Assembly: GCF_034522235.1 (NCBI RefSeq)
Contig: NZ_JAXHLN010000003.1
Span: 248,001 to 312,000, forward strand
Length of the DNA: 64,000 bases
Direction: 5' to 3'
DNA from: Thiohalophilus sp.
Lineage (GTDB): Bacteria > Pseudomonadota > Gammaproteobacteria > UBA6429 > Thiohalophilaceae
The first letter of the stretch is position 1; the number at the start of each line of letters is the position of its first letter. Made by a program: the position numbers and the translations under genes. The notes under the pieces are model-generated. The model was not told where the DNA came from. It made no database searches and worked only from the letters and a program-made list of their open reading frames with translations. Below are positions 1 to 64,000 of the stretch, one piece after another.

Positions 1-478
1 AATGCTGTCTGTCGAATTGTTGCTGATCCCAGCGACCCACTTTCAGGCCCAGCGCCGCGCATAGCAGGGTCTGTCCACTGCAGAGTTTTTCCACCGGGCG
101 TTGTTTGCCGGATCCTTTGACCGGATTGAGCTTTTGCATGCGTACCAGGTTGTCGCGTGGCGACTCGCGATCGAAATACGCTATCCCGGATTTGATCAGT
201 ACCGCGTTGCCTTCGCCCCGCGCGCTGATGTTCAGCGAGTCACCGCCTCGCGCGTAGTACATGTAAATGGTGCCGGGCGGCATGAACATCGCGGCGCGTT
301 TGGGGGTATAGCCCCGCGAGGAGTGGCTGCCGCGCTCCGCAAGATAATAGGCCTCGGTTTCGATAATCCGGCAGGCCAGCCAGCGATCGCGATAACGATG
401 GCGGAGTACCTTGCCGAGCAGCGCCCGGGCCAGGTCGCAGGGCTCCTGATCGAAAAAGGCCGGCTTGAGTCGTGCCAT
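1..478 (-). CDS. mpg: DNA-3-methyladenine glycosylase, AAG/MPG family (3' end outside window)
   Basis: Base-excision-repair enzyme that removes alkylated purines from DNA. The window edge cuts the gene; about 159 codons from the start are present. Translation from the ATG at 478 gives MARLKPAFF. The AAG-family signature follows: IETEAY at residues 39-44, with the glutamate that activates the nucleophilic water, then RGYTPKRAAMF and a PPGTIYMYYARGG segment. This is the eukaryote-type AAG fold rather than AlkA or Tag. The start lies 6 bp below the stop of the upstream yrdA-like gene on the same strand, so the two are probably co-transcribed. Confidence 0.9.
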   Translation of the reverse strand, partial: MARLKPAFFDQEPCDLARALLGKVLRHRYRDRWLACRIIETEAYYLAERGSHSSRGYTPKRAAMFMPPGTIYMYYARGGDSLNISARGEGNAVLIKSGIAYFDRESPRDNLVRMQKLNPVKGSGKQRPVEKLCSGQTLLCAALGLKVGRWDQQQFDRQH

Positions 479-484
479 GGCCGA

Positions 485-1012
485 TCAGGATTGTTGGTGG
501 CGGTTTTTCAGTTGAACGTAGTGCTGGGCGGAATAGGCAATCGAGTCACGCTCCTCGTCGCTCAGCTCCCGCGCCTTGCGCGCCGGACTGCCCAGCCACA
601 GACCGCTCTCCAGTTCTTTCCCTGGCGTCACCAGTGAACCGGCCCCGATGATAGTGTGCTCATGAACAACAGCTCCGTCCATGACGGTCGCCCCCATCCC
701 GATCAGGCAATTATCCGCGATAGTGCAACCGTGCAGAATCACGCGATGGCCGACCGTGACATTATCGCCCACGCTCAGCGCATAACCGCCGGGATTGTGC
801 GACCCGTCGTGGGTCACATGCAGCACCGAATTGTCCTGGATATTGGTATTGGCGCCGATGCGAATGACATTCACATCACCGCGAATCACCGTAAACGGCC
901 AGACGGAGCTGTCCTTGCCGATCACCACATCCCCGATCACCAGCGCCGACTCATCTACATAGACGTCCGGATGCAGATCGGGCATGACCTCTTCAAAGTC
1001 CCTGATTGCCAT
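485..1012 (-). CDS. yrdA: Gamma-carbonic-anhydrase-like hexapeptide-repeat protein (YrdA family)
   Basis: A 175-residue left-handed beta-helix protein of the gamma-class carbonic anhydrase family. Hexapeptide turns run through residues 15-145 (SALVIGDVVIG, SSVWPFTVIRGD, NCLIGMGATVMDG, HTIIGAGSLVTPG). The metal-ligand histidines of the family are visible in SVLHVTHDG and TVGHRVILHGC. It is probably a trimeric cytosolic zinc or iron protein. YrdA itself has no firmly established reaction, so carbonic anhydrase activity is family-based inference. The gene is followed at 6 bp by the glycosylase gene and preceded by an inverted-repeat element. Confidence 0.88.
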   Translation of the reverse strand: MAIRDFEEVMPDLHPDVYVDESALVIGDVVIGKDSSVWPFTVIRGDVNVIRIGANTNIQDNSVLHVTHDGSHNPGGYALSVGDNVTVGHRVILHGCTIADNCLIGMGATVMDGAVVHEHTIIGAGSLVTPGKELESGLWLGSPARKARELSDEERDSIAYSAQHYVQLKNRHQQS

Positions 1013-1040
1013 ATTCCGTTACCCCTTATTAATGATTTCT

Positions 1041-1124
1041 ACCACCAAGACACCAAGTCACCAAGAAATACATATGAATAAATGATTTTCTTTGAGTTTC
1101 TTCGTGTCTTTGTGTCTTGGTGGT
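1041..1124. repeat. Intergenic inverted repeat, CCAAGACAC type
   Basis: The left arm is built from ACCACCAAGACACC and CAAGTCACCAAGAAA. The right arm is its near reverse complement, TTTCTTCGTGTCTTTGTG followed by TCTTGGTGGT. The two arms are about 28 nt each around an AT-rich loop of about 28 nt. It lies between the gor 3' end and the yrdA start. A related single arm occurs near 12605. Confidence 0.8.
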
Positions 1125-1156
1125 TAAAGGTCTTTTTGCCCTGTCCCTTGGGCCTC

Positions 1157-2506
1157 TTATCGTAATGTGACCAGTTCTTCGGCGCTGGTTGGGTGGATGG
1201 CGACGCAGTTGTCGAAATCCTTCTTGGTCGCACCCATCTTGATCGCCACGCCGAAGCCCTGCAGCATTTCATCGGCGCCCATGCCGATGATATGACAACC
1301 GACCACTTTTTCCTCGGCACCGACGCAGACCAGCTTCATGGCGGTACGCTGTGGATGGGGGCTGAAGGCATGGTACATGGCGGTGAAGCCGGTCTGGTAA
1401 ACCTTCACTGCGTCGCCGTGCTGCTCACGGGCCTCGTCCTCGGTCAGGCCGATGGTACCGATGGGCGGGTGGCTGAACATGACCGTCGGAATGTTTTCGT
1501 AGTCGAGCTTGCGCTCGGGCATGTTGTTGAACAGCCGATCCGACAGGCGGCGTGATGCGGCAATTGCCACCGGGGTGAGCTGGGCCTTGCCGATCACATC
1601 GCCGACGGCATACACGCCTTTGATATTGGTCTGCTGGTACGCATCGGTCGGGATGGTGCCATCGCTGTTGTACTGCACGCCGGCGGCCTCCAGATCAAGA
1701 TTGGCGGTATTCGGTGCGCGGCCGATAGCCCAGATCAGACAATCATAGCCTTCCAGGGTGACACCGCTTTGACAGTGAATGTTCAACGTGCCGTCGCTCT
1801 GCTTCTCCACCCGTTCCACGTTAACCCGCGACATGATATTGACCCCGGCGTTCATCATCTCTTCCATCAGGGTCTCGCGCAGCATGGCGTCAAAATCGGA
1901 GAGGAAATGATCCCGGCGCAGCAGCATGCTCACCTCGCTGCCGAGGCTGTTGAGAACGCCGGCCAGCTCCACGGCAATATAACCGGCGCCCACCACGGCG
2001 ACCCGTTTGGGCTGCTCCCTGAGGGCAAAGAAGCCGTCGGAGGTGATGCCGTACTCGGCGCCGGGCACCTCCGGCACCACGGGATAGCCACCCGGCGAGA
2101 TGACGATATGATCGGCGGTGTACTGCTCGCCGTCCACGTCCAGGGTGTGGGCATCGGTAAAGCGGGCCGTGCCCTGGATGTGCTCGATATTGGAATCCTT
2201 CAGATAGTTGCCGTACCACTCGGTGATGCCGTTGATATAGCCCTCGCGTACCTCGACCAGTTTGCCCCAGTCGAATTTATTGAGGCTGACATCAAAACCG
2301 TAACCGGTGGCATCATGGAGAGTCTCGGCGACGCCGGCGGCGAACCACATGACTTTTTTGGGTACGCAGCCAACATTGACGCAGGTCCCGCCCAGTTTGT
2401 TGTTTTCGATGACGGCGGTATTTTTACCGTATTCGGCGGCGCGTTCGGCGGCGGAGAGCCCGCCGCTGCCCGCGCCGATGGAGATCAGATCAAAATGTTT
2501 ACTCAT
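1157..2506 (-). CDS. gor: Glutathione-disulfide reductase
   Basis: FAD-dependent cytosolic enzyme that reduces glutathione disulfide with NADPH. Starting at the ATG at 2506 ([16 protein letters not shown]) gives 449 residues, the usual Gor length; the reading frame stays open further upstream without family similarity. Features in order: N-terminal FAD dinucleotide motif GAGSGG, redox-active pair in [13 protein letters not shown], second nucleotide motif [11 protein letters not shown] near residue 175, FAD segment [10 protein letters not shown], and the C-terminal active-site HPTSAEE. In the NADPH-specificity segment ([12 protein letters not shown]) the first arginine is kept, but the second, R204 in E. 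coli, aligns with serine. Confidence 0.95.
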
Positions 2507-2638
2507 AGCAAGGAACTCACTACTGCGATTTGGGGTGAATTTGCCTGAAAAATGACAGGGTCTTACGGGTAGAGACAACATTATATATTGATTGTAAAAT
2601 CCTGCATCCATTTATGAAGCGAAAGCGGGAAACAGAAT

Positions 2639-2959
2639 ATGAGTGATTCCATCACCCTGTCCGATGACCTGATCCACGGGGTTTACAATGTCATCGTGCA
2701 ACACGACGCCGATGTGGAAAAGAATATGATGCTGGCACTGCAATACCTGGCGGCGATCTCCGGCTATCTGGCCGCCGGTCATCCCGGTGGCTCAAACGAA
2801 CGCGATGAGGTGATCGATCAACTGGCCGCCTTTGCCAAGCATGTGGCCGCCCAGGAGGCAGAGGATTTGGCGGGACAACAACAGTCGGCGCCGGCCGCAC
2901 CCAGGGGGCAGAGCGTGCAAACGGATGATCCTGCTGTGGGGATCTGGAAACCGGAATAA
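2639..2959 (+). CDS. Small hypothetical protein
   Basis: A 106-residue acidic protein that I do not recognise. Residues 1-80 look helical and soluble (MSDSITLSDDLIHGVYNVIV; later DEVIDQLAAFAKHVAAQEAEDL). The last 25 residues are Ala/Pro/Gln-rich and probably disordered. There is no signal peptide or membrane segment. A GGGA sequence about 9 nt upstream of the ATG is a possible ribosome site. It is divergent from gor (132 bp apart) and convergent with the truncated GNAT gene. No function is proposed. Confidence 0.6.
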   Translation: MSDSITLSDDLIHGVYNVIVQHDADVEKNMMLALQYLAAISGYLAAGHPGGSNERDEVIDQLAAFAKHVAAQEAEDLAGQQQSAPAAPRGQSVQTDDPAVGIWKPE

Positions 2960-3053
2960 AAATGGGATACCTGCCGGCGAAACTGGCGATTGATCACAGA
3001 ACCTCTTCGGCTGAGCGAAGCTTTATTGTTATGACAACGCCGGAGAGGATCAA

Positions 3054-3335
3054 TCAGGGGGAGTCTCCATCGGGATCCGCTGAGTAGCTCGGCAGGCGCT
3101 GATCGAGGGTTTTTTCATTGAATAAATGAGTAAGATCGATATACAACCAGCCCCACTGGAGCCAGCCATAGACGGCACCTACCGTCCGGCCGGTTTTATC
3201 GTTGGCACAAATGCCGAGGTGCTGTAGCTTGGCCTCCCCGGTCACCGATTGATTATGGTGGGCCAGGGCGGCACGCAGGGTTTGCACAAACCGGGGTGGC
3301 GGGTTATCCAGGGCCTGGAAGATGTAATCAGTCAT
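3054..3335 (-). pseudogene. Truncated GNAT-family acetyltransferase remnant
   Basis: A 93-residue product from the ATG at 3335 (MTDYIFQALDNPPP). The frame stays open to 3380, but that part is the terminator of the upstream genes. Residues 40-68 resemble the first half of small GNAT acetyltransferases: ...TGRTVGAVYGWLQWGWLYIDL, where family members continue with a L-W-V-x-E strand and the acetyl-CoA loop. Here the protein diverges after WLYIDL and ends 26 residues later. The 94 bp before the next gene do not encode the missing half in any frame. It is probably a decayed gene, though expression of a short product cannot be excluded. Confidence 0.5.
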
Positions 3336-3361
3336 CGTCTGTTGTATAAACGGCGTCAATA

Positions 3362-3399
3362 ACAAAAAAAGGGGATGCAAGCATCCCCTCCAATTTGTT
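3362..3399 (-). terminator. Rho-independent terminator of the multicopper oxidase genes
   Basis: A perfect 8-bp stem GGGGATGC/GCATCCCC with a 2-nt loop. On the minus strand it is followed by a run of seven T. It ends the transcript coming from 5451-3422. A weaker T-rich tail on the plus side could also stop plus-strand transcription. Confidence 0.85.
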
Positions 3400-3421
3400 T
3401 TACCTCTAAATTTATTTATTA

Positions 3422-4438
3422 TTATACTACTGTCACTTTGGTTTTCACTGTCCCCAGCACGTCGCCGCTGATCCAGTGAATGACATCCGCCTCGATAATG
3501 TATTCGCCGGTTTCGGTCGGCTCGAAGATGATGTCGTAGCGTTCCCCCGAATGGGCGCGCAGTTCGGTCACCTGCACCGGGTTGGGCAGGGGACGCCCGT
3601 CGGAGATGTACACAGTGCCGGTCAACCCGCCAAAGCGAATCTGTTGCGGGTGGTAGCCGGCACAGACATAGCGGCCCAGCAGCTTCTGCCCCACCTCTAC
3701 CGTGGCGGAGATGGGGGGCGCATCCAGCGCCGAGGTGCCGGTGCCGTCCACCCCGGTGATGACAAAGTAGTCGGGGTTGAGCACGTTGAGGCCCACGTCC
3801 TCGCCACAGGTGCCGGCGTCCCAGTCCAGGGTATGCCAGCGCGAGTCGATCTCGTCCACCACCCAGAACGCCTCCACGTCATAGGTGGGACCGCCCGACA
3901 GCAGGGTGCCCGGCCCTTCCGACGGATCGACGATGAGCGCGCCGTACATCCCCATCTCCGCGTGTAACACCGTGTTGGTGTGACAGTGATAGAAATAGGT
4001 ACCGGGATGCATCGGCCGCCACTGGTAGGTATAGGTGTTGTCCTGCACGTCCCAGGTGATATGGCCCACACCGTCGCTCTCGGGCCCCGGCTCGATGCCG
4101 TGATGGTGAATGGTATGCGCCCACATGTTACTCACCGACAGGTTGGTGTGGACAATTTGCCCGGCGGTGACCCGCATCGCCGGCGAGGGGAAGGTACCGC
4201 CACCGCCCATGCCGCCACCACCGCCGTCGGCGAAGCCCCACATGGTGATGTCAGTGCCGTCGTCCATGGTCAGGCTGATGTCCATGTCGATGCTGCGATC
4301 AAAGGTGACGTCCGCCGTGACCAGGTTGGGGTTGTCCTCCTGGTTCTCGTCATAGACGTAGCAGGCGCCGCCCATGCCGCCACCTCCGCCGCCGCCCATG
4401 CCCATCATCAGACGGTGTTTTTCGTTGATATTAAACAT
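3422..4438 (-). CDS. Two-domain multicopper-oxidase-like protein B (carries the type 1 Cu site, no signal peptide)
   Basis: A 338-residue protein with cupredoxin domains. It starts at ATG 4438 after a GGGGG ribosome site and has no signal peptide. It opens with a Met/Gly-rich stretch (MMGMGGGGGGGMGG), and a second Gly-rich loop lies near residues 72-82. Domain 1 has HTIHHHG (residues ~108-114), like the first copper motif of multicopper oxidases, and YHCHTNTVLHAEMGMYG, which supplies the Cys, His and Met of a type 1 copper site plus two His. Domain 2 (after residue ~190) has a cupredoxin pattern but no clear copper ligands. It lies 11 bp downstream of protein A, so they are certainly co-transcribed. 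The substrate is unknown. Confidence 0.75.
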   Translation of the reverse strand: MFNINEKHRLMMGMGGGGGGGMGGACYVYDENQEDNPNLVTADVTFDRSIDMDISLTMDDGTDITMWGFADGGGGGMGGGGTFPSPAMRVTAGQIVHTNLSVSNMWAHTIHHHGIEPGPESDGVGHITWDVQDNTYTYQWRPMHPGTYFYHCHTNTVLHAEMGMYGALIVDPSEGPGTLLSGGPTYDVEAFWVVDEIDSRWHTLDWDAGTCGEDVGLNVLNPDYFVITGVDGTGTSALDAPPISATVEVGQKLLGRYVCAGYHPQQIRFGGLTGTVYISDGRPLPNPVQVTELRAHSGERYDIIFEPTETGEYIIEADVIHWISGDVLGTVKTKVTVV

Positions 4439-4449
4439 GCTTTACCCCC

Positions 4450-5451
4450 TTATTCGAAAAAGATGTCAGTGATGGCGCCGAACATGTAGTACCCGCCGGC
4501 GGCAGTCTGGGACATTTCCGAGTGCAGGTGCATCGGATACTCGCCGGTGGAGACCTGTGGCCAGGCATCCGGCGGGGTCTCGAAGGGATAGATCATGTCC
4601 AGTGCTCCCATGTCGCCGTCGAGGTAGAGGCAATCCTTCTTCCAGATATCCGGGCGAATGATACCGTTTTCCGTCAACCACTCCATGTGGTTTCCGTGCG
4701 GATGCACGCTCTGGGCGGCCAGGCCGGCGTTGAATATCCGCACCAGCGCCCGATCACCCATGTGGCCGTGCAGGGCCGAGCGGGGATCGTGCATGCTGTC
4801 GAGACTTGGATCGCCGCTGCCCGGTGCGCCAGGCGGCCGCCCGCCCAGCCCGTTGAGGGTGAAATAGCGCGGGATATATTCGGTGCTCGGCGTGTTGCCC
4901 TGACTCAGGGCGTCGTGCCACACCGGATCGATATCGTGGAAGATCCAGAAGTACTGCTGCACGAAGGTGGGGCTGCCAGGATAGAGCTCGTCGCTGCTGC
5001 CCGAGGGCATCACCGCCAGACCGCCATGCAGGCCGAGCAGGCGGTTATAGGGGGCGTTGAGTTTGTCGTAATACATGAAGGAGCCGAAACTGGTTGCTTC
5101 AAATTCCACGGTCTTGATTTCGCCCGCAGCGATGGTCCCGCTGTCCACCAGGCCGTCGATGACGAAGCTGGCGCTGGTGTTGAGGGTGTTGATCAGGGTA
5201 ATCGAGAGGGTATCGCCCTCCTGCACAATCATCGATTCGCCCGGCACGTTCAGACTGTTGCTGTCGCTGCTGAAGCCGCGGAAATAGACATCGGTGCCGT
5301 CGATTTGAGTGATATAACCTTCGGTGATGTAAAAGGTTTTTTCAATGGTGGCGGCGTGCGCCCGCGGGGTCCAGCTCAGCAGCCCCACACCGCCCAGCAA
5401 CGACCCGGCCACGCCGGCCGAGGTGAGCTTGAGAAAGTCACGGCGTTTCAT
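4450..5451 (-). CDS. Two-domain multicopper-oxidase-like protein A (Tat-exported, no type 1 Cys)
   Basis: A 333-residue protein with a twin-arginine leader (MKRRDFLKLTSAG, hydrophobic core, cleavage near AHA-A at 33), so it is folded before export to the periplasm. Domain 1 lacks the usual HxHG and HSH motifs; GSFMYYDK stands where the second would be. Domain 2 has SVHPHGNHMEW (~residue 245) and YPMHLHSEMSQTAAGGYYMFG near the C-terminus, where Leu replaces the Cys expected between the two His. It could contribute trinuclear-site His ligands but not a type 1 copper. AGGAGA precedes the ATG. It is first in a two-gene operon. Confidence 0.75.
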   Translation of the reverse strand: MKRRDFLKLTSAGVAGSLLGGVGLLSWTPRAHAATIEKTFYITEGYITQIDGTDVYFRGFSSDSNSLNVPGESMIVQEGDTLSITLINTLNTSASFVIDGLVDSGTIAAGEIKTVEFEATSFGSFMYYDKLNAPYNRLLGLHGGLAVMPSGSSDELYPGSPTFVQQYFWIFHDIDPVWHDALSQGNTPSTEYIPRYFTLNGLGGRPPGAPGSGDPSLDSMHDPRSALHGHMGDRALVRIFNAGLAAQSVHPHGNHMEWLTENGIIRPDIWKKDCLYLDGDMGALDMIYPFETPPDAWPQVSTGEYPMHLHSEMSQTAAGGYYMFGAITDIFFE

Positions 5452-5602
5452 GACAGGTGTTCTCCTCTTTATTGTATTTGGCAGGAATCAAATAACACGT
5501 TATTGCAGTGCGTGTTTGACCGTACTCCATGCGAACAGATGATGTCCGTATTCAGGCAGTCAATGCTTTGCGGGGACTAAAACAGAGTGATAGGTACGGG
5601 TC

Positions 5603-5618
5603 TGTAACGCAGGTTACA
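5603..5618. promoter_or_regulatory. Palindrome TGTAAC-N4-GTTACA upstream of the multicopper oxidase genes
   Basis: TGTAACGCAGGTTACA is a perfect 6-bp inverted repeat with a 4-bp spacer, the geometry of Fnr-type sites (TTGAT-N4-ATCAA). It lies in the 226-bp gap between the oxidase operon and the Crp/Fnr-family gene, about 150 bp upstream of the protein A start codon. A TATCAC sequence downstream could be a -10. That it is the site of the neighbouring regulator is inference. Confidence 0.6.
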
Positions 5619-5677
5619 TAAAGTGCAAAGAACAGCGATTAATACAAAATAAAATAACCAACCGTTAAACTATGCGA

Positions 5678-6403
5678 TTAACGGCTGAACCACTCGAGGC
5701 TGGATTTGTTGTTGATGGTGATGTGTCCCCGCGCCAGGCTGATGCACTGTTGTTGTTCGAACTGTTTCAGCAGGCGGCTGATCACCTCGCGGGTGGTCCC
5801 GAGTTCCTGGGCCAGCGACTGATGGGTCACCTTGATGGTCTTGCTACCGGCCCGCTCGAACAGTTGTCCGAGCAGACAGGCCAGGCGGACATCCAGTCGT
5901 TGAAAGGCCATGTCGTAAAAGCTGTTCGTCAGTTCGCTGACGCTGGCGGTCAGACTCTTGAGTACCAGGTTACGGAAATTGTCTGAGATTTCCATGGCGT
6001 GATGGAAATCGTTCTGTTTGAGGATCAGGGCCCTGACCCGGGTTTCCGTGCGGGCGCTGGCATTGAACGGTTCGTTACGCAGCAGACTGTTGAGGCTCAT
6101 CAGGCAAATATCGCCTGGATGGATGCGATAAAGGGTCACTTCGCGGCCATCTTCGGCCATCTGGTAAATTCGGATCGAGCCCTCCAGCAGCAGGATAAAG
6201 TTGTTGCAGGTCTCGTGAGCCTGTACCAGCAGGCTGCCCGGCGGGATGAGATTGATGGGCGCCTGCGCCAGCAGTTCGAAGCACTCGGGCTTTTGCGGAT
6301 TGGCCAGCTCGGGATAGATCCGGCTGATAAGACGCAGGTTGGCCCGTGCCTGTTCATCGGCCTCGGTCGGCGGGTCGGAGAATGTTTGTTCTGATGCGCC
6401 CAT
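5678..6403 (-). CDS. Crp/Fnr-family transcriptional regulator
   Basis: A 241-residue regulator from the ATG at 6403 (MGASEQTFSDPP); the frame can be extended 15 codons to a TTG. An N-terminal cyclic-nucleotide-binding-like beta-roll (residues ~45-130: GSLLVQAHETCNNFILLLEG) is followed by a dimerisation helix and a Crp-type winged helix (VTHQSLAQELGTTREVISR). The recognition helix keeps the E-x-x-S-R spacing of FNR. There is no N-terminal cysteine cluster of the FNR [4Fe-4S] type, so the signal is something other than the FNR-type oxygen switch. It lies upstream of, and on the same strand as, the multicopper oxidase pair, with a palindromic site in between. Confidence 0.85.
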   Translation of the reverse strand: MGASEQTFSDPPTEADEQARANLRLISRIYPELANPQKPECFELLAQAPINLIPPGSLLVQAHETCNNFILLLEGSIRIYQMAEDGREVTLYRIHPGDICLMSLNSLLRNEPFNASARTETRVRALILKQNDFHHAMEISDNFRNLVLKSLTASVSELTNSFYDMAFQRLDVRLACLLGQLFERAGSKTIKVTHQSLAQELGTTREVISRLLKQFEQQQCISLARGHITINNKSSLEWFSR

Positions 6404-6491
6404 GATTATGCTTACTTTACCCGGAATGGCTTTAGTCGCTGGCGACAACTGGACAACAGAACGGCGGGTAGAGGGGTCCGGCGACGGATTA

Positions 6492-6506
6492 TCAGGGTTA
6501 CCCTGA
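6492..6506. promoter_or_regulatory. 15-bp palindrome upstream of the Crp/Fnr-family gene
   Basis: TCAGGGTTACCCTGA is a 7-bp perfect inverted repeat around one base. It sits about 90 bp upstream of the regulator's ATG, in the 139-bp gap after srkA. It shares the GGTTAC core with the site at 5603. It may be an operator of the regulator; there is no T tract to suggest a terminator. Confidence 0.4.
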
Positions 6507-6542
6507 GTAAACGGCCGGGCGGGTCATTTTATTCCAAAAATT

Positions 6543-7550
6543 TCAGGGTTCGAGCGGCGGTTGCTCCAGTCGTTCGATCTGCTCGCGCAGGGTATTGAGC
6601 TGTTCTTCCCAGTAGCGGGGGGTGTTGAACCAGGGAAAGTGCATGGGAAAGGCGGGGTCGTGCCAGCGCCGGGCCAGCCAGCCGCTGTAGTGAATCAGTC
6701 GCAGCCCGCGTAACGCTTCGATCAGGCGCAATTCCAGGGCGTTGAAGTCGTAAAACTGGCTGTAGCCTTCCAGCAGCAGGCCCAGCTGGCGGGTCATATC
6801 GGCCCGATCGCCGCTGAGCAGCATCCACAGATCCTGGATTGCCGGCCCGATCATGCAGTCGTCGAGATCGACAAAATGGGGCCCCTGCCCGGTCCAGAGG
6901 ATATTGCCGGGATGGCAGTCACCGTGCAGGCGAATCGGATCCACCCATCCGGCAACCTCCCGCCACACGCTTTCGATCTCCCCGAGCAGCTGCTCGGCGG
7001 CCTGGCGATAATTATGTTCCAGCTCAGGGGGAATGAAGCCGTGCTCCATCAGATAGTGATAGGGACCGGTGCCGAGCAGCTCGGTGTTCAGCCGGGGCCG
7101 CTGGCGGAACAGGCGCTGGCTGCCGCAGGCATGGATGCGGCCCAGCATGCGGCCCAGCCAGCGCAGGTGTTCGGGATCTTCCAGCTCGGGCGGGCGGCCG
7201 CCGCGCCGGGGATAGAGGGCCAGCCGGTAGTCGGCATAATGCAGCAGGGTCCCGCCCTCGGCCAGCGGCAGCGGGGCCACCACCGGGATTTCCAGCTCCG
7301 CCAGTTCCTGGGCAAAGGCGTGCTCTTCAAGGATGGCCGCATCGCTCCAGCGGCCGGGGCGATAGATCTTGGTGACCAGGAAGCTGCCGTCATCCAGGCC
7401 GACCTGGTAGACACGGTTTTCATAACTGTTGAGCGCCAGCAGGGCGCCGCTGGCTTGAAATCCGCAGGCCTCGACAGCATCCAGTATGAGGCTCGGCGTC
7501 AGGTTGGCGTACGGCAGGGCGGTGTCAGGCAATTCTGTCTCCAACCCCAC
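6543..7550 (-). CDS. srkA: Stress response serine/threonine kinase SrkA (YihE/RdoA)
   Basis: A 335-residue aminoglycoside-phosphotransferase-fold protein kinase that in E. coli protects against stress-induced death. Visible motifs: NSYENRVYQVGLDDG (glycine-loop equivalent, ~41-55), VTKIYRPGRW with the ATP-binding lysine, catalytic loop RLHGDCHPGNILW (~209-221), and metal-binding FVDLDDCMIGPAIQDLW. The start is a GTG at 7550, since no suitable ATG exists nearby; this leaves 83 bp to the divergent prlC gene. Length and ending match the family. Confidence 0.92.
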   Translation of the reverse strand: MGLETELPDTALPYANLTPSLILDAVEACGFQASGALLALNSYENRVYQVGLDDGSFLVTKIYRPGRWSDAAILEEHAFAQELAELEIPVVAPLPLAEGGTLLHYADYRLALYPRRGGRPPELEDPEHLRWLGRMLGRIHACGSQRLFRQRPRLNTELLGTGPYHYLMEHGFIPPELEHNYRQAAEQLLGEIESVWREVAGWVDPIRLHGDCHPGNILWTGQGPHFVDLDDCMIGPAIQDLWMLLSGDRADMTRQLGLLLEGYSQFYDFNALELRLIEALRGLRLIHYSGWLARRWHDPAFPMHFPWFNTPRYWEEQLNTLREQIERLEQPPLEP

Positions 7551-7633
7551 AGGCGGTTACGGTTCATGCTAAATTATGGCGCGTCACCTCGCGCCCCGGC
7601 TCACCCACACAGTATCAGACAGGTAACGTATCG

Positions 7634-9676
7634 ATGTCCAATCCGCTTCTTGAAATGCCCGCCCTGCCCGCCTTCGGCCAGATTGCACCGGAACATGTCG
7701 AACCGGCGATCGACGCTCTGTTGCAACAAAACCGTGAACAGCTGGCGCAGTTGCTGGCGCAGAACGAGGTTTACAGCTGGGAGAACCTGATCCAGCCCCT
7801 TGAAGAGATGGACGATCGACTGGATCGGGCCTGGTCGCCGGTCAGTCATATGAACTCGGTGGTCAATAGCGACGCGTTGCGCGAGGCGTACAACGCCTGT
7901 CTGTCGAAGCTCAGCGACTACGCCACGGAATTGGGGCAGAACGAGCAGCTCTATGCCGCCTACAAGGCGATTGCCGACTCGCCCCAATATCAACAGCTGG
8001 AAGCGGCGCAGAAAAAAATCATCGACAACGCCCTGCGCGATTTTCACCTCTGTGGCGTGGATCTGCCCCTCGACAAGAAACAGCGCTACAAGGAAATCCA
8101 GCAACGGCTCTCCAGCCTGACCACCAGGTTTGAAGAGAATCTGCTGGATGCGACGCACGCCTGGCACAAACCGATCACCGACGAGGCGCAACTGGCCGGC
8201 TTGCCCGACTCGGCCCGCGCCATGGCCCGCCAGGCTGCCGAAGAGAAGCAGATCGAAGGCTGGGTCTTTACGCTCGATTTTCCCTCGTATTATGCCGTGA
8301 TGAGTTACGCCGATGATCGGCAGCTGCGCAGTGAAATGCATGAAGCCTACGTGACCCGCGCCTCGGATCAGGGGCCAAATGCCGGCCAGTGGGATAACTC
8401 CGCGGTGATGGAAGAGATCCTGGCGCTGCGTCATGAACTGGCGCAACTGCTCGGTTTTACCCATTACGCCGAACGCTCGCTGGCGACCAAGATGGCCGAG
8501 TCGCCGCAACAGGTGTTGTCGTTTTTGCACGACCTGGCTCAACGGGCCAGACCGGTGGCGGAACAGGATCTGGCCGAATTGAGCGAATTTGCCCACCAGC
8601 AACACGGTCTGGAGAAGCTGGAGCCGTGGGACATCGCCTACTATTCGGAAAAACTGCGCCAGCACAAGTACGCCATCTCCCAGGAAGATCTCAAACCCTA
8701 CTTCCCCGAAACCCGGGTGATCCCCGGCATGTTCGAGGTAGTTAAACGGCTCTACGGCATCGAGATCAATGAGGTTGAGGGCATTGAGACCTGGCATCCG
8801 GATGTCCGCTTCTACGAGATCCGCGATGCCGACGGTGAGTTGCGCGGCCAGTTCTATCTGGATCTCTATACCCGGGCGAAAAAACGTGGCGGCGCCTGGA
8901 TGGATGATTGTCGCGGCCGGCTGCGCCATACCAGTGGCGAGTTGCAGACGCCGGTGGCCTATCTGACCTGTAACCTGACGCCGCCGGTCGGCGACAAACC
9001 GGCGCTGTTCACTCACGATGAGGTGATTACCCTGTTCCATGAGTTCGGTCACGGCCTGCATCACATGTTGACCCGGGTCGATCACATCGGCGTCTCGGGC
9101 ATCAACGGGGTGGCCTGGGATGCGGTCGAGCTGCCCAGCCAGTTCATGGAGAACTGGTGCTGGGAGCGCGAGGCGTTGGATTTGATTGCCGCCCATTATC
9201 AAACCGGTGAACCAATACCGGATGAGCTGTACCAGAAGATGTATGCTGCGAAAAATTTCCAGGCCGGGATGTTGATGATGCGTCAGCTGGAGTTCTCGCT
9301 GTTCGACTTTCGTCTGCATCTGGAATACGACCCGCAACAGGGCGGGCGGATTCAGACGATTCTCGATCAGGTGCGTGATGAGGTGTCCGTGGTCAAGCCG
9401 GCGCCGTATAATCGATTCCAGCACGGTTTCGCGCACATTTTTGCCGGCGGATATGCGGCAGGTTACTACAGCTATATGTGGGCCGAGGTATTATCGGCGG
9501 ATGCCTTCTCCCTGTTCGAGGAAAACGGGATTTTTGATCGTCGTACCGGCGAGCATTTCCTGAACTCGGTACTGGAGCAAGGCGGTACACGTGAGCCGAT
9601 GGAGCTGTTTGTCCGCTTTCGTGGTCGCGAGCCGCAGATCGAGGCTCTGTTGCGGCATACCGGTATAGCTGCCTGA
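7634..9676 (+). CDS. prlC: Oligopeptidase A (M3 zinc metallopeptidase)
   Basis: A 680-residue cytosolic thimet-type metallopeptidase that degrades oligopeptides and cleaved signal peptides. The zinc site HEFGHGLHHM is at residues ~470-479, with the third ligand Glu ~26 residues later in WDAVELPSQFMENW. The C-terminal substrate-binding segment has PAPYNRFQHGFAHIFAGGYAAGYYSY. Full length for the family. ATG at 7634 (MSNPLLEMPALP) follows a short spacer from a divergent promoter region shared with srkA. Confidence 0.95.
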   Translation: MSNPLLEMPALPAFGQIAPEHVEPAIDALLQQNREQLAQLLAQNEVYSWENLIQPLEEMDDRLDRAWSPVSHMNSVVNSDALREAYNACLSKLSDYATELGQNEQLYAAYKAIADSPQYQQLEAAQKKIIDNALRDFHLCGVDLPLDKKQRYKEIQQRLSSLTTRFEENLLDATHAWHKPITDEAQLAGLPDSARAMARQAAEEKQIEGWVFTLDFPSYYAVMSYADDRQLRSEMHEAYVTRASDQGPNAGQWDNSAVMEEILALRHELAQLLGFTHYAERSLATKMAESPQQVLSFLHDLAQRARPVAEQDLAELSEFAHQQHGLEKLEPWDIAYYSEKLRQHKYAISQEDLKPYFPETRVIPGMFEVVKRLYGIEINEVEGIETWHPDVRFYEIRDADGELRGQFYLDLYTRAKKRGGAWMDDCRGRLRHTSGELQTPVAYLTCNLTPPVGDKPALFTHDEVITLFHEFGHGLHHMLTRVDHIGVSGINGVAWDAVELPSQFMENWCWEREALDLIAAHYQTGEPIPDELYQKMYAAKNFQAGMLMMRQLEFSLFDFRLHLEYDPQQGGRIQTILDQVRDEVSVVKPAPYNRFQHGFAHIFAGGYAAGYYSYMWAEVLSADAFSLFEENGIFDRRTGEHFLNSVLEQGGTREPMELFVRFRGREPQIEALLRHTGIAA

Positions 9677-9746
9677 GCGAACGTTGATTAAGACCGACAG
9701 AGAGAAATTTGACGTACCCATAACGAATAATCTGGAATCCGACAGA

Positions 9747-10580
9747 ATGAAAAAACGCCTTCAGTTGTTCTGGCTCATCCTGCTGGTCGCGGTAGTTCCG
9801 CCGGCCCTGGCGAAAACCGAGTATGTCTCCGACCAGCTCGAAGTTGATCTGTATCAACAACCCAGTATTAACAGCCCCGTTACCGGCAAGTTGTCTATCG
9901 GTGACAGTGTGGAAGTGTTTCAGGAGCAAGGTGAATTCAAACGGGTCAGGCTGGAAAACGGCGATCAGGGCTGGATTCGGGCCCAGTACCTGGGCGAAGA
10001 GCCACCGCAAAAGGCACAAAATGATCAGCTGGCCAGCAAGTACGAGGCGTTGAGCGCACAGCTTGAAGAGAAAAACAAACAACTCAACAAAGTCCAGCGT
10101 GATCTGCAAATCCGCCGGGATGAACTGTCCAATGCCAGAACCACCATCCGCGAATTGAAAAAACAGATCGAGGCGGGTGGCAATAGTGAGGCAATTAATG
10201 AAGAGCAACTGCAGCAACTGGCGGAAAAAGAGCGCCAGATCGAAAAACTGCAAGCCGAGATCGAGAACCTGAAAAAGGAAGCGGAGGCAGAAGCAGAAGC
10301 AGAAGAAGATACGCCGGCTTCGCCCGGGCTCGAACAGTATCGCGCGCAACTGGAAGAGCAGCGGCGACTCAATAAGGAGCTGCGCGCCCGCATCGAGTTC
10401 GCCCGGGAGTTTTTGACCCGTGAAGAACTGCCCAGTGCCGAAGAGATAGAAAAATGGCAGCCTGCGTTACCCGGCTGGTACTGGGGGACGTTACTGACAG
10501 TGTTGATTATCGGTCTTGTCGGTGGGATTGGCTGGATGGATTATCGCCTGCGCCGACGTCATGGCGGTTTCCGCATCTAG
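9747..10580 (+). CDS. SH3-domain, coiled-coil, membrane-anchored protein (YgiM/TIGR04211 type)
   Basis: A 277-residue envelope protein. ATG at 9747 (MKKRLQLFWLILLVAVVPPALA) gives a clean signal peptide. Residues ~23-85 form a bacterial SH3 domain (EVDLYQQPSINSPVTGKLSIGDSV and later QGWIRAQYLGEEPP). Residues ~90-230 are a long Glu/Lys/Gln coiled coil. A C-terminal membrane helix (WGTLLTVLIIGLVGGIGW) ends in RLRRRHGGFRI. This architecture matches the TIGR04211 / YgiM family; function is not well defined. It follows prlC at 70 bp on the same strand. Confidence 0.88.
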   Translation: MKKRLQLFWLILLVAVVPPALAKTEYVSDQLEVDLYQQPSINSPVTGKLSIGDSVEVFQEQGEFKRVRLENGDQGWIRAQYLGEEPPQKAQNDQLASKYEALSAQLEEKNKQLNKVQRDLQIRRDELSNARTTIRELKKQIEAGGNSEAINEEQLQQLAEKERQIEKLQAEIENLKKEAEAEAEAEEDTPASPGLEQYRAQLEEQRRLNKELRARIEFAREFLTREELPSAEEIEKWQPALPGWYWGTLLTVLIIGLVGGIGWMDYRLRRRHGGFRI

Positions 10581-10594
10581 GGATCTTCGCGCCT

Positions 10595-10956
10595 GTGCTG
10601 ACCCTGGCCAGTTGGAACGTCAATTCCCTGCGAGTGCGCCTGCTCCAGGTGCTTGACTGGTTGGCCGTCAACCAGCCGGATCTGGTCGGCTTGCAGGAAA
10701 CCAAGCTGCAGGATGAGCACTTTCCGCTTGCCGAATTCAACGCAGCCGGCTACAACGTGGTCGCCAACGGTCAGAAAACCTATAACGGTGTCGCGCTGCC
10801 GCCTTTCGCCGCAACCTCGGCCTGCGCATCGACCACATCCTGGTCAGCAATAACCTGGCCGACAGAGTGATGGGATCCACGATCGACACCGCCTCGCGCA
10901 ACCTCGAACGCCCCTCCGATCATGCCCCGGTCGTTACCAACTTGTCGCTGTCATGA
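10595..10956 (+). pseudogene. xthA: Exodeoxyribonuclease III remnant with a large internal deletion
   Basis: From the GTG at 10595 the frame encodes the exact N-terminus of exonuclease III (VLTLASWNVNSLRVRL, then QPDLVGLQETKLQDEHFP with the catalytic Glu, then TYNGVAL) up to about codon 67. The C-terminus follows directly, but in another frame: AFRRNLGLRIDHILVS, then ERPSDHAPVV with the catalytic His, ending at TGA 10956. Roughly 140 to 170 internal codons are missing, including the catalytic Tyr/Asp/Asn region. The reading frame shifts at the junction near 10797-10803. The product cannot be an active nuclease. A sequence-assembly error is the main alternative. Confidence 0.85.
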
Positions 10957-10980
10957 TTCGCCTGCAAGGCGACAGAAGTA

Positions 10981-11071
10981 ACCACTGAACACACCGATTG
11001 CACCGAATACACCGAGGGTTATGGTTATCGTGAACAACATCGGTTTTCGGTGATTTCAGTGTTTTCGGTGG
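10981..11071. repeat. Intergenic inverted repeat, CACCGAA type
   Basis: The left arm (10981-11014) repeats the unit ACACCGA/GCACCGA. The right arm (11041-11071) carries the complementary CGGTTTTCGGTG and TTTTCGGTGG. It lies between the xthA remnant and ubiD. Its plan, short periodic arms around an AT-rich loop, is the same as in the elements near 1041, 30920, 38497 and 39431, but the unit sequence differs. Confidence 0.7.
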
Positions 11072-11123
11072 CCATTGTCATTACTTGCCATTATTATGCT
11101 GCAAAACTTATCGGTAAATTTGT

Positions 11124-12599
11124 ATGAAATACCGCGATTTACGTGATTTTATCGCCCAGCTGGAAAAGCGCGGCGAACTCAAACGGATTCAGGTCGAGGT
11201 CGATCCTTATCTGGAGATGACCGAGATCTGCGATCGCACCCTGCGCGCCGGCGGCCCTGCTCTGTTGTTTGAAAACCCCAGGGGTTCGGATATCCCCGTG
11301 CTCGCCAACCTGTTCGGCACGCCGCAGCGGGTGGCCCTGGGCATGGGGGAAGAGTCGGTCGAAGCCCTGCGTGAGGTAGGTAAATTGCTGGCGTTTCTCA
11401 AGGAGCCGGATCCGCCCAGGGGGATGAAGGACGCCTGGAGCAAGCTGCCGATCTTCAAGCAGGTGCTGAATATGGCGCCGAAGGTGGTCAAGGGGGCCGC
11501 CTGTCAGAAGCAGGTGATCGAGGGCGAGGAGGTGGATCTGTCCCGGTTGCCCATCCAGACCTGCTGGCCGGGGGATGCCGGGCCGTTGATCACCTGGGCG
11601 CTGGTCATTACCAAAGGCCCCAACAAAGAGCGCCAGAATCTGGGCATCTATCGCCAGCAGGTGATCGGGCGCAACAAGGTGATTATGCGCTGGCTCGCGC
11701 ACCGTGGCGGGGCGCTGGATTTTCGTGATTGGCAACAGGCGCATCCCGGGGAACCGTTTCCGGTTGCCGTGGCGCTGGGCGCCGATCCGGCCACCATTCT
11801 CGGTGCGGTCACGCCGGTACCCGATACGCTCTCCGAATACGGCTTTGCCGGATTGTTGCGCGGCGACAAGACCGAGGTTACAACCTGTCTCGGCTCTGAT
11901 CTGCAGGTGCCCGCCTCGGCCGAGTTTGTGCTCGAAGGGTTTATCTATCCCGAAGAGATGGCTGAAGAGGGGCCTTTCGGCGATCACACCGGCTACTACA
12001 ATGAGGTGGAGCAGTTTCCGGTATTCACCGTCGAGCGTATCACGCATCGTCCCGATCCGATCTATCACAGTACCTACACCGGCCGTCCGCCCGATGAACC
12101 GGCGGTGCTGGGGGTGGCGCTGAACGAGGTTTTCGTACCACTACTGCAAAAGCAGTTTCCGGAGATCGTTGATTTTTACCTGCCGCCGGAAGGTTGCTCT
12201 TATCGCATGGCGGTGGTGAGCATGAAAAAACAGTATCCCGGTCACGCCAAACGGGTGATGCTCGGCATCTGGTCCTTCCTGCGCCAGTTTATGTATACCA
12301 AATTTGTGATCGTCACCGACGAGGATGTGGATGTGCGTAACTGGCAGGATGTGATCTGGGCCATGACCACGCGCATGGATCCGATTCGCGATACCACCCT
12401 GATCGACAACACGCCCATCGATTATCTCGACTTTGCCTCCCCGGTCTCCGGCCTGGGCAGCAAGATCGGCTTCGATGCCACCAACAAATGGCCGGGCGAA
12501 ACCCGGCGTGAATGGGGGCGGCCGATCAGCATGGATGAAAGCGTCAAGCAACGCATTGACGCCATCTGGGACGAACTGGGGATTTTCGATAATGATTAA
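11124..12599 (+). CDS. ubiD: 4-hydroxy-3-polyprenylbenzoate decarboxylase
   Basis: A 491-residue UbiD decarboxylase that uses prenylated FMN (made by UbiX) in ubiquinone synthesis. Family features: opening [35 protein letters not shown] (~220), the conserved catalytic Glu region [22 protein letters not shown] (~270), and [20 protein letters not shown]. Length is exactly typical. Ubiquinone would feed the cbb3 branch encoded at 42.8 kb. It is preceded by a repeat element and followed by half of another one. Confidence 0.95.
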
Positions 12600-12604
12600 A
12601 AAGC

Positions 12605-12640
12605 ATAACCACGAAGACACCAAGACACGAAGATTTATTT
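12605..12640. repeat. Single arm of a CCAAGACAC-type repeat
   Basis: AACCACGAAGACACCAAGAC plus ACGAAG directly after the ubiD stop resembles one arm of the element at 1041-1124, without a matching complementary arm. The rest of the 234-bp gap to the parA-like gene holds a heptamer repeat and no gene that I can see. Confidence 0.55.
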
Positions 12641-12784
12641 TTTTCGAAACCAGATCTGTTCACTGTTAGCGTCTCGATATTTCTTCCAGACTTGCCCGAT
12701 GTGACTTTTTCCTTCACACAGAAGATTCGTTTTGACTACACTTGATTTACGGTGCCGATACGGCACACCTTAACTTCGTTACTC

Positions 12785-12811
12785 GTACCTAGTACCTAGT
12801 ACCTAGCACCT
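12785..12811. repeat. Heptameric tandem repeat GTACCTA
   Basis: Three exact GTACCTA units and a partial fourth (GCACCT) sit immediately upstream of the ribosome site AAGGAGG of the ParA-like gene. It resembles short tandem heptamer repeats known from other bacteria; a second heptamer array of different sequence lies at 37000. Confidence 0.75.
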
Positions 12812-12833
12812 GAATTCAAGGAGGCCGTATCGG

Positions 12834-13478
12834 ATGCGCAAGATCATGGTTCTGAATGCCAAAGGCGGTTGTGGCAAAAGCACGATCGCGACCAACCTGG
12901 CCAGTTACTACGCGTATGAGCTGGAAAAACAGGTGGCCCTGGCCGACTTCGATCCCCAGGGCTCCAGCATGGCCTGGCTCAAGGTGCGTCCCGCCAACTA
13001 TCCGCAAATTCACGGGATTGACGCAACCAGAGAAGCAGTACGCGTTCCCGCGGAGAGCGAGGTCGTGATTATGGATGCGCCGGCCCGGGTACAGGGCAAG
13101 GAGCTGACCCGGCTGGTACGCCGGGCGGAGACAATTATCGTCCCGGTATTGCCCTCGCCTATTGATATTCGGGCCGCGGCCGACTTTATGAAGGAACTTC
13201 TCACCACCGGCAAGGTCTCTCGAAAAGAGACCCGGGTCGCGGTTGTGGCCAATCGGGTGAGGGAAAATACCTTAATCTATCAATCATTACAGGCGTTTCT
13301 CAAGAGTCTGCGAATACCGTTTGTCACCTCGCTGCGGGATACCCAGAACTACATCCGTGCCGAAGAACGGGGCGTGGGCATTTTTGAAATGGCCCCATCG
13401 CAGGTGTGGTGGGATCGGGAACAGTGGGAGCCGCTGGTGCGCTGGTTGAGAAGCAAACGCAGTCGGGCGGATTCTTAA
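12834..13478 (+). CDS. Orphan ParA/MinD-family ATPase
   Basis: A 214-residue P-loop ATPase. The deviant Walker A motif KGGCGKST (residues ~10-17, with the signature lysine) is followed by LADFDPQGSSMAW and a Walker B-like VVIMDAPAR (~78). The C-terminal half matches chromosomal ParA-like proteins that position cellular cargo. No parB, parS-like array or cargo gene adjoins it, so the partner is unknown. A strong AAGGAGG site precedes the ATG. It is followed at 57 bp by a DUF4136 lipoprotein gene on the same strand. Confidence 0.85.
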   Translation: MRKIMVLNAKGGCGKSTIATNLASYYAYELEKQVALADFDPQGSSMAWLKVRPANYPQIHGIDATREAVRVPAESEVVIMDAPARVQGKELTRLVRRAETIIVPVLPSPIDIRAAADFMKELLTTGKVSRKETRVAVVANRVRENTLIYQSLQAFLKSLRIPFVTSLRDTQNYIRAEERGVGIFEMAPSQVWWDREQWEPLVRWLRSKRSRADS

Positions 13479-13535
13479 ACAATTCAGGCGCAAGCAGGAC
13501 AGGCTTACTTGATCGCACCGCCGGGAGCATGTGTT

Positions 13536-14090
13536 ATGCACTGTATACGTTATCTTGGTTTGTTGTTGGCGGCTTTGATGCTCGGTGCCTGCAGCTCCAC
13601 TGTAAATGTGGATTACGAGCAGAATTATAATTTTGCGGCGCTTGAAACATTTTTCCTGCAGGAGAAGCCCGAAAAAATTGCTGACGATCCGCGACTCAAT
13701 ACGCCCATGATGCAGCAGCGTCTGGTCAAGGCGATCCGTGCCGGATTACAGCAGGGGGGCCTGCGGGAGGAACAACCGGCAGATGTGCGTGTGAGTTATC
13801 GGGTTGATATCAAGCAGGAGATCGAAAGTGACGCCTCCGGGGTTTCGGTCGGGGTTGGTACTTTCAGCCGCAATGTCGGTATCGGTTTCGGCTATGGGTT
13901 TCCGGCTTCCGACGTGGAGTCCTATGATCGCATGGTGCTGACGATCGATCTGCACAGCAGCGAAACCGACACGTTGCTCTGGCGTGGTTCCGACAGTCGC
14001 CGTTTGTATGCCGGCAGTACGCCCGAAAGCAACACCGGCCTGGTCAATGATCTGGTCGAGGCGATTTTGAAAAAGTTTCCGCCGCGCTAA
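13536..14090 (+). CDS. DUF4136 outer-membrane lipoprotein
   Basis: A 184-residue lipoprotein. The start is the ATG at 13536 (MHCIRYLGLLLAALMLGACSS), 9 nt after GGAG; an upstream in-frame start lacks a ribosome site. Lipobox LGAC-S puts the lipidated Cys at residue ~19, with Ser at +2 favouring the outer membrane. The mature part matches DUF4136 (NVDYEQNYNFAALETFFLQ; later LLWRGSDSRRLY and VEAILKKFPP). Function is unknown for the family. Confidence 0.88.
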   Translation: MHCIRYLGLLLAALMLGACSSTVNVDYEQNYNFAALETFFLQEKPEKIADDPRLNTPMMQQRLVKAIRAGLQQGGLREEQPADVRVSYRVDIKQEIESDASGVSVGVGTFSRNVGIGFGYGFPASDVESYDRMVLTIDLHSSETDTLLWRGSDSRRLYAGSTPESNTGLVNDLVEAILKKFPPR

Positions 14091-14145
14091 ACAGGTGTTA
14101 CACGATTTACAACGACACGCGACGGTGCAGACCCGTGGTGATCAT

Positions 14146-14832
14146 TCAGGGCAGCGAGGATTCTGCCTCGCCACTCAGTTGCTGGCGTAACCAGGCGGCG
14201 ATATCGCTGATCTCCGCCGGGCAGACCTGGTGCTGCATGGGATAGCGCTTCCACGTTACGGGGTAGCCCGCCTGTTGCAGGATCTGATATGAAGCTTCGG
14301 CCAGGGAGAGCGGCACCACGGGATCGTCACTGCCGTGGGCCATAAAGATGGGCACAGCCTGATTGGCATACTGGCGTTCCTGTTCAAAGTCGGCGACCAG
14401 CGGCAAATAGGTTGAAAGTGCCAGAATGCCACCCAAAGATTCGGCCTGACGCAGGCCGGTATGCAGGGCAACAGCACCACCCTGCGAGAAGCCGGCCAGA
14501 ATGATCCGGTGGGAGGCGACACCGCCTTGCTGTTGCTGCTGGATCAGCGCTTCGATCATGGCCTGTGAAGCCCGGATTCCCGCGGCATCTTCATCCTGTT
14601 GAATCCGGGGCGAGCGGATATCGTACCAGGCGCGCATGGCCATGCCGCCGTTGAGGGTAACCGGCTGGACCGGCGCGTGGGGAAAAACAAACCGCACGGA
14701 CAGATCCGCCAGCCCCAGTTCGGGGACCAGCGGTTCAAAGTCATGGCCGTCGGCACCCAGGCCGTGTAGCCAGATGACGCTATGTTGCGCATCGGCGGGA
14801 CCGACTTCGACGCATTCGGGTAATTGGGACAT
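14146..14832 (-). CDS. Carboxylesterase, alpha/beta hydrolase (phospholipase/carboxylesterase family)
   Basis: A 228-residue cytosolic esterase. Oxyanion region VIWLHGLGADGHDFEPL (~20-35), nucleophile in GFSQGGAVAL (~114), acid in MAHGSDDPVVPLS (~168), and His in MQHQVCPAEI (~204) make a complete Ser-Asp-His triad. Closest to the EstB/YpfH and acyl-protein-thioesterase group; the natural substrate is not evident. It is convergent with the DUF4136 gene (55 bp gap). Confidence 0.9.
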   Translation of the reverse strand: MSQLPECVEVGPADAQHSVIWLHGLGADGHDFEPLVPELGLADLSVRFVFPHAPVQPVTLNGGMAMRAWYDIRSPRIQQDEDAAGIRASQAMIEALIQQQQQGGVASHRIILAGFSQGGAVALHTGLRQAESLGGILALSTYLPLVADFEQERQYANQAVPIFMAHGSDDPVVPLSLAEASYQILQQAGYPVTWKRYPMQHQVCPAEISDIAAWLRQQLSGEAESSLP

Positions 14833-14881
14833 CAGTTTATAGGGTATTGTGATTGTGTCGCGATTGTACGCAAATAAAAAA

Positions 14882-14911
14882 GGCGAAGGAGCGGACTCCT
14901 TCGCCTTTTGT
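14882..14911. terminator. Bidirectional terminator between soxZ and the esterase gene
   Basis: A perfect 10-bp stem GGCGAAGGAG/CTCCTTCGCC with loop CGGA. On the minus strand it is followed by six T, ending the soxYZ transcript. On the plus strand it is followed by TTTTG. Confidence 0.9.
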
Positions 14912-14933
14912 ACAAGTTACCTGATAAAAAAGG

Positions 14934-15248
14934 TTACTTGATCTGGACCGTCAGGGAATCTTTCTCACCCTTGTTGTCCACCCAGCTGATGGAAACGTCA
15001 TCACCGGACTTGCCGCCTGTGAACTCGTAAGAGAGATACGGGTTCTTGGAGACAGCCGGCCCCCACTGTGCGAGCACGACTTCGTTGCCGTTGTGCGCAC
15101 AGGTCACTTCCTGGATGAAGTGAGCCGGGATCTTCTTGCCGGTTTTCTCGTCTTTACGCATACCGGTTTCCATTACATGGGTAATCAACGACTTGACCGT
15201 GACGGTGTCCCCCTTGAGGGTCGCCCGGGCGCGGATACTCTTAGCCAT
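14934..15248 (-). CDS. soxZ: Thiosulfate-oxidation carrier subunit SoxZ
   Basis: A 104-residue protein that forms the periplasmic SoxYZ heterodimer, the carrier on which thiosulfate sulfur is oxidised. The family pattern is clear: MAKSIRARATLKGDTVTVKS, HVMETGMRKDEKTGKKIPAHFI, and NPYLSYEFTGGKSGDDVSI. It has no signal peptide, as usual: SoxZ is carried out by the Tat leader of SoxY. It lies 39 bp downstream of soxY. SoxXA, SoxB and SoxCD are not in the window. Confidence 0.95.
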   Translation of the reverse strand: MAKSIRARATLKGDTVTVKSLITHVMETGMRKDEKTGKKIPAHFIQEVTCAHNGNEVVLAQWGPAVSKNPYLSYEFTGGKSGDDVSISWVDNKGEKDSLTVQIK

Positions 15249-15287
15249 AATATTGTTCCTCTTGATCGATTCGTTTCGAGATCGGGC

Positions 15288-15752
15288 TTAACCGCCGCAA
15301 CCGCCGATAGTGACTTTGACCTCTTTGCGAGCCGAGTAGGCCTTGCCGCCGGCCTTGACCACGGCGATCACATTGGAGGTTTTGGCCATCTTGATGCGGG
15401 TCGAGACAAAGCCCTTGGCATTGCTGGCCAGCTTGAAGTTGGCCGCCAGGGGCGAGCCGTTCTTCTCGGCGATGATGGCGATTTCCTCGATGCCGGCGAT
15501 AACGGTGGTGACGGAAACCGGGACCACGGCGCCGTTTTCGGCGATGTCCGGGGCCTTGATGCTGATGTCATCACTGGGCTGTGCCTGGGCGCTGCCGAAC
15601 AGGTCATTCATGGCCGTTTCCATGCTTTCGGTTTCGAAGGCACGCCTGGGCCACGCGGCCATGACCGCGCCGGGGGTCAGCAGACCGGCACCGACGGCGA
15701 CTGCCACAGTGCTGCCGGCCAGGCCGCCCTTGAGAAAAGTTCTACGTTGCAT
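15288..15752 (-). CDS. soxY: Thiosulfate-oxidation carrier subunit SoxY
   Basis: A 154-residue protein. Tat leader MQRRTFLKGGLAGSTVAVAV at the N-terminus. The C-terminus ends VTIGGCGG, the swinging-arm motif whose cysteine carries the sulfur intermediate. The central domain has the SoxY immunoglobulin-like pattern (ISIKAPDIAENGAVVPVSV). A good site, AGGAGGAG, precedes the ATG. It forms an operon with soxZ. The TatABC genes needed for its export are at 35.7-37.3 kb. Confidence 0.95.
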   Translation of the reverse strand: MQRRTFLKGGLAGSTVAVAVGAGLLTPGAVMAAWPRRAFETESMETAMNDLFGSAQAQPSDDISIKAPDIAENGAVVPVSVTTVIAGIEEIAIIAEKNGSPLAANFKLASNAKGFVSTRIKMAKTSNVIAVVKAGGKAYSARKEVKVTIGGCGG

Positions 15753-15771
15753 ATGTTTCTCCTCCTATATA

Positions 15772-15781
15772 GGTGATCACC
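15772..15781. promoter_or_regulatory. Palindrome GGTGATCACC in the soxYZ promoter region
   Basis: A perfect 10-bp palindrome flanked by TATA on one side and CTAT on the other, 20-30 bp upstream of the soxY ATG and next to a TATATA that could serve as -10. The position would suit a repressor, but no regulator gene adjoins. Confidence 0.4.
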
Positions 15782-15929
15782 CTATCGCAATATTCGGGCC
15801 AGAAATTAAACCCTCGCAAAAACAATAAGATAGCTGATTCGACCCGCTACGTAAGGCGCCCGGGTCATGCAATATGCACGACTGAATTGCAGAATCGTTG
15901 CGCGATGGCTGTCTGCCGGACGGATTCGG

Positions 15930-16217
15930 TTACTCGTGGGCGATTGCCTTGTCGGTGAACAGATAGTCTTTGAGCTCGTCATTGAGCTTGCTGTCGCGTC
16001 GGCGGATCCACTCCAGCACCATGGCGGCATGCTCTTTCTCCTCATCGCGATTGTGTTTGAGGATCGCGCGCAGCTCACCGTCTTTGCAGGCGTCCATGCG
16101 CTGGTTATACCAGTCGACCGCTTCCAGTTCTTCCATCAGCGAAACAATGGCGCGATGCATATCCCGGGTCTCGTCGGAGAGCTCTTCAATCGCTTCGTGA
16201 AAACCTTCGTTTGCCAT
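15930..16217 (-). CDS. Encapsulated-ferritin-like (EncFtn) protein without visible encapsulin
   Basis: A 95-residue two-helix protein of the encapsulated ferritin family. The Rhodospirillum rubrum EncFtn core is almost unchanged: HRAIVSLMEELEAVDWYNQR and HNRDEEKEHAAMVLEW. The ferroxidase ligands correspond to E30, E60 and H63 here, with W36 and Y37 also kept. Family members assemble as a ring and oxidise iron inside an encapsulin shell, reached by a C-terminal targeting peptide. This protein ends at FTDKAIAHE with no such extension, and no encapsulin gene adjoins. Neighbours are soxY and a 49-residue membrane protein. Confidence 0.88.
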   Translation of the reverse strand: MANEGFHEAIEELSDETRDMHRAIVSLMEELEAVDWYNQRMDACKDGELRAILKHNRDEEKEHAAMVLEWIRRRDSKLNDELKDYLFTDKAIAHE

Positions 16218-16399
16218 TTATAAAATTCCTCGTAGCTTGATTGGATATCGCAATTGTACGTTACTGTAAATCGGCATTGTACGTCACGCCTGAAAACGCC
16301 AATTTTATCAATGAAAATCCCTGGATAAGCGATCCGATGCCAGCATATCTACGAGGACATCTCGCGGTGCCAGGCTGATCGGGTATCCGGGATCTCTGT

Positions 16400-16549
16400 T
16401 TAGCGAGATAACAACAGCAATACCCCGGCGGCGATGGCACCAAGGTCTAAAAGCTTGCGTAGATCGCCCAGGTTTACGAAGGCCGACAGGCCGGTCAAAA
16501 TCAGCCAGGCGGCCAGAACGATCGTTCCTACATGGCGTGGTAACAGCAT
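16400..16549 (-). CDS. Small two-helix membrane protein, 49 residues
   Basis: A short gene that begins MLLPRHVGTIVLAAWL after a clear AGGAGA ribosome site and ends AAGVLLLLSR. Two hydrophobic segments (residues ~8-25 and ~35-48) flank NLGDLRKLLD. This matches a common gammaproteobacterial type of tiny inner-membrane protein (LILTGL...AAGVLLLL) with no assigned function. It is 182 bp upstream of the EncFtn gene on the same strand. The 180 bp between them hold nothing else that I recognise. Confidence 0.65.
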   Translation of the reverse strand: MLLPRHVGTIVLAAWLILTGLSAFVNLGDLRKLLDLGAIAAGVLLLLSR

Positions 16550-16659
16550 AGGGTTCTCCTGATTAGATTTGAAGAATAAATTATAGCGTATCTGAGCAGT
16601 ACCAGGTTTGCATCGTATAGAGTCTGAACAAGCGTTGCGAATGCCCGTTCACTGCAACT

Positions 16660-17220
16660 TTAATCGATGCTGTCGCGTCTCATCCCTGTCTCGGTTTTCG
16701 GAACGTCTGTTTGGCGGAAAATGAATCTGTGACCGGGTTGAAGATCAAGCCGCTCCCGGGTACCGGCAGGCAATTCGAGCACGTATTTGACCGGCTGCGC
16801 GGTTCGATAGACGGGGCATGCTGAATGGGGACAAGGCGGAACGTGGGTATCGGCGCGCAACAAGGCCTGATTCTCGTCAAAGTAGAGAATATCGATGGAA
16901 AAACGGACATTTTTGTTCCAGAAGCTTGTCGGTTGAGATGTTGCGTAGATGAATAACATGCCGGTTCCCTCCGGCAGCCGATCCCGGTGCATGAGGCCCT
17001 GCTGTTTTTCTTCACGGCTTAGCGCCAGCTCGACCTGAAACTGTTCGCCAGTGAGGATCACATCTGCTGTCTCAAGCGCATGTCCGGTCAGCGGGGCCAA
17101 AAGCAATGCCAGGGCCAGGACGTTGGACCATACCTCCGAGATATTCACGAAGGGCCATTTGGTCGGCAAGAGAGGTCGATCAGGTCCGTGATCTGAATGG
17201 ATCTTCAGCACAAGTGCCAT
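16660..17220 (-). CDS. DUF192 periplasmic protein
   Basis: A DUF192-family protein, 186 residues from the ATG at 17220. The hydrophobic segment SNVLALALLLAPLTGHA falls at residues ~32-48, so a GTG start near 17148 (VNISEVWSN) would give a more standard signal peptide. DUF192 core: VELALSREEKQQGLMHRDRL, then GMLFIY, SFWNKNVRFSIDILYFDE, and VLELPAGTRERLDLQPGH. Function of the family is unknown. It lies 7 bp downstream of the beta-propeller gene, last in a three-gene operon. Confidence 0.82.
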   Translation of the reverse strand: MALVLKIHSDHGPDRPLLPTKWPFVNISEVWSNVLALALLLAPLTGHALETADVILTGEQFQVELALSREEKQQGLMHRDRLPEGTGMLFIYATSQPTSFWNKNVRFSIDILYFDENQALLRADTHVPPCPHSACPVYRTAQPVKYVLELPAGTRERLDLQPGHRFIFRQTDVPKTETGMRRDSID

Positions 17221-17227
17221 CGTTTAT

Positions 17228-18469
17228 TCAGGGTTGGGCCGACGAGGCTTTCCCGAACAAATAACGCAACCGGGTCGGGCCGCCGACTGTCTCCCGTTCG
17301 ACCCAGGCGAGATGGAGGTTGCCGTGACGGTCCAGGGTGATCGAAGGGTGATTCTGTTCGCGGACGCCACTGGCGCCGGGCACCGGCAGGTCGTCGCTCC
17401 ACTGGCCGTCCCTGTACCAGCTGAGCAGAATGTTGGTCTGATCATCGCGGCCGTCGTCCCAGGCCACGACCAGCTGGCCGGCCGGGTTGCCGGCGACACT
17501 CGGATGCCACTGCTGGGCGATGCCGCCGAACGGATCCTGGACTTTCTGGTTGGGGCCGAACAGGGCGTCGCCCTCGGCCGGATAATGGCTGGCGTAAATG
17601 TCATAACCCTCCCGAAAGTCGCGCTTGTCGGCCCAGGCGGCGAGCAGCTGTTGTTTGCCATAGGCGTGCATGGCGACCCGCGTGACGCCGTGGCCCTCGC
17701 CGAAGGGCGGACGCGGGCCCGGCAGCGGTTCACTGATGCGTTGTGGTTTGTCGAAGCGGCAGGTGCCGGGCTGGCGGTTCTCGGCTGCCATGATGATGGT
17801 ATGGCCGTGGCGGCGATCTTCCCAGGCGACCACGGTGCGATCGGGTAATTGACTCACGCTGGGATAGAGCTGGGCCTGCTTGAGCGGTTCGGGATCCACG
17901 CCACAGGCCGTGTCGGCATGCAGGGTCAGACCGTCGGTCTCAAATTGCTGCAAGTAGATCCGTCGATGACGGCTGTTCGGATCGGCTGCGGCATAGACCA
18001 GCAACAGCCTGTCGTCCCCGGCGGTAAGATTGGCCTGGCCGGCCCGGGTGGCATCGAGGGTCAAAACGGGGCCGAGTTGCTGGCCGTCGCCAAGGCGCAG
18101 ACGGACGCGCCCCGCTTCTTCCCAGGCGATGGCAAAGCGTTCCCCGTCCAGCGCGGTCAGTGACGGTTCATAAGCGTCATCCTTGCCGCTGATCCGCACG
18201 GCCGGGCTGAAGGCGCCGTCAGCGAGGGATTTGCGTGCCAGATAGATCGCCGGGGTCTCGTGACGGTTATCTTCCCAGCTGACCGCCACCGTGTCGCCGG
18301 CGACGGCAATGTTGCGGCGTCCCGCCGATTCCAGATGGTGAAAGATCCCCTCGCCCTGTACCCCGGTGACCGCCACCGGCGGGTCAAACGCCCAGGGCTG
18401 GGCGACAGCGGGCGTGGCCAGGGCGTAAGCGGCGAGCAGCAGGATGCAGGAAGCAAGCCGAAACATCAT
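17228..18469 (-). CDS. Periplasmic beta-propeller (sialidase/BNR-like repeat) protein
   Basis: A 413-residue exported protein with signal peptide MMFRLASCILLLAAYALATPAVA. It contains repeated blades with Asp-box-like cores: VAVSWEDNRHE, TVVAWEDRRHG, LLAAWADKRDF, LVVAWDDGRDD and LHLAWVERE, each followed by I-x-x-S/A-x-Y. This predicts a six- or seven-bladed propeller. No catalytic sialidase triad can be assigned, so enzymatic activity is doubtful; binding or scaffolding is an alternative. The ATG overlaps the stop of the thioredoxin-like gene (ATGA). Confidence 0.75.
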   Translation of the reverse strand: MMFRLASCILLLAAYALATPAVAQPWAFDPPVAVTGVQGEGIFHHLESAGRRNIAVAGDTVAVSWEDNRHETPAIYLARKSLADGAFSPAVRISGKDDAYEPSLTALDGERFAIAWEEAGRVRLRLGDGQQLGPVLTLDATRAGQANLTAGDDRLLLVYAAADPNSRHRRIYLQQFETDGLTLHADTACGVDPEPLKQAQLYPSVSQLPDRTVVAWEDRRHGHTIIMAAENRQPGTCRFDKPQRISEPLPGPRPPFGEGHGVTRVAMHAYGKQQLLAAWADKRDFREGYDIYASHYPAEGDALFGPNQKVQDPFGGIAQQWHPSVAGNPAGQLVVAWDDGRDDQTNILLSWYRDGQWSDDLPVPGASGVREQNHPSITLDRHGNLHLAWVERETVGGPTRLRYLFGKASSAQP

Positions 18470-18924
18470 GACGGGTCCCCGGTTTGGGCCTGGATTGCCT
18501 CGTGGGCGTTGAGCAGATCCTCGATCCGCTGGACGCCGACCAGGCGTTTCAGCGGTTTGCCCTGCGGCGTCATAAAGGTGAACACGGGGGTGACAAATGC
18601 ATCGTAACGGGTGCCGACCTCATGTTCGGTAATCCGTTCACCGCTGGGCAATTGCAGGCGCTTGCCGCTTTCCGAATCGACATAGGCCAGCACATAGTTG
18701 TCGGTGTAGATTTGACGAACCCTGTCATCGGAAAACGCTTCCTTGTTGGTTTTCTCGCAATAGCCGCAACCGTAACGGCCAAAGTAGACAAACAACGTCT
18801 TGTTCTGTTCGCGGGCCTGATTCATGGCCTGGTCAAAATCCTGAAACGGATAACCTTCGGGGGCATCCGCCCAGGTGGCGGGGATGAACAATACTGATAA
18901 CAAAATCAAGAGAACAGGTCGCAT
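18466..18924 (-). CDS. Periplasmic thioredoxin-like protein (SoxW-like)
   Basis: A 152-residue thioredoxin-fold protein with signal peptide MRPVLLILLSVLFIPATWA. The redox motif is CGYC in YFGRYGCGYCEKTNKEAF (~54-57), with the cis-Pro in DAFVTPVFTFMTPQGK. This is the arrangement of SoxW and other thiol reductants of the thioredoxin_2 type. It heads an operon with the beta-propeller and DUF192 genes, 2.7 kb from soxYZ on the same strand, so a role in Sox thiol chemistry is possible but not shown. Confidence 0.82.
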   Translation of the reverse strand: MRPVLLILLSVLFIPATWADAPEGYPFQDFDQAMNQAREQNKTLFVYFGRYGCGYCEKTNKEAFSDDRVRQIYTDNYVLAYVDSESGKRLQLPSGERITEHEVGTRYDAFVTPVFTFMTPQGKPLKRLVGVQRIEDLLNAHEAIQAQTGDPS

Positions 18925-18973
18925 GTCAGCTCCTCGTGTCAGTCCGCTCTATTGAAAGAGATTTGCCGGGCCC

Positions 18974-19031
18974 TGTCCAGTGATCAGGTCCAGTGATCAA
19001 GTTCAGTCGATCAAGCCCGGTGATCAGGTCC
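18974..19031. repeat. Imperfect tandem repeat with TGATCA cores
   Basis: About four units of 13-14 bp in a row, of the form GTCCAGTGATCAG (variants TTCAGTCGATCAA and CCCGGTGATCAG). They give four closely spaced GATC sites in the gap between lpdA and the thioredoxin-like gene. No gene is visible in the 193-bp gap. Confidence 0.65.
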
Positions 19032-19117
19032 TGTATAGTGGACCCTTGCCACACTGCGGTAACGCGAGGCGCAAAATCGCAGCAGGTGATTCAGCGATTG
19101 CCGGTGTGGCTCGACCG

Positions 19118-20557
19118 TCAATGTTTCTTTTTACGTGGCGGGGCGCGATGGATCGCCCGATCCGCCACATCCAGCGCGGCTTCGTGGAAGGTTTCGGACA
19201 GGGTCGGGTGGGCGAACATCGTCAGGGCCAGATCCTCGGCGCTGGTGGCGAAGGCGCGGGCGACCACCGCCTGGGCGATCAGCTCGGAGGCCTGCGGGCC
19301 GAGCATGTGCACGCCCAGTACCCGATCGGTGCGGGCATCGGCCAGGACCTTGATGATCCCCTCGGTGTCGCCGGCGGCGCGGGCCCGGCCGTTGGCGCTG
19401 AAGGGAAACTGGCCGACACGATAGTCGACGCCGGTCTCTTTGAGTTGTTGCTCCGTGCGCCCGGTCCAGGCAATCTCCGGATGGGTGTAGATCACCAACG
19501 GAATGTTGTCGTAATCCACCTCGGCAAATTGCCCGGCAATCCGTTCGGCCACGGCCATGCCCTCTTCCATGCTCTTGTGCGCCAGCATGGGACCGGGGAT
19601 TAGATCGCCGACGGCATACACTTTATTCAGGCCGGTGCGATAGTGATCGTCCACCTGCACAAAGCCGCGCTCGTCGCTGCTCAGGCTCAGGTCGTCGCTG
19701 CATAACGCCTCGCTGTTGGGCCGCCGGCCCACCGCGACGATCAGCTTGTCGCATTCCAGGCTCTGGCTGCCCTGGCCATCGGTATAGTCCACTCTGACGG
19801 TGTTGCCGGTGTGGACCGCGTCGACCCGGGTGCCCAGGCGAATATCCAGACCTTGCTGGCCGAGCAGCTTGTTGGCCTGTTTGGCAATCGTATTGTCGGC
19901 ATCGGGCAGGAAGGTTTCCTGCGCCTCGAGTACCACCACCTCGGCCCCCAGGCGTTGCCAGACGCTGCCCAGTTCCAGGCCGATGACGCCGGCGCCGATA
20001 ATGCCGAGGCGTTTGGGAACCGATTCAAAGGCCAGCGCGCCGGTGGAGTCGACTACCTGCTTGCCATCGAACGGGGCAAAGGGCAGCTCGACCGGGCGCG
20101 AGCCGCTTGCCAGAATCACGTGTTCGGCCATCAGTTGTGTGGTGGTGTTGTCATGAGCGACGACGTCGACCCGGTTGTTTTGCCCGAGGGTGCCGCGTCC
20201 GGCATAAAAGGCGACCTGGTTGGCCTTGAACAGCGACTGGATGCCGCCGGTCAGATCCCGGACCACCTGTTGTTTGCGAGTTTGCATGGCGGCCAGATCC
20301 AGTTCAAGTTGGCCGATGCGGATACCGTGTTCGGCAAACTGCTGTTGCGCCTGCTGATAATGGTGCGAGGATTCCAGCAGCGCCTTGGAGGGAATGCAGC
20401 CGATATTCAGACAGGTGCCGCCGGGCGAGGGCTTGTTCTGTTCATCGAGATAGTCATCGATACAGGCGACCCTGAAGCCCAGCTGGGCGCAGCGGATGGC
20501 GGCCACATAACCGGCCGGTCCGGCGCCAATCACAACCACATCGTACTGTTCATTCAT
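19118..20557 (-). CDS. lpdA: Dihydrolipoyl dehydrogenase (E3)
   Basis: A 479-residue FAD-dependent enzyme that reoxidises dihydrolipoamide with NAD+, the E3 component of the 2-oxoglutarate dehydrogenase complex encoded just upstream. FAD motif GAGPAGYVAA (~11), redox disulfide GGTCLNIGCIPSKALL (~47-62), NAD motif GAGVIGLELGSVW (~190), VYAVGDLIPGPMLAHKS (~315), and the C-terminal His-Glu pair in FAHPTLSETFHEAAL. The last residues are basic (PPRKKKH). It is separated from sucB by 185 bp containing a dispersed repeat. Confidence 0.95.
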   Translation of the reverse strand: MNEQYDVVVIGAGPAGYVAAIRCAQLGFRVACIDDYLDEQNKPSPGGTCLNIGCIPSKALLESSHHYQQAQQQFAEHGIRIGQLELDLAAMQTRKQQVVRDLTGGIQSLFKANQVAFYAGRGTLGQNNRVDVVAHDNTTTQLMAEHVILASGSRPVELPFAPFDGKQVVDSTGALAFESVPKRLGIIGAGVIGLELGSVWQRLGAEVVVLEAQETFLPDADNTIAKQANKLLGQQGLDIRLGTRVDAVHTGNTVRVDYTDGQGSQSLECDKLIVAVGRRPNSEALCSDDLSLSSDERGFVQVDDHYRTGLNKVYAVGDLIPGPMLAHKSMEEGMAVAERIAGQFAEVDYDNIPLVIYTHPEIAWTGRTEQQLKETGVDYRVGQFPFSANGRARAAGDTEGIIKVLADARTDRVLGVHMLGPQASELIAQAVVARAFATSAEDLALTMFAHPTLSETFHEAALDVADRAIHRAPPRKKKH

Positions 20558-20658
20558 CTCGGGCTCCTCAAGGCCGTGTCAGGCCGGGCAAAAAGTTCCG
20601 AATACCGAAACATGAAAGTTTAAGACATTGCTTTGCTGTGTTTATGCCCTCAGGGGTG

Positions 20659-20716
20659 CTCGCAATGACCTTAATCAGTGGGGTCATTGCGAGGAACAAG
20701 GTGACGAAGCAATCTC
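20659..20716. repeat. Dispersed GTCATTGCGAG-type palindromic repeat
   Basis: GTCATTGCGAGGAACAAGGT, then GACGAAGCAATCTC, is one copy of a repeat seen in many unrelated bacterial genomes. CTCGCAATGACC at 20659-20670 pairs perfectly with GGTCATTGCGAG at 20682-20693, forming a 12-bp stem between sucB and lpdA. Confidence 0.8.
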
Positions 20717-20742
20717 TTTGAACGGGCATTCGGAACATGACA

Positions 20743-21957
20743 TCAGATATCGAGCAGCATGCGTGCCGGATCCTCGATGCATTCCTTGATGGTCACCAGA
20801 AACTGCACCGCTTCGCGACCGTCCACCAGGCGATGATCATAAGAGAGCGCCACGTACATCATCGGTCGTATGACGATCTCGTCATCGATCACCACCGGAC
20901 GCTTTTCGATCTTATGCATCCCGAGAATAGCACTTTGTGGCGGGTTGAGAATCGGGGTGGAAAGCATCGATCCGAAAATGCCGCCGTTGGTGATGGAAAA
21001 CGTGCCGCCTGTGATCTCGTCCAGTGACAGCTTGCCGCTCTGGGCCCGTTCGGCATAATCGGCGATCTGTTTTTCGATCCGGGCCATGCTCAGCGCGTCG
21101 GCGTCGCGCAGGATCGGCACCACGAGTCCGCGCGGTGAACCGACCGCAATGCCGATGTCGTAAAAGCCGTGATAGACGATCTCCTCGCCGTCGATGGAGG
21201 CGTTGATCTCGGGAAAACGCTGCAGCGCCTCGAGACAGGCCTGGACGAAAAACGACATGAAGCCGAGTTTGACCCCGTGCTGTTTTTCGAACTTATCTTT
21301 ATAGCGGGCGCGCAGATCCATCACCGGCTGCATGTCGATCTCGTTGAAGGTGGTGAGGATCGCCGCGGTTTGCTGAACCTCGACCAGCCGTTCGGCGATA
21401 CGTGCGCGCAGGCGGCTCATGGGCACCCGTTTTTGGGGGCGTTCCCCCGGCTCGGCGACGGGTGTTGAGGGGGGTGCTGGTTGCGCTCCTTTTTGTGCCT
21501 GGGGCTGGCCTTTGTCCAGATACGCCTGCACGTCCTCCTTGAGGATCCGTCCGTCCTTGCCACTGCCTTTAATCCGGTTCGGATCAAGCTGGTGCTCGGC
21601 AATCAGCTTTTTCGCGGCCGGGGCGAGCCGGGGTTCCGCCTCGCCTTCAGGTTTGCTTTGGGGCGGAGTTTGTGCTTTAGCCGGCGCTTCGGAGGATTCG
21701 GTATCGGACGGTACGGCGTCGCCGGCCTGCATGCGGGCAATCACCTGTTCCGAGCTGACCGTGTCGCCCTGCTGGACGAGCAGGTCTCCCATCACGCCGT
21801 CTTCGGGGGCATTGACCTCAAACACCACTTTGTCGGTTTCGATCTCGGCCAGCAGTTCATCCTGGCGAACCGCCTCGCCCGGTTGTTTGTGCCACTCGAT
21901 CAACGTGCCTTCGGTGACCGATTCGGGAAACTGTGCGACCTTGATATCAATGGCCAT
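20743..21957 (-). CDS. sucB: Dihydrolipoyllysine succinyltransferase (E2 of 2-oxoglutarate dehydrogenase)
   Basis: A 404-residue E2 component. An N-terminal lipoyl domain has its lipoylated Lys in [11 protein letters not shown] (~43). An Ala/Pro/Gln-rich linker follows (to ~100), then a peripheral-subunit-binding domain ([21 protein letters not shown], ~110-130), a second linker, and a catalytic domain ending in [15 protein letters not shown] with the catalytic His and Asp. It transfers succinyl groups to CoA. The start lies 24 bp after sucA. Confidence 0.95.
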
Positions 21958-21981
21958 GATCGATTCCTTTGTCTTTTATTG

Positions 21982-24801
21982 TCAGGAGGGGGTGCCCAGC
22001 GCGTCGGCGACCAGGTTTTCCTGTTGCTGTTTGTGCAGGGAAGGATAGCCGACCGCCGGGGCGGCCATCAGCGGACGACCGGCATACTGCAGACCATGCT
22101 GCTCGCCGATCGCCCGGCGCATGTGATGCTGACTGGAATACCAGGCGCCCTGGTTCATGGGTTCTTCCTGGCACCAGATGTACTCCTGCACATTCGGATA
22201 GCGTTTGAGCGCGGCTTGCAAGGTCTTTTCGGGGAACGGGTATAACTGTTCGATGCGAAGGATCGCCACATCATCGCGTTGATCCTGCCGGCGCCGGTGA
22301 TCGAGATCATAGTAGACCTTGCCGCTACAGAGTATCACCCGCTTGACCGACTCCGGATTTTGAACCTGTTCGTCATCGATAACCCGATAGAATTTTCCTT
22401 TGCTTAACTCGCTTAACGGCCGGGAGGCTTCGGGCAGGCGCAGCAGGCTCTTGGGGGTCATGACGATCAACGGTCGGCGACACTGGCGGAGCACCTGGCG
22501 GCGCAACAGATGAAAGATCTGCGCCGCATGGGTCGGAATACAGACCTGCATGTTGTTTTGCGCGCACAATTGTAAAAACCGCTCCAGCCGTGCCGAGGAG
22601 TGTTCCGGTCCCTGGCCTTCATAGCCGTGGGGTAAAAACAGGGTAATGCCACAGAGGCGATTCCATTTTTGCTCGGCGGCGCTGATGAACTGATCGATCA
22701 CCACCTGCGCCCCGTTGGCAAAATCGCCGAACTGGGCTTCCCAGATGACCAGCGTTTTGGGGTCCGTTGTCGAATAGCCGTACTCAAACGCCAGCACGGC
22801 CTCTTCCGAGAGCAGGGAGTTGATCACCAGAAAGTTGGCCTGATCGTCGGACAGATCACGCAGGGGCACATAGGTCTCGCCATCGCGCTGGTTGTAGAGC
22901 ACGGCCTGACGATGAAAAAAGGTGCCGCGGCCGCTGTCTTCGCCGGAGAGTCGGATGGGGTAGGCCTCGTGCAACAGGCTGGCATAGGCCAGGGTTTCGG
23001 CAAAGCCCCAGTCCATCGCCAGTTCGCCGGATGCCATGCGCCGGCGGTTGTCCATGATCTTCTCGACCGTGCGATGGAGTTTAAAGTCTTCGGGCAGACG
23101 ATCCAGCCGCTCGTGCAAGGCCTGCAGGGTTTGCGGGTCCACTGTGGTGTCGATGTCGCTGACACAGTCGCGGGTATGATAGGCACTCCAGTCGGCACTG
23201 TAGGGGTAATCGGCCTGCTCGGGCGGGATCATCTCGTGGACCACCGGCCGGTTGTGCTCCAGCGCGTCGCGATAATCCGCGATCATCTGTTTGGCGTCGG
23301 CGGCATCGATAATGCCTTCACCTTCAAGTCGCTGCTGATACAGATCCCGGCAGCTTTGTAATTTTTTGATGTGTTGATACATCAGCGGCTGGGTCGCCAT
23401 GGGTTCGTCGGCTTCGCTATGCCCGTGACGCCGATAACAGACCAGATCGATGATCACATCCTTGTAGAAGCGCATGCGGTAATCGAGCGCCAGCTGCGTG
23501 AGAAACAGCACGGCCTCGGGATCGTCGGCGTTGACGTGGAATATGGGCGCATTGACCATTTTTGCCACGTCGGTGCAGTAGAGAGTCGAGCGGGCCTCGT
23601 CCTGATTGCTGGTGGTAAAGCCGATCTGGTTATTGATGACAATATGTACGGTGCCCTTGGTGGAAAAGCCGCGCGACTGGGACATATTGAGCGTCTCCAT
23701 CACCACGCCCTGCCCGGAAAAGGCGGCATCGCCATGGATCAGCACCGGCACCACCTGTTTACCCTCCCAGTCCTGGCGCCGATCCTGGCGGGCACGCACC
23801 GAGCCCTCGACGACCGGATCCACGATCTCCAGGTGCGAGGGATTGAACGCCAGCGCCACATGCAACAGGCCGCCGGGCGTGTTGAGATTGGAGGAGAAGC
23901 CGAGATGGTATTTCACATCGCCGGTGCCGTTGCCATTGCCGGGATGGACGCCCTCGAATTCGCGAAACAGCTCTTCCGGTGTTTTGCCCAGCACGTTCAC
24001 CAGCAGATTGAGCCGACCGCGATGGGCCATGCCGATGGCCATCTCTTTGACGCCGCTTTCGCCGCCATGCTGGATCAGCCGGTGCAGCATCGGGATCAGG
24101 CTCTCGGCGCCCTCCAGGGAGAAGCGTTTCTGGCCCACGTATTTATTGTGCAGATATTTTTCCAGGGTCTCGGCCGCGGTCAGACGACTGAACAGATCGC
24201 GCTTCTGGGTTTCGGAGAGATCGGCATGGCCCCGGGCGGATTCGAGATAGTACTGAATCCAGCGTTTTTCCGTCGTGTCGACCAGATACATGTACTCGGA
24301 GCCGAGCGAACCGCAGTAGGTGTTGACCAGAATATTGATGATCTCGGCCAGTCGCGCCCGATCCGGGCCGACCAGCGAGCCGGTTTCAAACTCGGTATCC
24401 AGATCGGCATCGCTGAGCTCGTGATGCGCCAGCGTCACCTCGGGAATTTCGGGTGCCTCGCGCAGGCCGAGCGGATCCAGATCGGCCAGCTGATGCCCCC
24501 GGAAGCGGTAGGCGTTGATTAATTGCAGGACCTTGACCTGCTTGTGAATGAGTTCCACGTCGACATCGGCCTGCCGGCGTGTCGGGGTTAGATGACGGAA
24601 CTGGGCACGAATCGCCGCGTGGGAGATGTCCTTGTCGATGCCATCCACTTTGGGCAGTTCACGGAACAGCGCCTGCCACTGGGGATCCACTGACCTGGGA
24701 TCCTGCAGATAATCTTCGTAAAGCTGCTCGAGATAACCGGCGTTGGTGCCGGCAAAAGCGGAGTTTCTCCAGCGGGTTTTCAAATCGGACTCATCGGACA
24801 T
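21982..24801 (-). CDS. sucA: 2-oxoglutarate dehydrogenase E1 component
   Basis: A 939-residue thiamine-diphosphate enzyme of the TCA cycle. ATG at 24801 (MSDESDLKTRWRNSAFAGTN) has an AAGGA site; the frame stays open seven codons further. Visible: N-terminal YLEQLYEDYLQDPRSVDPQW, HRGRLNLLVNVLGK (~258), the thiamine region HGDAAFSGQGVVMETLNMS (~360), YRRHGHSEADEP (~460), and the C-terminal EEPMNQGAWY. It decarboxylates 2-oxoglutarate and passes the succinyl group to SucB. A complete oxidative TCA complex fits a respiratory lifestyle. Confidence 0.96.
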   Translation of the reverse strand: MSDESDLKTRWRNSAFAGTNAGYLEQLYEDYLQDPRSVDPQWQALFRELPKVDGIDKDISHAAIRAQFRHLTPTRRQADVDVELIHKQVKVLQLINAYRFRGHQLADLDPLGLREAPEIPEVTLAHHELSDADLDTEFETGSLVGPDRARLAEIINILVNTYCGSLGSEYMYLVDTTEKRWIQYYLESARGHADLSETQKRDLFSRLTAAETLEKYLHNKYVGQKRFSLEGAESLIPMLHRLIQHGGESGVKEMAIGMAHRGRLNLLVNVLGKTPEELFREFEGVHPGNGNGTGDVKYHLGFSSNLNTPGGLLHVALAFNPSHLEIVDPVVEGSVRARQDRRQDWEGKQVVPVLIHGDAAFSGQGVVMETLNMSQSRGFSTKGTVHIVINNQIGFTTSNQDEARSTLYCTDVAKMVNAPIFHVNADDPEAVLFLTQLALDYRMRFYKDVIIDLVCYRRHGHSEADEPMATQPLMYQHIKKLQSCRDLYQQRLEGEGIIDAADAKQMIADYRDALEHNRPVVHEMIPPEQADYPYSADWSAYHTRDCVSDIDTTVDPQTLQALHERLDRLPEDFKLHRTVEKIMDNRRRMASGELAMDWGFAETLAYASLLHEAYPIRLSGEDSGRGTFFHRQAVLYNQRDGETYVPLRDLSDDQANFLVINSLLSEEAVLAFEYGYSTTDPKTLVIWEAQFGDFANGAQVVIDQFISAAEQKWNRLCGITLFLPHGYEGQGPEHSSARLERFLQLCAQNNMQVCIPTHAAQIFHLLRRQVLRQCRRPLIVMTPKSLLRLPEASRPLSELSKGKFYRVIDDEQVQNPESVKRVILCSGKVYYDLDHRRRQDQRDDVAILRIEQLYPFPEKTLQAALKRYPNVQEYIWCQEEPMNQGAWYSSQHHMRRAIGEQHGLQYAGRPLMAAPAVGYPSLHKQQQENLVADALGTPS

Positions 24802-24972
24802 GGGCCGACATCCTTGTAACAATTCTCGGGTAGTTGTACCTGTCAGGTTGACTCGTGTTCATACCTGTTATTTCGGCAGATTCAGCAGATTTTTCAAGTG
24901 GAAAATCACTGAATCGCTATTTCGAGCGTACTGACAGAGGCAGCATGAAACCCGGTAGATATCACCAGCATA

Positions 24973-26484
24973 CTACTGTCGGTAGTCAGATAACACCTCC
25001 GGTTTGGGGTAAAGCGTGCTCATCAGAACGGATTTGCCATCCGGTTGAACAAGTCGGCAATGCGCGCGGGTCAGTGCCCGCTGGTGCGGGACGCCGCACG
25101 AGTGCGCGATCAGCGCCGTGCCGTAATGGATCTTGTCGACGAAATTCTTCACCTTGACCGATTTTTCCTCCGGGTTCAGGCCTTTTTGCAGGCGGGGATC
25201 GTGTGTGGTGACGCCGGTCGGGCAGGTGTTGCGATTGCATTTCATCGCCTGAATACAGCCCAGAGAAAACATAAAGCCGCGGGCGGAGTTGACGAAATCG
25301 GCGCCACTGCATAACGCCCAGGCAACGCCGGAGGGCGTGATCAGTTTGCCAGAGGCGATCACCCGGATTCGATCGCGCAAACCGTAACGGGTCAGGATAT
25401 CCACCACAGTGGGCAGTGACTCCTTGATCGGCAGTCCGACATCGTCCATCAGTGGCATCGGTGCGGCACCGGTGCCGCCGTCGCAGCTGTCCACCGTGAT
25501 AAAATCCGGTGCGGTTTTGATACCCCGGTGTTGTATTTCGCGGCACAGTTGCGTCAGCCATTCGTCTTCACCGAGCACAAGCTTGAAGCCGGTCGGCTTG
25601 CCCGTCGCTTCACGTACGACATCGATAAAATCCAGCAACTCCGCGGTATTTCCGATTTCGAGGTGGCGGTTGGGCGAGATTGAATCCATGCCGGGGGTAA
25701 TGCCGCGGATCCGGGCAATTTCGGGCGTGACTTTCGTCCCCGGCAGGATCCCGCCCTTGCCGGGCTTGGCGCCCTGGCTTAACTTGATTTCGAACATTTT
25801 AATCTGTGACGAAGCGGCAAGCTCGTGCAGGCGTTCAACATCAAACTGGCCTTCGGGATTACGCACGCCATACCTGGCCGTGCCGATCTGGAAGACCAGA
25901 TCGCATCCCCCTTCCAGATGATAGGGTGCCAGCCCGCCCTCGCCGGTGTTCAGCCAGCAGCCGGCCAGTTTGGCCCCGTGTGACAGGGCGCGTACGGCAG
26001 GCTTGGAAAGCGCGCCATAGCTCATGGCGGAAATGTTAATCAATGAAGTCGGTTCATAGGGATGCGGGCAGTAAGGCCCGATGACAACCGGTGGCGGTTC
26101 GCTGGTGTGCTCCATCAATGTCGGAAAAGAGGTATTCACAAACAGTGGCGTGCCGGGGGGCGTCAGGTTTTTCGTGGAGCCGAAGGCCACGGTATTGTCG
26201 TGTCCGGAGGCGGATTTATAAACCCACTCCCGTTCGGCGCGATTGAAAGGCATCTCCTCGCGATCCATGGCAAAGAAATACTGGCGGAAAAATTCGCCCA
26301 GCGAGCTGAACAGATAACGAAACCGGCCTATAACAGGATAATTGTGCCGGATAGCATCTTTCTTCTGGGAAATGTCCCGGATAAAAACAATAATGATGAT
26401 TAATACCACAAGGCCGACAACAAAAACGAACAATGTTGCCAGAAAGATCAGCGCCTGCATGGTGACGTCAGATAGTAGGGTCAT
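24973..26484 (-). CDS. Membrane-anchored FMN-binding glutamate-synthase-domain protein
   Basis: A 503-residue protein with one N-terminal membrane helix (residues ~10-35, IFLATLFVFVVGLVVLIIII) and a GltB-type FMN barrel. Motifs: LINISAMSYGALSKPAVRAL, GEGGLAPYHLEGG, KPGKGGILPGTKV, TVDSCDGGTGAAP, and a Cys cluster CIQAMKCNRNTCP that in GltS holds a 3Fe-4S centre. It lacks the amidotransferase domain, so it is not a complete glutamate synthase; its substrate is unknown. Its start overlaps the stop of the upstream EAL gene by 4 bp. Confidence 0.88.
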   Translation of the reverse strand: MTLLSDVTMQALIFLATLFVFVVGLVVLIIIIVFIRDISQKKDAIRHNYPVIGRFRYLFSSLGEFFRQYFFAMDREEMPFNRAEREWVYKSASGHDNTVAFGSTKNLTPPGTPLFVNTSFPTLMEHTSEPPPVVIGPYCPHPYEPTSLINISAMSYGALSKPAVRALSHGAKLAGCWLNTGEGGLAPYHLEGGCDLVFQIGTARYGVRNPEGQFDVERLHELAASSQIKMFEIKLSQGAKPGKGGILPGTKVTPEIARIRGITPGMDSISPNRHLEIGNTAELLDFIDVVREATGKPTGFKLVLGEDEWLTQLCREIQHRGIKTAPDFITVDSCDGGTGAAPMPLMDDVGLPIKESLPTVVDILTRYGLRDRIRVIASGKLITPSGVAWALCSGADFVNSARGFMFSLGCIQAMKCNRNTCPTGVTTHDPRLQKGLNPEEKSVKVKNFVDKIHYGTALIAHSCGVPHQRALTRAHCRLVQPDGKSVLMSTLYPKPEVLSDYRQ

Positions 26485-28757
26485 GTTATCTCCCTCTTGT
26501 TGCTTGATTCCGGACGGGTTTCGAGAAAAAGTTTTTCATATTCATCAGCTGGAACAGGGCGACCGAAAAGATAGCCCTGCATAATATCGCAGCCGTATTC
26601 GCTGAGCATTTTTTGCTGCTCCGGGGTTTCGACACCTTCGGCGACAATCTCAAGGTCGAGATGATGCCCCAGCTCGATAATGGAACGCACGATGGCCCGA
26701 TCAGACGGACTGTTTTCCAGTTGTTTGACAAAGGATTGATCGACCTTGAGTGTCTGGATTGGAAATTGCTTGAGGTAGGCTAAAGAAGAAAAGCCCGTGC
26801 CGAAGTCATCGATCGCCAGTTTGACTCCAAGGCGGCGTAGCCGGTGCATTATATCGATCGATGAATCGATGGATATGGCAACCCCTTCGGTGATTTCAAG
26901 TTCCAGGTATCTGGCATCCAGACCGGTTTCGCGCAGAACCTGGGCAACGAGATCGGGAAGCTCGTTGGTAAACTGGTGGGCGGAAATATTGACAGCGACG
27001 GGTAATTGGTCATGTGATTGCCATAGCAGGTTACGGGTGCAGGCGGTACGCAAAATCCACTCACCGATCTGAGTGATACTGCCTGTTTCCTCGGCAAGGG
27101 GAATGAATTCGGCCGGCGATATCATCCCGTATTTGGGATGCTGCCAGCGCACCAGGGCTTCCGCACCGACGAGGTTGCCGCCGGGCAGATCGATTTTGGG
27201 CTGATAGTAGATCAGCAGCTCATTTCCGGCTATTGCCTGACGCAGATCATGAGACAACTCAAGTCGTAACAGGGCGTCGGCGTTCATCTCGGATTGATAG
27301 ACACAAACCCCGTTGCCACCTTTATTGCTGATGCTGCGCATGGCACTTTCGGCGTTTTTGAGCAGTTGAAATATATCCATGCCATGCTCGGGAAAGTACG
27401 CCAGCCCGACACTCATGGTAAGTGACAGAATATGATTGTCAACAAGAACGGGATCCCGGGCGATACGTCGTAAATGTTCAGAGAGTTCACCGGAAAACAA
27501 TTCGTCCGCATTGTCCGCCAGAATGACGAAATGATCGCCTTCCAGTCGGTAAATTTTAATCGGATTGTCGTACTCCGTTTCAGAGAAACAGTGTTGCAGG
27601 CGGTTCGCCACAGAGGTGATCAGCTCATCGCCCGCAAGATGGCCCAGGCTTTGAGATACCATGCTGAAACGATCAATATTGGCTATGGCGACTGCAATAA
27701 GGTTGTCAGGCCTGTTTTTCGAAATCATTGCCGCGACATCTTTTTCCAGCTGCCGTCGATTGGCCAGATCAGTCAATGAATCATGATAGGCCAGATATTC
27801 ATTGCGATTTTCGGCGCTGCGGCGCGCGGTAATATCCTGCAAATAGACATGGCAGGTGTCGAAATCCTCCAGGTATTGCAGGGTGCAGAAAAAAATATAG
27901 GTTGAGACTGTGTATTCAAAACGCATTAGAGGCGCATGTCTGGTGTGCATTGCATTGATATTTTTTTGAAGGTTTGGTGGCAGCAACCTCTCTATCTCCC
28001 CGCTGTTCGGGAAAATAACGCTGTGCATGTTATAGGCGGCCGGGTTGGCAAACAGAACCTTGCCGTGCGTATCAATCTGAAAGACCGGGTTGGGATTGCG
28101 TTCCGGAAACAAAGCCAGCAAACGCCGGGCCCGGGCGTCGGACAACTGTTGATAGGCGTAATGGACGAAAAACAAAGCCAGAACAAATATCACCGCGCTC
28201 ACGGCGACCACCAGGTAAAACATCTCCAGCGAGGCCGCGGAGACGTAGTTACCGCGTTCGGCAACCTGGCGTTCAACCGAGCGGACAAAACGTTCCAGCC
28301 GGTTGTTGAGCGAGCGGGAGACGACGGCGACCTCGCCGAGTATCCGGCGCGCCTCGTCCCAGTCTGTTGAATCGGCAGTCAATACCTGGTCGAGCTTTTT
28401 TGCCAGCTTCTGTAGCACCGAATGTTCGTTCTGTAATTCGGCGAGCTCGGGATTGTCCGCAAAGGTCCTGGCCAGCCACTCCATACCGTCATTAACCCGT
28501 CTGCTATTGCGGCTGTACGAGGTCAGATAACTGTCACGGTCGGTGTCGGTGTAATAGCGGTAGAGAATCGGTTCACGGGCGGTGACCGCCTGTTTGAGAT
28601 CGGCAATCCGGTGCAGGTGCGCGATATCGTCGTTGCTCAGGCGCAATATCTCGTCGCGGACGTTCTGACCCTGCTGGTAAATATAGATCGAAAGTACCGA
28701 GCCGAGACCGAGCACGGCAAGATAGACCAAAAACCACCAGCGGCGTCCAAAGTTCAT
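26481..28757 (-). CDS. Membrane PAS-GGDEF-EAL protein, probable cyclic-di-GMP phosphodiesterase
   Basis: A 758-residue signalling protein. Two membrane helices (~8-26 and ~178-198) flank a periplasmic helical sensor. A PAS-like segment follows (NPNPVFQIDTHGKVLFANPA, ~220), then a GGDEF domain whose signature is degenerate (RLEGDHFVI), so it is probably not a cyclase. The C-terminal EAL domain is complete: GAEALVRWQHP, LELEITEG, IDDFGTGFSSLAYLKQF, LKVDQSFV, and AEGVETPEQ. A divergent ECF-type promoter motif and a hairpin lie in its 5' region (28906-28992). The stop overlaps the start of the GltB-like gene. Confidence 0.92.
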   Translation of the reverse strand: MNFGRRWWFLVYLAVLGLGSVLSIYIYQQGQNVRDEILRLSNDDIAHLHRIADLKQAVTAREPILYRYYTDTDRDSYLTSYSRNSRRVNDGMEWLARTFADNPELAELQNEHSVLQKLAKKLDQVLTADSTDWDEARRILGEVAVVSRSLNNRLERFVRSVERQVAERGNYVSAASLEMFYLVVAVSAVIFVLALFFVHYAYQQLSDARARRLLALFPERNPNPVFQIDTHGKVLFANPAAYNMHSVIFPNSGEIERLLPPNLQKNINAMHTRHAPLMRFEYTVSTYIFFCTLQYLEDFDTCHVYLQDITARRSAENRNEYLAYHDSLTDLANRRQLEKDVAAMISKNRPDNLIAVAIANIDRFSMVSQSLGHLAGDELITSVANRLQHCFSETEYDNPIKIYRLEGDHFVILADNADELFSGELSEHLRRIARDPVLVDNHILSLTMSVGLAYFPEHGMDIFQLLKNAESAMRSISNKGGNGVCVYQSEMNADALLRLELSHDLRQAIAGNELLIYYQPKIDLPGGNLVGAEALVRWQHPKYGMISPAEFIPLAEETGSITQIGEWILRTACTRNLLWQSHDQLPVAVNISAHQFTNELPDLVAQVLRETGLDARYLELEITEGVAISIDSSIDIMHRLRRLGVKLAIDDFGTGFSSLAYLKQFPIQTLKVDQSFVKQLENSPSDRAIVRSIIELGHHLDLEIVAEGVETPEQQKMLSEYGCDIMQGYLFGRPVPADEYEKLFLETRPESSNKREIT

Positions 28758-28905
28758 GGTATCTCTTTTCAGGTTAGTTATAAGACAGACATGTCATGAT
28801 AAGCTATGAGAGGCCCTGCCGGGCGATATCCGACTAACTCTCTGGCTAATCCTGCAGGTCATGCTGGCGTTAGCCTGCGTGATACCCCTGCTGATACGCA
28901 GAGTG

Positions 28906-28930
28906 TCAGGTAGCGCTGCGCGCAACCTGA
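28906..28930 (-). other. Stable hairpin in the EAL gene leader
   Basis: TCAGGT pairs with ACCTGA, then an A/A mismatch, then GCGC pairs with GCGC around a 3-nt TGC loop. It lies between the minus-strand ECF-type motif at 28964 and the EAL start codon, so it would be in the 5' untranslated RNA. There is no T tract on either side. The rest of the 342-bp gap (28758-29099) holds the two promoter motifs and no gene. Confidence 0.5.
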
Positions 28931-28963
28931 CCTACTTTCTGCGCACCTTTCAGGGACAGTTAT

Positions 28964-28992
28964 TTAGACGTCCGGGAGGGTCACACCTTACA
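28964..28992 (-). promoter_or_regulatory. ECF-type promoter motif towards the EAL gene
   Basis: Read on the minus strand: TGTAAGGT, 13 bp, ACGTCTAA. This matches the three other copies in spacing and in the -35-like half; the -10-like half is CGTCTAA instead of CGACCAA. It is divergent from the copy at 29022 and lies about 207 bp upstream of the EAL start codon. Confidence 0.65.
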
Positions 28993-29021
28993 GCCCGTCG
29001 CGAAATGCGATGTCTGACGTT

Positions 29022-29050
29022 TGTAAGGATTCTGGCCGTTAGACGACCAA
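29022..29050 (+). promoter_or_regulatory. ECF-type promoter motif of the sigma-factor operon
   Basis: TGTAAGGA, 13 bp, ACGACCAA, ending 49 bp before the ATG of the first gene. The same two octamers with the same 13-bp spacer occur on the minus strand at 32432-32460. Autoregulation by the ECF factor at 30029 is the natural reading, by inference. Confidence 0.75.
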
Positions 29051-29099
29051 CCTGCAAGAAGCCGGGGTTGGCCCGGCAAAATATGACAAGGAGAGAAAA

Positions 29100-29534
29100 A
29101 TGAAGAATGTGACTAATGGTCTGATGGCCGGCCTGGCTGCCACTGTCGTACTTTCGGTACTCATGGTGCTAAAAGGCATGATGGGGCTGATGCCCGATTT
29201 GAACGTGATCGCTATGCTGTCTGCCCAGATGAGTTCAGGGCCGGCCATGGGCTGGCTCGCCCATTTTATGATCGGTGTTATCGGTTACGGCCTGGCCTAT
29301 AGCCTGGTATTCGGCAATCTGCCACTGGGTGGCCATGGGCTGCGCGGGATTATTCTGGGTGTCGCGGGCTGGCTGGTGATGATGGTGGCAGTGATGCCAA
29401 TGATGGGGGCCGGTTTGTTTGGCGTAGCGATGCCCAGCGGTATGATGGTCCCGGTCGCCACTCTGGTATTGCATGTCATTTTTGGGCTGGTCCTCGGCCT
29501 GGTCTATAACAAACTCAGCCACGCCGGATACTGA
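29100..29534 (+). CDS. DUF6789-like integral membrane protein
   Basis: A 144-residue, very hydrophobic, Gly/Met-rich protein with four predicted membrane helices (~5-25, 48-68, 78-98, 112-135). It starts MKNVTNGLMAGLAATVVLSV after a strong AAGGAGAG site and is full of Met (GMMGLMP, VMPMMGAG, PSGMMVP). It resembles DUF6789 proteins; function is unknown. It is the first gene of the ECF sigma operon and directly follows the ECF-type promoter motif. Confidence 0.7.
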   Translation: MKNVTNGLMAGLAATVVLSVLMVLKGMMGLMPDLNVIAMLSAQMSSGPAMGWLAHFMIGVIGYGLAYSLVFGNLPLGGHGLRGIILGVAGWLVMMVAVMPMMGAGLFGVAMPSGMMVPVATLVLHVIFGLVLGLVYNKLSHAGY

Positions 29535-29546
29535 GCCGGTTTCTCC

Positions 29547-29948
29547 ATGAATCTGTTCATTTTCGGGCTGATTCTCGCGGTCGTCGGTTTTCTGCTCTGG
29601 TGGCAATGGTCCATGCTGCGCCAGGCCCGGCGCTACGTGGGCCGGCCGGCGCCGGATACCACCGCAGTCGACGGGGCGAACAGGGCGGCGCGACGAATCT
29701 ATTTCTTCCATGCGGTCCATTGCGGCCCCTGCCGGGCCGTGGCCCCGCTCGTGGATCGGCTGTGCCGGGAATACCCTAATCTGGTCAAGGTGGATGTGGC
29801 CAGCCACCCGGCGCTGGCACGCCGGTTTGGCGTGGCCGCCACACCCTCTTTTATCATTGTCGCAAACGACCGGATCGATGAGGTCAGACTCGGCGGCGTC
29901 ACGGAGGCGTGGCTGCGCAACCGTCTGAATATTGAGGAGGCGCCTTGA
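29547..29948 (+). CDS. Membrane-anchored thioredoxin-domain protein
   Basis: A 133-residue protein with one N-terminal membrane helix (MNLFIFGLILAVVGFLLWW) and a thioredoxin domain whose active site reads HAVHCGPCRAVAP (Cys ~60 and 63). The cis-Pro is in GVAATPSFIIV. Given the positive residues after the helix, the domain probably faces the cytoplasm. It is second in the sigma operon, 12 bp after the membrane protein, and overlaps the open frame of the sigma gene. A thiol-redox role in sensing or repair is possible. Confidence 0.85.
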   Translation: MNLFIFGLILAVVGFLLWWQWSMLRQARRYVGRPAPDTTAVDGANRAARRIYFFHAVHCGPCRAVAPLVDRLCREYPNLVKVDVASHPALARRFGVAATPSFIIVANDRIDEVRLGGVTEAWLRNRLNIEEAP

Positions 29949-30028
29949 CAGCGCATACTGTCAGGATACCGCCTGGCCAATGGCTCGGTTACAATGGGGC
30001 AAATTTTTTACCCGGGGCTATTTCCGCC

Positions 30029-30634
30029 ATGCGCCAGCCATCACAGGGTGCCGACAATCCGCGGGCCAGCGGGCCTTTCTCCGAGGCGAATATCGCCGCA
30101 CTGCGCCATGATATGCTGCGCTTTGCCCGCTTTCAGCTGCGTGATGAGGCCGCCGCGGAAGATGCGGTGCAGGAGGCGCTGGCTGCAGCCTACCTCGCCC
30201 GCGACGGTTTTGCCGGCCGCTCCCAGCTCAAGACCTGGGTCTTCTCGATCCTGCGCAACAAGATCATCGATATGCTGCGCTATCGCTCCCGTCATCCGAC
30301 ACAGAGTTTGACCGCCGAGGACGGCAGCGATGTGGAGATCGAACAGCTCTTTAATGAGAAAGGCGAGTGGCGCAAGGAAAAGCGGCCGGCAAACTGGGGC
30401 GATCCCGAAAACGAGCTCGATAATGAGCAGTTCTGGCACATCTTCGAGCTGTGCCTGGCAGAACTGACCGAACAGTCGACACGGGTGTTTACCCTGCGCG
30501 AATTTCTCGGCTTTGAAACGGCGGAGATCTGCGCTCAGCTTGAGATCAGCGAAAGCAATTGCTGGGTGATACTGCACCGGGCACGTTCACGGCTGCGGCT
30601 GTGCCTCGAAAAAGAATGGTTTGCACAGGGGTAA
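30029..30634 (+). CDS. ECF RNA polymerase sigma factor
   Basis: A 201-residue sigma factor from the ATG at 30029 (MRQPSQGADNPRASG); the frame is open to a TTG at 29945 overlapping the thioredoxin gene, so translational coupling from there is an alternative. Region 2: ALRHDMLRFARFQLRDEAAA, DAVQEALAAAYLARD, and LKTWVFSILRNKIIDMLR. Region 4: LAELTEQSTRVFTLREFLGF and ETAEICAQLEISESNCWVIL. An acidic linker of ~40 residues separates them. It is followed at 6 bp by a tiny zinc-finger anti-sigma gene. It is the probable reader of the TGTAAGG-N13-CGACCAA motif. Confidence 0.9.
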   Translation: MRQPSQGADNPRASGPFSEANIAALRHDMLRFARFQLRDEAAAEDAVQEALAAAYLARDGFAGRSQLKTWVFSILRNKIIDMLRYRSRHPTQSLTAEDGSDVEIEQLFNEKGEWRKEKRPANWGDPENELDNEQFWHIFELCLAELTEQSTRVFTLREFLGFETAEICAQLEISESNCWVILHRARSRLRLCLEKEWFAQG

Positions 30635-30640
30635 TGCACG

Positions 30641-30817
30641 ATGCTCAATTGTAAAGATACCACCAAACTTTTGTCGCAACAGCAGGATGAGTCCCTGTCG
30701 TTTCGCAAACGGGTGGCCCTGCGGTTTCATCTGATGATGTGTTCGGGTTGCCGTAACTACAACAAGCAGATCGATTTTATCCATAAAGCCTGTCAGCGTT
30801 TCAGCGGTAAAAATTAG
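30641..30817 (+). CDS. Small zinc-finger anti-sigma factor (zf-HC2 type)
   Basis: A 58-residue protein, MLNCKDTTKLLSQQQDESLS followed by FRKRVALRFHLMMCSGCRNY. The H-x3-C-x2-C motif is the zinc site of ZAS-type anti-sigma factors, and Cys4 could complete it. It has no membrane helix, so it is a soluble sensor. It sits 6 bp after the ECF gene. By family precedent, oxidation or metal exchange at the site would release the sigma factor. Clear family pattern despite the short length. Confidence 0.85.
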   Translation: MLNCKDTTKLLSQQQDESLSFRKRVALRFHLMMCSGCRNYNKQIDFIHKACQRFSGKN

Positions 30818-30826
30818 ACACGTCGA

Positions 30827-30990
30827 CCTGTCAGGGCTGGTTCTCCCTGATTAAACCCTGACAAACCGCCGACGTTGGCGGTGAGACACAACCAGGCTGT
30901 GCCGTAGAGGAAAAAAGCTGAGCTCTCGCACAGACGCCACGGCGCAAAGCAATCTGATATTGCTCATTCTCCGCGTCTCTGCGAGAGTTT
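30827..30990. repeat. Hairpins and a CTCTCGCA-type inverted repeat
   Basis: TGTCAGGG and CCCTGACA form an 8-bp stem just after the anti-sigma gene, followed by ACCGCC/GGCGGT. From ~30922 the element CTCTCGCACAGACGCC...GGCGCAAAG has its partner CCGCGTCTCTGCGAGAG at ~30971-30987, the same plan as the other periodic inverted repeats. No gene is visible in 30818-31117. Confidence 0.55.
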
Positions 30991-31070
30991 TGTGCACCTT
31001 TTAGGAATGGTTATTCAGCTTTTTACCACGTATTACATTCATGTCACCGAGGACATCCAGACATAAAAAA

Positions 31071-31097
31071 GCCGGTCCAGGGTGGACCGGCAACGAT
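31071..31097 (-). terminator. Rho-independent terminator after doxX
   Basis: A perfect 9-bp stem GCCGGTCCA/TGGACCGGC with a 3-nt loop, followed on the minus strand by six T. It ends the hvfA-like/doxX transcript. Confidence 0.88.
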
Positions 31098-31117
31098 TCA
31101 CGAGGAGGCTGCGTGAA

Positions 31118-31711
31118 TCAAGTGACCAGCTTTCGGCCAATCCAGTAATCCAGGCTGACATAACGTCCCGCGCCGTGGAAGAACAACACCAGTAGCATGA
31201 TGAAATAAGTCGCGGCAAACTCAATGCCGTTTTTCAAAATTGTGATACTGCCATATTCGGTCAACCAGCTGTAATTGCCGTGTTCTTTGAGGATTTCACG
31301 CGCCATGTCGCGGCGTTCAACGGCACCTTCAATCATATCCATGCGCCATTCCCAGGGTACGGTCAGGGTGGTTTCGGGCAGGGCATGCCAGCCGTTTTCC
31401 CAGTGCGCGGTGGTGGCGGCCATGATCATGGTGACCATCAGGGGGATAGCAAACCAGCGTGTGGCCAGCCCGATCAGGATGGCGATTCCACCAAAGAATT
31501 CCGCGGCGCCGGCCAGCAGGGCCATCAGCATGGGAGCCGGCATACCCAGCATCTCACCGAAATAATAGGCCGTATTATCCAGGGAGCTTAGCTTGCCATA
31601 GCCGGCGAGAATAAAGATCGGTGCGAGAAACAGCCGCAGTAAAAGCGGCGCGATAAAATCAAGTTGTCTGCTTTTATCCAGCAGACCTTGCAGTTTGCAT
31701 AGAAAATTCAT
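31118..31711 (-). CDS. DoxX-family membrane protein
   Basis: A 197-residue DoxX-family protein with four membrane helices (APLLLRLFLAPIFILAGYGKL at ~22-42; MLMALLAGAAEFFGGIAILIG; WFAIPLMVTMIMAATTAHW; YFIMLLVLFFHGAGRYVSL). An insert between helices 3 and 4 (GWHALPETTLTVPWEWRMDM) is acidic. DoxX proteins often accompany MNIO/HvfA-type copper RiPP operons. A -35-like TTGACT (31768-31773, minus strand) could start its own transcript. It lies 198 bp downstream of the EGKCG-repeat gene on the same strand. Confidence 0.88.
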   Translation of the reverse strand: MNFLCKLQGLLDKSRQLDFIAPLLLRLFLAPIFILAGYGKLSSLDNTAYYFGEMLGMPAPMLMALLAGAAEFFGGIAILIGLATRWFAIPLMVTMIMAATTAHWENGWHALPETTLTVPWEWRMDMIEGAVERRDMAREILKEHGNYSWLTEYGSITILKNGIEFAATYFIMLLVLFFHGAGRYVSLDYWIGRKLVT

Positions 31712-31810
31712 TGTATCCTCCAGACAGTTTCCCTTGTTGTGATTTATGTATCCATATTTATAGGGTAGTCAAAAAACCGCATTACAGCGTTGAATGTACT
31801 TGAAGGTAGA

Positions 31811-31858
31811 CCGGGCTGACCGCGTCGAACAGCAGAACTGTTCGTCCGCGGCGCCCGG
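31811..31858 (-). other. Long imperfect hairpin between the EGKCG-repeat gene and doxX
   Basis: CGAACAG pairs with CTGTTCG around a 5-nt loop; CCGCG pairs with CGCGG outside it, and CCGGGC with GCCCGG at the base, with 1-3-nt bulges. It begins about 50 nt past the stop of the repeat-protein gene. There is no T tract, so an RNA-stability or processing structure is more likely than a terminator. Confidence 0.6.
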
Positions 31859-31909
31859 TAATGGCACATTGCAGGCTGAACTTGCCGGCATGCGTTTCAG
31901 GCTGCGCGC

Positions 31910-32242
31910 TTAACGACTACCGCCGCACTTGCCTTCACCGCATTTTCCTTCGGCATCTTTATCCTTCTTGTCTGATTTGGCGCCGCACTTGCCTTCACCA
32001 CACTTTCCTTCCTTGGTTTTGGAGTCGGCGCGCTTGCCCTCGCCGCATTTCCCTTCACCGCATTTGCCTTCGGCGCCTTTTTGGGCGACCAGCATGTAAC
32101 CGCCGCCCAGTTCGCTCATGGCAAAGGGATTATCGCCTGCCGGGCTGGCAGCGGAGGCGACATTGCTGGCCGCGAGTGTGGTAACAAATGTGGCGCCAAC
32201 GGCCCATGAAATGGATTTGAGTGTTTTTTTTGACTGTGACAT
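31910..32242 (-). CDS. EGKCG-repeat protein, HvfA-type RiPP metallophore precursor-like
   Basis: A 110-residue exported low-complexity protein. Residues 1-32 are a signal peptide (MSQSKKTLKSISWAVGATF to ASAA), then a conserved-looking leader (NPFAMSELGGGYMLVA, ~39-54), then three paired EGKCGEGKCG blocks (six EGKCG units) spaced by Lys/Asp-rich linkers. This is the pattern of HvfA proteins, whose EGKCG cysteines are converted to oxazolone/thioamide copper ligands by a DUF692 (MNIO) enzyme with a DUF2063 partner. Neither maturation gene adjoins; only a DoxX gene does. GGAGA precedes the ATG. The leader RNA carries a crossed-stem structure and an ECF-type motif lies upstream. Confidence 0.78.
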   Translation of the reverse strand: MSQSKKTLKSISWAVGATFVTTLAASNVASAASPAGDNPFAMSELGGGYMLVAQKGAEGKCGEGKCGEGKRADSKTKEGKCGEGKCGAKSDKKDKDAEGKCGEGKCGGSR

Positions 32243-32269
32243 GTGAATTCTCCATCAGCTTTTAAAATA

Positions 32270-32322
32270 CCATCCCGTTGGTGTCCTTGCGCATGGGCGG
32301 GATGGCTGGCCTGTGCGCAAGG
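32270..32322 (-). ncRNA. Putative pseudoknot in the leader of the EGKCG-repeat gene
   Basis: In transcript order (minus strand): CCTTGCGC, 9 nt, CCATCCCG, 5 nt, GCGCAAGG, 7 nt, CGGGATGG. The first and third segments pair perfectly (8 bp), and so do the second and fourth (8 bp). The order 1-2-1'-2' is that of an H-type pseudoknot or of two mutually exclusive hairpins. It ends 27 nt before the start codon, downstream of the ECF-type motif at 32432. Confidence 0.65.
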
Positions 32323-32431
32323 TATTGATTAAGCGGTACCGGTACGATTGAGGTGTACTACCGCGGTCCCGCCCCGAAGAAATCCAGAACGAGTGCCAGG
32401 AGGCGGCCGTTTGGGCTTTCTTCGTTTTTCA

Positions 32432-32460
32432 TTGGTCGTTGCAGCGAAGCATTCCTTACA
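32432..32460 (-). promoter_or_regulatory. ECF-type promoter motif upstream of the EGKCG-repeat gene
   Basis: On the minus strand: TGTAAGGA, 13 bp, ACGACCAA, identical in both octamers and spacer to the motif of the sigma operon at 29022. It lies about 190 bp upstream of the start codon, giving a leader RNA of roughly 180 nt that includes the crossed stems. Confidence 0.75.
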
Positions 32461-32500
32461 GTTCTGTCCCGCAATATTCAGAAATTGTCTGTTAAAGAGA

Positions 32501-32704
32501 TTACTGGTCGGTAGCAAGCATGTCTGCATGCTGTGCAGAAGAAGAGTAAAACGGATAATCCGTGTAACCCTTTTCGTCCCCGCCATAGAAGGTGGCGGTA
32601 TCCGGATCGTTCAACGGCAGATCCTCGCAGTAACGGCGGACCAGATCGGGGTTGGCCAGGGTAAGGTCACCGGTTTGAACCGGTTCGAACAAATCAGTAC
32701 TCAT
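32501..32704 (-). pseudogene. Old Yellow Enzyme (NADH:flavin oxidoreductase) remnant, internal deletion
   Basis: The frame keeps its ribosome site (AAGGAG) and start. The first 18 residues (MSTDLFEPVQTGDLTLAN) are the N-terminus of the NemA/OYE family, where MAPLTR would follow. It jumps in frame to the C-terminal part: PDLVRRYCEDLPLNDPD and TATFYGGDEKGYTDYPF. About 270-290 residues, including the flavin and catalytic residues, are missing. The family has LAN-R at the first point and (I)AN-PDL at the second, so GCCAAC is a likely direct repeat at the deletion ends. A 67-residue product may still be made, but not an enzyme. Confidence 0.78.
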
Positions 32705-32718
32705 GAACGACTCCTTTG

Positions 32719-32913
32719 TTATTTTGAATACTCTCCGATGGGAAAGCGCGTTTCAATGTGCAGCATCGCGACGAAACGAAAACAGGAAAGCGGTGTGTCC
32801 TCCGCCGGTTTGACGATCACCGGACAGCCGGCGGCGACGGCCGGTCCGACCACGTCACGGTTCCCTGCGGGAGAGCGGTTATCGGCTGTCAGTGCGCAAA
32901 AGTGTGCGAGCAT
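32719..32913 (-). pseudogene. Aldehyde dehydrogenase fragment
   Basis: A 64-residue open frame with a GGAG site and an ATG at 32913. Only the middle is recognisable: GPAVAAGCPVIVKPAEDTPLS, the cofactor-binding segment of NAD(P)-dependent aldehyde dehydrogenases with its conserved lysine, followed by CFRFVAML. The ends do not match, and the catalytic Cys and Glu segments are absent. It lies 9 bp downstream of the acetolactate-synthase-like gene, where an aldehyde dehydrogenase gene is often found in relatives, as I recall; I could not check this. Confidence 0.6.
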
Positions 32914-32922
32914 GAAGGTCTC

Positions 32923-34614
32923 CTATATCGCTCGGCTCTGTTCCTTGATGGCGTGATTGAGAATACGATCGTTGTCGATATAGTCGATTGGCACTTCAAC
33001 CAGATGGACGCCGGTCTCGTTGAGGCACTGTTGCAACAGCGTTGGCAGTCCCGCTGCGGAGGCAATCCGATGTCCCCGGGCACCGTAACTGTTGGCGTAC
33101 TGCACAAAGTCGGGATTGCCGTAATCCAGACCAAAATCCTCGAATCCCATGTTGGCCTGTTTCCACTTGATCATGCCGTAGGCATCGTCACGCAGGATCA
33201 GGACTACCAGATCCAGTTCGAGGCGCACCGCTGTTTCCAATTCCTGGGAGTTCATCATGAACCCACCGTCACCGCAGATCGCCATCACCTTGCGATCCGG
33301 GTGAACGATTTTGACGGCGATGGCCGAAGGCAGGCCGGCGCCCATGGTGGCCAGGGCGTTGTCCAGCAGGACGGTATTGGGCTGGTATGCCAGATAATTA
33401 CGGGCGAACCAGATTTTGTAGATACCGTTATCCAGCGTAATGATCCCGTCTTCCGGCATGGCCCGGCGGATTTCTGCTACCAGCCGTTGTGGATAGAGGG
33501 GAAAGCGGTCATCCTCGACTCCTTCCCTCAGATGGGCATCGAGGTGTTGCTTGACCGTCATGAAGCGGCTGAAATCCCACTGTTTCTGTATCTTGACGCC
33601 GGTGGTGAGTCGTTCGATGCTGTCGGTGATATCGCCGATCACGCCTTGCTGGGGATGATAGACCGCGTCGACGGCGGCGGTAATGTAATTGACATGGATC
33701 ACCCTGGCGTTACCGGCCTTACCGGCACCCGCCAGATCGGGGTTTTCGACTTCACCGCTATGCTCATCATCCATGATGAAAGGCGGTTTTTCGACCACGT
33801 CATGGCCGACATTGATGATCAGATCCGCCGCCTCAATGGCCCGGTGCAGATAATCCTCGCCGGAGAGGGCGGCGGTACCAAGAAACAGCGGATGGCGTTC
33901 GTCGATGACCCCTTTGCCCATCTGGGTGCTGAAAAAGGGAATGCCGCTCTTGTCGACGAAGGCGCGCAATGCCGCGCAGGTCTGGCGGCGGTTAGCGCCG
34001 GCACCGATTAACAACAGAGGATGGCGGGCCGAATGCAGCATCTGCAGCGCGGCCTCGATGGCATCGTCACTGGCGCGCGGGTTGGTGAAGTGACTGCGGG
34101 GGATCACACCGGCGTCGGTCTCGTCGCGGGCGATATCCTCGGGCAACTCCAGGTGGACCGCGCCGGGTCGCTCATCCCCGGCGCGCCGGAAGGCCTCGCG
34201 CACCCGGGCGGGAATGTTGTGGGCGCTGCTCAGTTGGCGGGTGTACTTGGTCAGCGGTTGCATCATATCCACCACGTCAACGATCTGGAATTCCCCCTGC
34301 TTGCTGGCTTTGATCGGTTTTTGGCCGGTGACCATCAGCATGGGCATTGCCCCCAGCTGGGCATAGGCCGCGGCCGTGACCAGGTTGGTGGCACCTGGCC
34401 CCAGGGTGGCAAGACAGACCCCGGTTTTACCGGTCAGTCGTCCATAGGTGGCGGCCATGAAACCGGCAGCCTGCTCGTGCCGGGTCAGGATGAGCCGGAT
34501 ATTCGAGTCCTTTAGTGAGTTGAGCAGGTCGAGGTTTTCTTCGCCCGGAATGCCGAAAATGTACTCCACCCCTTCGGATTCGAGTGCCTTGACAAATAGA
34601 TCGGAGGCCTTCAT
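32923..34614 (-). CDS. Acetolactate-synthase-like thiamine-diphosphate enzyme, large-subunit type
   Basis: A 563-residue TPP enzyme. ATG at 34614 (MKASDLFVKALESEGVEYIF) follows an AGGA; the open frame extends upstream without similarity. The thiamine Glu is in RHEQAAGFMAATYGRLTGK (~47), then GPGATNLVTAAAYAQ. The C-terminal TPP/Mg motif is GDGGFMMNSQELETAVRLEL. No small regulatory-subunit gene adjoins, so this is probably the catabolic or stand-alone type rather than the IlvBH biosynthetic enzyme; the substrate is open. It is the only intact gene in a decayed cluster and is preceded by an ECF-type motif (34764) and a 9-bp hairpin. Confidence 0.85.
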   Translation of the reverse strand: MKASDLFVKALESEGVEYIFGIPGEENLDLLNSLKDSNIRLILTRHEQAAGFMAATYGRLTGKTGVCLATLGPGATNLVTAAAYAQLGAMPMLMVTGQKPIKASKQGEFQIVDVVDMMQPLTKYTRQLSSAHNIPARVREAFRRAGDERPGAVHLELPEDIARDETDAGVIPRSHFTNPRASDDAIEAALQMLHSARHPLLLIGAGANRRQTCAALRAFVDKSGIPFFSTQMGKGVIDERHPLFLGTAALSGEDYLHRAIEAADLIINVGHDVVEKPPFIMDDEHSGEVENPDLAGAGKAGNARVIHVNYITAAVDAVYHPQQGVIGDITDSIERLTTGVKIQKQWDFSRFMTVKQHLDAHLREGVEDDRFPLYPQRLVAEIRRAMPEDGIITLDNGIYKIWFARNYLAYQPNTVLLDNALATMGAGLPSAIAVKIVHPDRKVMAICGDGGFMMNSQELETAVRLELDLVVLILRDDAYGMIKWKQANMGFEDFGLDYGNPDFVQYANSYGARGHRIASAAGLPTLLQQCLNETGVHLVEVPIDYIDNDRILNHAIKEQSRAI

Positions 34615-34673
34615 GAAATATGTCCTGCTTCCGTTTGGTTGATGTTTTTTCGAAGCTTTCCCTGAACTGGCGG

Positions 34674-34700
34674 TTATCCGCGGCCTGGCTGCGCGGATAA
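34674..34700 (-). other. 9-bp perfect hairpin in the leader of the synthase gene
   Basis: TTATCCGCG and CGCGGATAA pair perfectly around a 9-nt loop, about 60 nt upstream of the start codon and downstream of the ECF-type motif. No T tract follows. Confidence 0.55.
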
Positions 34701-34763
34701 TCCATCCCGATTGCATCAAGAGCGTAATAATCGCACCGCCGTTGAGTCAGAAGGAATAAAGGT

Positions 34764-34792
34764 TTGGTCGCAGAAACGTCCCGGACCTTACA
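34764..34792 (-). promoter_or_regulatory. ECF-type promoter motif of the synthase gene
   Basis: On the minus strand: TGTAAGGT, 13 bp, GCGACCAA. It has the same spacing as the three copies at 28964, 29022 and 32432, with one change in each octamer relative to the sigma-operon copy. It lies 150 bp upstream of the synthase ATG. Confidence 0.7.
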
Positions 34793-34828
34793 GCTCCCAT
34801 CCGATTGCCAATGGCGGATGCCATACGT

Positions 34829-34918
34829 TTATGAAAACGAGCTTTGTTTGGCCTGGTCCATGGCCGGCCTGGCGGCCTGCGGGGCGGAATCTTCATCATG
34901 AAAGGTAAAGCGTGTCAT
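34829..34918 (-). pseudogene. Truncated AhpD/carboxymuconolactone-decarboxylase-family N-terminus
   Basis: A 29-codon frame with a good site (AGGAGAG) and ATG at 34918, MTRFTFHDEDSAPQAARPAM. This is the usual opening of peroxidase-related CMD/AhpD proteins (…AARP-x-L-x-x-A-x-x-x-F-G-F-x-P-N). It runs to AKQSSF and then stops. The catalytic C-x-x-C-H part is absent. It lies downstream of a TetR-type palindrome that would have controlled it. Confidence 0.55.
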
Positions 34919-34969
34919 GGTGCTCTCCTGGTTATAGAGTGATTATTCAATAATTCCGAGTATGGCAAT

Positions 34970-34989
34970 ACTTGAATGATCGTTCAAGT
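34970..34989. promoter_or_regulatory. TetR-type palindromic operator
   Basis: ACTTGAATGATCGTTCAAGT is a 7-bp perfect inverted repeat around a 6-bp centre, typical of TetR-family operators. It sits between two divergent gene remnants: the AhpD-like start (34918) and a possible TetR remnant (34995). Confidence 0.65.
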
Positions 34990-34994
34990 TTGTT

Positions 34995-35110
34995 ATGATT
35001 GAAATTGAACCGAATTTTAGGGCGTCGCCAGGCCCTGCCGCGCGCAACGACGTATTCTGGTGCCGGGGTCATAGCGCCACCTGTTCATTGCCGTTGAAGC
35101 CTGGAGAGCC
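34995..35110 (+). pseudogene. Possible TetR-family regulator remnant
   Basis: The frame beginning at ATG 34995 contains ARNDVFWCRGHSATCSL (residues ~16-32), close to the first helix-turn of TetR regulators (A-R-x-x-F-W-x-R-G-Y-x-A-T-S). The surrounding residues do not match, and the frame runs into the next gene. The position beside a TetR-type palindrome supports the reading; chance similarity remains possible. Confidence 0.35.
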
Positions 35111-35154
35111 GGCTGCGGCAGGCCGATCAATGACCCTATATATCGAGGAAAATC

Positions 35155-35616
35155 ATGCGAAGTTTTCTGATCAATCACAGTTACCTGGGCACGGGTGATT
35201 TGTTCGCGCCGTCGCGTTGGCTGGAGAAGTTCCTGCATCCGCACCGGCATATCGCACGGTGCCAGTATCGGGGCAAGGAGCTGACAGTGCACTGGACCCG
35301 GCGCGCACAGCGCCAGTTACAGCAGTTGGAGGAACCGTTACTGGTTGAAATGCAGCTGTATTTCTCCTGCATGGTCAAAAAACGGGTATTGTTTCACCCG
35401 GCGGACTTTGAGTCCGACAGTGATATCATCCCGGTGACGCAACATTTGTCTGTCACTGTGCGCACGGTACAGTCTGATCAATGTGATCCGGTTGAGTTTG
35501 CCCGTCACTATCCGGGTAAACGGAAGCTGGAGACGCCCGGGGCAAAAAAAATGCGCCCCCGCGAGCTGACGATAGATTTTAAACAAGGGCAATGGAGGGG
35601 AAACTTTTCAATCTAG
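35155..35616 (+). CDS. Hypothetical protein, 153 residues
   Basis: I do not recognise this protein. It starts MRSFLINHSYLGTGDLFAPS after GAGGAAAA. It is basic, predicted soluble, with an aromatic/His-rich first half (SRWLEKFLHPHRHIARCQYRG; HWTRRAQRQLQQLEEPLL), a hydrophobic strand (EMQLYFSCMVKKRVLF) and a Lys/Arg-rich tail. Cysteines at ~36, 72 and 109 form no known motif. It is convergent with tatC (68 bp gap). The first half resembles conserved hypothetical proteins of sulfur bacteria, from memory only. Confidence 0.6.
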   Translation: MRSFLINHSYLGTGDLFAPSRWLEKFLHPHRHIARCQYRGKELTVHWTRRAQRQLQQLEEPLLVEMQLYFSCMVKKRVLFHPADFESDSDIIPVTQHLSVTVRTVQSDQCDPVEFARHYPGKRKLETPGAKKMRPRELTIDFKQGQWRGNFSI

Positions 35617-35684
35617 ACCCCGGCGGCCCGGGGTGAAGGCAAATGGCACTTCGGGTCTGTAATCAGTGATCGGCCTTTTGGTGC

Positions 35685-36608
35685 TCAATCTTTCTGAGTA
35701 TCGTCGCTGTTGTCGCTGTTGTCGCTGTTGTCATCCTTGTTCAGCGCCTCTTCCTCGGCAATGGCACGATCCAGTTCGGCTTCCATTTCCGCTTGCATCT
35801 CCTCGCTACTAAGCGGGGCTTCTTCCTGCTCCGCTTCTTCGGCAGACGTCTCTTCTTCGCGCTTGCGCTTCATGATGCGCCCGAAGATGACACCGACCTC
35901 AAACAGCAGCCACATGGGCACAGCCAGGAGGGTCTGGGAAATGATGTCCGGCGGGGTCAGCAGCATGCCAACCACGAAAGCGCCTACGATGATATAGGGT
36001 CGTTTTTGCGACAGGGCTTCCGGGGTCGTGACCCCGGCCAGAATCAGCATAATGGTAGCGATGGGTACCTCGAACGCCACACCGAAAGCAAAAAACAGTT
36101 TAATGGCAAAATCGAGATAGCTGGCGATATCCGGTCGGTAGTCGATACTTTCCGAGGCGAAGCTGGAAGTGAATTCGAACACCAGCGGGAAGACCACGTA
36201 ATAGGCAAAGGCCATGCCCAGGTAAAACAGGATAATGCTCGAGACGAGCAAAGGCAGAGCCAGTTTTTTCTCGTGCTTATAAAGACCGGGCGCGATGAAG
36301 GACCATATCTGATGAAGGACATAGGGGACAGAGAGAAAAAACGCAGCAATCAGGGCCAGCTTGAATGGCGTGAAGACGGGTGAGATCACCCCGATGGCAA
36401 GCATCTTGTTGCCCTCGACCAGATAGCCCTGCAGGGGCAGCGAGAAGTAATAATAGAGATCGTTGGCGACTGCCATCAGTGCCACGGTTAGAATCAAGAC
36501 CAGTCCGACTATACGCAGCAGACGATCGCGCAGCTCGACCAGATGCGAGAGGAACGGCGTCTCCTGTTCCGCGCTCTGATCGTTATCGTTCGGGCTTTTC
36601 TTGCTCAT
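35685..36608 (-). CDS. tatC: Sec-independent translocase subunit TatC
   Basis: A 307-residue inner-membrane receptor for twin-arginine signal peptides, with six membrane helices. Family marks: FLSHLVELRDRLLRI (~20), PLQGYLVEGNKMLAIGVISP, the conserved PYVLHQIWSFIAPGLYKHEK, and YRPDIASYLDFAIKLFFAFG. The C-terminal ~65 residues are an acidic extension (EEETSAEEAEQEEAP ... DNSDNSDNSDD), longer than in E. coli. The start overlaps the tatB stop by 26 bp. In-window Tat substrates are SoxY and the multicopper oxidase-like protein A. Confidence 0.95.
   Translation of the reverse strand: MSKKSPNDNDQSAEQETPFLSHLVELRDRLLRIVGLVLILTVALMAVANDLYYYFSLPLQGYLVEGNKMLAIGVISPVFTPFKLALIAAFFLSVPYVLHQIWSFIAPGLYKHEKKLALPLLVSSIILFYLGMAFAYYVVFPLVFEFTSSFASESIDYRPDIASYLDFAIKLFFAFGVAFEVPIATIMLILAGVTTPEALSQKRPYIIVGAFVVGMLLTPPDIISQTLLAVPMWLLFEVGVIFGRIMKRKREEETSAEEAEQEEAPLSSEEMQAEMEAELDRAIAEEEALNKDDNSDNSDNSDDTQKD
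35703..35732. repeat. tatC: 9-bp tandem repeat in tatC
   Basis: GTCGCTGTT three times plus a partial fourth copy, encoding the (Asp-Asn-Ser)n tail of TatC. Copy number is likely to vary. Confidence 0.8.
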
Positions 36609-36990
36609 CAGCTGCGGTGTCGGACGATGGTTTGTCGTTGTGGGGCTTATCGATAATTTCGGCGTCGGATTGTTCGGAGGTCTGTTCTGTCTCGTCGTCG
36701 CCGGTCGCCTTGACCAGGTAATCCGGCTTCTCTTCTTCCTCGATGGTGAAGCGGTCGCTGTTCATGATCTGCTTGATCTCGTCCAGGCCGGCATCTTCTT
36801 CAAGCGCCTTGCGCAGCTCTTCTTGTTTCATCTCGCGATCGATGTCGGATTTGACCTGGGTGACAAAACGGCGCGTGCGGCCGACCCACTTGCCGACATT
36901 GCGGGCCACCGCAGGCAAGCGTTCGGGGCCGACGACCACCAGGGCCACGACCGTGATGATAATCAGTTCAAGAAAGCCGATATCAAACAT
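36583..36990 (-). CDS. tatB: Sec-independent translocase subunit TatB
   Basis: A 135-residue protein: N-terminal membrane helix MFDIGFLELIIITVVALVVV, the TatB Gly-Pro-Glu-Arg-Leu-Pro hinge (VGPERLPAVARNVGKWVG), an amphipathic helix, then an acidic tail from residue ~80. It works with TatC in signal-peptide recognition. It is 90 bp downstream of tatA; that gap holds a heptamer repeat. Confidence 0.95.
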   Translation of the reverse strand: MFDIGFLELIIITVVALVVVGPERLPAVARNVGKWVGRTRRFVTQVKSDIDREMKQEELRKALEEDAGLDEIKQIMNSDRFTIEEEEKPDYLVKATGDDETEQTSEQSDAEIIDKPHNDKPSSDTAADEQEKPER

Positions 36991-36999
36991 AGCGTAAAA

Positions 37000-37029
37000 G
37001 GGACGAGTGACGAGGGACGAGGGACGAGG
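37000..37029. repeat. Heptameric tandem repeat GGGACGA
   Basis: Four units (GGGACGA, GTGACGA, GGGACGA, GGGACGA) plus GG in the tatA-tatB gap, just upstream of tatB in the direction of transcription. Confidence 0.75.
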
Positions 37030-37080
37030 AGACAGGCAGATCTCTGACCCCTGCTATCGTTGCCATGCTCAGAAACCCTT

Positions 37081-37320
37081 TCAGGTTTTGTCCTCGTCCT
37101 TGACCTTGGTGGCTTCGCCTTCGATGGTCTGGTTTTCGTCGCTGCTTTCCAGTTTGGACGAGTCATTGTCCTCAGCGGCGTCTTCTTCACTCTTGACCGC
37201 GCTCTTGAAGCCCTTGACCGCACTGCCGAGATCGGAGCCGATGTTGCGCAGGCGCTTGGCGCCGAACAGCAGCAGCACAATCAGCAGAATAATAACCAGT
37301 TGCCAGATACCAATACCCAT
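37081..37320 (-). CDS. tatA: Sec-independent translocase subunit TatA
   Basis: A 79-residue pore-forming subunit. [20 protein letters not shown] is the membrane helix, followed by the [14 protein letters not shown] hinge and an amphipathic helix ([15 protein letters not shown]). The tail is acidic. First gene of tatABC, downstream of the HIT-protein gene on the same strand (76 bp). Confidence 0.95.
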
Positions 37321-37396
37321 GATGTTACTCCACGTCCTGAACGTTAACGATTATTGAAGCGCTGTCTGTGTCAGTAAATAACAATCAGCGTTGTGA

Positions 37397-37735
37397 CTAT
37401 TCAAAGCCGGGCATATTCTTTCCGCCCATCAGATGGATGTGCAGATGAAAAATAATCTGTCCCCCGCCTTCGCCGGTGTTAATAATGGTGCGAAAGCCGT
37501 CATCCAGCCCCTGCTGTTTGGCGATTTTCGGCAGTTGCCGCAGCATGTGTCCCACCAGTGCATCGTGTTGTGGTTCCAGCTCATTAAGGCTGTCGATGTG
37601 TTCGCGCGGGATCACCAGCAAATGCACCTCGGCCTTGGGGTTTATATCCTTGAAGACGATCATCTGATCATCCTCATAGACCCGATCCGAGGGAATTTCA
37701 TCAGCGAGAATTTTGCAAAACAGGCAGTCGCTCAT
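37397..37735 (-). CDS. hinT: HIT-family nucleoside phosphoramidase (HinT-like)
   Basis: A 112-residue cytosolic HIT protein. ATG at 37735 (MSDCLFCKILADEIPSD) begins right after hisE; the open frame extends upstream without similarity. The zinc-binding CLFCKI is present, and the HIT motif is FHLHIHLMGG at residues ~96-105 (His-x-His-x-His). Hydrolyses AMP-amino bonds. Placed between hisE and tatA, as in many gammaproteobacteria. Confidence 0.92.
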   Translation of the reverse strand: MSDCLFCKILADEIPSDRVYEDDQMIVFKDINPKAEVHLLVIPREHIDSLNELEPQHDALVGHMLRQLPKIAKQQGLDDGFRTIINTGEGGGQIIFHLHIHLMGGKNMPGFE

Positions 37736-37742
37736 GATGACC

Positions 37743-38060
37743 TCATTGGTTCCGGTTGGCTTTCTCTTCCAGCCCCGACAGGCCGAAGCGGCGCGCCAGC
37801 TCATCGAGCACCTGATCCGGGCCAAGCCCCTGATGCGCCAGCATCACCAGGGTATGAAACCACAGATCGGCGGTTTCATAAACGATCTGTTGCGGGTCCC
37901 CGTTCTTGGCGGCCATCACCGTTTCGGTGGCCTCCTCGCCGATTTTTTTCAAAATCGCGTCCAGCCCCTTGCCGTACAGGCCGGCGACGTAGGAGCTGTC
38001 GGGATCGGCCCCTTTACGCTGTTCGAGCACCTCGGCGAGTTGTTGCAATATGTCGCTCAT
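37743..38060 (-). CDS. hisE: Phosphoribosyl-ATP pyrophosphatase
   Basis: A 105-residue all-alpha NTP pyrophosphohydrolase, second step of histidine biosynthesis. The metal-binding [10 protein letters not shown] and [15 protein letters not shown] segments are present. It is separate from hisI here, unlike the fused E. coli HisIE. ATG at 38060 ([17 protein letters not shown]). Confidence 0.95.
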
Positions 38061-38101
38061 AGGCGGGGATTATTCCACGTTTGGGGCCGTTTGTGGGGAT
38101 G

Positions 38102-38488
38102 CTATTTATATATGGCGTCGGGATCCTTGATCACCGGCTCCACCTCGACCCACTGATCACCCTGTAACTGCTTGAAAAAACAGCGATGTCGGCCGGTATG
38201 ACAGGCGATGCCGCCTTTTTGCTCCACCTCCAGCAAAATCACGTCATTATCGCAATCCAGGCGGATGTCGCGGATGATCTGCTCGTGGCCCGACTCCTCG
38301 CCCTTGCGCCACAGCTTGCCCCGGGAGCGCGACCAGTAGATCGCCTTGCCCTCCTGCACGCTCAGCGCCAGCGACTCGCGGTTCATCCAGGCCAGCATCA
38401 GCACCTGGCCCGTGCCCGTCTCCTGGGCAATCACAGGTACCAGCCCGTCCCCGGTCCACTTGATCTCATCCAGCCAGTTTGTACTCAT
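38102..38488 (-). CDS. hisI: Phosphoribosyl-AMP cyclohydrolase
   Basis: A 128-residue zinc enzyme, third step of histidine biosynthesis. It has [26 protein letters not shown], the metal site [13 protein letters not shown], and the Cys ligands in [14 protein letters not shown]. Stand-alone form. A long composite repeat separates it from hisF. Confidence 0.95.
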
Positions 38489-38496
38489 AATGATTT

Positions 38497-38644
38497 TTTA
38501 CCGCAGAGGCGCAGAGAGCGCAAAGTTAATTATGAATGCTTAATTTTGAATTTTGAATTAAATGCGGATTTTGCAATTCAAAATTTAAAATTCAACACTA
38601 AAAATTATTTCTTCGCGTCCTCTGCGCCTCTGCGGTGAAATTTT
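38497..38644. repeat. Composite nested inverted repeat between hisF and hisI
   Basis: Outer arms: TTTACCGCAGAGGCGCAGAG and its complement CTCTGCGCCTCTGCGGTGAA. Inside is a second inverted repeat of AT-rich units: TTTTGAATTTTGAATTAA against TTCAAAATTTAAAATTCAA. A shorter relative lies between hisA and hisF at 39431. Confidence 0.8.
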
Positions 38645-38646
38645 TT

Positions 38647-39414
38647 CTAAAGCCGGACTTCGATGTCGCTGCCGGCCATGCGCCGCTTGGCTTCCTCGAT
38701 GCTGTATTCGCCGAAGTGGAAGATGCTGGCGGCGAGCACGGCGTCGGCGTGGCCCTGTTTGATGCCGTCAACCAGGTGGTCCAGGTTGCCGACGCCGCCG
38801 GAGGCGATCACCGGGACGCTGACCGCATCGCAGATGGCGCGGGTCAGATCCAGATCGAAGCCCTGTTTGGTGCCGTCGCGATCCATGCTGGTCAGCAGGA
38901 TCTCGCCGGCGCCGTAGTCGACCATTTTCCTGGCCCACTCGATCGCGTCCAGGCCGGTGGCCTTGCGCCCGCCATGGGTGAAGATATCCCACTTTTTCGG
39001 GTCCTCGCTCACCTGTTTGGCGTCGATGGCCACCACAATGCACTGGGAGCCGAATTTCTGTGCTGCCTCGCGCACGAACTCGGGATTGTCCACCGCCGCG
39101 GTATTGATCGCGACCTTGTCGGCGCCGGCGTTGAGCATGGCGCGCACATCCTCGATCTTGCGAATGCCGCCGCCGACGGTCAGCGGAATAAACACCTGGC
39201 CGGCCACCTGTTCCACCACATGGATCATGGTCTCGCGGTTTTCGTGACTCGCGGTGATATCCAGAAAGGTCAGCTCGTCGGCGCCCTGCTCGTCATAGCG
39301 GCGTGCGATCTCCACCGGATCCCCCGCATCGCGGATATCCACGAACTGCACCCCCTTCACAACCCGGCCCTTGTCCACGTCCAGGCAGGGAATAATACGT
39401 TTGGCCAGACCCAT
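38647..39414 (-). CDS. hisF: Imidazole glycerol phosphate synthase cyclase subunit
   Basis: A 255-residue (beta/alpha)8 barrel that makes imidazole glycerol phosphate and AICAR with ammonia from HisH. Catalytic Asp in [16 protein letters not shown] (~11) and Asp in [15 protein letters not shown] (~130). Phosphate-binding ASGGVGN near 225. [10 protein letters not shown] is the standard opening. Confidence 0.96.
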
Positions 39415-39430
39415 ATGAATACCTCAAATA

Positions 39431-39540
39431 GTTTTTTACCGCAGAGACGACGTAGAGCAATTTTGAATGCTAAATGTTGAATGTTGAATTAACTACCGAT
39501 TTGGCAATTCAAAATTTAAAATTCAACATTCAAAATTATT
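39431..39540. repeat. Nested inverted repeat between hisA and hisF (one outer arm missing)
   Basis: A left outer arm TTTTTACCGCAGAGACGACG is followed by an inner inverted repeat, TTTTGAATGCTAAATGTTG with TTCAAAATTTAAAATTCAAC. The sequence of the element at 38497 is closely repeated, but the right outer arm is absent and hisA coding sequence begins at once. Confidence 0.75.
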
Positions 39541-40279
39541 ACTCGCCCCCGCAGCTGTCGGCCAGGGCGGCGCCTTCGGTGAAGTCGAGGCTGCCTTCGT
39601 AGATGGCCCGGCCGGTGATGGCGCCCATAATACCCTCGTTGGCGACCTCGCACAGGGCCTGGATATCGTCCATGTTGGTAATGCCGCCGGAGGCGATGAC
39701 CGGGATAGCCATCGACTGGGCCAGCTTGACGGTGGCCTCGACGTTGACGCCGCTCATCATGCCGTCGCGGCCGATGTCGGTGTAGACGATGGCCGAGACG
39801 CCGTCCTGTTCAAAATGCTGGGCCAGATCGATGACATCGTGACGCGAGAGCTTGGACCAGCCGTCGATGGCCACCTTGCCGTCCTTGGCGTCCAGGCCGA
39901 CGATAATGTGGCCGGGGTATTCCATGCACAGATCATTGACAAAATGGGGCGCGTTGACCGCTTTGGTGCCGATGATTACATACTGCACGCCGGCATCGAG
40001 ATAAGTCTCCACGGTTTCCTCGTCGCGGATACCGCCGCCGATCTGGATGGGCAGATCGGGGAAGGCGCTGGCGATGGCATGGACCACGTCGGCGTTGACC
40101 GGTTTACCGGCGAAGGCGCCGTTGAGATCGACGATATGCAGGCGTCGGGCGCCGGCCTCGACCCAACGTGCGGCCACGCTGACCGGGTCGTCGGAAAAAA
40201 TCGTTTCATCTTCCATTTTGCCCTGACGCAAACGGACGCATTTGCCGTCCTTGAGGTCGATGGCAGGGATCAGCAGCAT
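39539..40279 (-). CDS. hisA: Phosphoribosylformimino-AICAR-ribotide isomerase
   Basis: A 246-residue (beta/alpha)8 isomerase of histidine biosynthesis. Catalytic Asp8 in [20 protein letters not shown] and Asp in [16 protein letters not shown] (~130). Phosphate sites at [12 protein letters not shown] and [13 protein letters not shown] at 40279, 42 bp after hisH. Confidence 0.96.
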
Positions 40280-40321
40280 GGTGAAGTCTCTCGTGTTTGC
40301 TCGAACGTCACAGTGGTGTGC

Positions 40322-40972
40322 TTAGAGGGAACCGTCCCAGTTCAAAAAGTTGGTGTACAGTTGTATACCGGTGTGTTGGCTTTTCTCCGGATGGAACTGT
40401 ACGGCAAATACATTACCTTTTGCCAGTGCGCAGGTAAACGGAATGCCGTAGCTGCAGGAGGCGGCGATCAAATCCGGCTCGGCCGGCTCCACATAATAAC
40501 TGTGGACAAAATAGAAGCGCGCGCCATTGGCAATGCCCTGCCACAAGGGGTGCTCGACCTGTGGATAGACCTGGTTCCAGCCCATGTGCGGGATCTTGAG
40601 CCGTTCGTCGCTGAGGGGATCGCGCATATCCCGGGCAAAGGCCAGTACCTTGCCGGGCAGCAGCCCCAGACAGCGGGTCCCGTCGTTCTCGGCGCTGTAC
40701 TCCATCATCGCCTGCATGCCGACACAGACCCCCAGCAGCGGCGTACCCTGTTCGGCCACCTGGTGAATCACCGGTTCCAGACCCAGGCGACGGATTTCCG
40801 CCATGCAATCGCGAATCGCGCCCACGCCGGGGAGGACAACGTGCTCGGCCTGGCCGATCTGTTCGGGATCGGCGGTAACCAGAACCCGGCGGGCGGGATC
40901 AGCCTTTTCCAGGGCCTTGCTCACCGAGTGGAGATTGCCCATTCCATAATCAATTACAGCAACAGTAGACAT
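40322..40972 (-). CDS. hisH: Imidazole glycerol phosphate synthase glutaminase subunit
   Basis: A 216-residue class I glutamine amidotransferase. Nucleophile Cys in GVCVGMQAMMEYS (~83-95), and His/Glu in AVQFHPEKSQHTG (~197). Provides ammonia to HisF. Opening STVAVIDYGMGNLHSV is typical. Confidence 0.96.
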   Translation of the reverse strand: MSTVAVIDYGMGNLHSVSKALEKADPARRVLVTADPEQIGQAEHVVLPGVGAIRDCMAEIRRLGLEPVIHQVAEQGTPLLGVCVGMQAMMEYSAENDGTRCLGLLPGKVLAFARDMRDPLSDERLKIPHMGWNQVYPQVEHPLWQGIANGARFYFVHSYYVEPAEPDLIAASCSYGIPFTCALAKGNVFAVQFHPEKSQHTGIQLYTNFLNWDGSL

Positions 40973-41014
40973 AGCAGTCGGGACGGTTAAGCGGGGTCGC
41001 CCCCGGTAGTTGGT

Positions 41015-41608
41015 TCAGAGGCTACCTTTGGTGGAGGGCAGAATGCCCTGCATCCGCGGGTCGGGTTCCAGCGCCATGCGCAATGCCCGGCCGAAGGCCT
41101 TGAAGGCGGTTTCGGCAATATGGTGGGCGTTGCGGCCACGCAGGTTGTCGATGTGCAGGGTCACCCGGGCGTGGTTGACGAAGCCCTGGAAGAACTCGCC
41201 AAACAGGTCCACGTCAAACTCACCGATGTGCGAGCGCGGGAAATCAACCCCGTATTCCAGGCCGGGCCGGCCGGAAAAATCGATAACGACCCGCGAGAGG
41301 GCCTCATCCAGCGGGACATAGGCATGGCCGTAGCGGCGGATGCCCTGCTTGTCGCCCACCGCCTTGTCGAAGGCCTGGCCCAGGCTGATGCCGATATCCT
41401 CCACCGTGTGGTGGGCATCGATGTGCAGATCGCCCTGTGCCTGGAGGGTGATATCGATCATGCCGTGGCGCGCTACCTGCTCGAGCATGTGCTCGAGAAA
41501 CGGCAGGCCGGTGTTCAGCTCGACCTCGCCCTGGCCGTCCAGATCAATACTGACCTGGATCCGGGTCTCCAGCGTGTTGCGTTCGATGTTGGCACGACGT
41601 GCGGACAT
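41015..41608 (-). CDS. hisB: Imidazoleglycerol-phosphate dehydratase
   Basis: A 197-residue monofunctional HisB (no phosphatase domain). ATG at 41608 ([20 protein letters not shown]). Metal-binding histidine motifs: [25 protein letters not shown], and [15 protein letters not shown]. First gene of the hisBHAFIE-hinT-tatABC run; it is divergent from fnr with 263 bp between. Confidence 0.96.
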
Positions 41609-41745
41609 GATGACTCCAGTCAGGGGCGCGGGCCGGCGCCGGTTCAAAGCGATAGCATACCGAAATAAACGGCTGCGGGAAAATCCGGATTCTACCAGAT
41701 TCCACAGGCGATGCCGCAGGTTTTGGCTCGGGTATTCCGGCGGTT

Positions 41746-41802
41746 TTTAATCAAGCGATTAAACCAACTGTTTTGTTAAGTCGGGCCGGGTGCGAGTATA
41801 GT
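41746..41802 (+). promoter_or_regulatory. fnr promoter with an upstream dyad
   Basis: TTTAATC-AAGC-GATTAAA (41746-41763) is a perfect 7-bp inverted repeat with a 4-bp spacer. It lies just upstream of a plausible sigma-70 promoter, TTGTTA (41773), 18 bp, TATAGT (41797), about 70 bp before the fnr ATG. The dyad resembles, but does not match, an FNR box, so autoregulation is only a suggestion. Confidence 0.5.
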
Positions 41803-41871
41803 TTATCAAGGTGGCCCTGCCGGCTGCCGTTAACTTGTCATAGCCAACCAACCGGAGTCGGGTCGAGGTCC

Positions 41872-42648
41872 ATGTCCAAACAACGCGTCGTCAATTTGTC
41901 CGAAGTTCGTACCCAATGTCAGAAATGCAGTCTGTATCAGTTGTGCATGCCGATGGGGTTGGCCGAAGGCGATCTCAACAGGCTCGATAAAATTATCAAA
42001 CGTCGCCGGCCGGTGGAAAAAGGCGAATTTCTGTTCCGCCTGGGCGAGGACTTTACCTCGTTGTATGCCATCCGTTCGGGGTCGTTGAAAACCTATACCA
42101 GTCAAAGCGATGGTCAGGAGCAGGTTATCGGCATGCACCTGCCTGGCGAGTTGATTGGCCTGGATGCGATCGGCGACAACCGCCATGGCTGCTCGGCAGT
42201 GGCACTGGAGACTACCAGTGTTTGCGAGATTCCCTTCGATCATCTGGAACCGTTGAGTCGGGAAATCCCCGGTCTGCAGCATCATCTGTTCCGGCTGATG
42301 AGTGCCGAAATTCAGCACGATCAGTGTCACATGACAGTATTGGCCCGCATGCCGGTGGAAAACCGCCTGGCCAGTTTTTTGCTGAACCTGTCCGATCGCT
42401 ACAAGCTGCGCGGTTACTCGGCCTACGAGTTCAACCTCAGCATGTCGCGCGGGGATATCGCCAATATGCTCGGTATGGCCATGGAGACCATCAGCCGGTT
42501 ACTGACCGGTTTTCAGGATCAGGGCCTGATCCGGGTAGAACGCAAGCATATTCGTATTCTTGACCCGGCCGGTTTGCGCGCGATCGTCGGCCATTGTTGC
42601 GAACTGCCTGATAGTCCCGTGGATAACTCCAGTTCCCACAGCGCCTGA
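41872..42648 (+). CDS. fnr: Oxygen-sensing regulator FNR
   Basis: A 258-residue FNR. ATG at 41872 (MSKQRVVNLSEVRTQC) is chosen because the family N-terminus begins there. The [4Fe-4S] ligands are C16, C19, C25 and C118 (TTSVCEIPF). The cyclic-nucleotide-binding-like roll is followed by the helix-turn-helix with ETISRLLTGF, identical in its E-x-x-S-R contacts to E. coli FNR. It should activate the adjacent cbb3 oxidase genes, which have a perfect FNR box. Confidence 0.95.
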   Translation: MSKQRVVNLSEVRTQCQKCSLYQLCMPMGLAEGDLNRLDKIIKRRRPVEKGEFLFRLGEDFTSLYAIRSGSLKTYTSQSDGQEQVIGMHLPGELIGLDAIGDNRHGCSAVALETTSVCEIPFDHLEPLSREIPGLQHHLFRLMSAEIQHDQCHMTVLARMPVENRLASFLLNLSDRYKLRGYSAYEFNLSMSRGDIANMLGMAMETISRLLTGFQDQGLIRVERKHIRILDPAGLRAIVGHCCELPDSPVDNSSSHSA

Positions 42649-42702
42649 GCCGCTCACCCGGGCGGCGATTCCCCGACGTTTAAAAAAAATACGTCTTTTT
42701 TT

Positions 42703-42716
42703 TTGATCCAGATCAA
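42703..42716. promoter_or_regulatory. FNR box upstream of ccoN
   Basis: TTGATCCAGATCAA is a perfect match to TTGAT-N4-ATCAA, 87 bp upstream of the ccoN start codon and 54 bp after the fnr stop. It indicates oxygen-responsive activation of the cbb3 genes. Confidence 0.9.
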
Positions 42717-42803
42717 GGCCTGGACTAGGTTTATTCCTGTGGCTTGGATATGGTTCAAGCTCGTAGCCTTCCCTTGCTTTGCTGAGAATAAAAAGGAAAG
42801 TCC

Positions 42804-44222
42804 ATGGATAACCAATCGACTTATAACTACAAGGTGGTGCGCCAGTTTACGGTGATGACCGTCGTCTGGGGCATCGTCGGAATGCTGGTCGGGGTCGTGA
42901 TTGCGGCGCAGCTGGTCTGGCCGGCGCTCAATTTCGATATCCCCTGGCTCACCTACAGCCGCCTGCGGCCATTGCATACCAATGCCGTGATCTTCGCCTT
43001 CGGCGGTTCGGCGCTGTTTGCCACGTCGTATTATGTGGTCCAGCGAACCTGTCAGGTGCGACTGTTCGGCGATCGGCTGGCGGCGTTTACCTTCTGGGGC
43101 TGGACCCTGGTGATTCTGCTGGCGGCTATCAGTTTGCCCCTGGGGGTGACCAGCAGTAAAGAGTATGCCGAACTGGAGTGGCCGATCGATCTGCTGATTA
43201 CCGTGGTGTGGGTCGTCTACGCCATTGTCTTTTTCGGCACACTCGCCAAACGCCGGGTCAAACATATTTATGTGGCGAACTGGTTTTTTGGTGCCTTTAT
43301 CCTGACCATCGCGGTGTTGCATGTGGTCAACAGTCTGGCCATGCCGGTGACACTGACCAAGTCCTACTCGGTCTACCCCGGGGCCATCGATGCCATGGTG
43401 CAGTGGTGGTACGGCCATAATGCGGTGGGCTTTTTCCTGACCGCGGGTTTTCTGGGCATGATGTATTACTTCATCCCCAAGCAGGCGGAGCGGCCGATCT
43501 ACTCCTACCGGCTGTCGGTGGTGCATTTCTGGTCGCTGATTGCCATTTATATGTGGGCCGGCCCGCATCATCTGCACTACACCGCCCTGCCCGACTGGGC
43601 CCAGTCGCTGGGTATGGTGTTCTCGCTGATCCTGCTGGCGCCGTCCTGGGGCGGGATGATCAACGGCATCATGACGTTATCGGGCGCCTGGCACAAACTG
43701 CGCACCGATCCGATTCTCAAATTTTTGATCGTCTCGCTGTCGTTCTACGGCATGTCGACCTTCGAGGGACCGATGATGGCGATCAAGACCGTCAACTCCC
43801 TGTCTCACTACACCGACTGGACCATCGGCCATGTGCACTCCGGGGCACTGGGCTGGGTCGGCCTGGTGACTATCGGCTCGGTCTATTTTCTGATTCCCAA
43901 GCTGTTTGGCCGCGAGCAGATGCATTCGGTGAAACTGATCGATGTGCATTTCTGGATCGCGACCATCGGCATTGTGGTGTACATCGCCTCCATGTGGATC
44001 GCCGGTGTGATGCAGGGGCTGATGTGGCGCGCCATTAACGATGACGGCACCCTGACCTACAGCTTTGTGGAAAGTCTGGAGGCCATGTATCCGTTCTATG
44101 CCGTGCGCCTGCTCGGTGGCCTGATGTATCTGGCCGGTATGTTGATCATGGCGTACAACGTGTGGAAGACCATCGCCGGCCCGAAGGCCGCGGCGGATGA
44201 ACGCATTCCGCAGACGGCTTAA
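42804..44222 (+). CDS. ccoN: cbb3-type cytochrome c oxidase subunit I
   Basis: A 472-residue catalytic subunit with about 12 membrane helices, carrying low-spin heme b and the heme b3/CuB site. Heme and copper His ligands are visible in [16 protein letters not shown] (~53), [15 protein letters not shown] with the crosslinked-Tyr/CuB region (~205), [15 protein letters not shown] (~255), and [15 protein letters not shown] (~335-349). High-affinity terminal oxidase for microaerobic growth. An AAGGAAAG site precedes the ATG. Confidence 0.96.
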
Positions 44223-44236
44223 CGGAGGAGAGCATC

Positions 44237-44866
44237 ATGAGTCATGACAAAATAGAAACACGTGCCGGCCTCCTGGCCCTGCTCATTGTTATCGTGATCA
44301 GTTTCGGGGGACTGGTGGAAATCGTGCCGCTGTTTTTTATCAAGGATACGACCGAGCCGGTCGACGGGCTCAAGCCCTACAGCGCGTTGCAGCTGGAAGG
44401 TCGTGATATCTATGTGCGCGAGGGTTGCTATACCTGCCATTCGCAGATGATTCGTCCGTTCCGGGCCGAGACCGAACGCTATGGGCACTATTCGGTGGCC
44501 GGCGAGTTCGTCTATGACCGGCCGTTCCAGTGGGGCTCCAAGCGGACCGGGCCGGATCTGGCGCGGGTCGGCGGGCGCTATTCGGACGAGTGGCATCGGG
44601 TTCATCTGATCAATCCGCGCGATGTGGTGCCCGAATCCAACATGCCGGGCTTCCCCTGGCTGGCGGAGAACGAACTCGACGGCAAGTACACGGCCAGAAA
44701 ACTGCAGGTGATGAACAAGCTCACCAGAGCGACCTGTAACGGTTGCCAGACGTACAGCGAGGAGGAGATCGCCAGCGCGGCCGAGGATGTCAGGGGGAAA
44801 ACAGAGATGGATGCCCTGGTGGCCTATTTGCAGAGCCTGGGTACCAGCATCAAGGCACGGAGGTAA
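44237..44866 (+). CDS. ccoO: cbb3-type cytochrome c oxidase subunit II (monoheme)
   Basis: A 209-residue membrane-anchored c-type cytochrome. N-terminal helix [20 protein letters not shown]; heme-binding CYTCHSQ (~residue 66) and the axial Met further on, in [16 protein letters not shown]. It passes electrons from CcoP to CcoN. It is 14 bp after ccoN. Confidence 0.95.
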
Positions 44867-44871
44867 ACGCA

Positions 44872-45048
44872 ATGGATATGAACGACGTGCGCAGCTGGTA
44901 CACCGTGGTTATTTTTGTGGTATTCATTGGCATTTTTATCTGGGCCTGGAGCAGTAAACGCAAGCGTGATTTTCACGAAGCGGCTCATCTGCCCCTGAAC
45001 GAGCCGGAATATCCCCGCGAGCAAAAGAATAAGGAGAACGGATCATGA
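44872..45048 (+). CDS. ccoQ: cbb3-type oxidase small subunit CcoQ
   Basis: A 58-residue single-helix subunit beginning MDMNDVRSWYTVVIFVVFIG after GGAGGTAA; a second ATG lies two codons on. The cytoplasmic tail (WSSKRKRDFHEAAHLPLNEP) is the typical CcoQ sequence. It stabilises the oxidase. The stop overlaps the ccoP start (ATGA). Confidence 0.9.
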   Translation: MDMNDVRSWYTVVIFVVFIGIFIWAWSSKRKRDFHEAAHLPLNEPEYPREQKNKENGS

Positions 45049-45928
45049 GTAGCTTCTGGAGCTGGTTTGTGGCCGTGATTAGCCTGGGCATGATTTTCGC
45101 CTGCTACTGGTTAATTAAATGGACCACCAAAAGCCGTAGTGGTGAGGCGGCCGAAGGCGATGTCACCGGGCATACCTGGGATGGCAACCTGGAGGAGTAC
45201 AACAACCCGCTGCCCAACTGGTGGTTGTGGCTGTTTTACATCACCATTATTTTCGCGCTGATCTATCTAATCCTGTATCCGGGGCTGGGTAATTTCAAGG
45301 GCGTCCTGAACTGGACGTCCACCGGCCAGTATGAGCAGGAGATGGACGTGGCCCAGCAGGAATATGGTCCCATCTTTGCCCGTTATGCCGAAACCGAGAT
45401 TCCGGTGCTGGCGCAGGATGATGAGGCGATGGCCTCCGGCCGACGCCTGTTCCTGAACTATTGCGCCACCTGTCACGGTTCTGATGCCGGCGGGGCGCGC
45501 GGGTTTCCCAGCCTCAAGGATGATGCCTGGTTGTGGGGGGGCATCCCCAGGCGATCAAGACCAGTATCCTCAACGGGCGTACCGGCGTGATGCCTGCCCA
45601 GGCCCATCTGGGTGAGGAGAAGATCGATAATGTGACTGCCTATGTGATGAGCCTCAGCGGTCGCGAAGCCGATGCGGCCAGGATCCAGGCCGGCAAACAG
45701 GTATTTAACCAGAACTGCGCCGTCTGCCACGGCCCGGATGCCAGGGGACAGATTGCGATGGGAGCGCCCAACCTGACCGACAACATCTGGTTGTATGGCG
45801 GATCGCCGGGAGTGATTCGTCAGACAATTCGCGAGGGGCGTCAGGGCCAGATGCCCGCGCACGAGGAGTTTCTTGGCGAGGACAAGGTGCATTTGCTGGC
45901 GGCCTACGTCTACAGTCTGTCTGATTAA
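45045..45928 (+). pseudogene. ccoP: cbb3-type oxidase diheme subunit III, frameshifted in a poly-G run
   Basis: A complete diheme CcoP is encoded, but in two frames. Frame 1 (45045-45590) gives the membrane N-terminus, NPLPNWWLWLFYITIIFALI, and heme motif 1 CATCHG, up to DDAWLWGG. Frame 3 (from ~45533) continues GGHPQAIKTSILNGRTGVMP, heme motif 2 CAVCHGPDARG, and the C-terminus LLAAYVYSLSD. The break is at a run of seven G (45535-45541); eight would restore the frame. All other residues look functional and the neighbours are intact. A sequencing error at the homopolymer is likely; a real or phase-variable mutation is the alternative. Confidence 0.9.
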
Positions 45929-45985
45929 TCCGCCGCGGCGGCGGCGGGCTGTTGCCCGCCGCCCAACATCATAAGGAGTTGCGTC

Positions 45986-46105
45986 ATGCTGGAACTGCTG
46001 TTCGGAACCTGGACCGGTATCCTGTCGCTGAGCGTGCTGGTGATTTCGGTTGCCATCGTCGGCTATCTTTTTTATGTATTTTTTATTCGACCGCCCAAAC
46101 AATGA
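45986..46105 (+). CDS. DUF3149-like single-helix protein, 39 residues
   Basis: A very short gene, MLELLFGTWTGILSLSVLVI, then SVAIVGYLFYVFFIRPPKQ, after a clear TAAGGAGTT site. One membrane helix. It matches the small DUF3149-type proteins found beside respiratory genes. Its place between ccoP and ccoG suggests an accessory role in cbb3 assembly, by inference. Confidence 0.7.
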   Translation: MLELLFGTWTGILSLSVLVISVAIVGYLFYVFFIRPPKQ

Positions 46106-46219
46106 CCTATAGCATATGTTCGTTCGCCGCAGGCCATGAGCCATTGGCCCGGGCCGGCATCCGGTTGACGGGAATCAGATTGGATAAACCAGGACAATCA
46201 AGCAGTTATCGGGGTGTCG

Positions 46220-47629
46220 ATGAATAACCCGAAACACCAGGCTCACTCGTCCGAACAGGCGGTTGAGCAGGAACTTTACGCCAAACACCAGAAGATCTAT
46301 CCGCGCGAAGTGCACGGTATTTTTGCCACCCTGCGAATTCTCGGGGTGCTGGTCTTGCTGGGCCTTTATTACCTGTTGCCATGGTTTTCCTGGGACGGCC
46401 ATCAGGCGGTGTTGTTCGATCTGCCGGCACGCAAGTTTTATATATTCGGGCTGACCTTCTGGCCGCAGGATTTTTTCTATCTGGCGGCGTTGTTGATCAT
46501 CGCCGGCCTGTCGCTGTTTTTCTTTACTGCCCTTGCGGGCCGTCTATGGTGTGGTTATGCCTGTCCGCAGACAGTCTGGACTGAGCTGTTTCTCTGGATC
46601 GAACGCAAGATCGAGGGCGATCGGCCCAAACAGATGAAGCTGGCCAAATCGCCCTGGAACGCCAACAAGCTTTTACGCCGTGGTGGCAAACAGGCTGTGT
46701 GGATCTTGTTGTCCTTGTGGACCGGCTTCACGTTTGTCGGCTATTTCACACCGATTACCGAGTTGTGGCAGAGCATGCTGCAATTTGATCTGGGGCCGTG
46801 GGAGACCTTCTGGGTCTTTTTCTACGGTTTTGCCACGTATGGCAATGCCGGCTTCATGCGCGAGCAGGTGTGCATCTACATGTGTCCGTATGCGCGTTTT
46901 CAAAGTGCCATGTTCGACAAGGACACGTTAGTCATCTCCTACGATCCCAACCGGGGTGAGCCGCGCGGCGCACGCAAACGCAGTACCGATCGTGAGCAGG
47001 CCGGGCTGGGTGACTGTATCAACTGTACGCTCTGTGTGCAGGCCTGCCCTACCGGGATCGATATCCGCGAGGGACTGCAATATCAGTGTATCGGTTGTGC
47101 CGCCTGTATCGATGCCTGTAATGAAGTCATGGACAAGATGGATTATCCACGCGGGCTGATCCGCTATACCACCGAAAATGCCCTGGAGGGCAAGCGCGCC
47201 AGCATCCTGCGGCCACGTATTGTCGTTTATGGGCTATTACTGGTACTGATTACGGCAGCGGTCTTTTACAGCATTGCCACCCGGGTGCCCGTGGAACTGA
47301 ACGTGCTGCGTGATCGCAATACCCTGTATCGCGAAACCAATCAGGGCCTGGTGGAAAATATCTATACCCTCAAGATACTGAATATGGATGAGGCCGCGCA
47401 TACCTATCGCCTGACCATCGACGGCCCGCCGCAGATGGAATTACACATGGGGCGCGAGACCTTGCACGTGGAAGGCGGGAGTGTTACCCAGCTGCCGGTA
47501 CAGTTACGTATCGACCCGGTCTATCTGGAGAAGACCGGTTATGACATCAAGTTTCATCTGCAAGCCATCGATCAACCGGATCTGTCGGTCACCCAGACCG
47601 GCCGTTTTATTGGTCCGGCGATGCGCTAA
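46220..47629 (+). CDS. ccoG: cbb3 oxidase accessory protein CcoG (RdxA/FixG)
   Basis: A 469-residue membrane iron-sulfur protein that reduces copper for cbb3 assembly. Membrane helices at ~40-60, 85-105, 160-180, 195-215 and ~337-355. LWCGYACPQTVWTELFLWIE precedes the two ferredoxin clusters CINCTLCVQACPTGIDIREG and CIGCAACIDACNEVMDKM (~270-320). The C-terminal domain is an immunoglobulin-like periplasmic fold. The ATG at 46220 is preferred; a GTG two codons earlier is possible. Confidence 0.94.
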   Translation: MNNPKHQAHSSEQAVEQELYAKHQKIYPREVHGIFATLRILGVLVLLGLYYLLPWFSWDGHQAVLFDLPARKFYIFGLTFWPQDFFYLAALLIIAGLSLFFFTALAGRLWCGYACPQTVWTELFLWIERKIEGDRPKQMKLAKSPWNANKLLRRGGKQAVWILLSLWTGFTFVGYFTPITELWQSMLQFDLGPWETFWVFFYGFATYGNAGFMREQVCIYMCPYARFQSAMFDKDTLVISYDPNRGEPRGARKRSTDREQAGLGDCINCTLCVQACPTGIDIREGLQYQCIGCAACIDACNEVMDKMDYPRGLIRYTTENALEGKRASILRPRIVVYGLLLVLITAAVFYSIATRVPVELNVLRDRNTLYRETNQGLVENIYTLKILNMDEAAHTYRLTIDGPPQMELHMGRETLHVEGGSVTQLPVQLRIDPVYLEKTGYDIKFHLQAIDQPDLSVTQTGRFIGPAMR

Positions 47630-47647
47630 CTCAAGGGGATCACGGGA

Positions 47648-48175
47648 ATGGCTTACACGGCTGTCGAAAATAACCCGCCACCCTGGTATCGGCAGTTCTG
47701 GCCCTGGGCCCTGATCGCCCTGCCGGGCGCGGCGGTCATCGCCAGTATTGCGACCCTGATCATTGCCATGCAGAACCCCGATGGGCTGGTGGTGGATGAC
47801 TATTACAAACAGGGGCTGGCGATTAATCAGACCCTCGCCCGGGATCGCCACGCCCGTTTTCTGGATCTGCAGGCGAGCGGGCGGATCGGCGCGGACGGCC
47901 GGGTACAGCTGGTATTGAGCGGCAAGCAACCGGTTGCGGCGGACAGACTCCGCCTGCGCCTGCTTCATCCCACCCGGGCCAATCAGGACCAGTTGCTCTG
48001 GTTGGTGGCGGGGGAAGCGCCCGACCGTTATCGCGGCCGGCTGGAGACGCCGCAGGCGGGACACTGGCATCTGTTGCTGGAGCCGGAACAGGGGAGCTGG
48101 CGCCTGATTGGGCGGCTGGAATGGCCCGGCGAGGGGCGGATCGAGCTTGCGCCCGCTCAAGGCACAGGCGAATAA
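47648..48175 (+). CDS. fixH: FixH family protein (CcoH)
   Basis: A 175-residue protein with one N-terminal helix (FWPWALIALPGAAVIASIAT) followed by the family marker NPDGLVVDDYYKQGLAINQ and a periplasmic beta domain. Required for cbb3 maturation in other bacteria. It is 18 bp after ccoG. Confidence 0.88.
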   Translation: MAYTAVENNPPPWYRQFWPWALIALPGAAVIASIATLIIAMQNPDGLVVDDYYKQGLAINQTLARDRHARFLDLQASGRIGADGRVQLVLSGKQPVAADRLRLRLLHPTRANQDQLLWLVAGEAPDRYRGRLETPQAGHWHLLLEPEQGSWRLIGRLEWPGEGRIELAPAQGTGE

Positions 48176-48213
48176 GGGCTATAATCAGCGGGCTTTTGTC
48201 CGGGAGAAAGAAG

Positions 48214-48462
48214 ATGTCGCAAATACCGAAAATCCAGCAGGTGGTCGCGGTACTCTGGCCCTCGTTTTTGACCGCGGGTCTGGCGACGATCCTGTTCTTC
48301 ACAGCGTTTGATCCACAGTTGCTGGTGGAGCAGGCCGGTTACGGCGAGATCAGTCGCCTGGCGGGGTATACCGTCGGCTTCTTTTTGTTCTGGTTATTGA
48401 CGGCGGGCACCTGTGCCCTGACCCGCTATTTTCAAAAGCCCTGCCCCAGACCCGGCGAATGA
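48214..48462 (+). CDS. Conserved small membrane protein downstream of fixH
   Basis: An 82-residue protein, MSQIPKIQQVVAVLWPSFLT, with two membrane helices (~12-30 and ~48-70) and a short cytoplasmic tail (YFQKPCPRPGE). Preceded by GGGAGAAAG. From memory it is a conserved gammaproteobacterial neighbour of ccoGH; no function is assigned. The gene is in the same direction as the cbb3 cluster and convergent with rhlB. Confidence 0.7.
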   Translation: MSQIPKIQQVVAVLWPSFLTAGLATILFFTAFDPQLLVEQAGYGEISRLAGYTVGFFLFWLLTAGTCALTRYFQKPCPRPGE

Positions 48463-48570
48463 CCCGGCAGGGTCGGGCGTCTCGTTTTAGTGTCGATCGT
48501 TCCAATACAAGCCGGAGTCAAGGCGCTGAGCGACGTAAGCCAGCCTCAGGGGGCGGGACTGGCTGTTGCG

Positions 48571-49854
48571 TTACCGGGCATTGCCACCGCGCCGTTGGCC
48601 ACCCTGCCCGGGGCGCCGCCGGCCCTGTGCGGTTTTTTTGCGGGGCGGCCGGGCGTTGGGATCCCGTTGTGGGGGGTTGGGTTTGATCAGTAACTGCGGA
48701 TCCATCGGGGCCACGGGGATCTTGTGGCCGATGTACGCCTCAATATCCGGCAGTGAGAAGACATACTCATCACAGGCGAAGCTGATCGCCTCGCCCGTGG
48801 CGCCGGCGCGGGCCGTGCGGCCGATGCGATGCACATAGTCTTCGGCGTCCTGCGGCAGATCGAAGTTGATGACATGGCTGACCGCCGGAATGTGCAGACC
48901 GCGGGCGGCCACATCGGTGGCCACCAGCAGGTTGAGCTCCCCGTCACTGAACTGACGCAGCAGATTGAGGCGCTGTTTTTGCGGTACATCGCCGGTCAGC
49001 AGCGCGGCGGCCTGGTCGTTGCCGCGCAGGTAGTCGGCGATCTTCTCCCCCACCCGTTTGGTGTTGACGAAGATCAGCGCACGCTCGACGTGCTGATTGG
49101 TGAGGATGCCCAGCAGCAGACTGATCTTCTCTTCCTTGGCGGGGTAATAGACGCTTTCGACCACCTGCTCGGCGGTGATCTGCTCCGGCTCGATCTCCAC
49201 CGCTTCGGGGTTGTTCATGTGTTCATAGGCCAGCTCCTTGACCCGGTGTGAGAGCGTGGCGGAGAACAGCAGGTTCAGCCGCCGGTCGGCCTCGGGCAGG
49301 CGGCGCAGCAAAAAGCGAATATCCTTGATGAAGCCGAGATCGAACATGCGATCGGCCTCATCCAGAATCATCACCTGGATGGCGTGCAGATCGAACACCT
49401 TCTGCTTGAAATAATCGATGATCCGCCCGGGGGTGCCGATCAGGACATCGACCCCGGCTTCCAGCTGCTGGCGCTGGCTCTCGTAGCCGGTGCCCCCGTA
49501 AGCCAGGCCCAGCCGCATGTTCAGGTGTTTATTGAGCAGTTCGGCGTCCTTGTGGATCTGCACCGCCAGTTCGCGGGTCGGAGCCAGGATCAGCGCGCGG
49601 GGCTGGTTGGGCTTGCGCTGGGCGTCGGCGGGATGGCGCAGCAGATGGGTAAACAGGGCGATCAGAAACGCCGCGGTCTTGCCGGTGCCGGTCTGGGCCT
49701 GACCGGAGACATCCCTGCCCGCGAGGGCGAGGGGCAGGGTCTCGGCCTGAACCGGGGTGCAGTATGAAAAGCCCGCCTCTTCAATGCCTTGCAGCAGCGG
49801 GGCGGGCAGATCCAGGCTGTCGAAGCGGGTGTCGGACAGATGTGTATCACTCAT
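48571..49854 (-). CDS. rhlB: ATP-dependent RNA helicase RhlB
   Basis: A 427-residue DEAD-box helicase, the degradosome-type RhlB. Motifs in order: Q motif [14 protein letters not shown], Walker [24 protein letters not shown] in [23 protein letters not shown], and [10 protein letters not shown]. The C-terminal tail is Arg/Gly/Pro-rich and RNA-binding. It is divergent from trxA-rho, the same arrangement as in E. coli, which supports the RhlB assignment. Confidence 0.93.
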
Positions 49855-50080
49855 GGGCGCACAGAATAGCAGATCGGTGTCTTTTTGGGACTTGAAATAA
49901 CGCCAATCTTGGGCTCAAATGTGATTTCATACACCCCCTGCGCAGGCGACCCCGCTCGAGCAGGGCAATGGCCCACATGGTATGTCCGGCGCCCGAAGAC
50001 GTGTTAAGGTTAGCCGCCCGATATCACCCGAGTCAGTCAATGTTCTGCGACTGCAAAACAACACAAATGGGAGAAACACG

Positions 50081-50407
50081 TTGAGCGACAAGATCGTTTA
50101 CGTCACAGACGCCACGTTTGAAGATGAAGTTCTCAAAGCGGAAGAGCCGGTGCTGGTCGATTACTGGGCAGACTGGTGCGGTCCCTGCAAAATGATTGCG
50201 CCGATTCTGGATGAGATTGCCGATGAATATGCCGGCAAGATCAAGGTCGCCAAACTCAATATTGATGAAAATCCCGGGACCCCGCCCAAGTTCGGGATTC
50301 GCGGTATTCCGACCCTGATGTTGTTCAAAGGCGGCAATGTCGAGGCGACCAAGGTAGGCGCGGTTTCCAAGTCCCAGCTGACCGCGTTCATCGACAGCAA
50401 CCTGTGA
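50081..50407 (+). CDS. trxA: Thioredoxin 1
   Basis: A 108-residue cytosolic thioredoxin, active site [15 protein letters not shown] (Cys 32 and 35 by family numbering) and cis-Pro in [12 protein letters not shown]. The start is a TTG at 50081 ([15 protein letters not shown] follows) with GGGAGA 9 nt upstream; no ATG fits the family N-terminus. It is followed by a terminator-like hairpin and rho. Confidence 0.94.
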
Positions 50408-50418
50408 ACATTTTTCTG

Positions 50419-50458
50419 GTCCAGCTCATCACGTCGGGGCTGGACGAACCTGTTTTTT
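50419..50458 (+). terminator. Terminator after trxA
   Basis: GTCCAGC and GCTGGAC form a 7-bp stem, with a T6 run seven nt after it. It separates trxA from the rho leader. The remaining ~160 bp to rho are C-rich and show no gene. Confidence 0.65.
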
Positions 50459-50621
50459 GGTGATAACTTTAAGGCCAAGAACGCATACGAATACCATCGT
50501 TTTATTTGTAATCTGCCTTCACGGGCAACCCCTCAAGCAACCCTGATACGACGCTGACCGCGTAGCCGGCAGTCCGGTGCGTGTGATGCCGCGTAACCAA
50601 CCTGATTGTAAGAAAACACCT

Positions 50622-51878
<1,257 letters not shown>

Positions 51879-52067
51879 TCAGACCCCATCCCGCGGCAGC
51901 ACTGAATCAAGACGAAAATTCCTGCCAGGACAAACCACTGCAAACAGTTCTTCAGGTGGTTTGTGAGCTGATGCACAGTACCGGTTTTGACAGCTTCGGG
52001 GAAAAGGACGAAGATTACTGCAGGGGTGCCGCTGTCGGGTTGCCCCGGGAAACTGCAGGACCAAACC

Positions 52068-52418
52068 ATGGCAAGATCCGAGACGGCCTACCATATCGAT
52101 TTCGACGATTGGGTACGCCTGGCCAAAACCGATCCGGCGCGTTTCGAGGATTTGCGGGATCGGGTGCTGGATTACTGTATTACCCGTGCTCCGACCGACC
52201 GCCAGGAGCGGTTGCGGCGGCTGCAATGGCGTATTAACCAGGTGCGAAATACCGCCAGCAACCCCCTCTCGGCCTGTATCTCCATTTCCAACATGATGTG
52301 GTCCAGCTTCAGTCACCTGGACGAGGCCTATGACGATTTGCAGCACTGCCGGCGTCCGCCGTTCCGCCGCTGTGCGCGCATTCTGCCGTTTCCCGAACAG
52401 CCCCGCAGCAAGGCGTAA
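52068..52418 (+). CDS. DUF3135 family protein
   Basis: A 116-residue soluble protein from ATG 52068 (MARSETAYHIDFDDWVRLAK). It matches DUF3135: DFDDWVRLAKTDPARFEDLR, then RRLQWRINQVRNTASNPLSA. The C-terminus is basic. The family is of unknown function and restricted to gammaproteobacteria. It sits between rho and rpmE, both on the plus strand. Confidence 0.85.
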   Translation: MARSETAYHIDFDDWVRLAKTDPARFEDLRDRVLDYCITRAPTDRQERLRRLQWRINQVRNTASNPLSACISISNMMWSSFSHLDEAYDDLQHCRRPPFRRCARILPFPEQPRSKA

Positions 52419-52538
52419 ATCACCGGCAAGGCTTGCCCTGCGGCGGCCAATTCCCGTATGATCGCCGGCCTCGTTGCGTATGGTGCTCCGGAGAGGCCGG
52501 GGTGGCGATGCGCCCGAAAGAGAACTGTGAGGTTACCC

Positions 52539-52745
52539 ATGAAAGCTGAAATCCACCCCGCTTACCAGGAAGTGTCCGTCACCTGTAGTTGTGGCAATCA
52601 CTTCACCACCCGCTCGACGGTCGGCAAGGATCTGAATATCGAAGTCTGCGCCCAGTGTCATCCGTTCTATACCGGCAAGCAGAAACTGCTGGATACCGCC
52701 GGTCGCGTGGACAAGTTCCGCCAGAAGTACGGCATGAAAAAGTAA
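52539..52745 (+). CDS. rpmE: 50S ribosomal protein L31 (zinc-binding form)
   Basis: A 68-residue ribosomal protein, [20 protein letters not shown]. Cysteines in CSC (16, 18) and [10 protein letters not shown] (37, 40) make the zinc-ribbon C+ form, so this is the zinc-requiring L31 rather than the zinc-free paralogue. The start is confirmed by the family. Its terminator lies inside the next gene. Confidence 0.96.
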
Positions 52746-52749
52746 GTCC

Positions 52750-53538
52750 GTGGCGATACGCACGACGGAAGTTATCAAAAAGGCGCTGTTCACAGCGCCT
52801 TTTTTGTTGGTGCTGGGATCGTCGGCGGCGATCGCCGACATCTGCCGGCCGGCGCAATTCGACGCACAGGTCAGCGTGCGTTATGTGCATGACGGCGACA
52901 CCGTGCACCTGCATGACGGGCGCAAGCTGCGGATCATCGGCATCAATACCCCCGAACGGGCCCGCGAGGAACAGCCCGCCGAGCCTTATGCCGACACCGC
53001 GCGGCGCCAGCTGCAGGCCTATGCCGAAGGGCCCTGGTCGCTGGTCTATGATCAGCAGCGGCGGGATCGTTACGGTCGTCTGCTGGCCCATGTGTTCGAT
53101 CACCAGGGGCGTAACATCACTCGCCGGCTGCTTGCCGCGGGGGCCGGGCAGCTGCTGGTCATTCCGCCGAATCTGAAGTTCGTCGACTGTTATCGCCGCG
53201 CTCAGCAGGCGGCACGCCGGACGCAACGGGGTCTGTGGGCTCTGCCGGCCTATCAGCCCTTGTCTGCCGCGCAACTGAATGCGGGCAATGCCGAAGGCTA
53301 TCGGTTGGTGCACGGGCGCCTGACCCGCATTGGCGAAAGTCGCTCCGCGTTGTGGCTCAACCTGGGTGAGGAGTTTGCGCTGCGTATCGTCCGATCGGAT
53401 CTGGATTATTTCGAGCGTCGGCAGATCGAGGCCTGGCGCCGGCAACCACTGCTGGCGCAGGGCTGGATCTATCGGCGCAATGGCCAGTGGCGCATGCGTT
53501 TGCGCCACCCGGCGGCACTGCTGGAAGGGGCTGACTAA
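52750..53538 (+). CDS. Exported thermonuclease-like (SNase) protein
   Basis: A 262-residue protein with a signal peptide (KKALFTAPFLLVLGSSAAIA) and an SNase domain at residues ~38-160: VRYVHDGDTVHLHDGRKLRI, INTPERAREEQ, DRYGRLLAHVF, and YRRAQQAARRTQRGLW. The Asp, Arg and Glu positions of staphylococcal nuclease are largely kept. The C-terminal ~90 residues form a second domain found in related proteins. The start is a GTG, 4 bp after the rpmE stop. A strong terminator hairpin (52781-52805) overlaps the signal-peptide codons, so either most transcription stops here or the real start is a TTG/GTG after it. Confidence 0.82.
   Translation: MAIRTTEVIKKALFTAPFLLVLGSSAAIADICRPAQFDAQVSVRYVHDGDTVHLHDGRKLRIIGINTPERAREEQPAEPYADTARRQLQAYAEGPWSLVYDQQRRDRYGRLLAHVFDHQGRNITRRLLAAGAGQLLVIPPNLKFVDCYRRAQQAARRTQRGLWALPAYQPLSAAQLNAGNAEGYRLVHGRLTRIGESRSALWLNLGEEFALRIVRSDLDYFERRQIEAWRRQPLLAQGWIYRRNGQWRMRLRHPAALLEGAD
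52777..52805 (+). terminator. Terminator of rpmE, inside the SNase reading frame
   Basis: A perfect 9-bp stem AGGCGCTGT/ACAGCGCCT with a 2-nt loop, flanked by A4 and T5. It is a textbook intrinsic terminator, yet lies within codons ~10-19 of the downstream nuclease frame. Confidence 0.9.
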
Positions 53539-53652
53539 AGCCCCGCTGGCAAAACAGCGGGGCATGCCCCACCATGGGAATTCCCGCTGAGATAACCATT
53601 GGCCCGGTGCGGAGTTTTGCCGGTAGCACAACGGATTGAGTTGAATGAGATC

Positions 53653-54900
53653 ATGAACGACGACGAACTGCCCTTTTCCGAACAGGCCCTGCGCTATCAC
53701 GCCGAACCGCGCCCGGGTAAAACCGCCACCGCCCTGACCAAGCCGGTCGCGACCCAGCACGATCTGAGCCTGGCCTACACGCCGGGGGTGGCGGTGCCGG
53801 TGCGGGCCATCGCCGAGGATCCGCAGCGGGCCTATCGCTATACCAACAAGGGGAATCTGGTGGCCGTTATTTCCAACGGCACCGCGGTGCTGGGACTGGG
53901 CAACGTGGGCGCGCTGGCCAGCAAGCCGGTGATGGAAGGCAAGGCGGTGCTGTTTAAATATTTCGCCGATGTGGATGTGGTAGACATCGAGGTGGATGCT
54001 GAATCCCCAAAAGCTTTTATCGACACCGTGCGCCGTATCGCGCCGAGTTTTGGCGGGATCAACCTGGAGGATATCGCCGCGCCCGACTGCTTCGATATCG
54101 AGCAGGCGCTCAAGGAGCAACTGGATATTCCGGTATTCCATGATGATCAGCACGGCACTGCGATCATCATTGCCGCCGGACTGCTCAATGCCCTGGAGCT
54201 GACCGGGCGCACGCTCAAGGAGGCGCGTATCGTTTGCCTGGGCGCCGGTTCGGCGGGCATCGCCTCGATGCGACTGTTGCATGAACTGGGCGCCGACAAG
54301 CGGCATATCACGCTGGTGGATCGTAAAGGGGTCATTCATTCCGAGCGGCGCAACATTAATGCCCACAAGCGCGAATTTGCCCGGCGCACCGGCCTGCGCA
54401 CCCTGGAAGAGGCGCTGGCCGGCGCGGATGTTTTCATCGGGGTTTCGGGGCCGAATCTGGTCTCGCCGGGCATGCTGCAGCGCATGGCCGATAATCCCAT
54501 TGTCTTTGCCCTTTCCAATCCCGATCCGGAGATCACCCCGGCCAATGCCCATGCGGCACGCAGCGATCTGATCATGGCGACCGGGCGCAGTGATTATGCC
54601 AATCAGGTGAACAATGTTCTGGGGTTTCCGTTTATTTTTCGCGGGGCGCTGGATGTGCAGGCCTCGGCCATCAATACCGAGATGGCGATCGCGGCGGTGA
54701 AGGCGCTGGCGCAGCTGGCCCATGAGCCGGTGCCGCGGGAGGTGCTGCAGGCCTACGGACTCGAACAGCTCGTCTTTGGACGGGACTACATCATTCCCAA
54801 GCCGTTTGATCCGCGATTGCGAGAGTTTGTCTCCGGGGCGGTGGCGCGGGCGGCGCAGGACAGTGGCGTGGCGCGGGTGGCGTATACGCCCCGGGCCTAG
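53653..54900 (+). CDS. maeB: Malic enzyme (MaeB-type, without phosphotransacetylase domain)
   Basis: A 415-residue oxidative-decarboxylating malate dehydrogenase. ATG at 53653 (MNDDELPFSEQALRYHAEP). Catalytic Tyr in LSLAYTPGVAVPVR and Lys in SKPVMEGKAVLFKYF; metal site ESPKAFIDTVRRIAPSFGGI and FHDDQHGTAIIIAAG. The nucleotide motif GAGSAGIASMRLL is near 198. It lacks the C-terminal PTA-like domain of E. coli MaeB. Cofactor (NAD or NADP) is not decided. The last codon overlaps the convergent gene (shared CTAG). Confidence 0.93.
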   Translation: MNDDELPFSEQALRYHAEPRPGKTATALTKPVATQHDLSLAYTPGVAVPVRAIAEDPQRAYRYTNKGNLVAVISNGTAVLGLGNVGALASKPVMEGKAVLFKYFADVDVVDIEVDAESPKAFIDTVRRIAPSFGGINLEDIAAPDCFDIEQALKEQLDIPVFHDDQHGTAIIIAAGLLNALELTGRTLKEARIVCLGAGSAGIASMRLLHELGADKRHITLVDRKGVIHSERRNINAHKREFARRTGLRTLEEALAGADVFIGVSGPNLVSPGMLQRMADNPIVFALSNPDPEITPANAHAARSDLIMATGRSDYANQVNNVLGFPFIFRGALDVQASAINTEMAIAAVKALAQLAHEPVPREVLQAYGLEQLVFGRDYIIPKPFDPRLREFVSGAVARAAQDSGVARVAYTPRA

Positions 54901-55499
54901 TCCAGCAGTTCCCGCACCCGGTTCAATGAGGCCCGTTGCATCGGCCGGCCATCGACCGGACTCAGGGGTGGCTGGAGGGGGCCGTCCTGGACAAACACCA
55001 CCAGCTCAACGCGAGTGTCTTCCGCATAAAAGCGCAGCACCGGCAGCGTGAGGGTCTGTTCCGCGGAGAAGCGGACCTTGCGTTCGCCCTGCTCATAAGG
55101 GATCTGGTGCTCCATCAAAAAGATGTCCAGATCTTCGAGGCGCGGCACGAACAGGTGCAGGACCACGGGCGAGTGGATGTCGGCGCTGCCGTCGAGGACG
55201 CTGCCGACCAGTTTGGGTCTGAAGGGGGCAAAAAATTCCATCGCCTGCAGGGCCCGGGCGCGCAGGTTTTGCAGGGCCGCTGGCTGGGCATCGGCCCGGA
55301 ACAGACGCTGGTACTCGCGCAGGGCCTGATCGATTTCAGTGTTGCTGGGCATGTTGCGGGTATCCACCGCACCCAGGTGCAGGGCCGCCTTGCGTTTGGC
55401 GGCGTAGAAATCGCGGCTGCCGGTCTCGGCCAGGATCTGGGCGGCGGCCTGGGCCAGCCGCTGCCGCATTTGCAGATCCTTGGTGTGTTTGTGTCCCAT
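54897..55499 (-). CDS. Conserved hypothetical protein, 200 residues
   Basis: From ATG 55499 (MGHKHTKDLQMRQRLAQAAA) the protein has an N-terminal helical part (RDFYAAKRKAALHLG, ~28) and an alpha/beta C-terminal half (PKLVGSVLDGSADIHSPVVL; HLFVPRLEDLDIFLMEHQIP). The G-S-V-x-D-G-x-A segment recalls nucleotidyltransferase-like folds but lacks a clear catalytic Asp pair. I recognise it only as a conserved gammaproteobacterial protein. It is 10 bp downstream of mrcA on the same strand. Confidence 0.65.
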   Translation of the reverse strand: MGHKHTKDLQMRQRLAQAAAQILAETGSRDFYAAKRKAALHLGAVDTRNMPSNTEIDQALREYQRLFRADAQPAALQNLRARALQAMEFFAPFRPKLVGSVLDGSADIHSPVVLHLFVPRLEDLDIFLMEHQIPYEQGERKVRFSAEQTLTLPVLRFYAEDTRVELVVFVQDGPLQPPLSPVDGRPMQRASLNRVRELLD

Positions 55500-55509
55500 T
55501 GTACGACGG

Positions 55510-58083
55510 CTAGAAGAGATCGCGGGTGATGTTGCCACTGCCCTGCTGGTCACCGTTCGAATCGACCCGGTTTTCGGTGCGGCGCTCGGGCACCTGATCT
55601 TCCAGAAAATACTCGAACACGGCGTCCGGCGCACCACTGCCGGCCAGTTCACCGGTTTCGGGATCAATCAATACCGAGACGATGCCCGGAGGCTGTTCCA
55701 GCCGCGCCTCGGGTTCGTCGCGCAGGGCCTCGCGCATATATTTGATCCACATGGGCAGGGCGGCGCGGGCGCCGGTTTCCCGGTAGCCGAGCGGCTGGGG
55801 CGTGTCGAAGCCGACCCAGGAGATGGTGACCAGATTACGGTTGAAGCCGGTGAACCAGGCATCGCGTTGATCGTTGGTGGTGCCCGTTTTGCCGGCCAGA
55901 TCATCCCGTCCCAGCACCATGGCGCCGCGGCCGGTGCCGTGGCGGATCACCTCACGCATCATGCTGTTCATTAAAAACGCGGTCTGCGGCGTGAGCACCC
56001 GCGGGGCAATGCGCGGCTGCTGCGGTCCCTGCATGACCTGTCGCCACTCCTGGGGCGTTACCTCTTCCTGTGTGAAGCTGGGCACCCACGGCTCGTCCGC
56101 CGGGGTGGTCTCGTCCGATGGCTGATCGGTGTCGTCCTCGCTCCGGGCATCGAGACATTCCGGGCAGACCCGGGCCGGTCGATTCAACAGAACGACTTGC
56201 TGGTCGGCATCCAGGACGTAATCGATCAAGTTGGGCTCGACGAAATAGCCGCCATTGGCAAACACGGCGTAGCCGCGGGCCAGCTCCATGGGAGTCAGGA
56301 CCCCGCTGCCCAGCGCCAGGGAGAGATCCCGCGGCAGAGTATTGCGGTCAAAGCCGAAACGCTCGAGATAGCGCAACGCGTAACCGATGCCGATTTCGCG
56401 CAACAGGCGGATGGAGACCAGGTTGCGGGATTTGATCAGCGCCACGCGCAGGCGGGTAGGGCCGTAGAAACGACCGCTGTAGTTTTCCGGTCGCCAGGTA
56501 TCTTCCAGGCCGGGCGCATCGAACACCACCGGTGCGTCATTGATGATGCTCGCGGCGGTAAAACCCTTGTCGATTGCCGCCGAATAGATAAATGGCTTGA
56601 AGCTGGAGCCGGGCTGGCGCTGGGCCTGGACGACCCGGTTGAATTTGCTGGTGTAATAGTCGAAACCACCGCTGAGCGCCTCGATGGCGCCGTTATCGGG
56701 GTTGAGCGAGACCAGCGCGCCGCCCACCTGCGGTAGCTGGGCCAGCCAGCTGCAACCCGCCCCGGCCGGGGTCACGTAAATCACATCCCCCCGTTGCAGC
56801 ACCTCGGCGGCTGATTCCAGTTCCGGTCCGCGATTGTTTTCATCAATATACTCGCGTGCCCAGTTGAGTTGCTCCCAGGGCAGGTAGGTCAGCCGGTTGT
56901 CACGGGTCAGGGCGTAGACCGCCTGCTCCTCGACCGCCAGTACCAGCGCCGGGGTCAGGTTGCCCGGGGCGGGCACATTACGCAGCAGTGCAGCCCAGTC
57001 CGCCTCGGCGGCCGGGATCTCGAGCAAGGTCTGCTCGGCATTCTCTGGCAGCTCCCCGGGCTGCAGCGCCGGGTCGGGGGTGACGTTGCCGAGCAGATCG
57101 ATATGATTAACGGGGCCGCGATAGCCGTGGCGCCGGTCATATTCCAGCAACGCCTCACGCAGGGCCTGATTGGCGGCTTTTTGCCGTTGCGGGTCCACGG
57201 TGGTGTAAACCTCGTAACCGGCGGTGTAGGCGTCGTCACCGTAGCGGGCGACCATCTCGTTACGCACCATCTCGGCGATATAGGGTGCCTCGAGATCGAT
57301 GGACTGGCCGTGGGTTTTGGCGTGGACCGGGACGGCCAGAGCGAGCTGGTACGCCTCTTCGGCGATGTAGTCGAGATCGCGCATTCGGCCCAGAACATAG
57401 TTGCGGCGCTGAATCGCGCGAGCGGGGTTGGCTACCGGATTGTAGCTGGAGGGGGCCTTGGGCAGTCCGGCGACCATCGCCATTTCATCCAGGCTCAGAT
57501 CGGCCAGCGCCTTGCCGTAGTAGACCTGCGCGGCGGCGGAGACACCGTAGGCCCGCTTGCCCAGATAGATCTTGTTCAGATAGAGGGCGAGAATATCCTC
57601 CTTGGAGAGCTCGCCCTCGATTTTCAGCGCCAGGAAGATTTCGTTGAGCTTGCGCAGGTAGGTCTTTTCCCGGCTCAAAAAGAAGTTGCGCGCCACCTGC
57701 ATGGTGATGGTGCTGCCGCCCTGGCCCTTTTCGCCGGTCAGGATCAAGTTGATCGCGGCGCGCAGGATTCCCTGGTAATCGACGCCCGGATGTTCGAAGA
57801 AGCGGTCATCCTCGGCGGCCAGGAACGCCTGGATCAGGCGAGGCGGGAATTCCTCGTATTTCAGCGGAGTTCGCTTCATTTCGCCGAATTCCGCGATCAA
57901 CCCGCCCTTTTTGTCGTAAATTCGCAGGGGGACCTGCAGATGCACATCCTTGAGGGTGTCGATATCCGGCAGGCGTGGCGTGATATAGGCGTAGGCCCCC
58001 AGCAGGCCGAGCGCACCAAGCAGACCCAGGGTTAAGGCGGAGGCGAGGGAAAATGTGACCAGTTTCTTAAATATGGGCTTCAT
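55510..58083 (-). CDS. mrcA: Penicillin-binding protein 1A
   Basis: An 857-residue bifunctional peptidoglycan synthase. N-terminal membrane helix (LASALTLGLLGALGLLGAYA). Glycosyltransferase 51 domain with catalytic Glu in AAEDDRFFEHPGVDYQG (~90) and KGQGGSTITMQVARN. An OB/linker domain lies at ~320-430. Transpeptidase motifs: S-x-x-K in QPGSSFKPF (~495), S-x-N in KSRNLVSIRLL, K-T-G in LAGKTGTTNDQRDAW (~745). ATG at 58083, divergent from the pil operon. Confidence 0.96.
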   Translation of the reverse strand: MKPIFKKLVTFSLASALTLGLLGALGLLGAYAYITPRLPDIDTLKDVHLQVPLRIYDKKGGLIAEFGEMKRTPLKYEEFPPRLIQAFLAAEDDRFFEHPGVDYQGILRAAINLILTGEKGQGGSTITMQVARNFFLSREKTYLRKLNEIFLALKIEGELSKEDILALYLNKIYLGKRAYGVSAAAQVYYGKALADLSLDEMAMVAGLPKAPSSYNPVANPARAIQRRNYVLGRMRDLDYIAEEAYQLALAVPVHAKTHGQSIDLEAPYIAEMVRNEMVARYGDDAYTAGYEVYTTVDPQRQKAANQALREALLEYDRRHGYRGPVNHIDLLGNVTPDPALQPGELPENAEQTLLEIPAAEADWAALLRNVPAPGNLTPALVLAVEEQAVYALTRDNRLTYLPWEQLNWAREYIDENNRGPELESAAEVLQRGDVIYVTPAGAGCSWLAQLPQVGGALVSLNPDNGAIEALSGGFDYYTSKFNRVVQAQRQPGSSFKPFIYSAAIDKGFTAASIINDAPVVFDAPGLEDTWRPENYSGRFYGPTRLRVALIKSRNLVSIRLLREIGIGYALRYLERFGFDRNTLPRDLSLALGSGVLTPMELARGYAVFANGGYFVEPNLIDYVLDADQQVVLLNRPARVCPECLDARSEDDTDQPSDETTPADEPWVPSFTQEEVTPQEWRQVMQGPQQPRIAPRVLTPQTAFLMNSMMREVIRHGTGRGAMVLGRDDLAGKTGTTNDQRDAWFTGFNRNLVTISWVGFDTPQPLGYRETGARAALPMWIKYMREALRDEPEARLEQPPGIVSVLIDPETGELAGSGAPDAVFEYFLEDQVPERRTENRVDSNGDQQGSGNITRDLF

Positions 58084-58202
58084 ATATCTAATTTTAATAA
58101 AGAATCGGATTGTCCCACCCGATACAGGGCAAGGGTCCAGTATAATTCTTCCGTTCTGTGAACACTATTCCCATTTGTTTTTATAGTTTTGTTGACCTAT
58201 AG

Positions 58203-59337
<1,135 letters not shown>

Positions 59338-59338
<1 letters not shown>

Positions 59339-59913
59339 TGGCACATATCAACCTCTTACCCTGGCGCGAAGAATTACGCCGTGAGCAGCAACGGCAGTTT
59401 CTGACCATTCTTGTTCTGTCTGTGATTCTCATGGGACTGATCATTCTGGCGGTACATTTGCGCCTGGCGGGCATGATCGATCACCAGGAGTCGCGAAACC
59501 AGTATCTGCAGGGTGAAATCAGCAAAGTCGAAAAACAGATCAAGGAAATTAATCAGCTCGAAAAGGACAAGGCACGTCTGTTGGCCCGCATGGACGTCAT
59601 ACAGCAATTGCAGCGCAATCGGCCCGAGGTCGTCCATCTGTTTGATGAAGTTGCGCGGATTATCCCGGACGGGATACATCTGGACAGTCTGAAGCAATCT
59701 GGCAACAAGCTGGTGCTCAATGGCGTTGCCCAATCCAATGCCAGGGTGTCGGCCTTTATGCGCAATATCGAATCCTCGGACTGGCTGACGGATCCCCGGT
59801 TGGAGGTTATCCAGAAAAAAGGCAAAGGTAATGAGCGGGACAGTTCGAGGGAATTTGTTCTGCATCTGTCACAGGTCAGTGTGGACAGTGCCGATGGGGA
59901 TGAGAAAAAATGA
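59338..59913 (+). CDS. pilN: Type IV pilus assembly protein PilN
   Basis: A 191-residue inner-membrane protein. The cytoplasmic INLLPWREELRREQQ motif (residues 3-17) binds PilM, followed by a membrane helix (FLTILVLSVILMGLIILAV), a coiled coil (QGEISKVEKQIKEINQLEKD) and a ferredoxin-like periplasmic domain. It overlaps pilO by 4 bp. Confidence 0.95.
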
Positions 59914-60530
59914 AAGATCTCGATTTAAGTGAATTAGACCTGAGTACCATCGGTTCCTGGCCGGCTGCGGTCAAGGCGGCGGTAGTTGCCGTAGTCTGTG
60001 TTGCAGTATTGGCCCTGGGGTATTTCCTGCATATTCAGAAAAAAATGGAGCAGCTGGAGCAGGTACGGGCCAAAGAGCCAAGCCTGAAGAGAGAGTTTGA
60101 GAAGAAACAGGCGAAGGCGGCAAATCTGGATGCCTATAAAAAACAGATGCAGGAGATGGAAGAGTCTTTCGGCACCATGTTGCGGCAGCTGCCCAGTAAA
60201 ACCGAGGTGGATGACCTGCTGATCGATGTCTCGCAAACCGGACTAAGCAGCGGTGTCGAGTTCGAGCTGTTCAAACCCCAGTCAGAAAAGCGAATCGAAT
60301 TTTATGCCGAACTGCCGATCCAGATAAGCATGCTGGGCACGTATCACCAGTTTGGAAAGTTCGTCAGTGGTGTCGCCGCCCTGCCGCGGATTGTGACTCT
60401 TCATGATATTAATCTTACAAGTAGCAAGGATGGCAGATTGCAGATGGATGTCACGGCCAAGACCTATCGCTATCTTGATGAAAATGAGCTGGCCTCAGCG
60501 AAAAAGAAGAATGAAAAGCGGAGGCGATAG
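59910..60530 (+). CDS. pilO: Type IV pilus assembly protein PilO
   Basis: A 206-residue partner of PilN. The membrane helix is AVKAAVVAVVCVAVLALGYF (~22-40), then a coiled coil and the conserved LPSKTEVDDLLIDVSQTGLS. The periplasmic domain has ELPIQISMLGTYHQFGKFVS. Together with PilN and PilP it forms the alignment complex. Confidence 0.95.
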   Translation: MKDLDLSELDLSTIGSWPAAVKAAVVAVVCVAVLALGYFLHIQKKMEQLEQVRAKEPSLKREFEKKQAKAANLDAYKKQMQEMEESFGTMLRQLPSKTEVDDLLIDVSQTGLSSGVEFELFKPQSEKRIEFYAELPIQISMLGTYHQFGKFVSGVAALPRIVTLHDINLTSSKDGRLQMDVTAKTYRYLDENELASAKKKNEKRRR

Positions 60531-60554
60531 GGGTTCAATTCCTGAGTGCAACCT

Positions 60555-61088
60555 ATGCTGAATAACAAATTGACAAAACTTGCTCTGTTGGCAGCCGTGA
60601 TGCTGTTGGGCGCCTCGTGTAGCGGCCCGGAACATGCCGATCTGCAGGAGTATGTGCAACGGGTCAAGGCAAAGAAACAGGGCCGTATTGAGCCGTTACC
60701 CGAGATCAAGCCGTACGAAACATTTACCTATAAGTCGGATGATCTGCGGGATCCCTTCACGCCTTTTGTGCAGCAAGCAGCGGTCCAGGAGACGCCGGCC
60801 AATACCGGGCTACGGCCGGATACAAACCGCAAGCGCGAAGCACTGGAACAGTTCTCGCTCGATTCACTGGTGTTTGTCGGGCACCTGGAAAAAGATGGCG
60901 TGCTGTGGGGACTGATCTCGTCACCGGATTCGACTGTCTACAAGGTAAGAGAAGGCAATTATATCGGCCAGAATTATGGCGAAATAGAAGAGATTTCCGA
61001 GACCCAAGTACTGATAACAGAAATTGTGTCTGATGGAAGTGGTGGATGGATTGAAAGAGAGGCGGCCCTCACGCTGGAAAGCGAGTAA
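60555..61088 (+). CDS. pilP: Type IV pilus lipoprotein PilP
   Basis: A 177-residue lipoprotein from ATG 60555 (MLNNKLTKLALLAAVMLLGA); an ATG three codons earlier is possible. Lipobox LLGASC-S. A flexible segment is followed by the PilP beta domain: FTYKSDDLRDPFTPF, then ALEQFSLDSLVFVGHLEKDG and YIGQNYGEIEEISETQVLI. It links PilNO to PilQ. Confidence 0.93.
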   Translation: MLNNKLTKLALLAAVMLLGASCSGPEHADLQEYVQRVKAKKQGRIEPLPEIKPYETFTYKSDDLRDPFTPFVQQAAVQETPANTGLRPDTNRKREALEQFSLDSLVFVGHLEKDGVLWGLISSPDSTVYKVREGNYIGQNYGEIEEISETQVLITEIVSDGSGGWIEREAALTLESE

Positions 61089-61120
61089 GTCGGGCTCCGT
61101 ATAATTTTTGGAGTAGAACC

Positions 61121-63220
61121 ATGATAAACCAGAGTGGTTATGCAAGCAGAATCATGAACGTCACCGGCATGCTGTCGGTGATGCTGTTGATGTTTCTGGT
61201 ATCGTCCCAGGCCCAGGCCCAAAATAGCCTGAGCGATATAAGCTATTCAACTCTCCCTGGCGACAAGGTGCAGATCAAGCTGAAACTGGATCGGCCGCTG
61301 GAGGCTGAACCGGCAAGCTTCACCATCGATAACCCGGCTCGCATCGCTTTCGATCTGCCCGATACCAAACTGAATCTTGGTGAGCGCACCAGGGATATCG
61401 GTATTGGCGTGGCCCGCAGTGTCACGACAGCGGAGGCTGGCGGCCGAACCCGGGTTGTTCTGAATCTTTCCAGTCTGGTGGGTTACAGCACCGCGTTGGA
61501 AGGCAATGATGTGGTGATTACCCTGAATGAAAGCGGCGAAACCCGTTTCTCCCGTGCCGGTGGGGCAGATCAGAAGAGAACTTTCAGCCAGGGTGCTTCG
61601 GTCAATGTGCTGGATCTTGATTTTCGTCGTGGCGCCTCGGGTGAAGGGCGGGTGGAAATGACTCTGGCTGATCCGAACACGGCCGTGGACATGAAGCGGC
61701 GCGGTAGTCAGGTGGTGGTGACACTGAAAAACAGTGTCCTGGATGAAAAACTGGAGCGGCGCGTCAATGTACAGGATTTTGCCACGCCGGTCAGTACCGT
61801 GGATGCCTTTAACCAGGGTAATGATGTACGCGTGATTATCAGCGCGACGGATGAGTTCGAACATATTGCTTATCAGGCGGACCAGAAATTGACTATCGAT
61901 CTCAAACCGATCGTCAAGGCCGAAGAAGAAGAGAAACAACGCCGACGAGAAGAGTATACGGGTGAAAAGCTGTCGCTCAACTTTCAGAATATTGAGGTGC
62001 GGGCGGTACTGCAATTAATCGCGGACTTTACCGGCATCAATATGGTGACCAGTGATACGGTCTCGGGGAATGTGACCCTGCGACTGAAAAACGTGCCCTG
62101 GGATCAGGCGCTGGATCTGATTCTCAAGACCAAGGGACTGGATAAACGTCAGAACGGAAATGTGATGCTGGTCGCGCCGGCCGAGGAGATCGCCGCGCGC
62201 GAGAAAATGGAGCTGGAGGCAAACCGGCAAGTCGAGGCGCTTGCCCCGTTGATTAGCGAGACGATCCAGGTCAATTATGCCAAGGCTTCGGAATTGGCTA
62301 GCCTGCTCAAGACAAAAGGCAGCGAACTCCTGTCCGAGCGCGGTAACGTGAGCGTTGATGAGCGTACCAACAAATTGCTGGTTCAGGAAACGGCGGAACG
62401 TATCGATGCCATTATCTCCCTGGTCAATGAGCTGGATGTGCCGGTGCGTCAGGTGCTGATTGAGTCGCGCATCGTGCTGGCCAGCACCAACTTCAGCAAG
62501 GAAGTCGGGGTGCGCTTCGGGGTGTCCCGAGACTATGTTGGCTCCGATGGTCGTGAACGGGCAACCTCCGGCAATTTGAATGCCGTCGATCAGCTGATTA
62601 ACAACGATACCTTGACGTCTCCGGATCGCTGGAACGTAAATTTACCCGCGGCAAGTTCTTCAGCCGGCACCATTGGCATGGCATTGGCAAGATTACCGTT
62701 CGGCACCCTGGTGGAGCTGGAGTTGTCCGCGGCCCAGGCCGAGGGGGAAACCGAAATCGTCTCCAGCCCGCGGGTCATCACCGCCAATCAGCAGGAGGCG
62801 GTGATCGAATCGGGGCAGGAAATTCCCTATCAGGAAGCCACTTCCAGCGGTGCGACCAGTGTTTCCTTCAAAAAGGCCGTGCTGAGTCTGACGGTGACAC
62901 CGCAAATCACCCCGGATGATCGGATTATCATGGATCTGGAAGTCAAGAGTGACAATCCTGACTTTGGTAATCTGGTTCTGGGTGTACCGCCAATCAATAC
63001 CCAGAACGTTCAGACCCAGGTGCTGATCAATAACGGTGAGACGATTGTGCTGGGCGGAGTTTATGAGCAGACCAAGAGTAACACCATCAACCGGGTGCCC
63101 TTCTTTGCGGACCTGCCAATAGTCGGGGCTCTGTTCAGAAGCAAGTCCGAACAAGATGAAAAGAACGAACTGTTGATCTTCGTGACGCCGAAGATCATCA
63201 AGGATGAGATGCAGATCTAG
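61121..63220 (+). CDS. pilQ: Type IV pilus secretin PilQ
   Basis: A 699-residue outer-membrane secretin. The signal peptide runs to SSQAQAQ; an internal ATG at 61154 (MNVTGMLSVM) would give a more usual leader. Two AMIN domains (~40-150 and ~165-270) bind peptidoglycan. An STN/N0 domain (LSLNFQNIEVRAVLQLIADF) and N1 domain follow, then the secretin core with VPVRQVLIESRIVLAST and the signature VPFFADLPIVGALFRSKSEQ. Confidence 0.96.
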   Translation: MINQSGYASRIMNVTGMLSVMLLMFLVSSQAQAQNSLSDISYSTLPGDKVQIKLKLDRPLEAEPASFTIDNPARIAFDLPDTKLNLGERTRDIGIGVARSVTTAEAGGRTRVVLNLSSLVGYSTALEGNDVVITLNESGETRFSRAGGADQKRTFSQGASVNVLDLDFRRGASGEGRVEMTLADPNTAVDMKRRGSQVVVTLKNSVLDEKLERRVNVQDFATPVSTVDAFNQGNDVRVIISATDEFEHIAYQADQKLTIDLKPIVKAEEEEKQRRREEYTGEKLSLNFQNIEVRAVLQLIADFTGINMVTSDTVSGNVTLRLKNVPWDQALDLILKTKGLDKRQNGNVMLVAPAEEIAAREKMELEANRQVEALAPLISETIQVNYAKASELASLLKTKGSELLSERGNVSVDERTNKLLVQETAERIDAIISLVNELDVPVRQVLIESRIVLASTNFSKEVGVRFGVSRDYVGSDGRERATSGNLNAVDQLINNDTLTSPDRWNVNLPAASSSAGTIGMALARLPFGTLVELELSAAQAEGETEIVSSPRVITANQQEAVIESGQEIPYQEATSSGATSVSFKKAVLSLTVTPQITPDDRIIMDLEVKSDNPDFGNLVLGVPPINTQNVQTQVLINNGETIVLGGVYEQTKSNTINRVPFFADLPIVGALFRSKSEQDEKNELLIFVTPKIIKDEMQI

Positions 63221-63227
63221 TCAGATC

Positions 63228-63267
63228 GGCCGGTAATGCCGCGAGGCATCACCGGCCGGATTGTTTT
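63228..63267 (+). terminator. Terminator after pilQ
   Basis: GGCCGGT-a-ATGCC pairs with GGCAT-c-ACCGGCC (12 bp, one mismatch) around GCGA, followed by GGATTG and T6. It separates pilMNOPQ from aroK, 12 bp before the aroK ATG. Confidence 0.85.
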
Positions 63268-63279
63268 TTCTGCGGCCTC

Positions 63280-63792
63280 ATGTCTTCAGTCAATAATATC
63301 TTTCTCGTCGGATTGATGGGGGCGGGTAAAACCACCATCGGCCGCCAGCTTGCTCAGGCCCTGGGCAAGGAATTCATGGACAGCGATCACGAAATCGAGG
63401 CACGCACCGGGGTGAATATCCCGTTGATCTTCGAGCTTGAAGGGGAAGCGGGATTTCGGGAGCGTGAATCGGCAGTGCTCGACGAGCTGACCGAACGTGA
63501 CAATGTGGTGCTGGCCACCGGCGGGGGTGCGGTACTGCGCGAGGAAAACCGCCGCCACATGAAACAGCGTGGAATGGTGGTCTATCTGCAGGCTGATGTC
63601 GAGCAGTTGCTGGAGCGCACCCGCAAAGACAAGAATCGGCCGTTGTTGCAGACCGGGGATCCTGAAGGCCGGTTGACCTGTTTGTTGCAGGAGCGGGAAC
63701 CGCTTTATCTCGAACTGGCGGATCTGGTAGTCAATACCGGCCAGGGCAATATCCGCAGCGTGGTCGATACAATTCTGGAAAAACTTGCCTGA
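63280..63792 (+). CDS. aroK: Shikimate kinase
   Basis: A 170-residue kinase. Walker A GLMGAGKTTIGRQLA (~11-25), shikimate-binding DSDHEIEARTGVNIPLIFE, catalytic-lid and adenine regions ERTRKDKNRPLLQ, and GGGAVLREENRRHM. Phosphorylates shikimate in aromatic amino-acid synthesis. The pilQ-aroK-aroB order is typical of gammaproteobacteria. Confidence 0.96.
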   Translation: MSSVNNIFLVGLMGAGKTTIGRQLAQALGKEFMDSDHEIEARTGVNIPLIFELEGEAGFRERESAVLDELTERDNVVLATGGGAVLREENRRHMKQRGMVVYLQADVEQLLERTRKDKNRPLLQTGDPEGRLTCLLQEREPLYLELADLVVNTGQGNIRSVVDTILEKLA

Positions 63793-63862
63793 GCCGTTGC
63801 TTCTCGCGCGCTGTGCCGACTATCCTGTATAATCTGACAGTTACCGGCGCAATGAAGGCAAC

Positions 63863-64000
63863 ATGATTACTCTCAACGTCGATCTGGGCGAACGCAGTTA
63901 TCCGATATTCATCGGCCAGCAGTTGCTGGGCGATGCCGAGCGGGTCAGCCCCTGTATTGCCGGCACCCAGGTGATGATTGTTACCAATGAAACGATTGCG
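63863..64000 (+). CDS. aroB: 3-dehydroquinate synthase (3' end outside window)
   Basis: The first 46 codons only: [20 protein letters not shown], later [10 protein letters not shown], which is the N-terminal strand-turn pattern of AroB. AAGG lies 7 nt upstream of the ATG. Shikimate pathway, second step. It lies 70 bp after aroK. Confidence 0.92.

Follow-up and report, generated by a model that had tools for sequence, protein, structure and literature searches.

Two adjacent genes in a 64,000-nucleotide stretch of the Thiohalophilus genome (the window, in whose coordinates all positions are given) encode, with a probability that we put at about 80%, the two subunits A and B of one periplasmic multicopper oxidase (MCO) whose active site is split between the two chains, whose subunits are exported together, and whose likeliest job is Cu(I) oxidation. 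We infer complex formation from joint structural models, and likewise infer co-export, reduction of O2, and the substrate.

Copper ligands divided between two genes

Both genes lie on the minus strand. The gene for A (4450..5451, 333 aa) specifies a two-domain cupredoxin subunit that starts MKRRDFLKLTSAGVAGSLLGGVGLLSWTPRAHA and has a Tat leader (MKRRDFLK...PRAHA; 5353..5451, minus) with an RR-x-[FLVIMY] motif and weak TAT_signal and TIGR01409 matches; the gene for B (3422..4438, 338 aa) specifies a leaderless two-domain MCO subunit that starts MFNINEKHRLMMGMGGGGGGGMGGACYVY. The 11 bp spacer between them (4439..4449, minus; TAA GGGGGTAAAGC ATG) includes a GGGGG run resembling a ribosome site, as well as a TAA in frame with B (4442-4444, minus) located 2 codons before the B ATG, so that B can have no upstream leader here. 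An earlier, sequence-only reading of this DNA had described two adjacent open reading frames with split copper motifs and a Tat leader on A only, and had fixed the start of B 11 bp past A; both descriptions were confirmed, the second by the gap itself and by the in-frame TAA close upstream. A hairpin resembling an intrinsic terminator directly 3′ of B (3368..3391, minus) is consistent with a transcript of two genes, A and B.

Pfam finds Cu-oxidase domains in both proteins, and profile alignment places each of them over the two cupredoxin domains of 3g5w. We take 3g5w (from Nitrosomonas europaea) and 2zwn (metagenomic) to be two-domain MCOs of type C, whose type 1 copper is bound by domain 1; such enzymes build their trinuclear site where domain 2 of one chain meets domain 1 of its neighbour. 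In profile alignments with these two structures, domain 1 of B corresponds to their domain 1 ligand for ligand: HTIHHHG (residues 108-114; HTIHHH at 4100..4117, minus) provides H108 for the type 1 site and H111 and H113 for the trinuclear site, and the HCH...H...M motif YHCHTNTVLHAEMGM (residues 150-164; 3947..3988, minus) provides H151 and H153 for the trinuclear site and C152, H159, and M164 for the type 1 site; the HxH pairs of domain 2 of B have been lost. In A every copper ligand of domain 1 has been lost, and domain 2 matches domain 2 of 3g5w and 2zwn, with HTHGH replaced by HPHGNH (residues 250-255; 4687..4704, minus; H250, H252, and H255 invariant) as the first His set, and HDH replaced by HLH (residues 308-310; 4522..4530, minus; H308 and H310 invariant, Leu replacing the type 1 Cys) as the second. 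Taken together, A and B supply eight His for the trinuclear site plus a single type 1 site, and the copper ligands of both are invariant in 23-sequence orthologue alignments. Judged from these alignments, A and B are each a degenerate copy of a two-domain MCO, and their losses are reciprocal. The sequence-only reading had named a full copper set in each protein as evidence that would count against it; by profile alignment neither protein has complete ligands, the per-chain type C set (type 1 in domain 1 plus both trinuclear half-sites) being absent from A and from B.

At the position of the lost type 1 Cys, A has Leu in 61 of 78 distinct pairs, Phe in 5, and Cys in 7, the remaining 4 Thr and 1 without a residue being unreliable calls where the pattern is ambiguous. 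The A proteins of six loci (L023, L108, L109, L122, L123, and L124) have HCH together with an upstream His, which may amount to part of a second type 1 site.

No named MCO family in NCBIfam scored above its cut-off for A or B, and only the generic TAT_signal domain was reached, for A. Two identities were considered and are not supported: i) the CueO / CopA(PcoA) family of copper-resistance MCOs, because the profile scores of A and B fall far under the cut-offs (for B, 70.5 bits against 478.95 for TIGR01480 copper_res_A, with the match in domain 1, and 39 against 525 for PRK10965); and ii) copper nitrite reductase, because the NirK profile TIGR02376 gives 24 and 38.5 bits for the two proteins against a cut-off of 296.3, and because A and B have, in place of the type 2 site of that family, eight trinuclear-site His that are invariant across the two.

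Distribution and proposed co-export of the pair

Among 40 genomes of the window's order, A is found in 29/40 and B in 27/40, side by side (E<=1e-40). Four A-positive genomes in that order have no B match at E<=1e-40; G018 and G033 have a divergent Sec-type pair whose B falls short of the threshold, and in G010 and G016, where the coordinates of A are near a contig end, B appears to have been cut off by that end. The pair is absent from one genome of the same genus, and in a sample of 398 genomes of the phylum the 1e-40 threshold was passed by the window's own genome alone, from which we conclude that the pair is accessory. From 193 confirmed relatives 79 loci were kept, mainly in Gammaproteobacteria (Thiogranum, Sedimenticola, Chromatiales, Thioalkalivibrio), with others in Thiobacillus, Gallionellales, Nitrosomonas, and Sulfurimonas, and on single MAG contigs of Chloroflexia and Actinomycetota; the hosts are mostly sulfur-oxidising bacteria. 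A contig labelled Anaerolineales (L088) carries a pair almost identical to that of Chromatiales L071, and is probably a misbinned MAG contig. Five distant pairs (L152, L153, L155, L156, and L158) are in reverse order, with the type 1 gene first, a gene with HPFHxHG second, and Sec-like leaders; two genomes related to these contain giant open reading frames of 2277-2790 aa with MCO matches.

The sequence-only reading had proposed a search for the gene pair in other genomes, and 78 distinct pairs with a Tat-type leader on A and none on B were recovered. Since the motifs, the gene order and spacing, the Tat leader of A, and the leaderless B all recur in these pairs, the split of the motifs is not a matter of chance. 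Leaders were called from hydrophobicity and the RR motif, with three loci (L105, L143, and L154) assigned by eye and the B start of L130 ambiguous; RR-x-[FLVIMY] is present in A in 78/78 of the class. In a sister clade of 8 pairs, both A and B have Sec or lipoprotein leaders, although their copper ligands align with those of the Tat-type pairs and form the same split set. Neither a Sec-type A with a leaderless B nor a Tat-type A with a Sec-type B occurs among the 78 + 8 pairs. This is the pattern predicted if B hitch-hikes on A, because Tat moves a folded pair whereas Sec moves each chain unfolded, and the prediction is supported at the level of sequence; the switch of export route and the gain or loss of a leader on B nonetheless amount to about one joint change on the tree, so that the correlation between leader and export route has little phylogenetic independence, and independent contrasts, with only one independent switch, had no power to test the link.

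A leader hidden upstream of B was rejected, given the in-frame stop in this genome and the lack of a hydrophobic segment in the longest frames of B where these were computed. Tat-type orthologues likewise have no conserved upstream leader for B, which the sequence-only reading had listed as a potential refutation; the exception is one Tat-type pair (L129), whose B also carries a Tat-lipoprotein-like leader, NSRRLLLASALRKLSLGLTSGLALSACGG. Two Cys residues of B located in the B-protein alignment, Cys26 (4361..4363, minus) and Cys211 (3806..3808, minus), are present together in 73 of 87 B proteins, both absent in 14, and never found singly; such co-conservation suggests an oxidising compartment, as for a disulfide made outside the cytoplasm. 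The leader census, the Sec-type sister pairs, and the Cys pair thus all favour the earlier prediction that B hitch-hikes on A. The tatC gene of the genome (35901-36551, minus; TIGR00945 match; G000:C3:283901-284551) lies about 30 kb from the pair. The further suggestion that Gly/Met-rich loops of B bind extra copper is not supported, as the loops vary extremely between orthologues, several of which have almost none: the N-terminal segment before the Cys ranges from 6 to 61 residues with 0-6 extra Met, and in L048 and L073 B begins only 6-7 residues ahead of the Cys26 equivalent.

The predicted complex and its relation to known enzymes

Structure prediction of the complex, also proposed with the sequence-only reading, was carried out with AlphaFold2 on the joined pair of L031 (~80% identical to the window pair; an alignment of 27 paired rows), and returned four adjacent cupredoxin domains with a pLDDT of 85.6 and a pTM of 0.87, in a joined chain whose A stop is read as Gly where the frames agree, a modelling device only, and whose joining through the stop could favour A-B contact. 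Foldseek placed six-domain rings first among matches to this model (ceruloplasmin, TMq 0.62-0.63; MnxG, 0.60), compared with a TMq of 0.37 for a single 3g5w chain; a joined Sec-type pair gave a pTM of 0.82 and a ceruloplasmin score of 0.59, with some alignment rows in common with the Tat-type model. In the model, A and B together fit onto adjacent domain pairs of the six-domain ring. The only tandem locus (L063) has a spacing between its pairs that is out of frame for a joined three-chain reading. The complementary heteromer of the sequence-only reading is accordingly favoured by the 3g5w alignment, by conservation in 78 pairs, and by the joint model, and on this basis A and B very probably pair inside the cell and leave it together.

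MCOs are normally complete within one chain type. The A-B pair resembles the type C enzymes 3g5w and 2zwn in having two cupredoxin domains per chain, the same ligand motifs, and an expected inter-chain trinuclear site; but those enzymes are homotrimers with both half-sites in every chain, whereas each half-site of A-B is kept by only one of its two chains, so that the A-B enzyme must be heteromeric. The likeness to six-domain MCOs (MnxG, algal Fox1, and ceruloplasmin) extends beyond superposition on neighbouring domain pairs of their ring, for the trinuclear site of bacterial six-domain MCOs and algal Fox1 has been reported between domains 2 and 3 (PMC3600357), which is the position of A domain 2 and B domain 1; six-domain MCOs are, however, single six-domain polypeptides with the type 1 site in the second domain position, rather than two open reading frames and four domains, without a conserved frame between them, and a type 1 site in the third position (B domain 1). 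As a tentative proposal, which we regard as possible but would not bet on, A and B could form a closed six-domain ring of three chains (A2B or AB2) with one trinuclear site, in effect a two-gene ceruloplasmin-like enzyme assembled before export and served by one leader.

Like A-B, the Tat hitch-hiker complexes HybOC and PaoABC (both PMC4273604) and SoxYZ have a Tat leader on one subunit and a partner without one, but these are hydrogenase, molybdenum, or sulfur-carrier proteins, and there is no MCO among the published hitch-hiker examples covered in our literature search. The cuprous oxidases CueO and CopA(PcoA) are Tat-exported MCOs tied to copper homeostasis, as is proposed for A-B, but are single three-domain chains with a complete site. 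MCOs reported with a second protein include the iodide oxidase IoxA/IoxC, in which IoxA alone has all four copper regions (PMC9415286), and the fungal heterodimeric laccases; unlike A-B, neither has a split half-site. No split or heteromeric bacterial MCO was found in the open-licence literature searched. Hitch-hiker export and two-domain MCOs are already known, and it is an MCO site divided over two exported chains that was not found in that literature.

Proposed function, alternatives, and implications

We propose that A and B descend from a two-domain MCO with its trinuclear site between neighbouring chains, and that after duplication A would have retained only the domain 2 half (H250, H252, H308, and H310), and B the type 1 copper (H108, C152, H159, and M164) and only the domain 1 half (H111, H113, H151, and H153) of the trinuclear site. 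The two proteins would fold and pair in the cytoplasm; once folded, the pair would cross the Tat translocase on the leader of A, B travelling as a hitch-hiker; copper would be loaded in the periplasm after export; electrons would enter at the type 1 copper of B, and O2 reduction would take place where A meets B. Copper tolerance via Cu(I) oxidation would be the likeliest role of such an enzyme.

Gene neighbourhoods favour copper handling. Of the 79 loci, 20 have CusA/CusB clusters adjoining the pair, which at some of them follow directly 3′ of B, and among 94 neighbours scanned Crp-type regulators and CusB/HMBD recur, with SCO1/SenC and PCuAC found twice each; in the window genome the CusA-type genes are elsewhere, and the pair has no CusA/CusB neighbour. 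Our best guess at the function is copper handling, in the simplest case oxidation of Cu(I). The sequence-only reading had left the substrate unspecified; its range is narrowed toward copper handling by the CusA/CusB, SCO1, and PCuAC neighbours. Upstream of A is a Crp/Fnr-family regulator gene (5678..6448, minus), whose cluster also neighbours the pair at 11 other loci, and between the regulator gene and A lies a perfect palindrome, TGTAACGCAGGTTACA (TGTAAC-GCAG-GTTACA; 5603..5618), a candidate Crp/Fnr-type site; TGTAAC-N4-GTTACA occurs once in the 64 kb (0.02 expected), and 11 of 77 loci have palindrome sites with at least 10/12 matches upstream of A, compared with 1.4% of shuffles. Adjoining the regulator is a PRK11768-type serine/threonine kinase gene (6546-7550, minus; NF008738, 458.7 bits), with relatives near the pair in 11 loci.

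The most serious alternative concerns the substrate alone: the heteromer could be real and exported but act on something other than Cu(I), such as Fe(II), Mn(II), a phenol, or a nitrogen oxide. We consider this quite plausible, if somewhat short of even odds, as CusA/CusB is found at just 20 loci and not beside the pair in this genome, domain 1 of A is nearest by profile to nitrosocyanin and copper nitrite reductases, and many hosts are, judging by name, sulfur, iron, or ammonia oxidisers; weighing the other way are the repeated CusA/CusB, SCO1/SenC, and PCuAC neighbours and the eight-His set, which suits an O2-reducing MCO rather than a nitrite reductase. It is also conceivable, though improbable, that the enzyme consists of B only, possibly a homotrimer, and that A acts as its copper chaperone and escorts it during export, as MelC1 does for the tyrosinase MelC2, handing over copper and then departing. 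This would account for a leader on A, type 1 copper on B, and the missing type 1 site of A, and has a copper precedent in MelC1/MelC2; but domain 2 of B has no trinuclear ligand whatever, so that a B homomer would be unable to build the site, and A retains, invariant and in the MCO positions, exactly the domain 2 set that B lacks.

Two other explanations would dispense with a co-exported heteromer of separate chains. If the leaderless B stayed in the cytoplasm, and A were a separate periplasmic protein adjacent to it through duplication only, it would be hard to understand the strict co-occurrence and order of A and B, their complementary ligand loss, the co-conserved Cys pair of B, the Sec leaders on sister-clade B proteins with the same site, or the high pTM of the joint model; we regard this as very unlikely. 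Nor do we give appreciable weight to fusion of both proteins into a single polypeptide through stop-codon read-through or a frameshift at the end of A. In most loci B does begin no more than about 15 bp past the A stop, and 30 of 78 pairs have both genes in one frame; but the other 48 are divided among both remaining frames, the spacing varies from -4 to 87 bp (median 14 bp), the window pair is out of frame, and we reject such a fusion because the frame is not conserved.

We wish to emphasize what two subunits of one MCO with a split site would mean. An O2-reducing site between two different proteins would provide a direct test of MCO evolution from two-domain trimers to six-domain rings; maturation of a copper enzyme would here depend on pairing prior to Tat export; and sister pairs that share the split site but differ in export route, Tat or Sec, offer a ready comparison for hitch-hiker export. 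Should the three-chain ring prove true, there would be a class of obligately heteromeric MCOs in Gamma- and Betaproteobacteria, Sulfurimonas, Chloroflexia, and Actinomycetota, and the sister pairs would have switched to Sec export of each half. For the hosts themselves, A-B may be an overlooked copper-tolerance enzyme of sulfur-oxidising bacteria.
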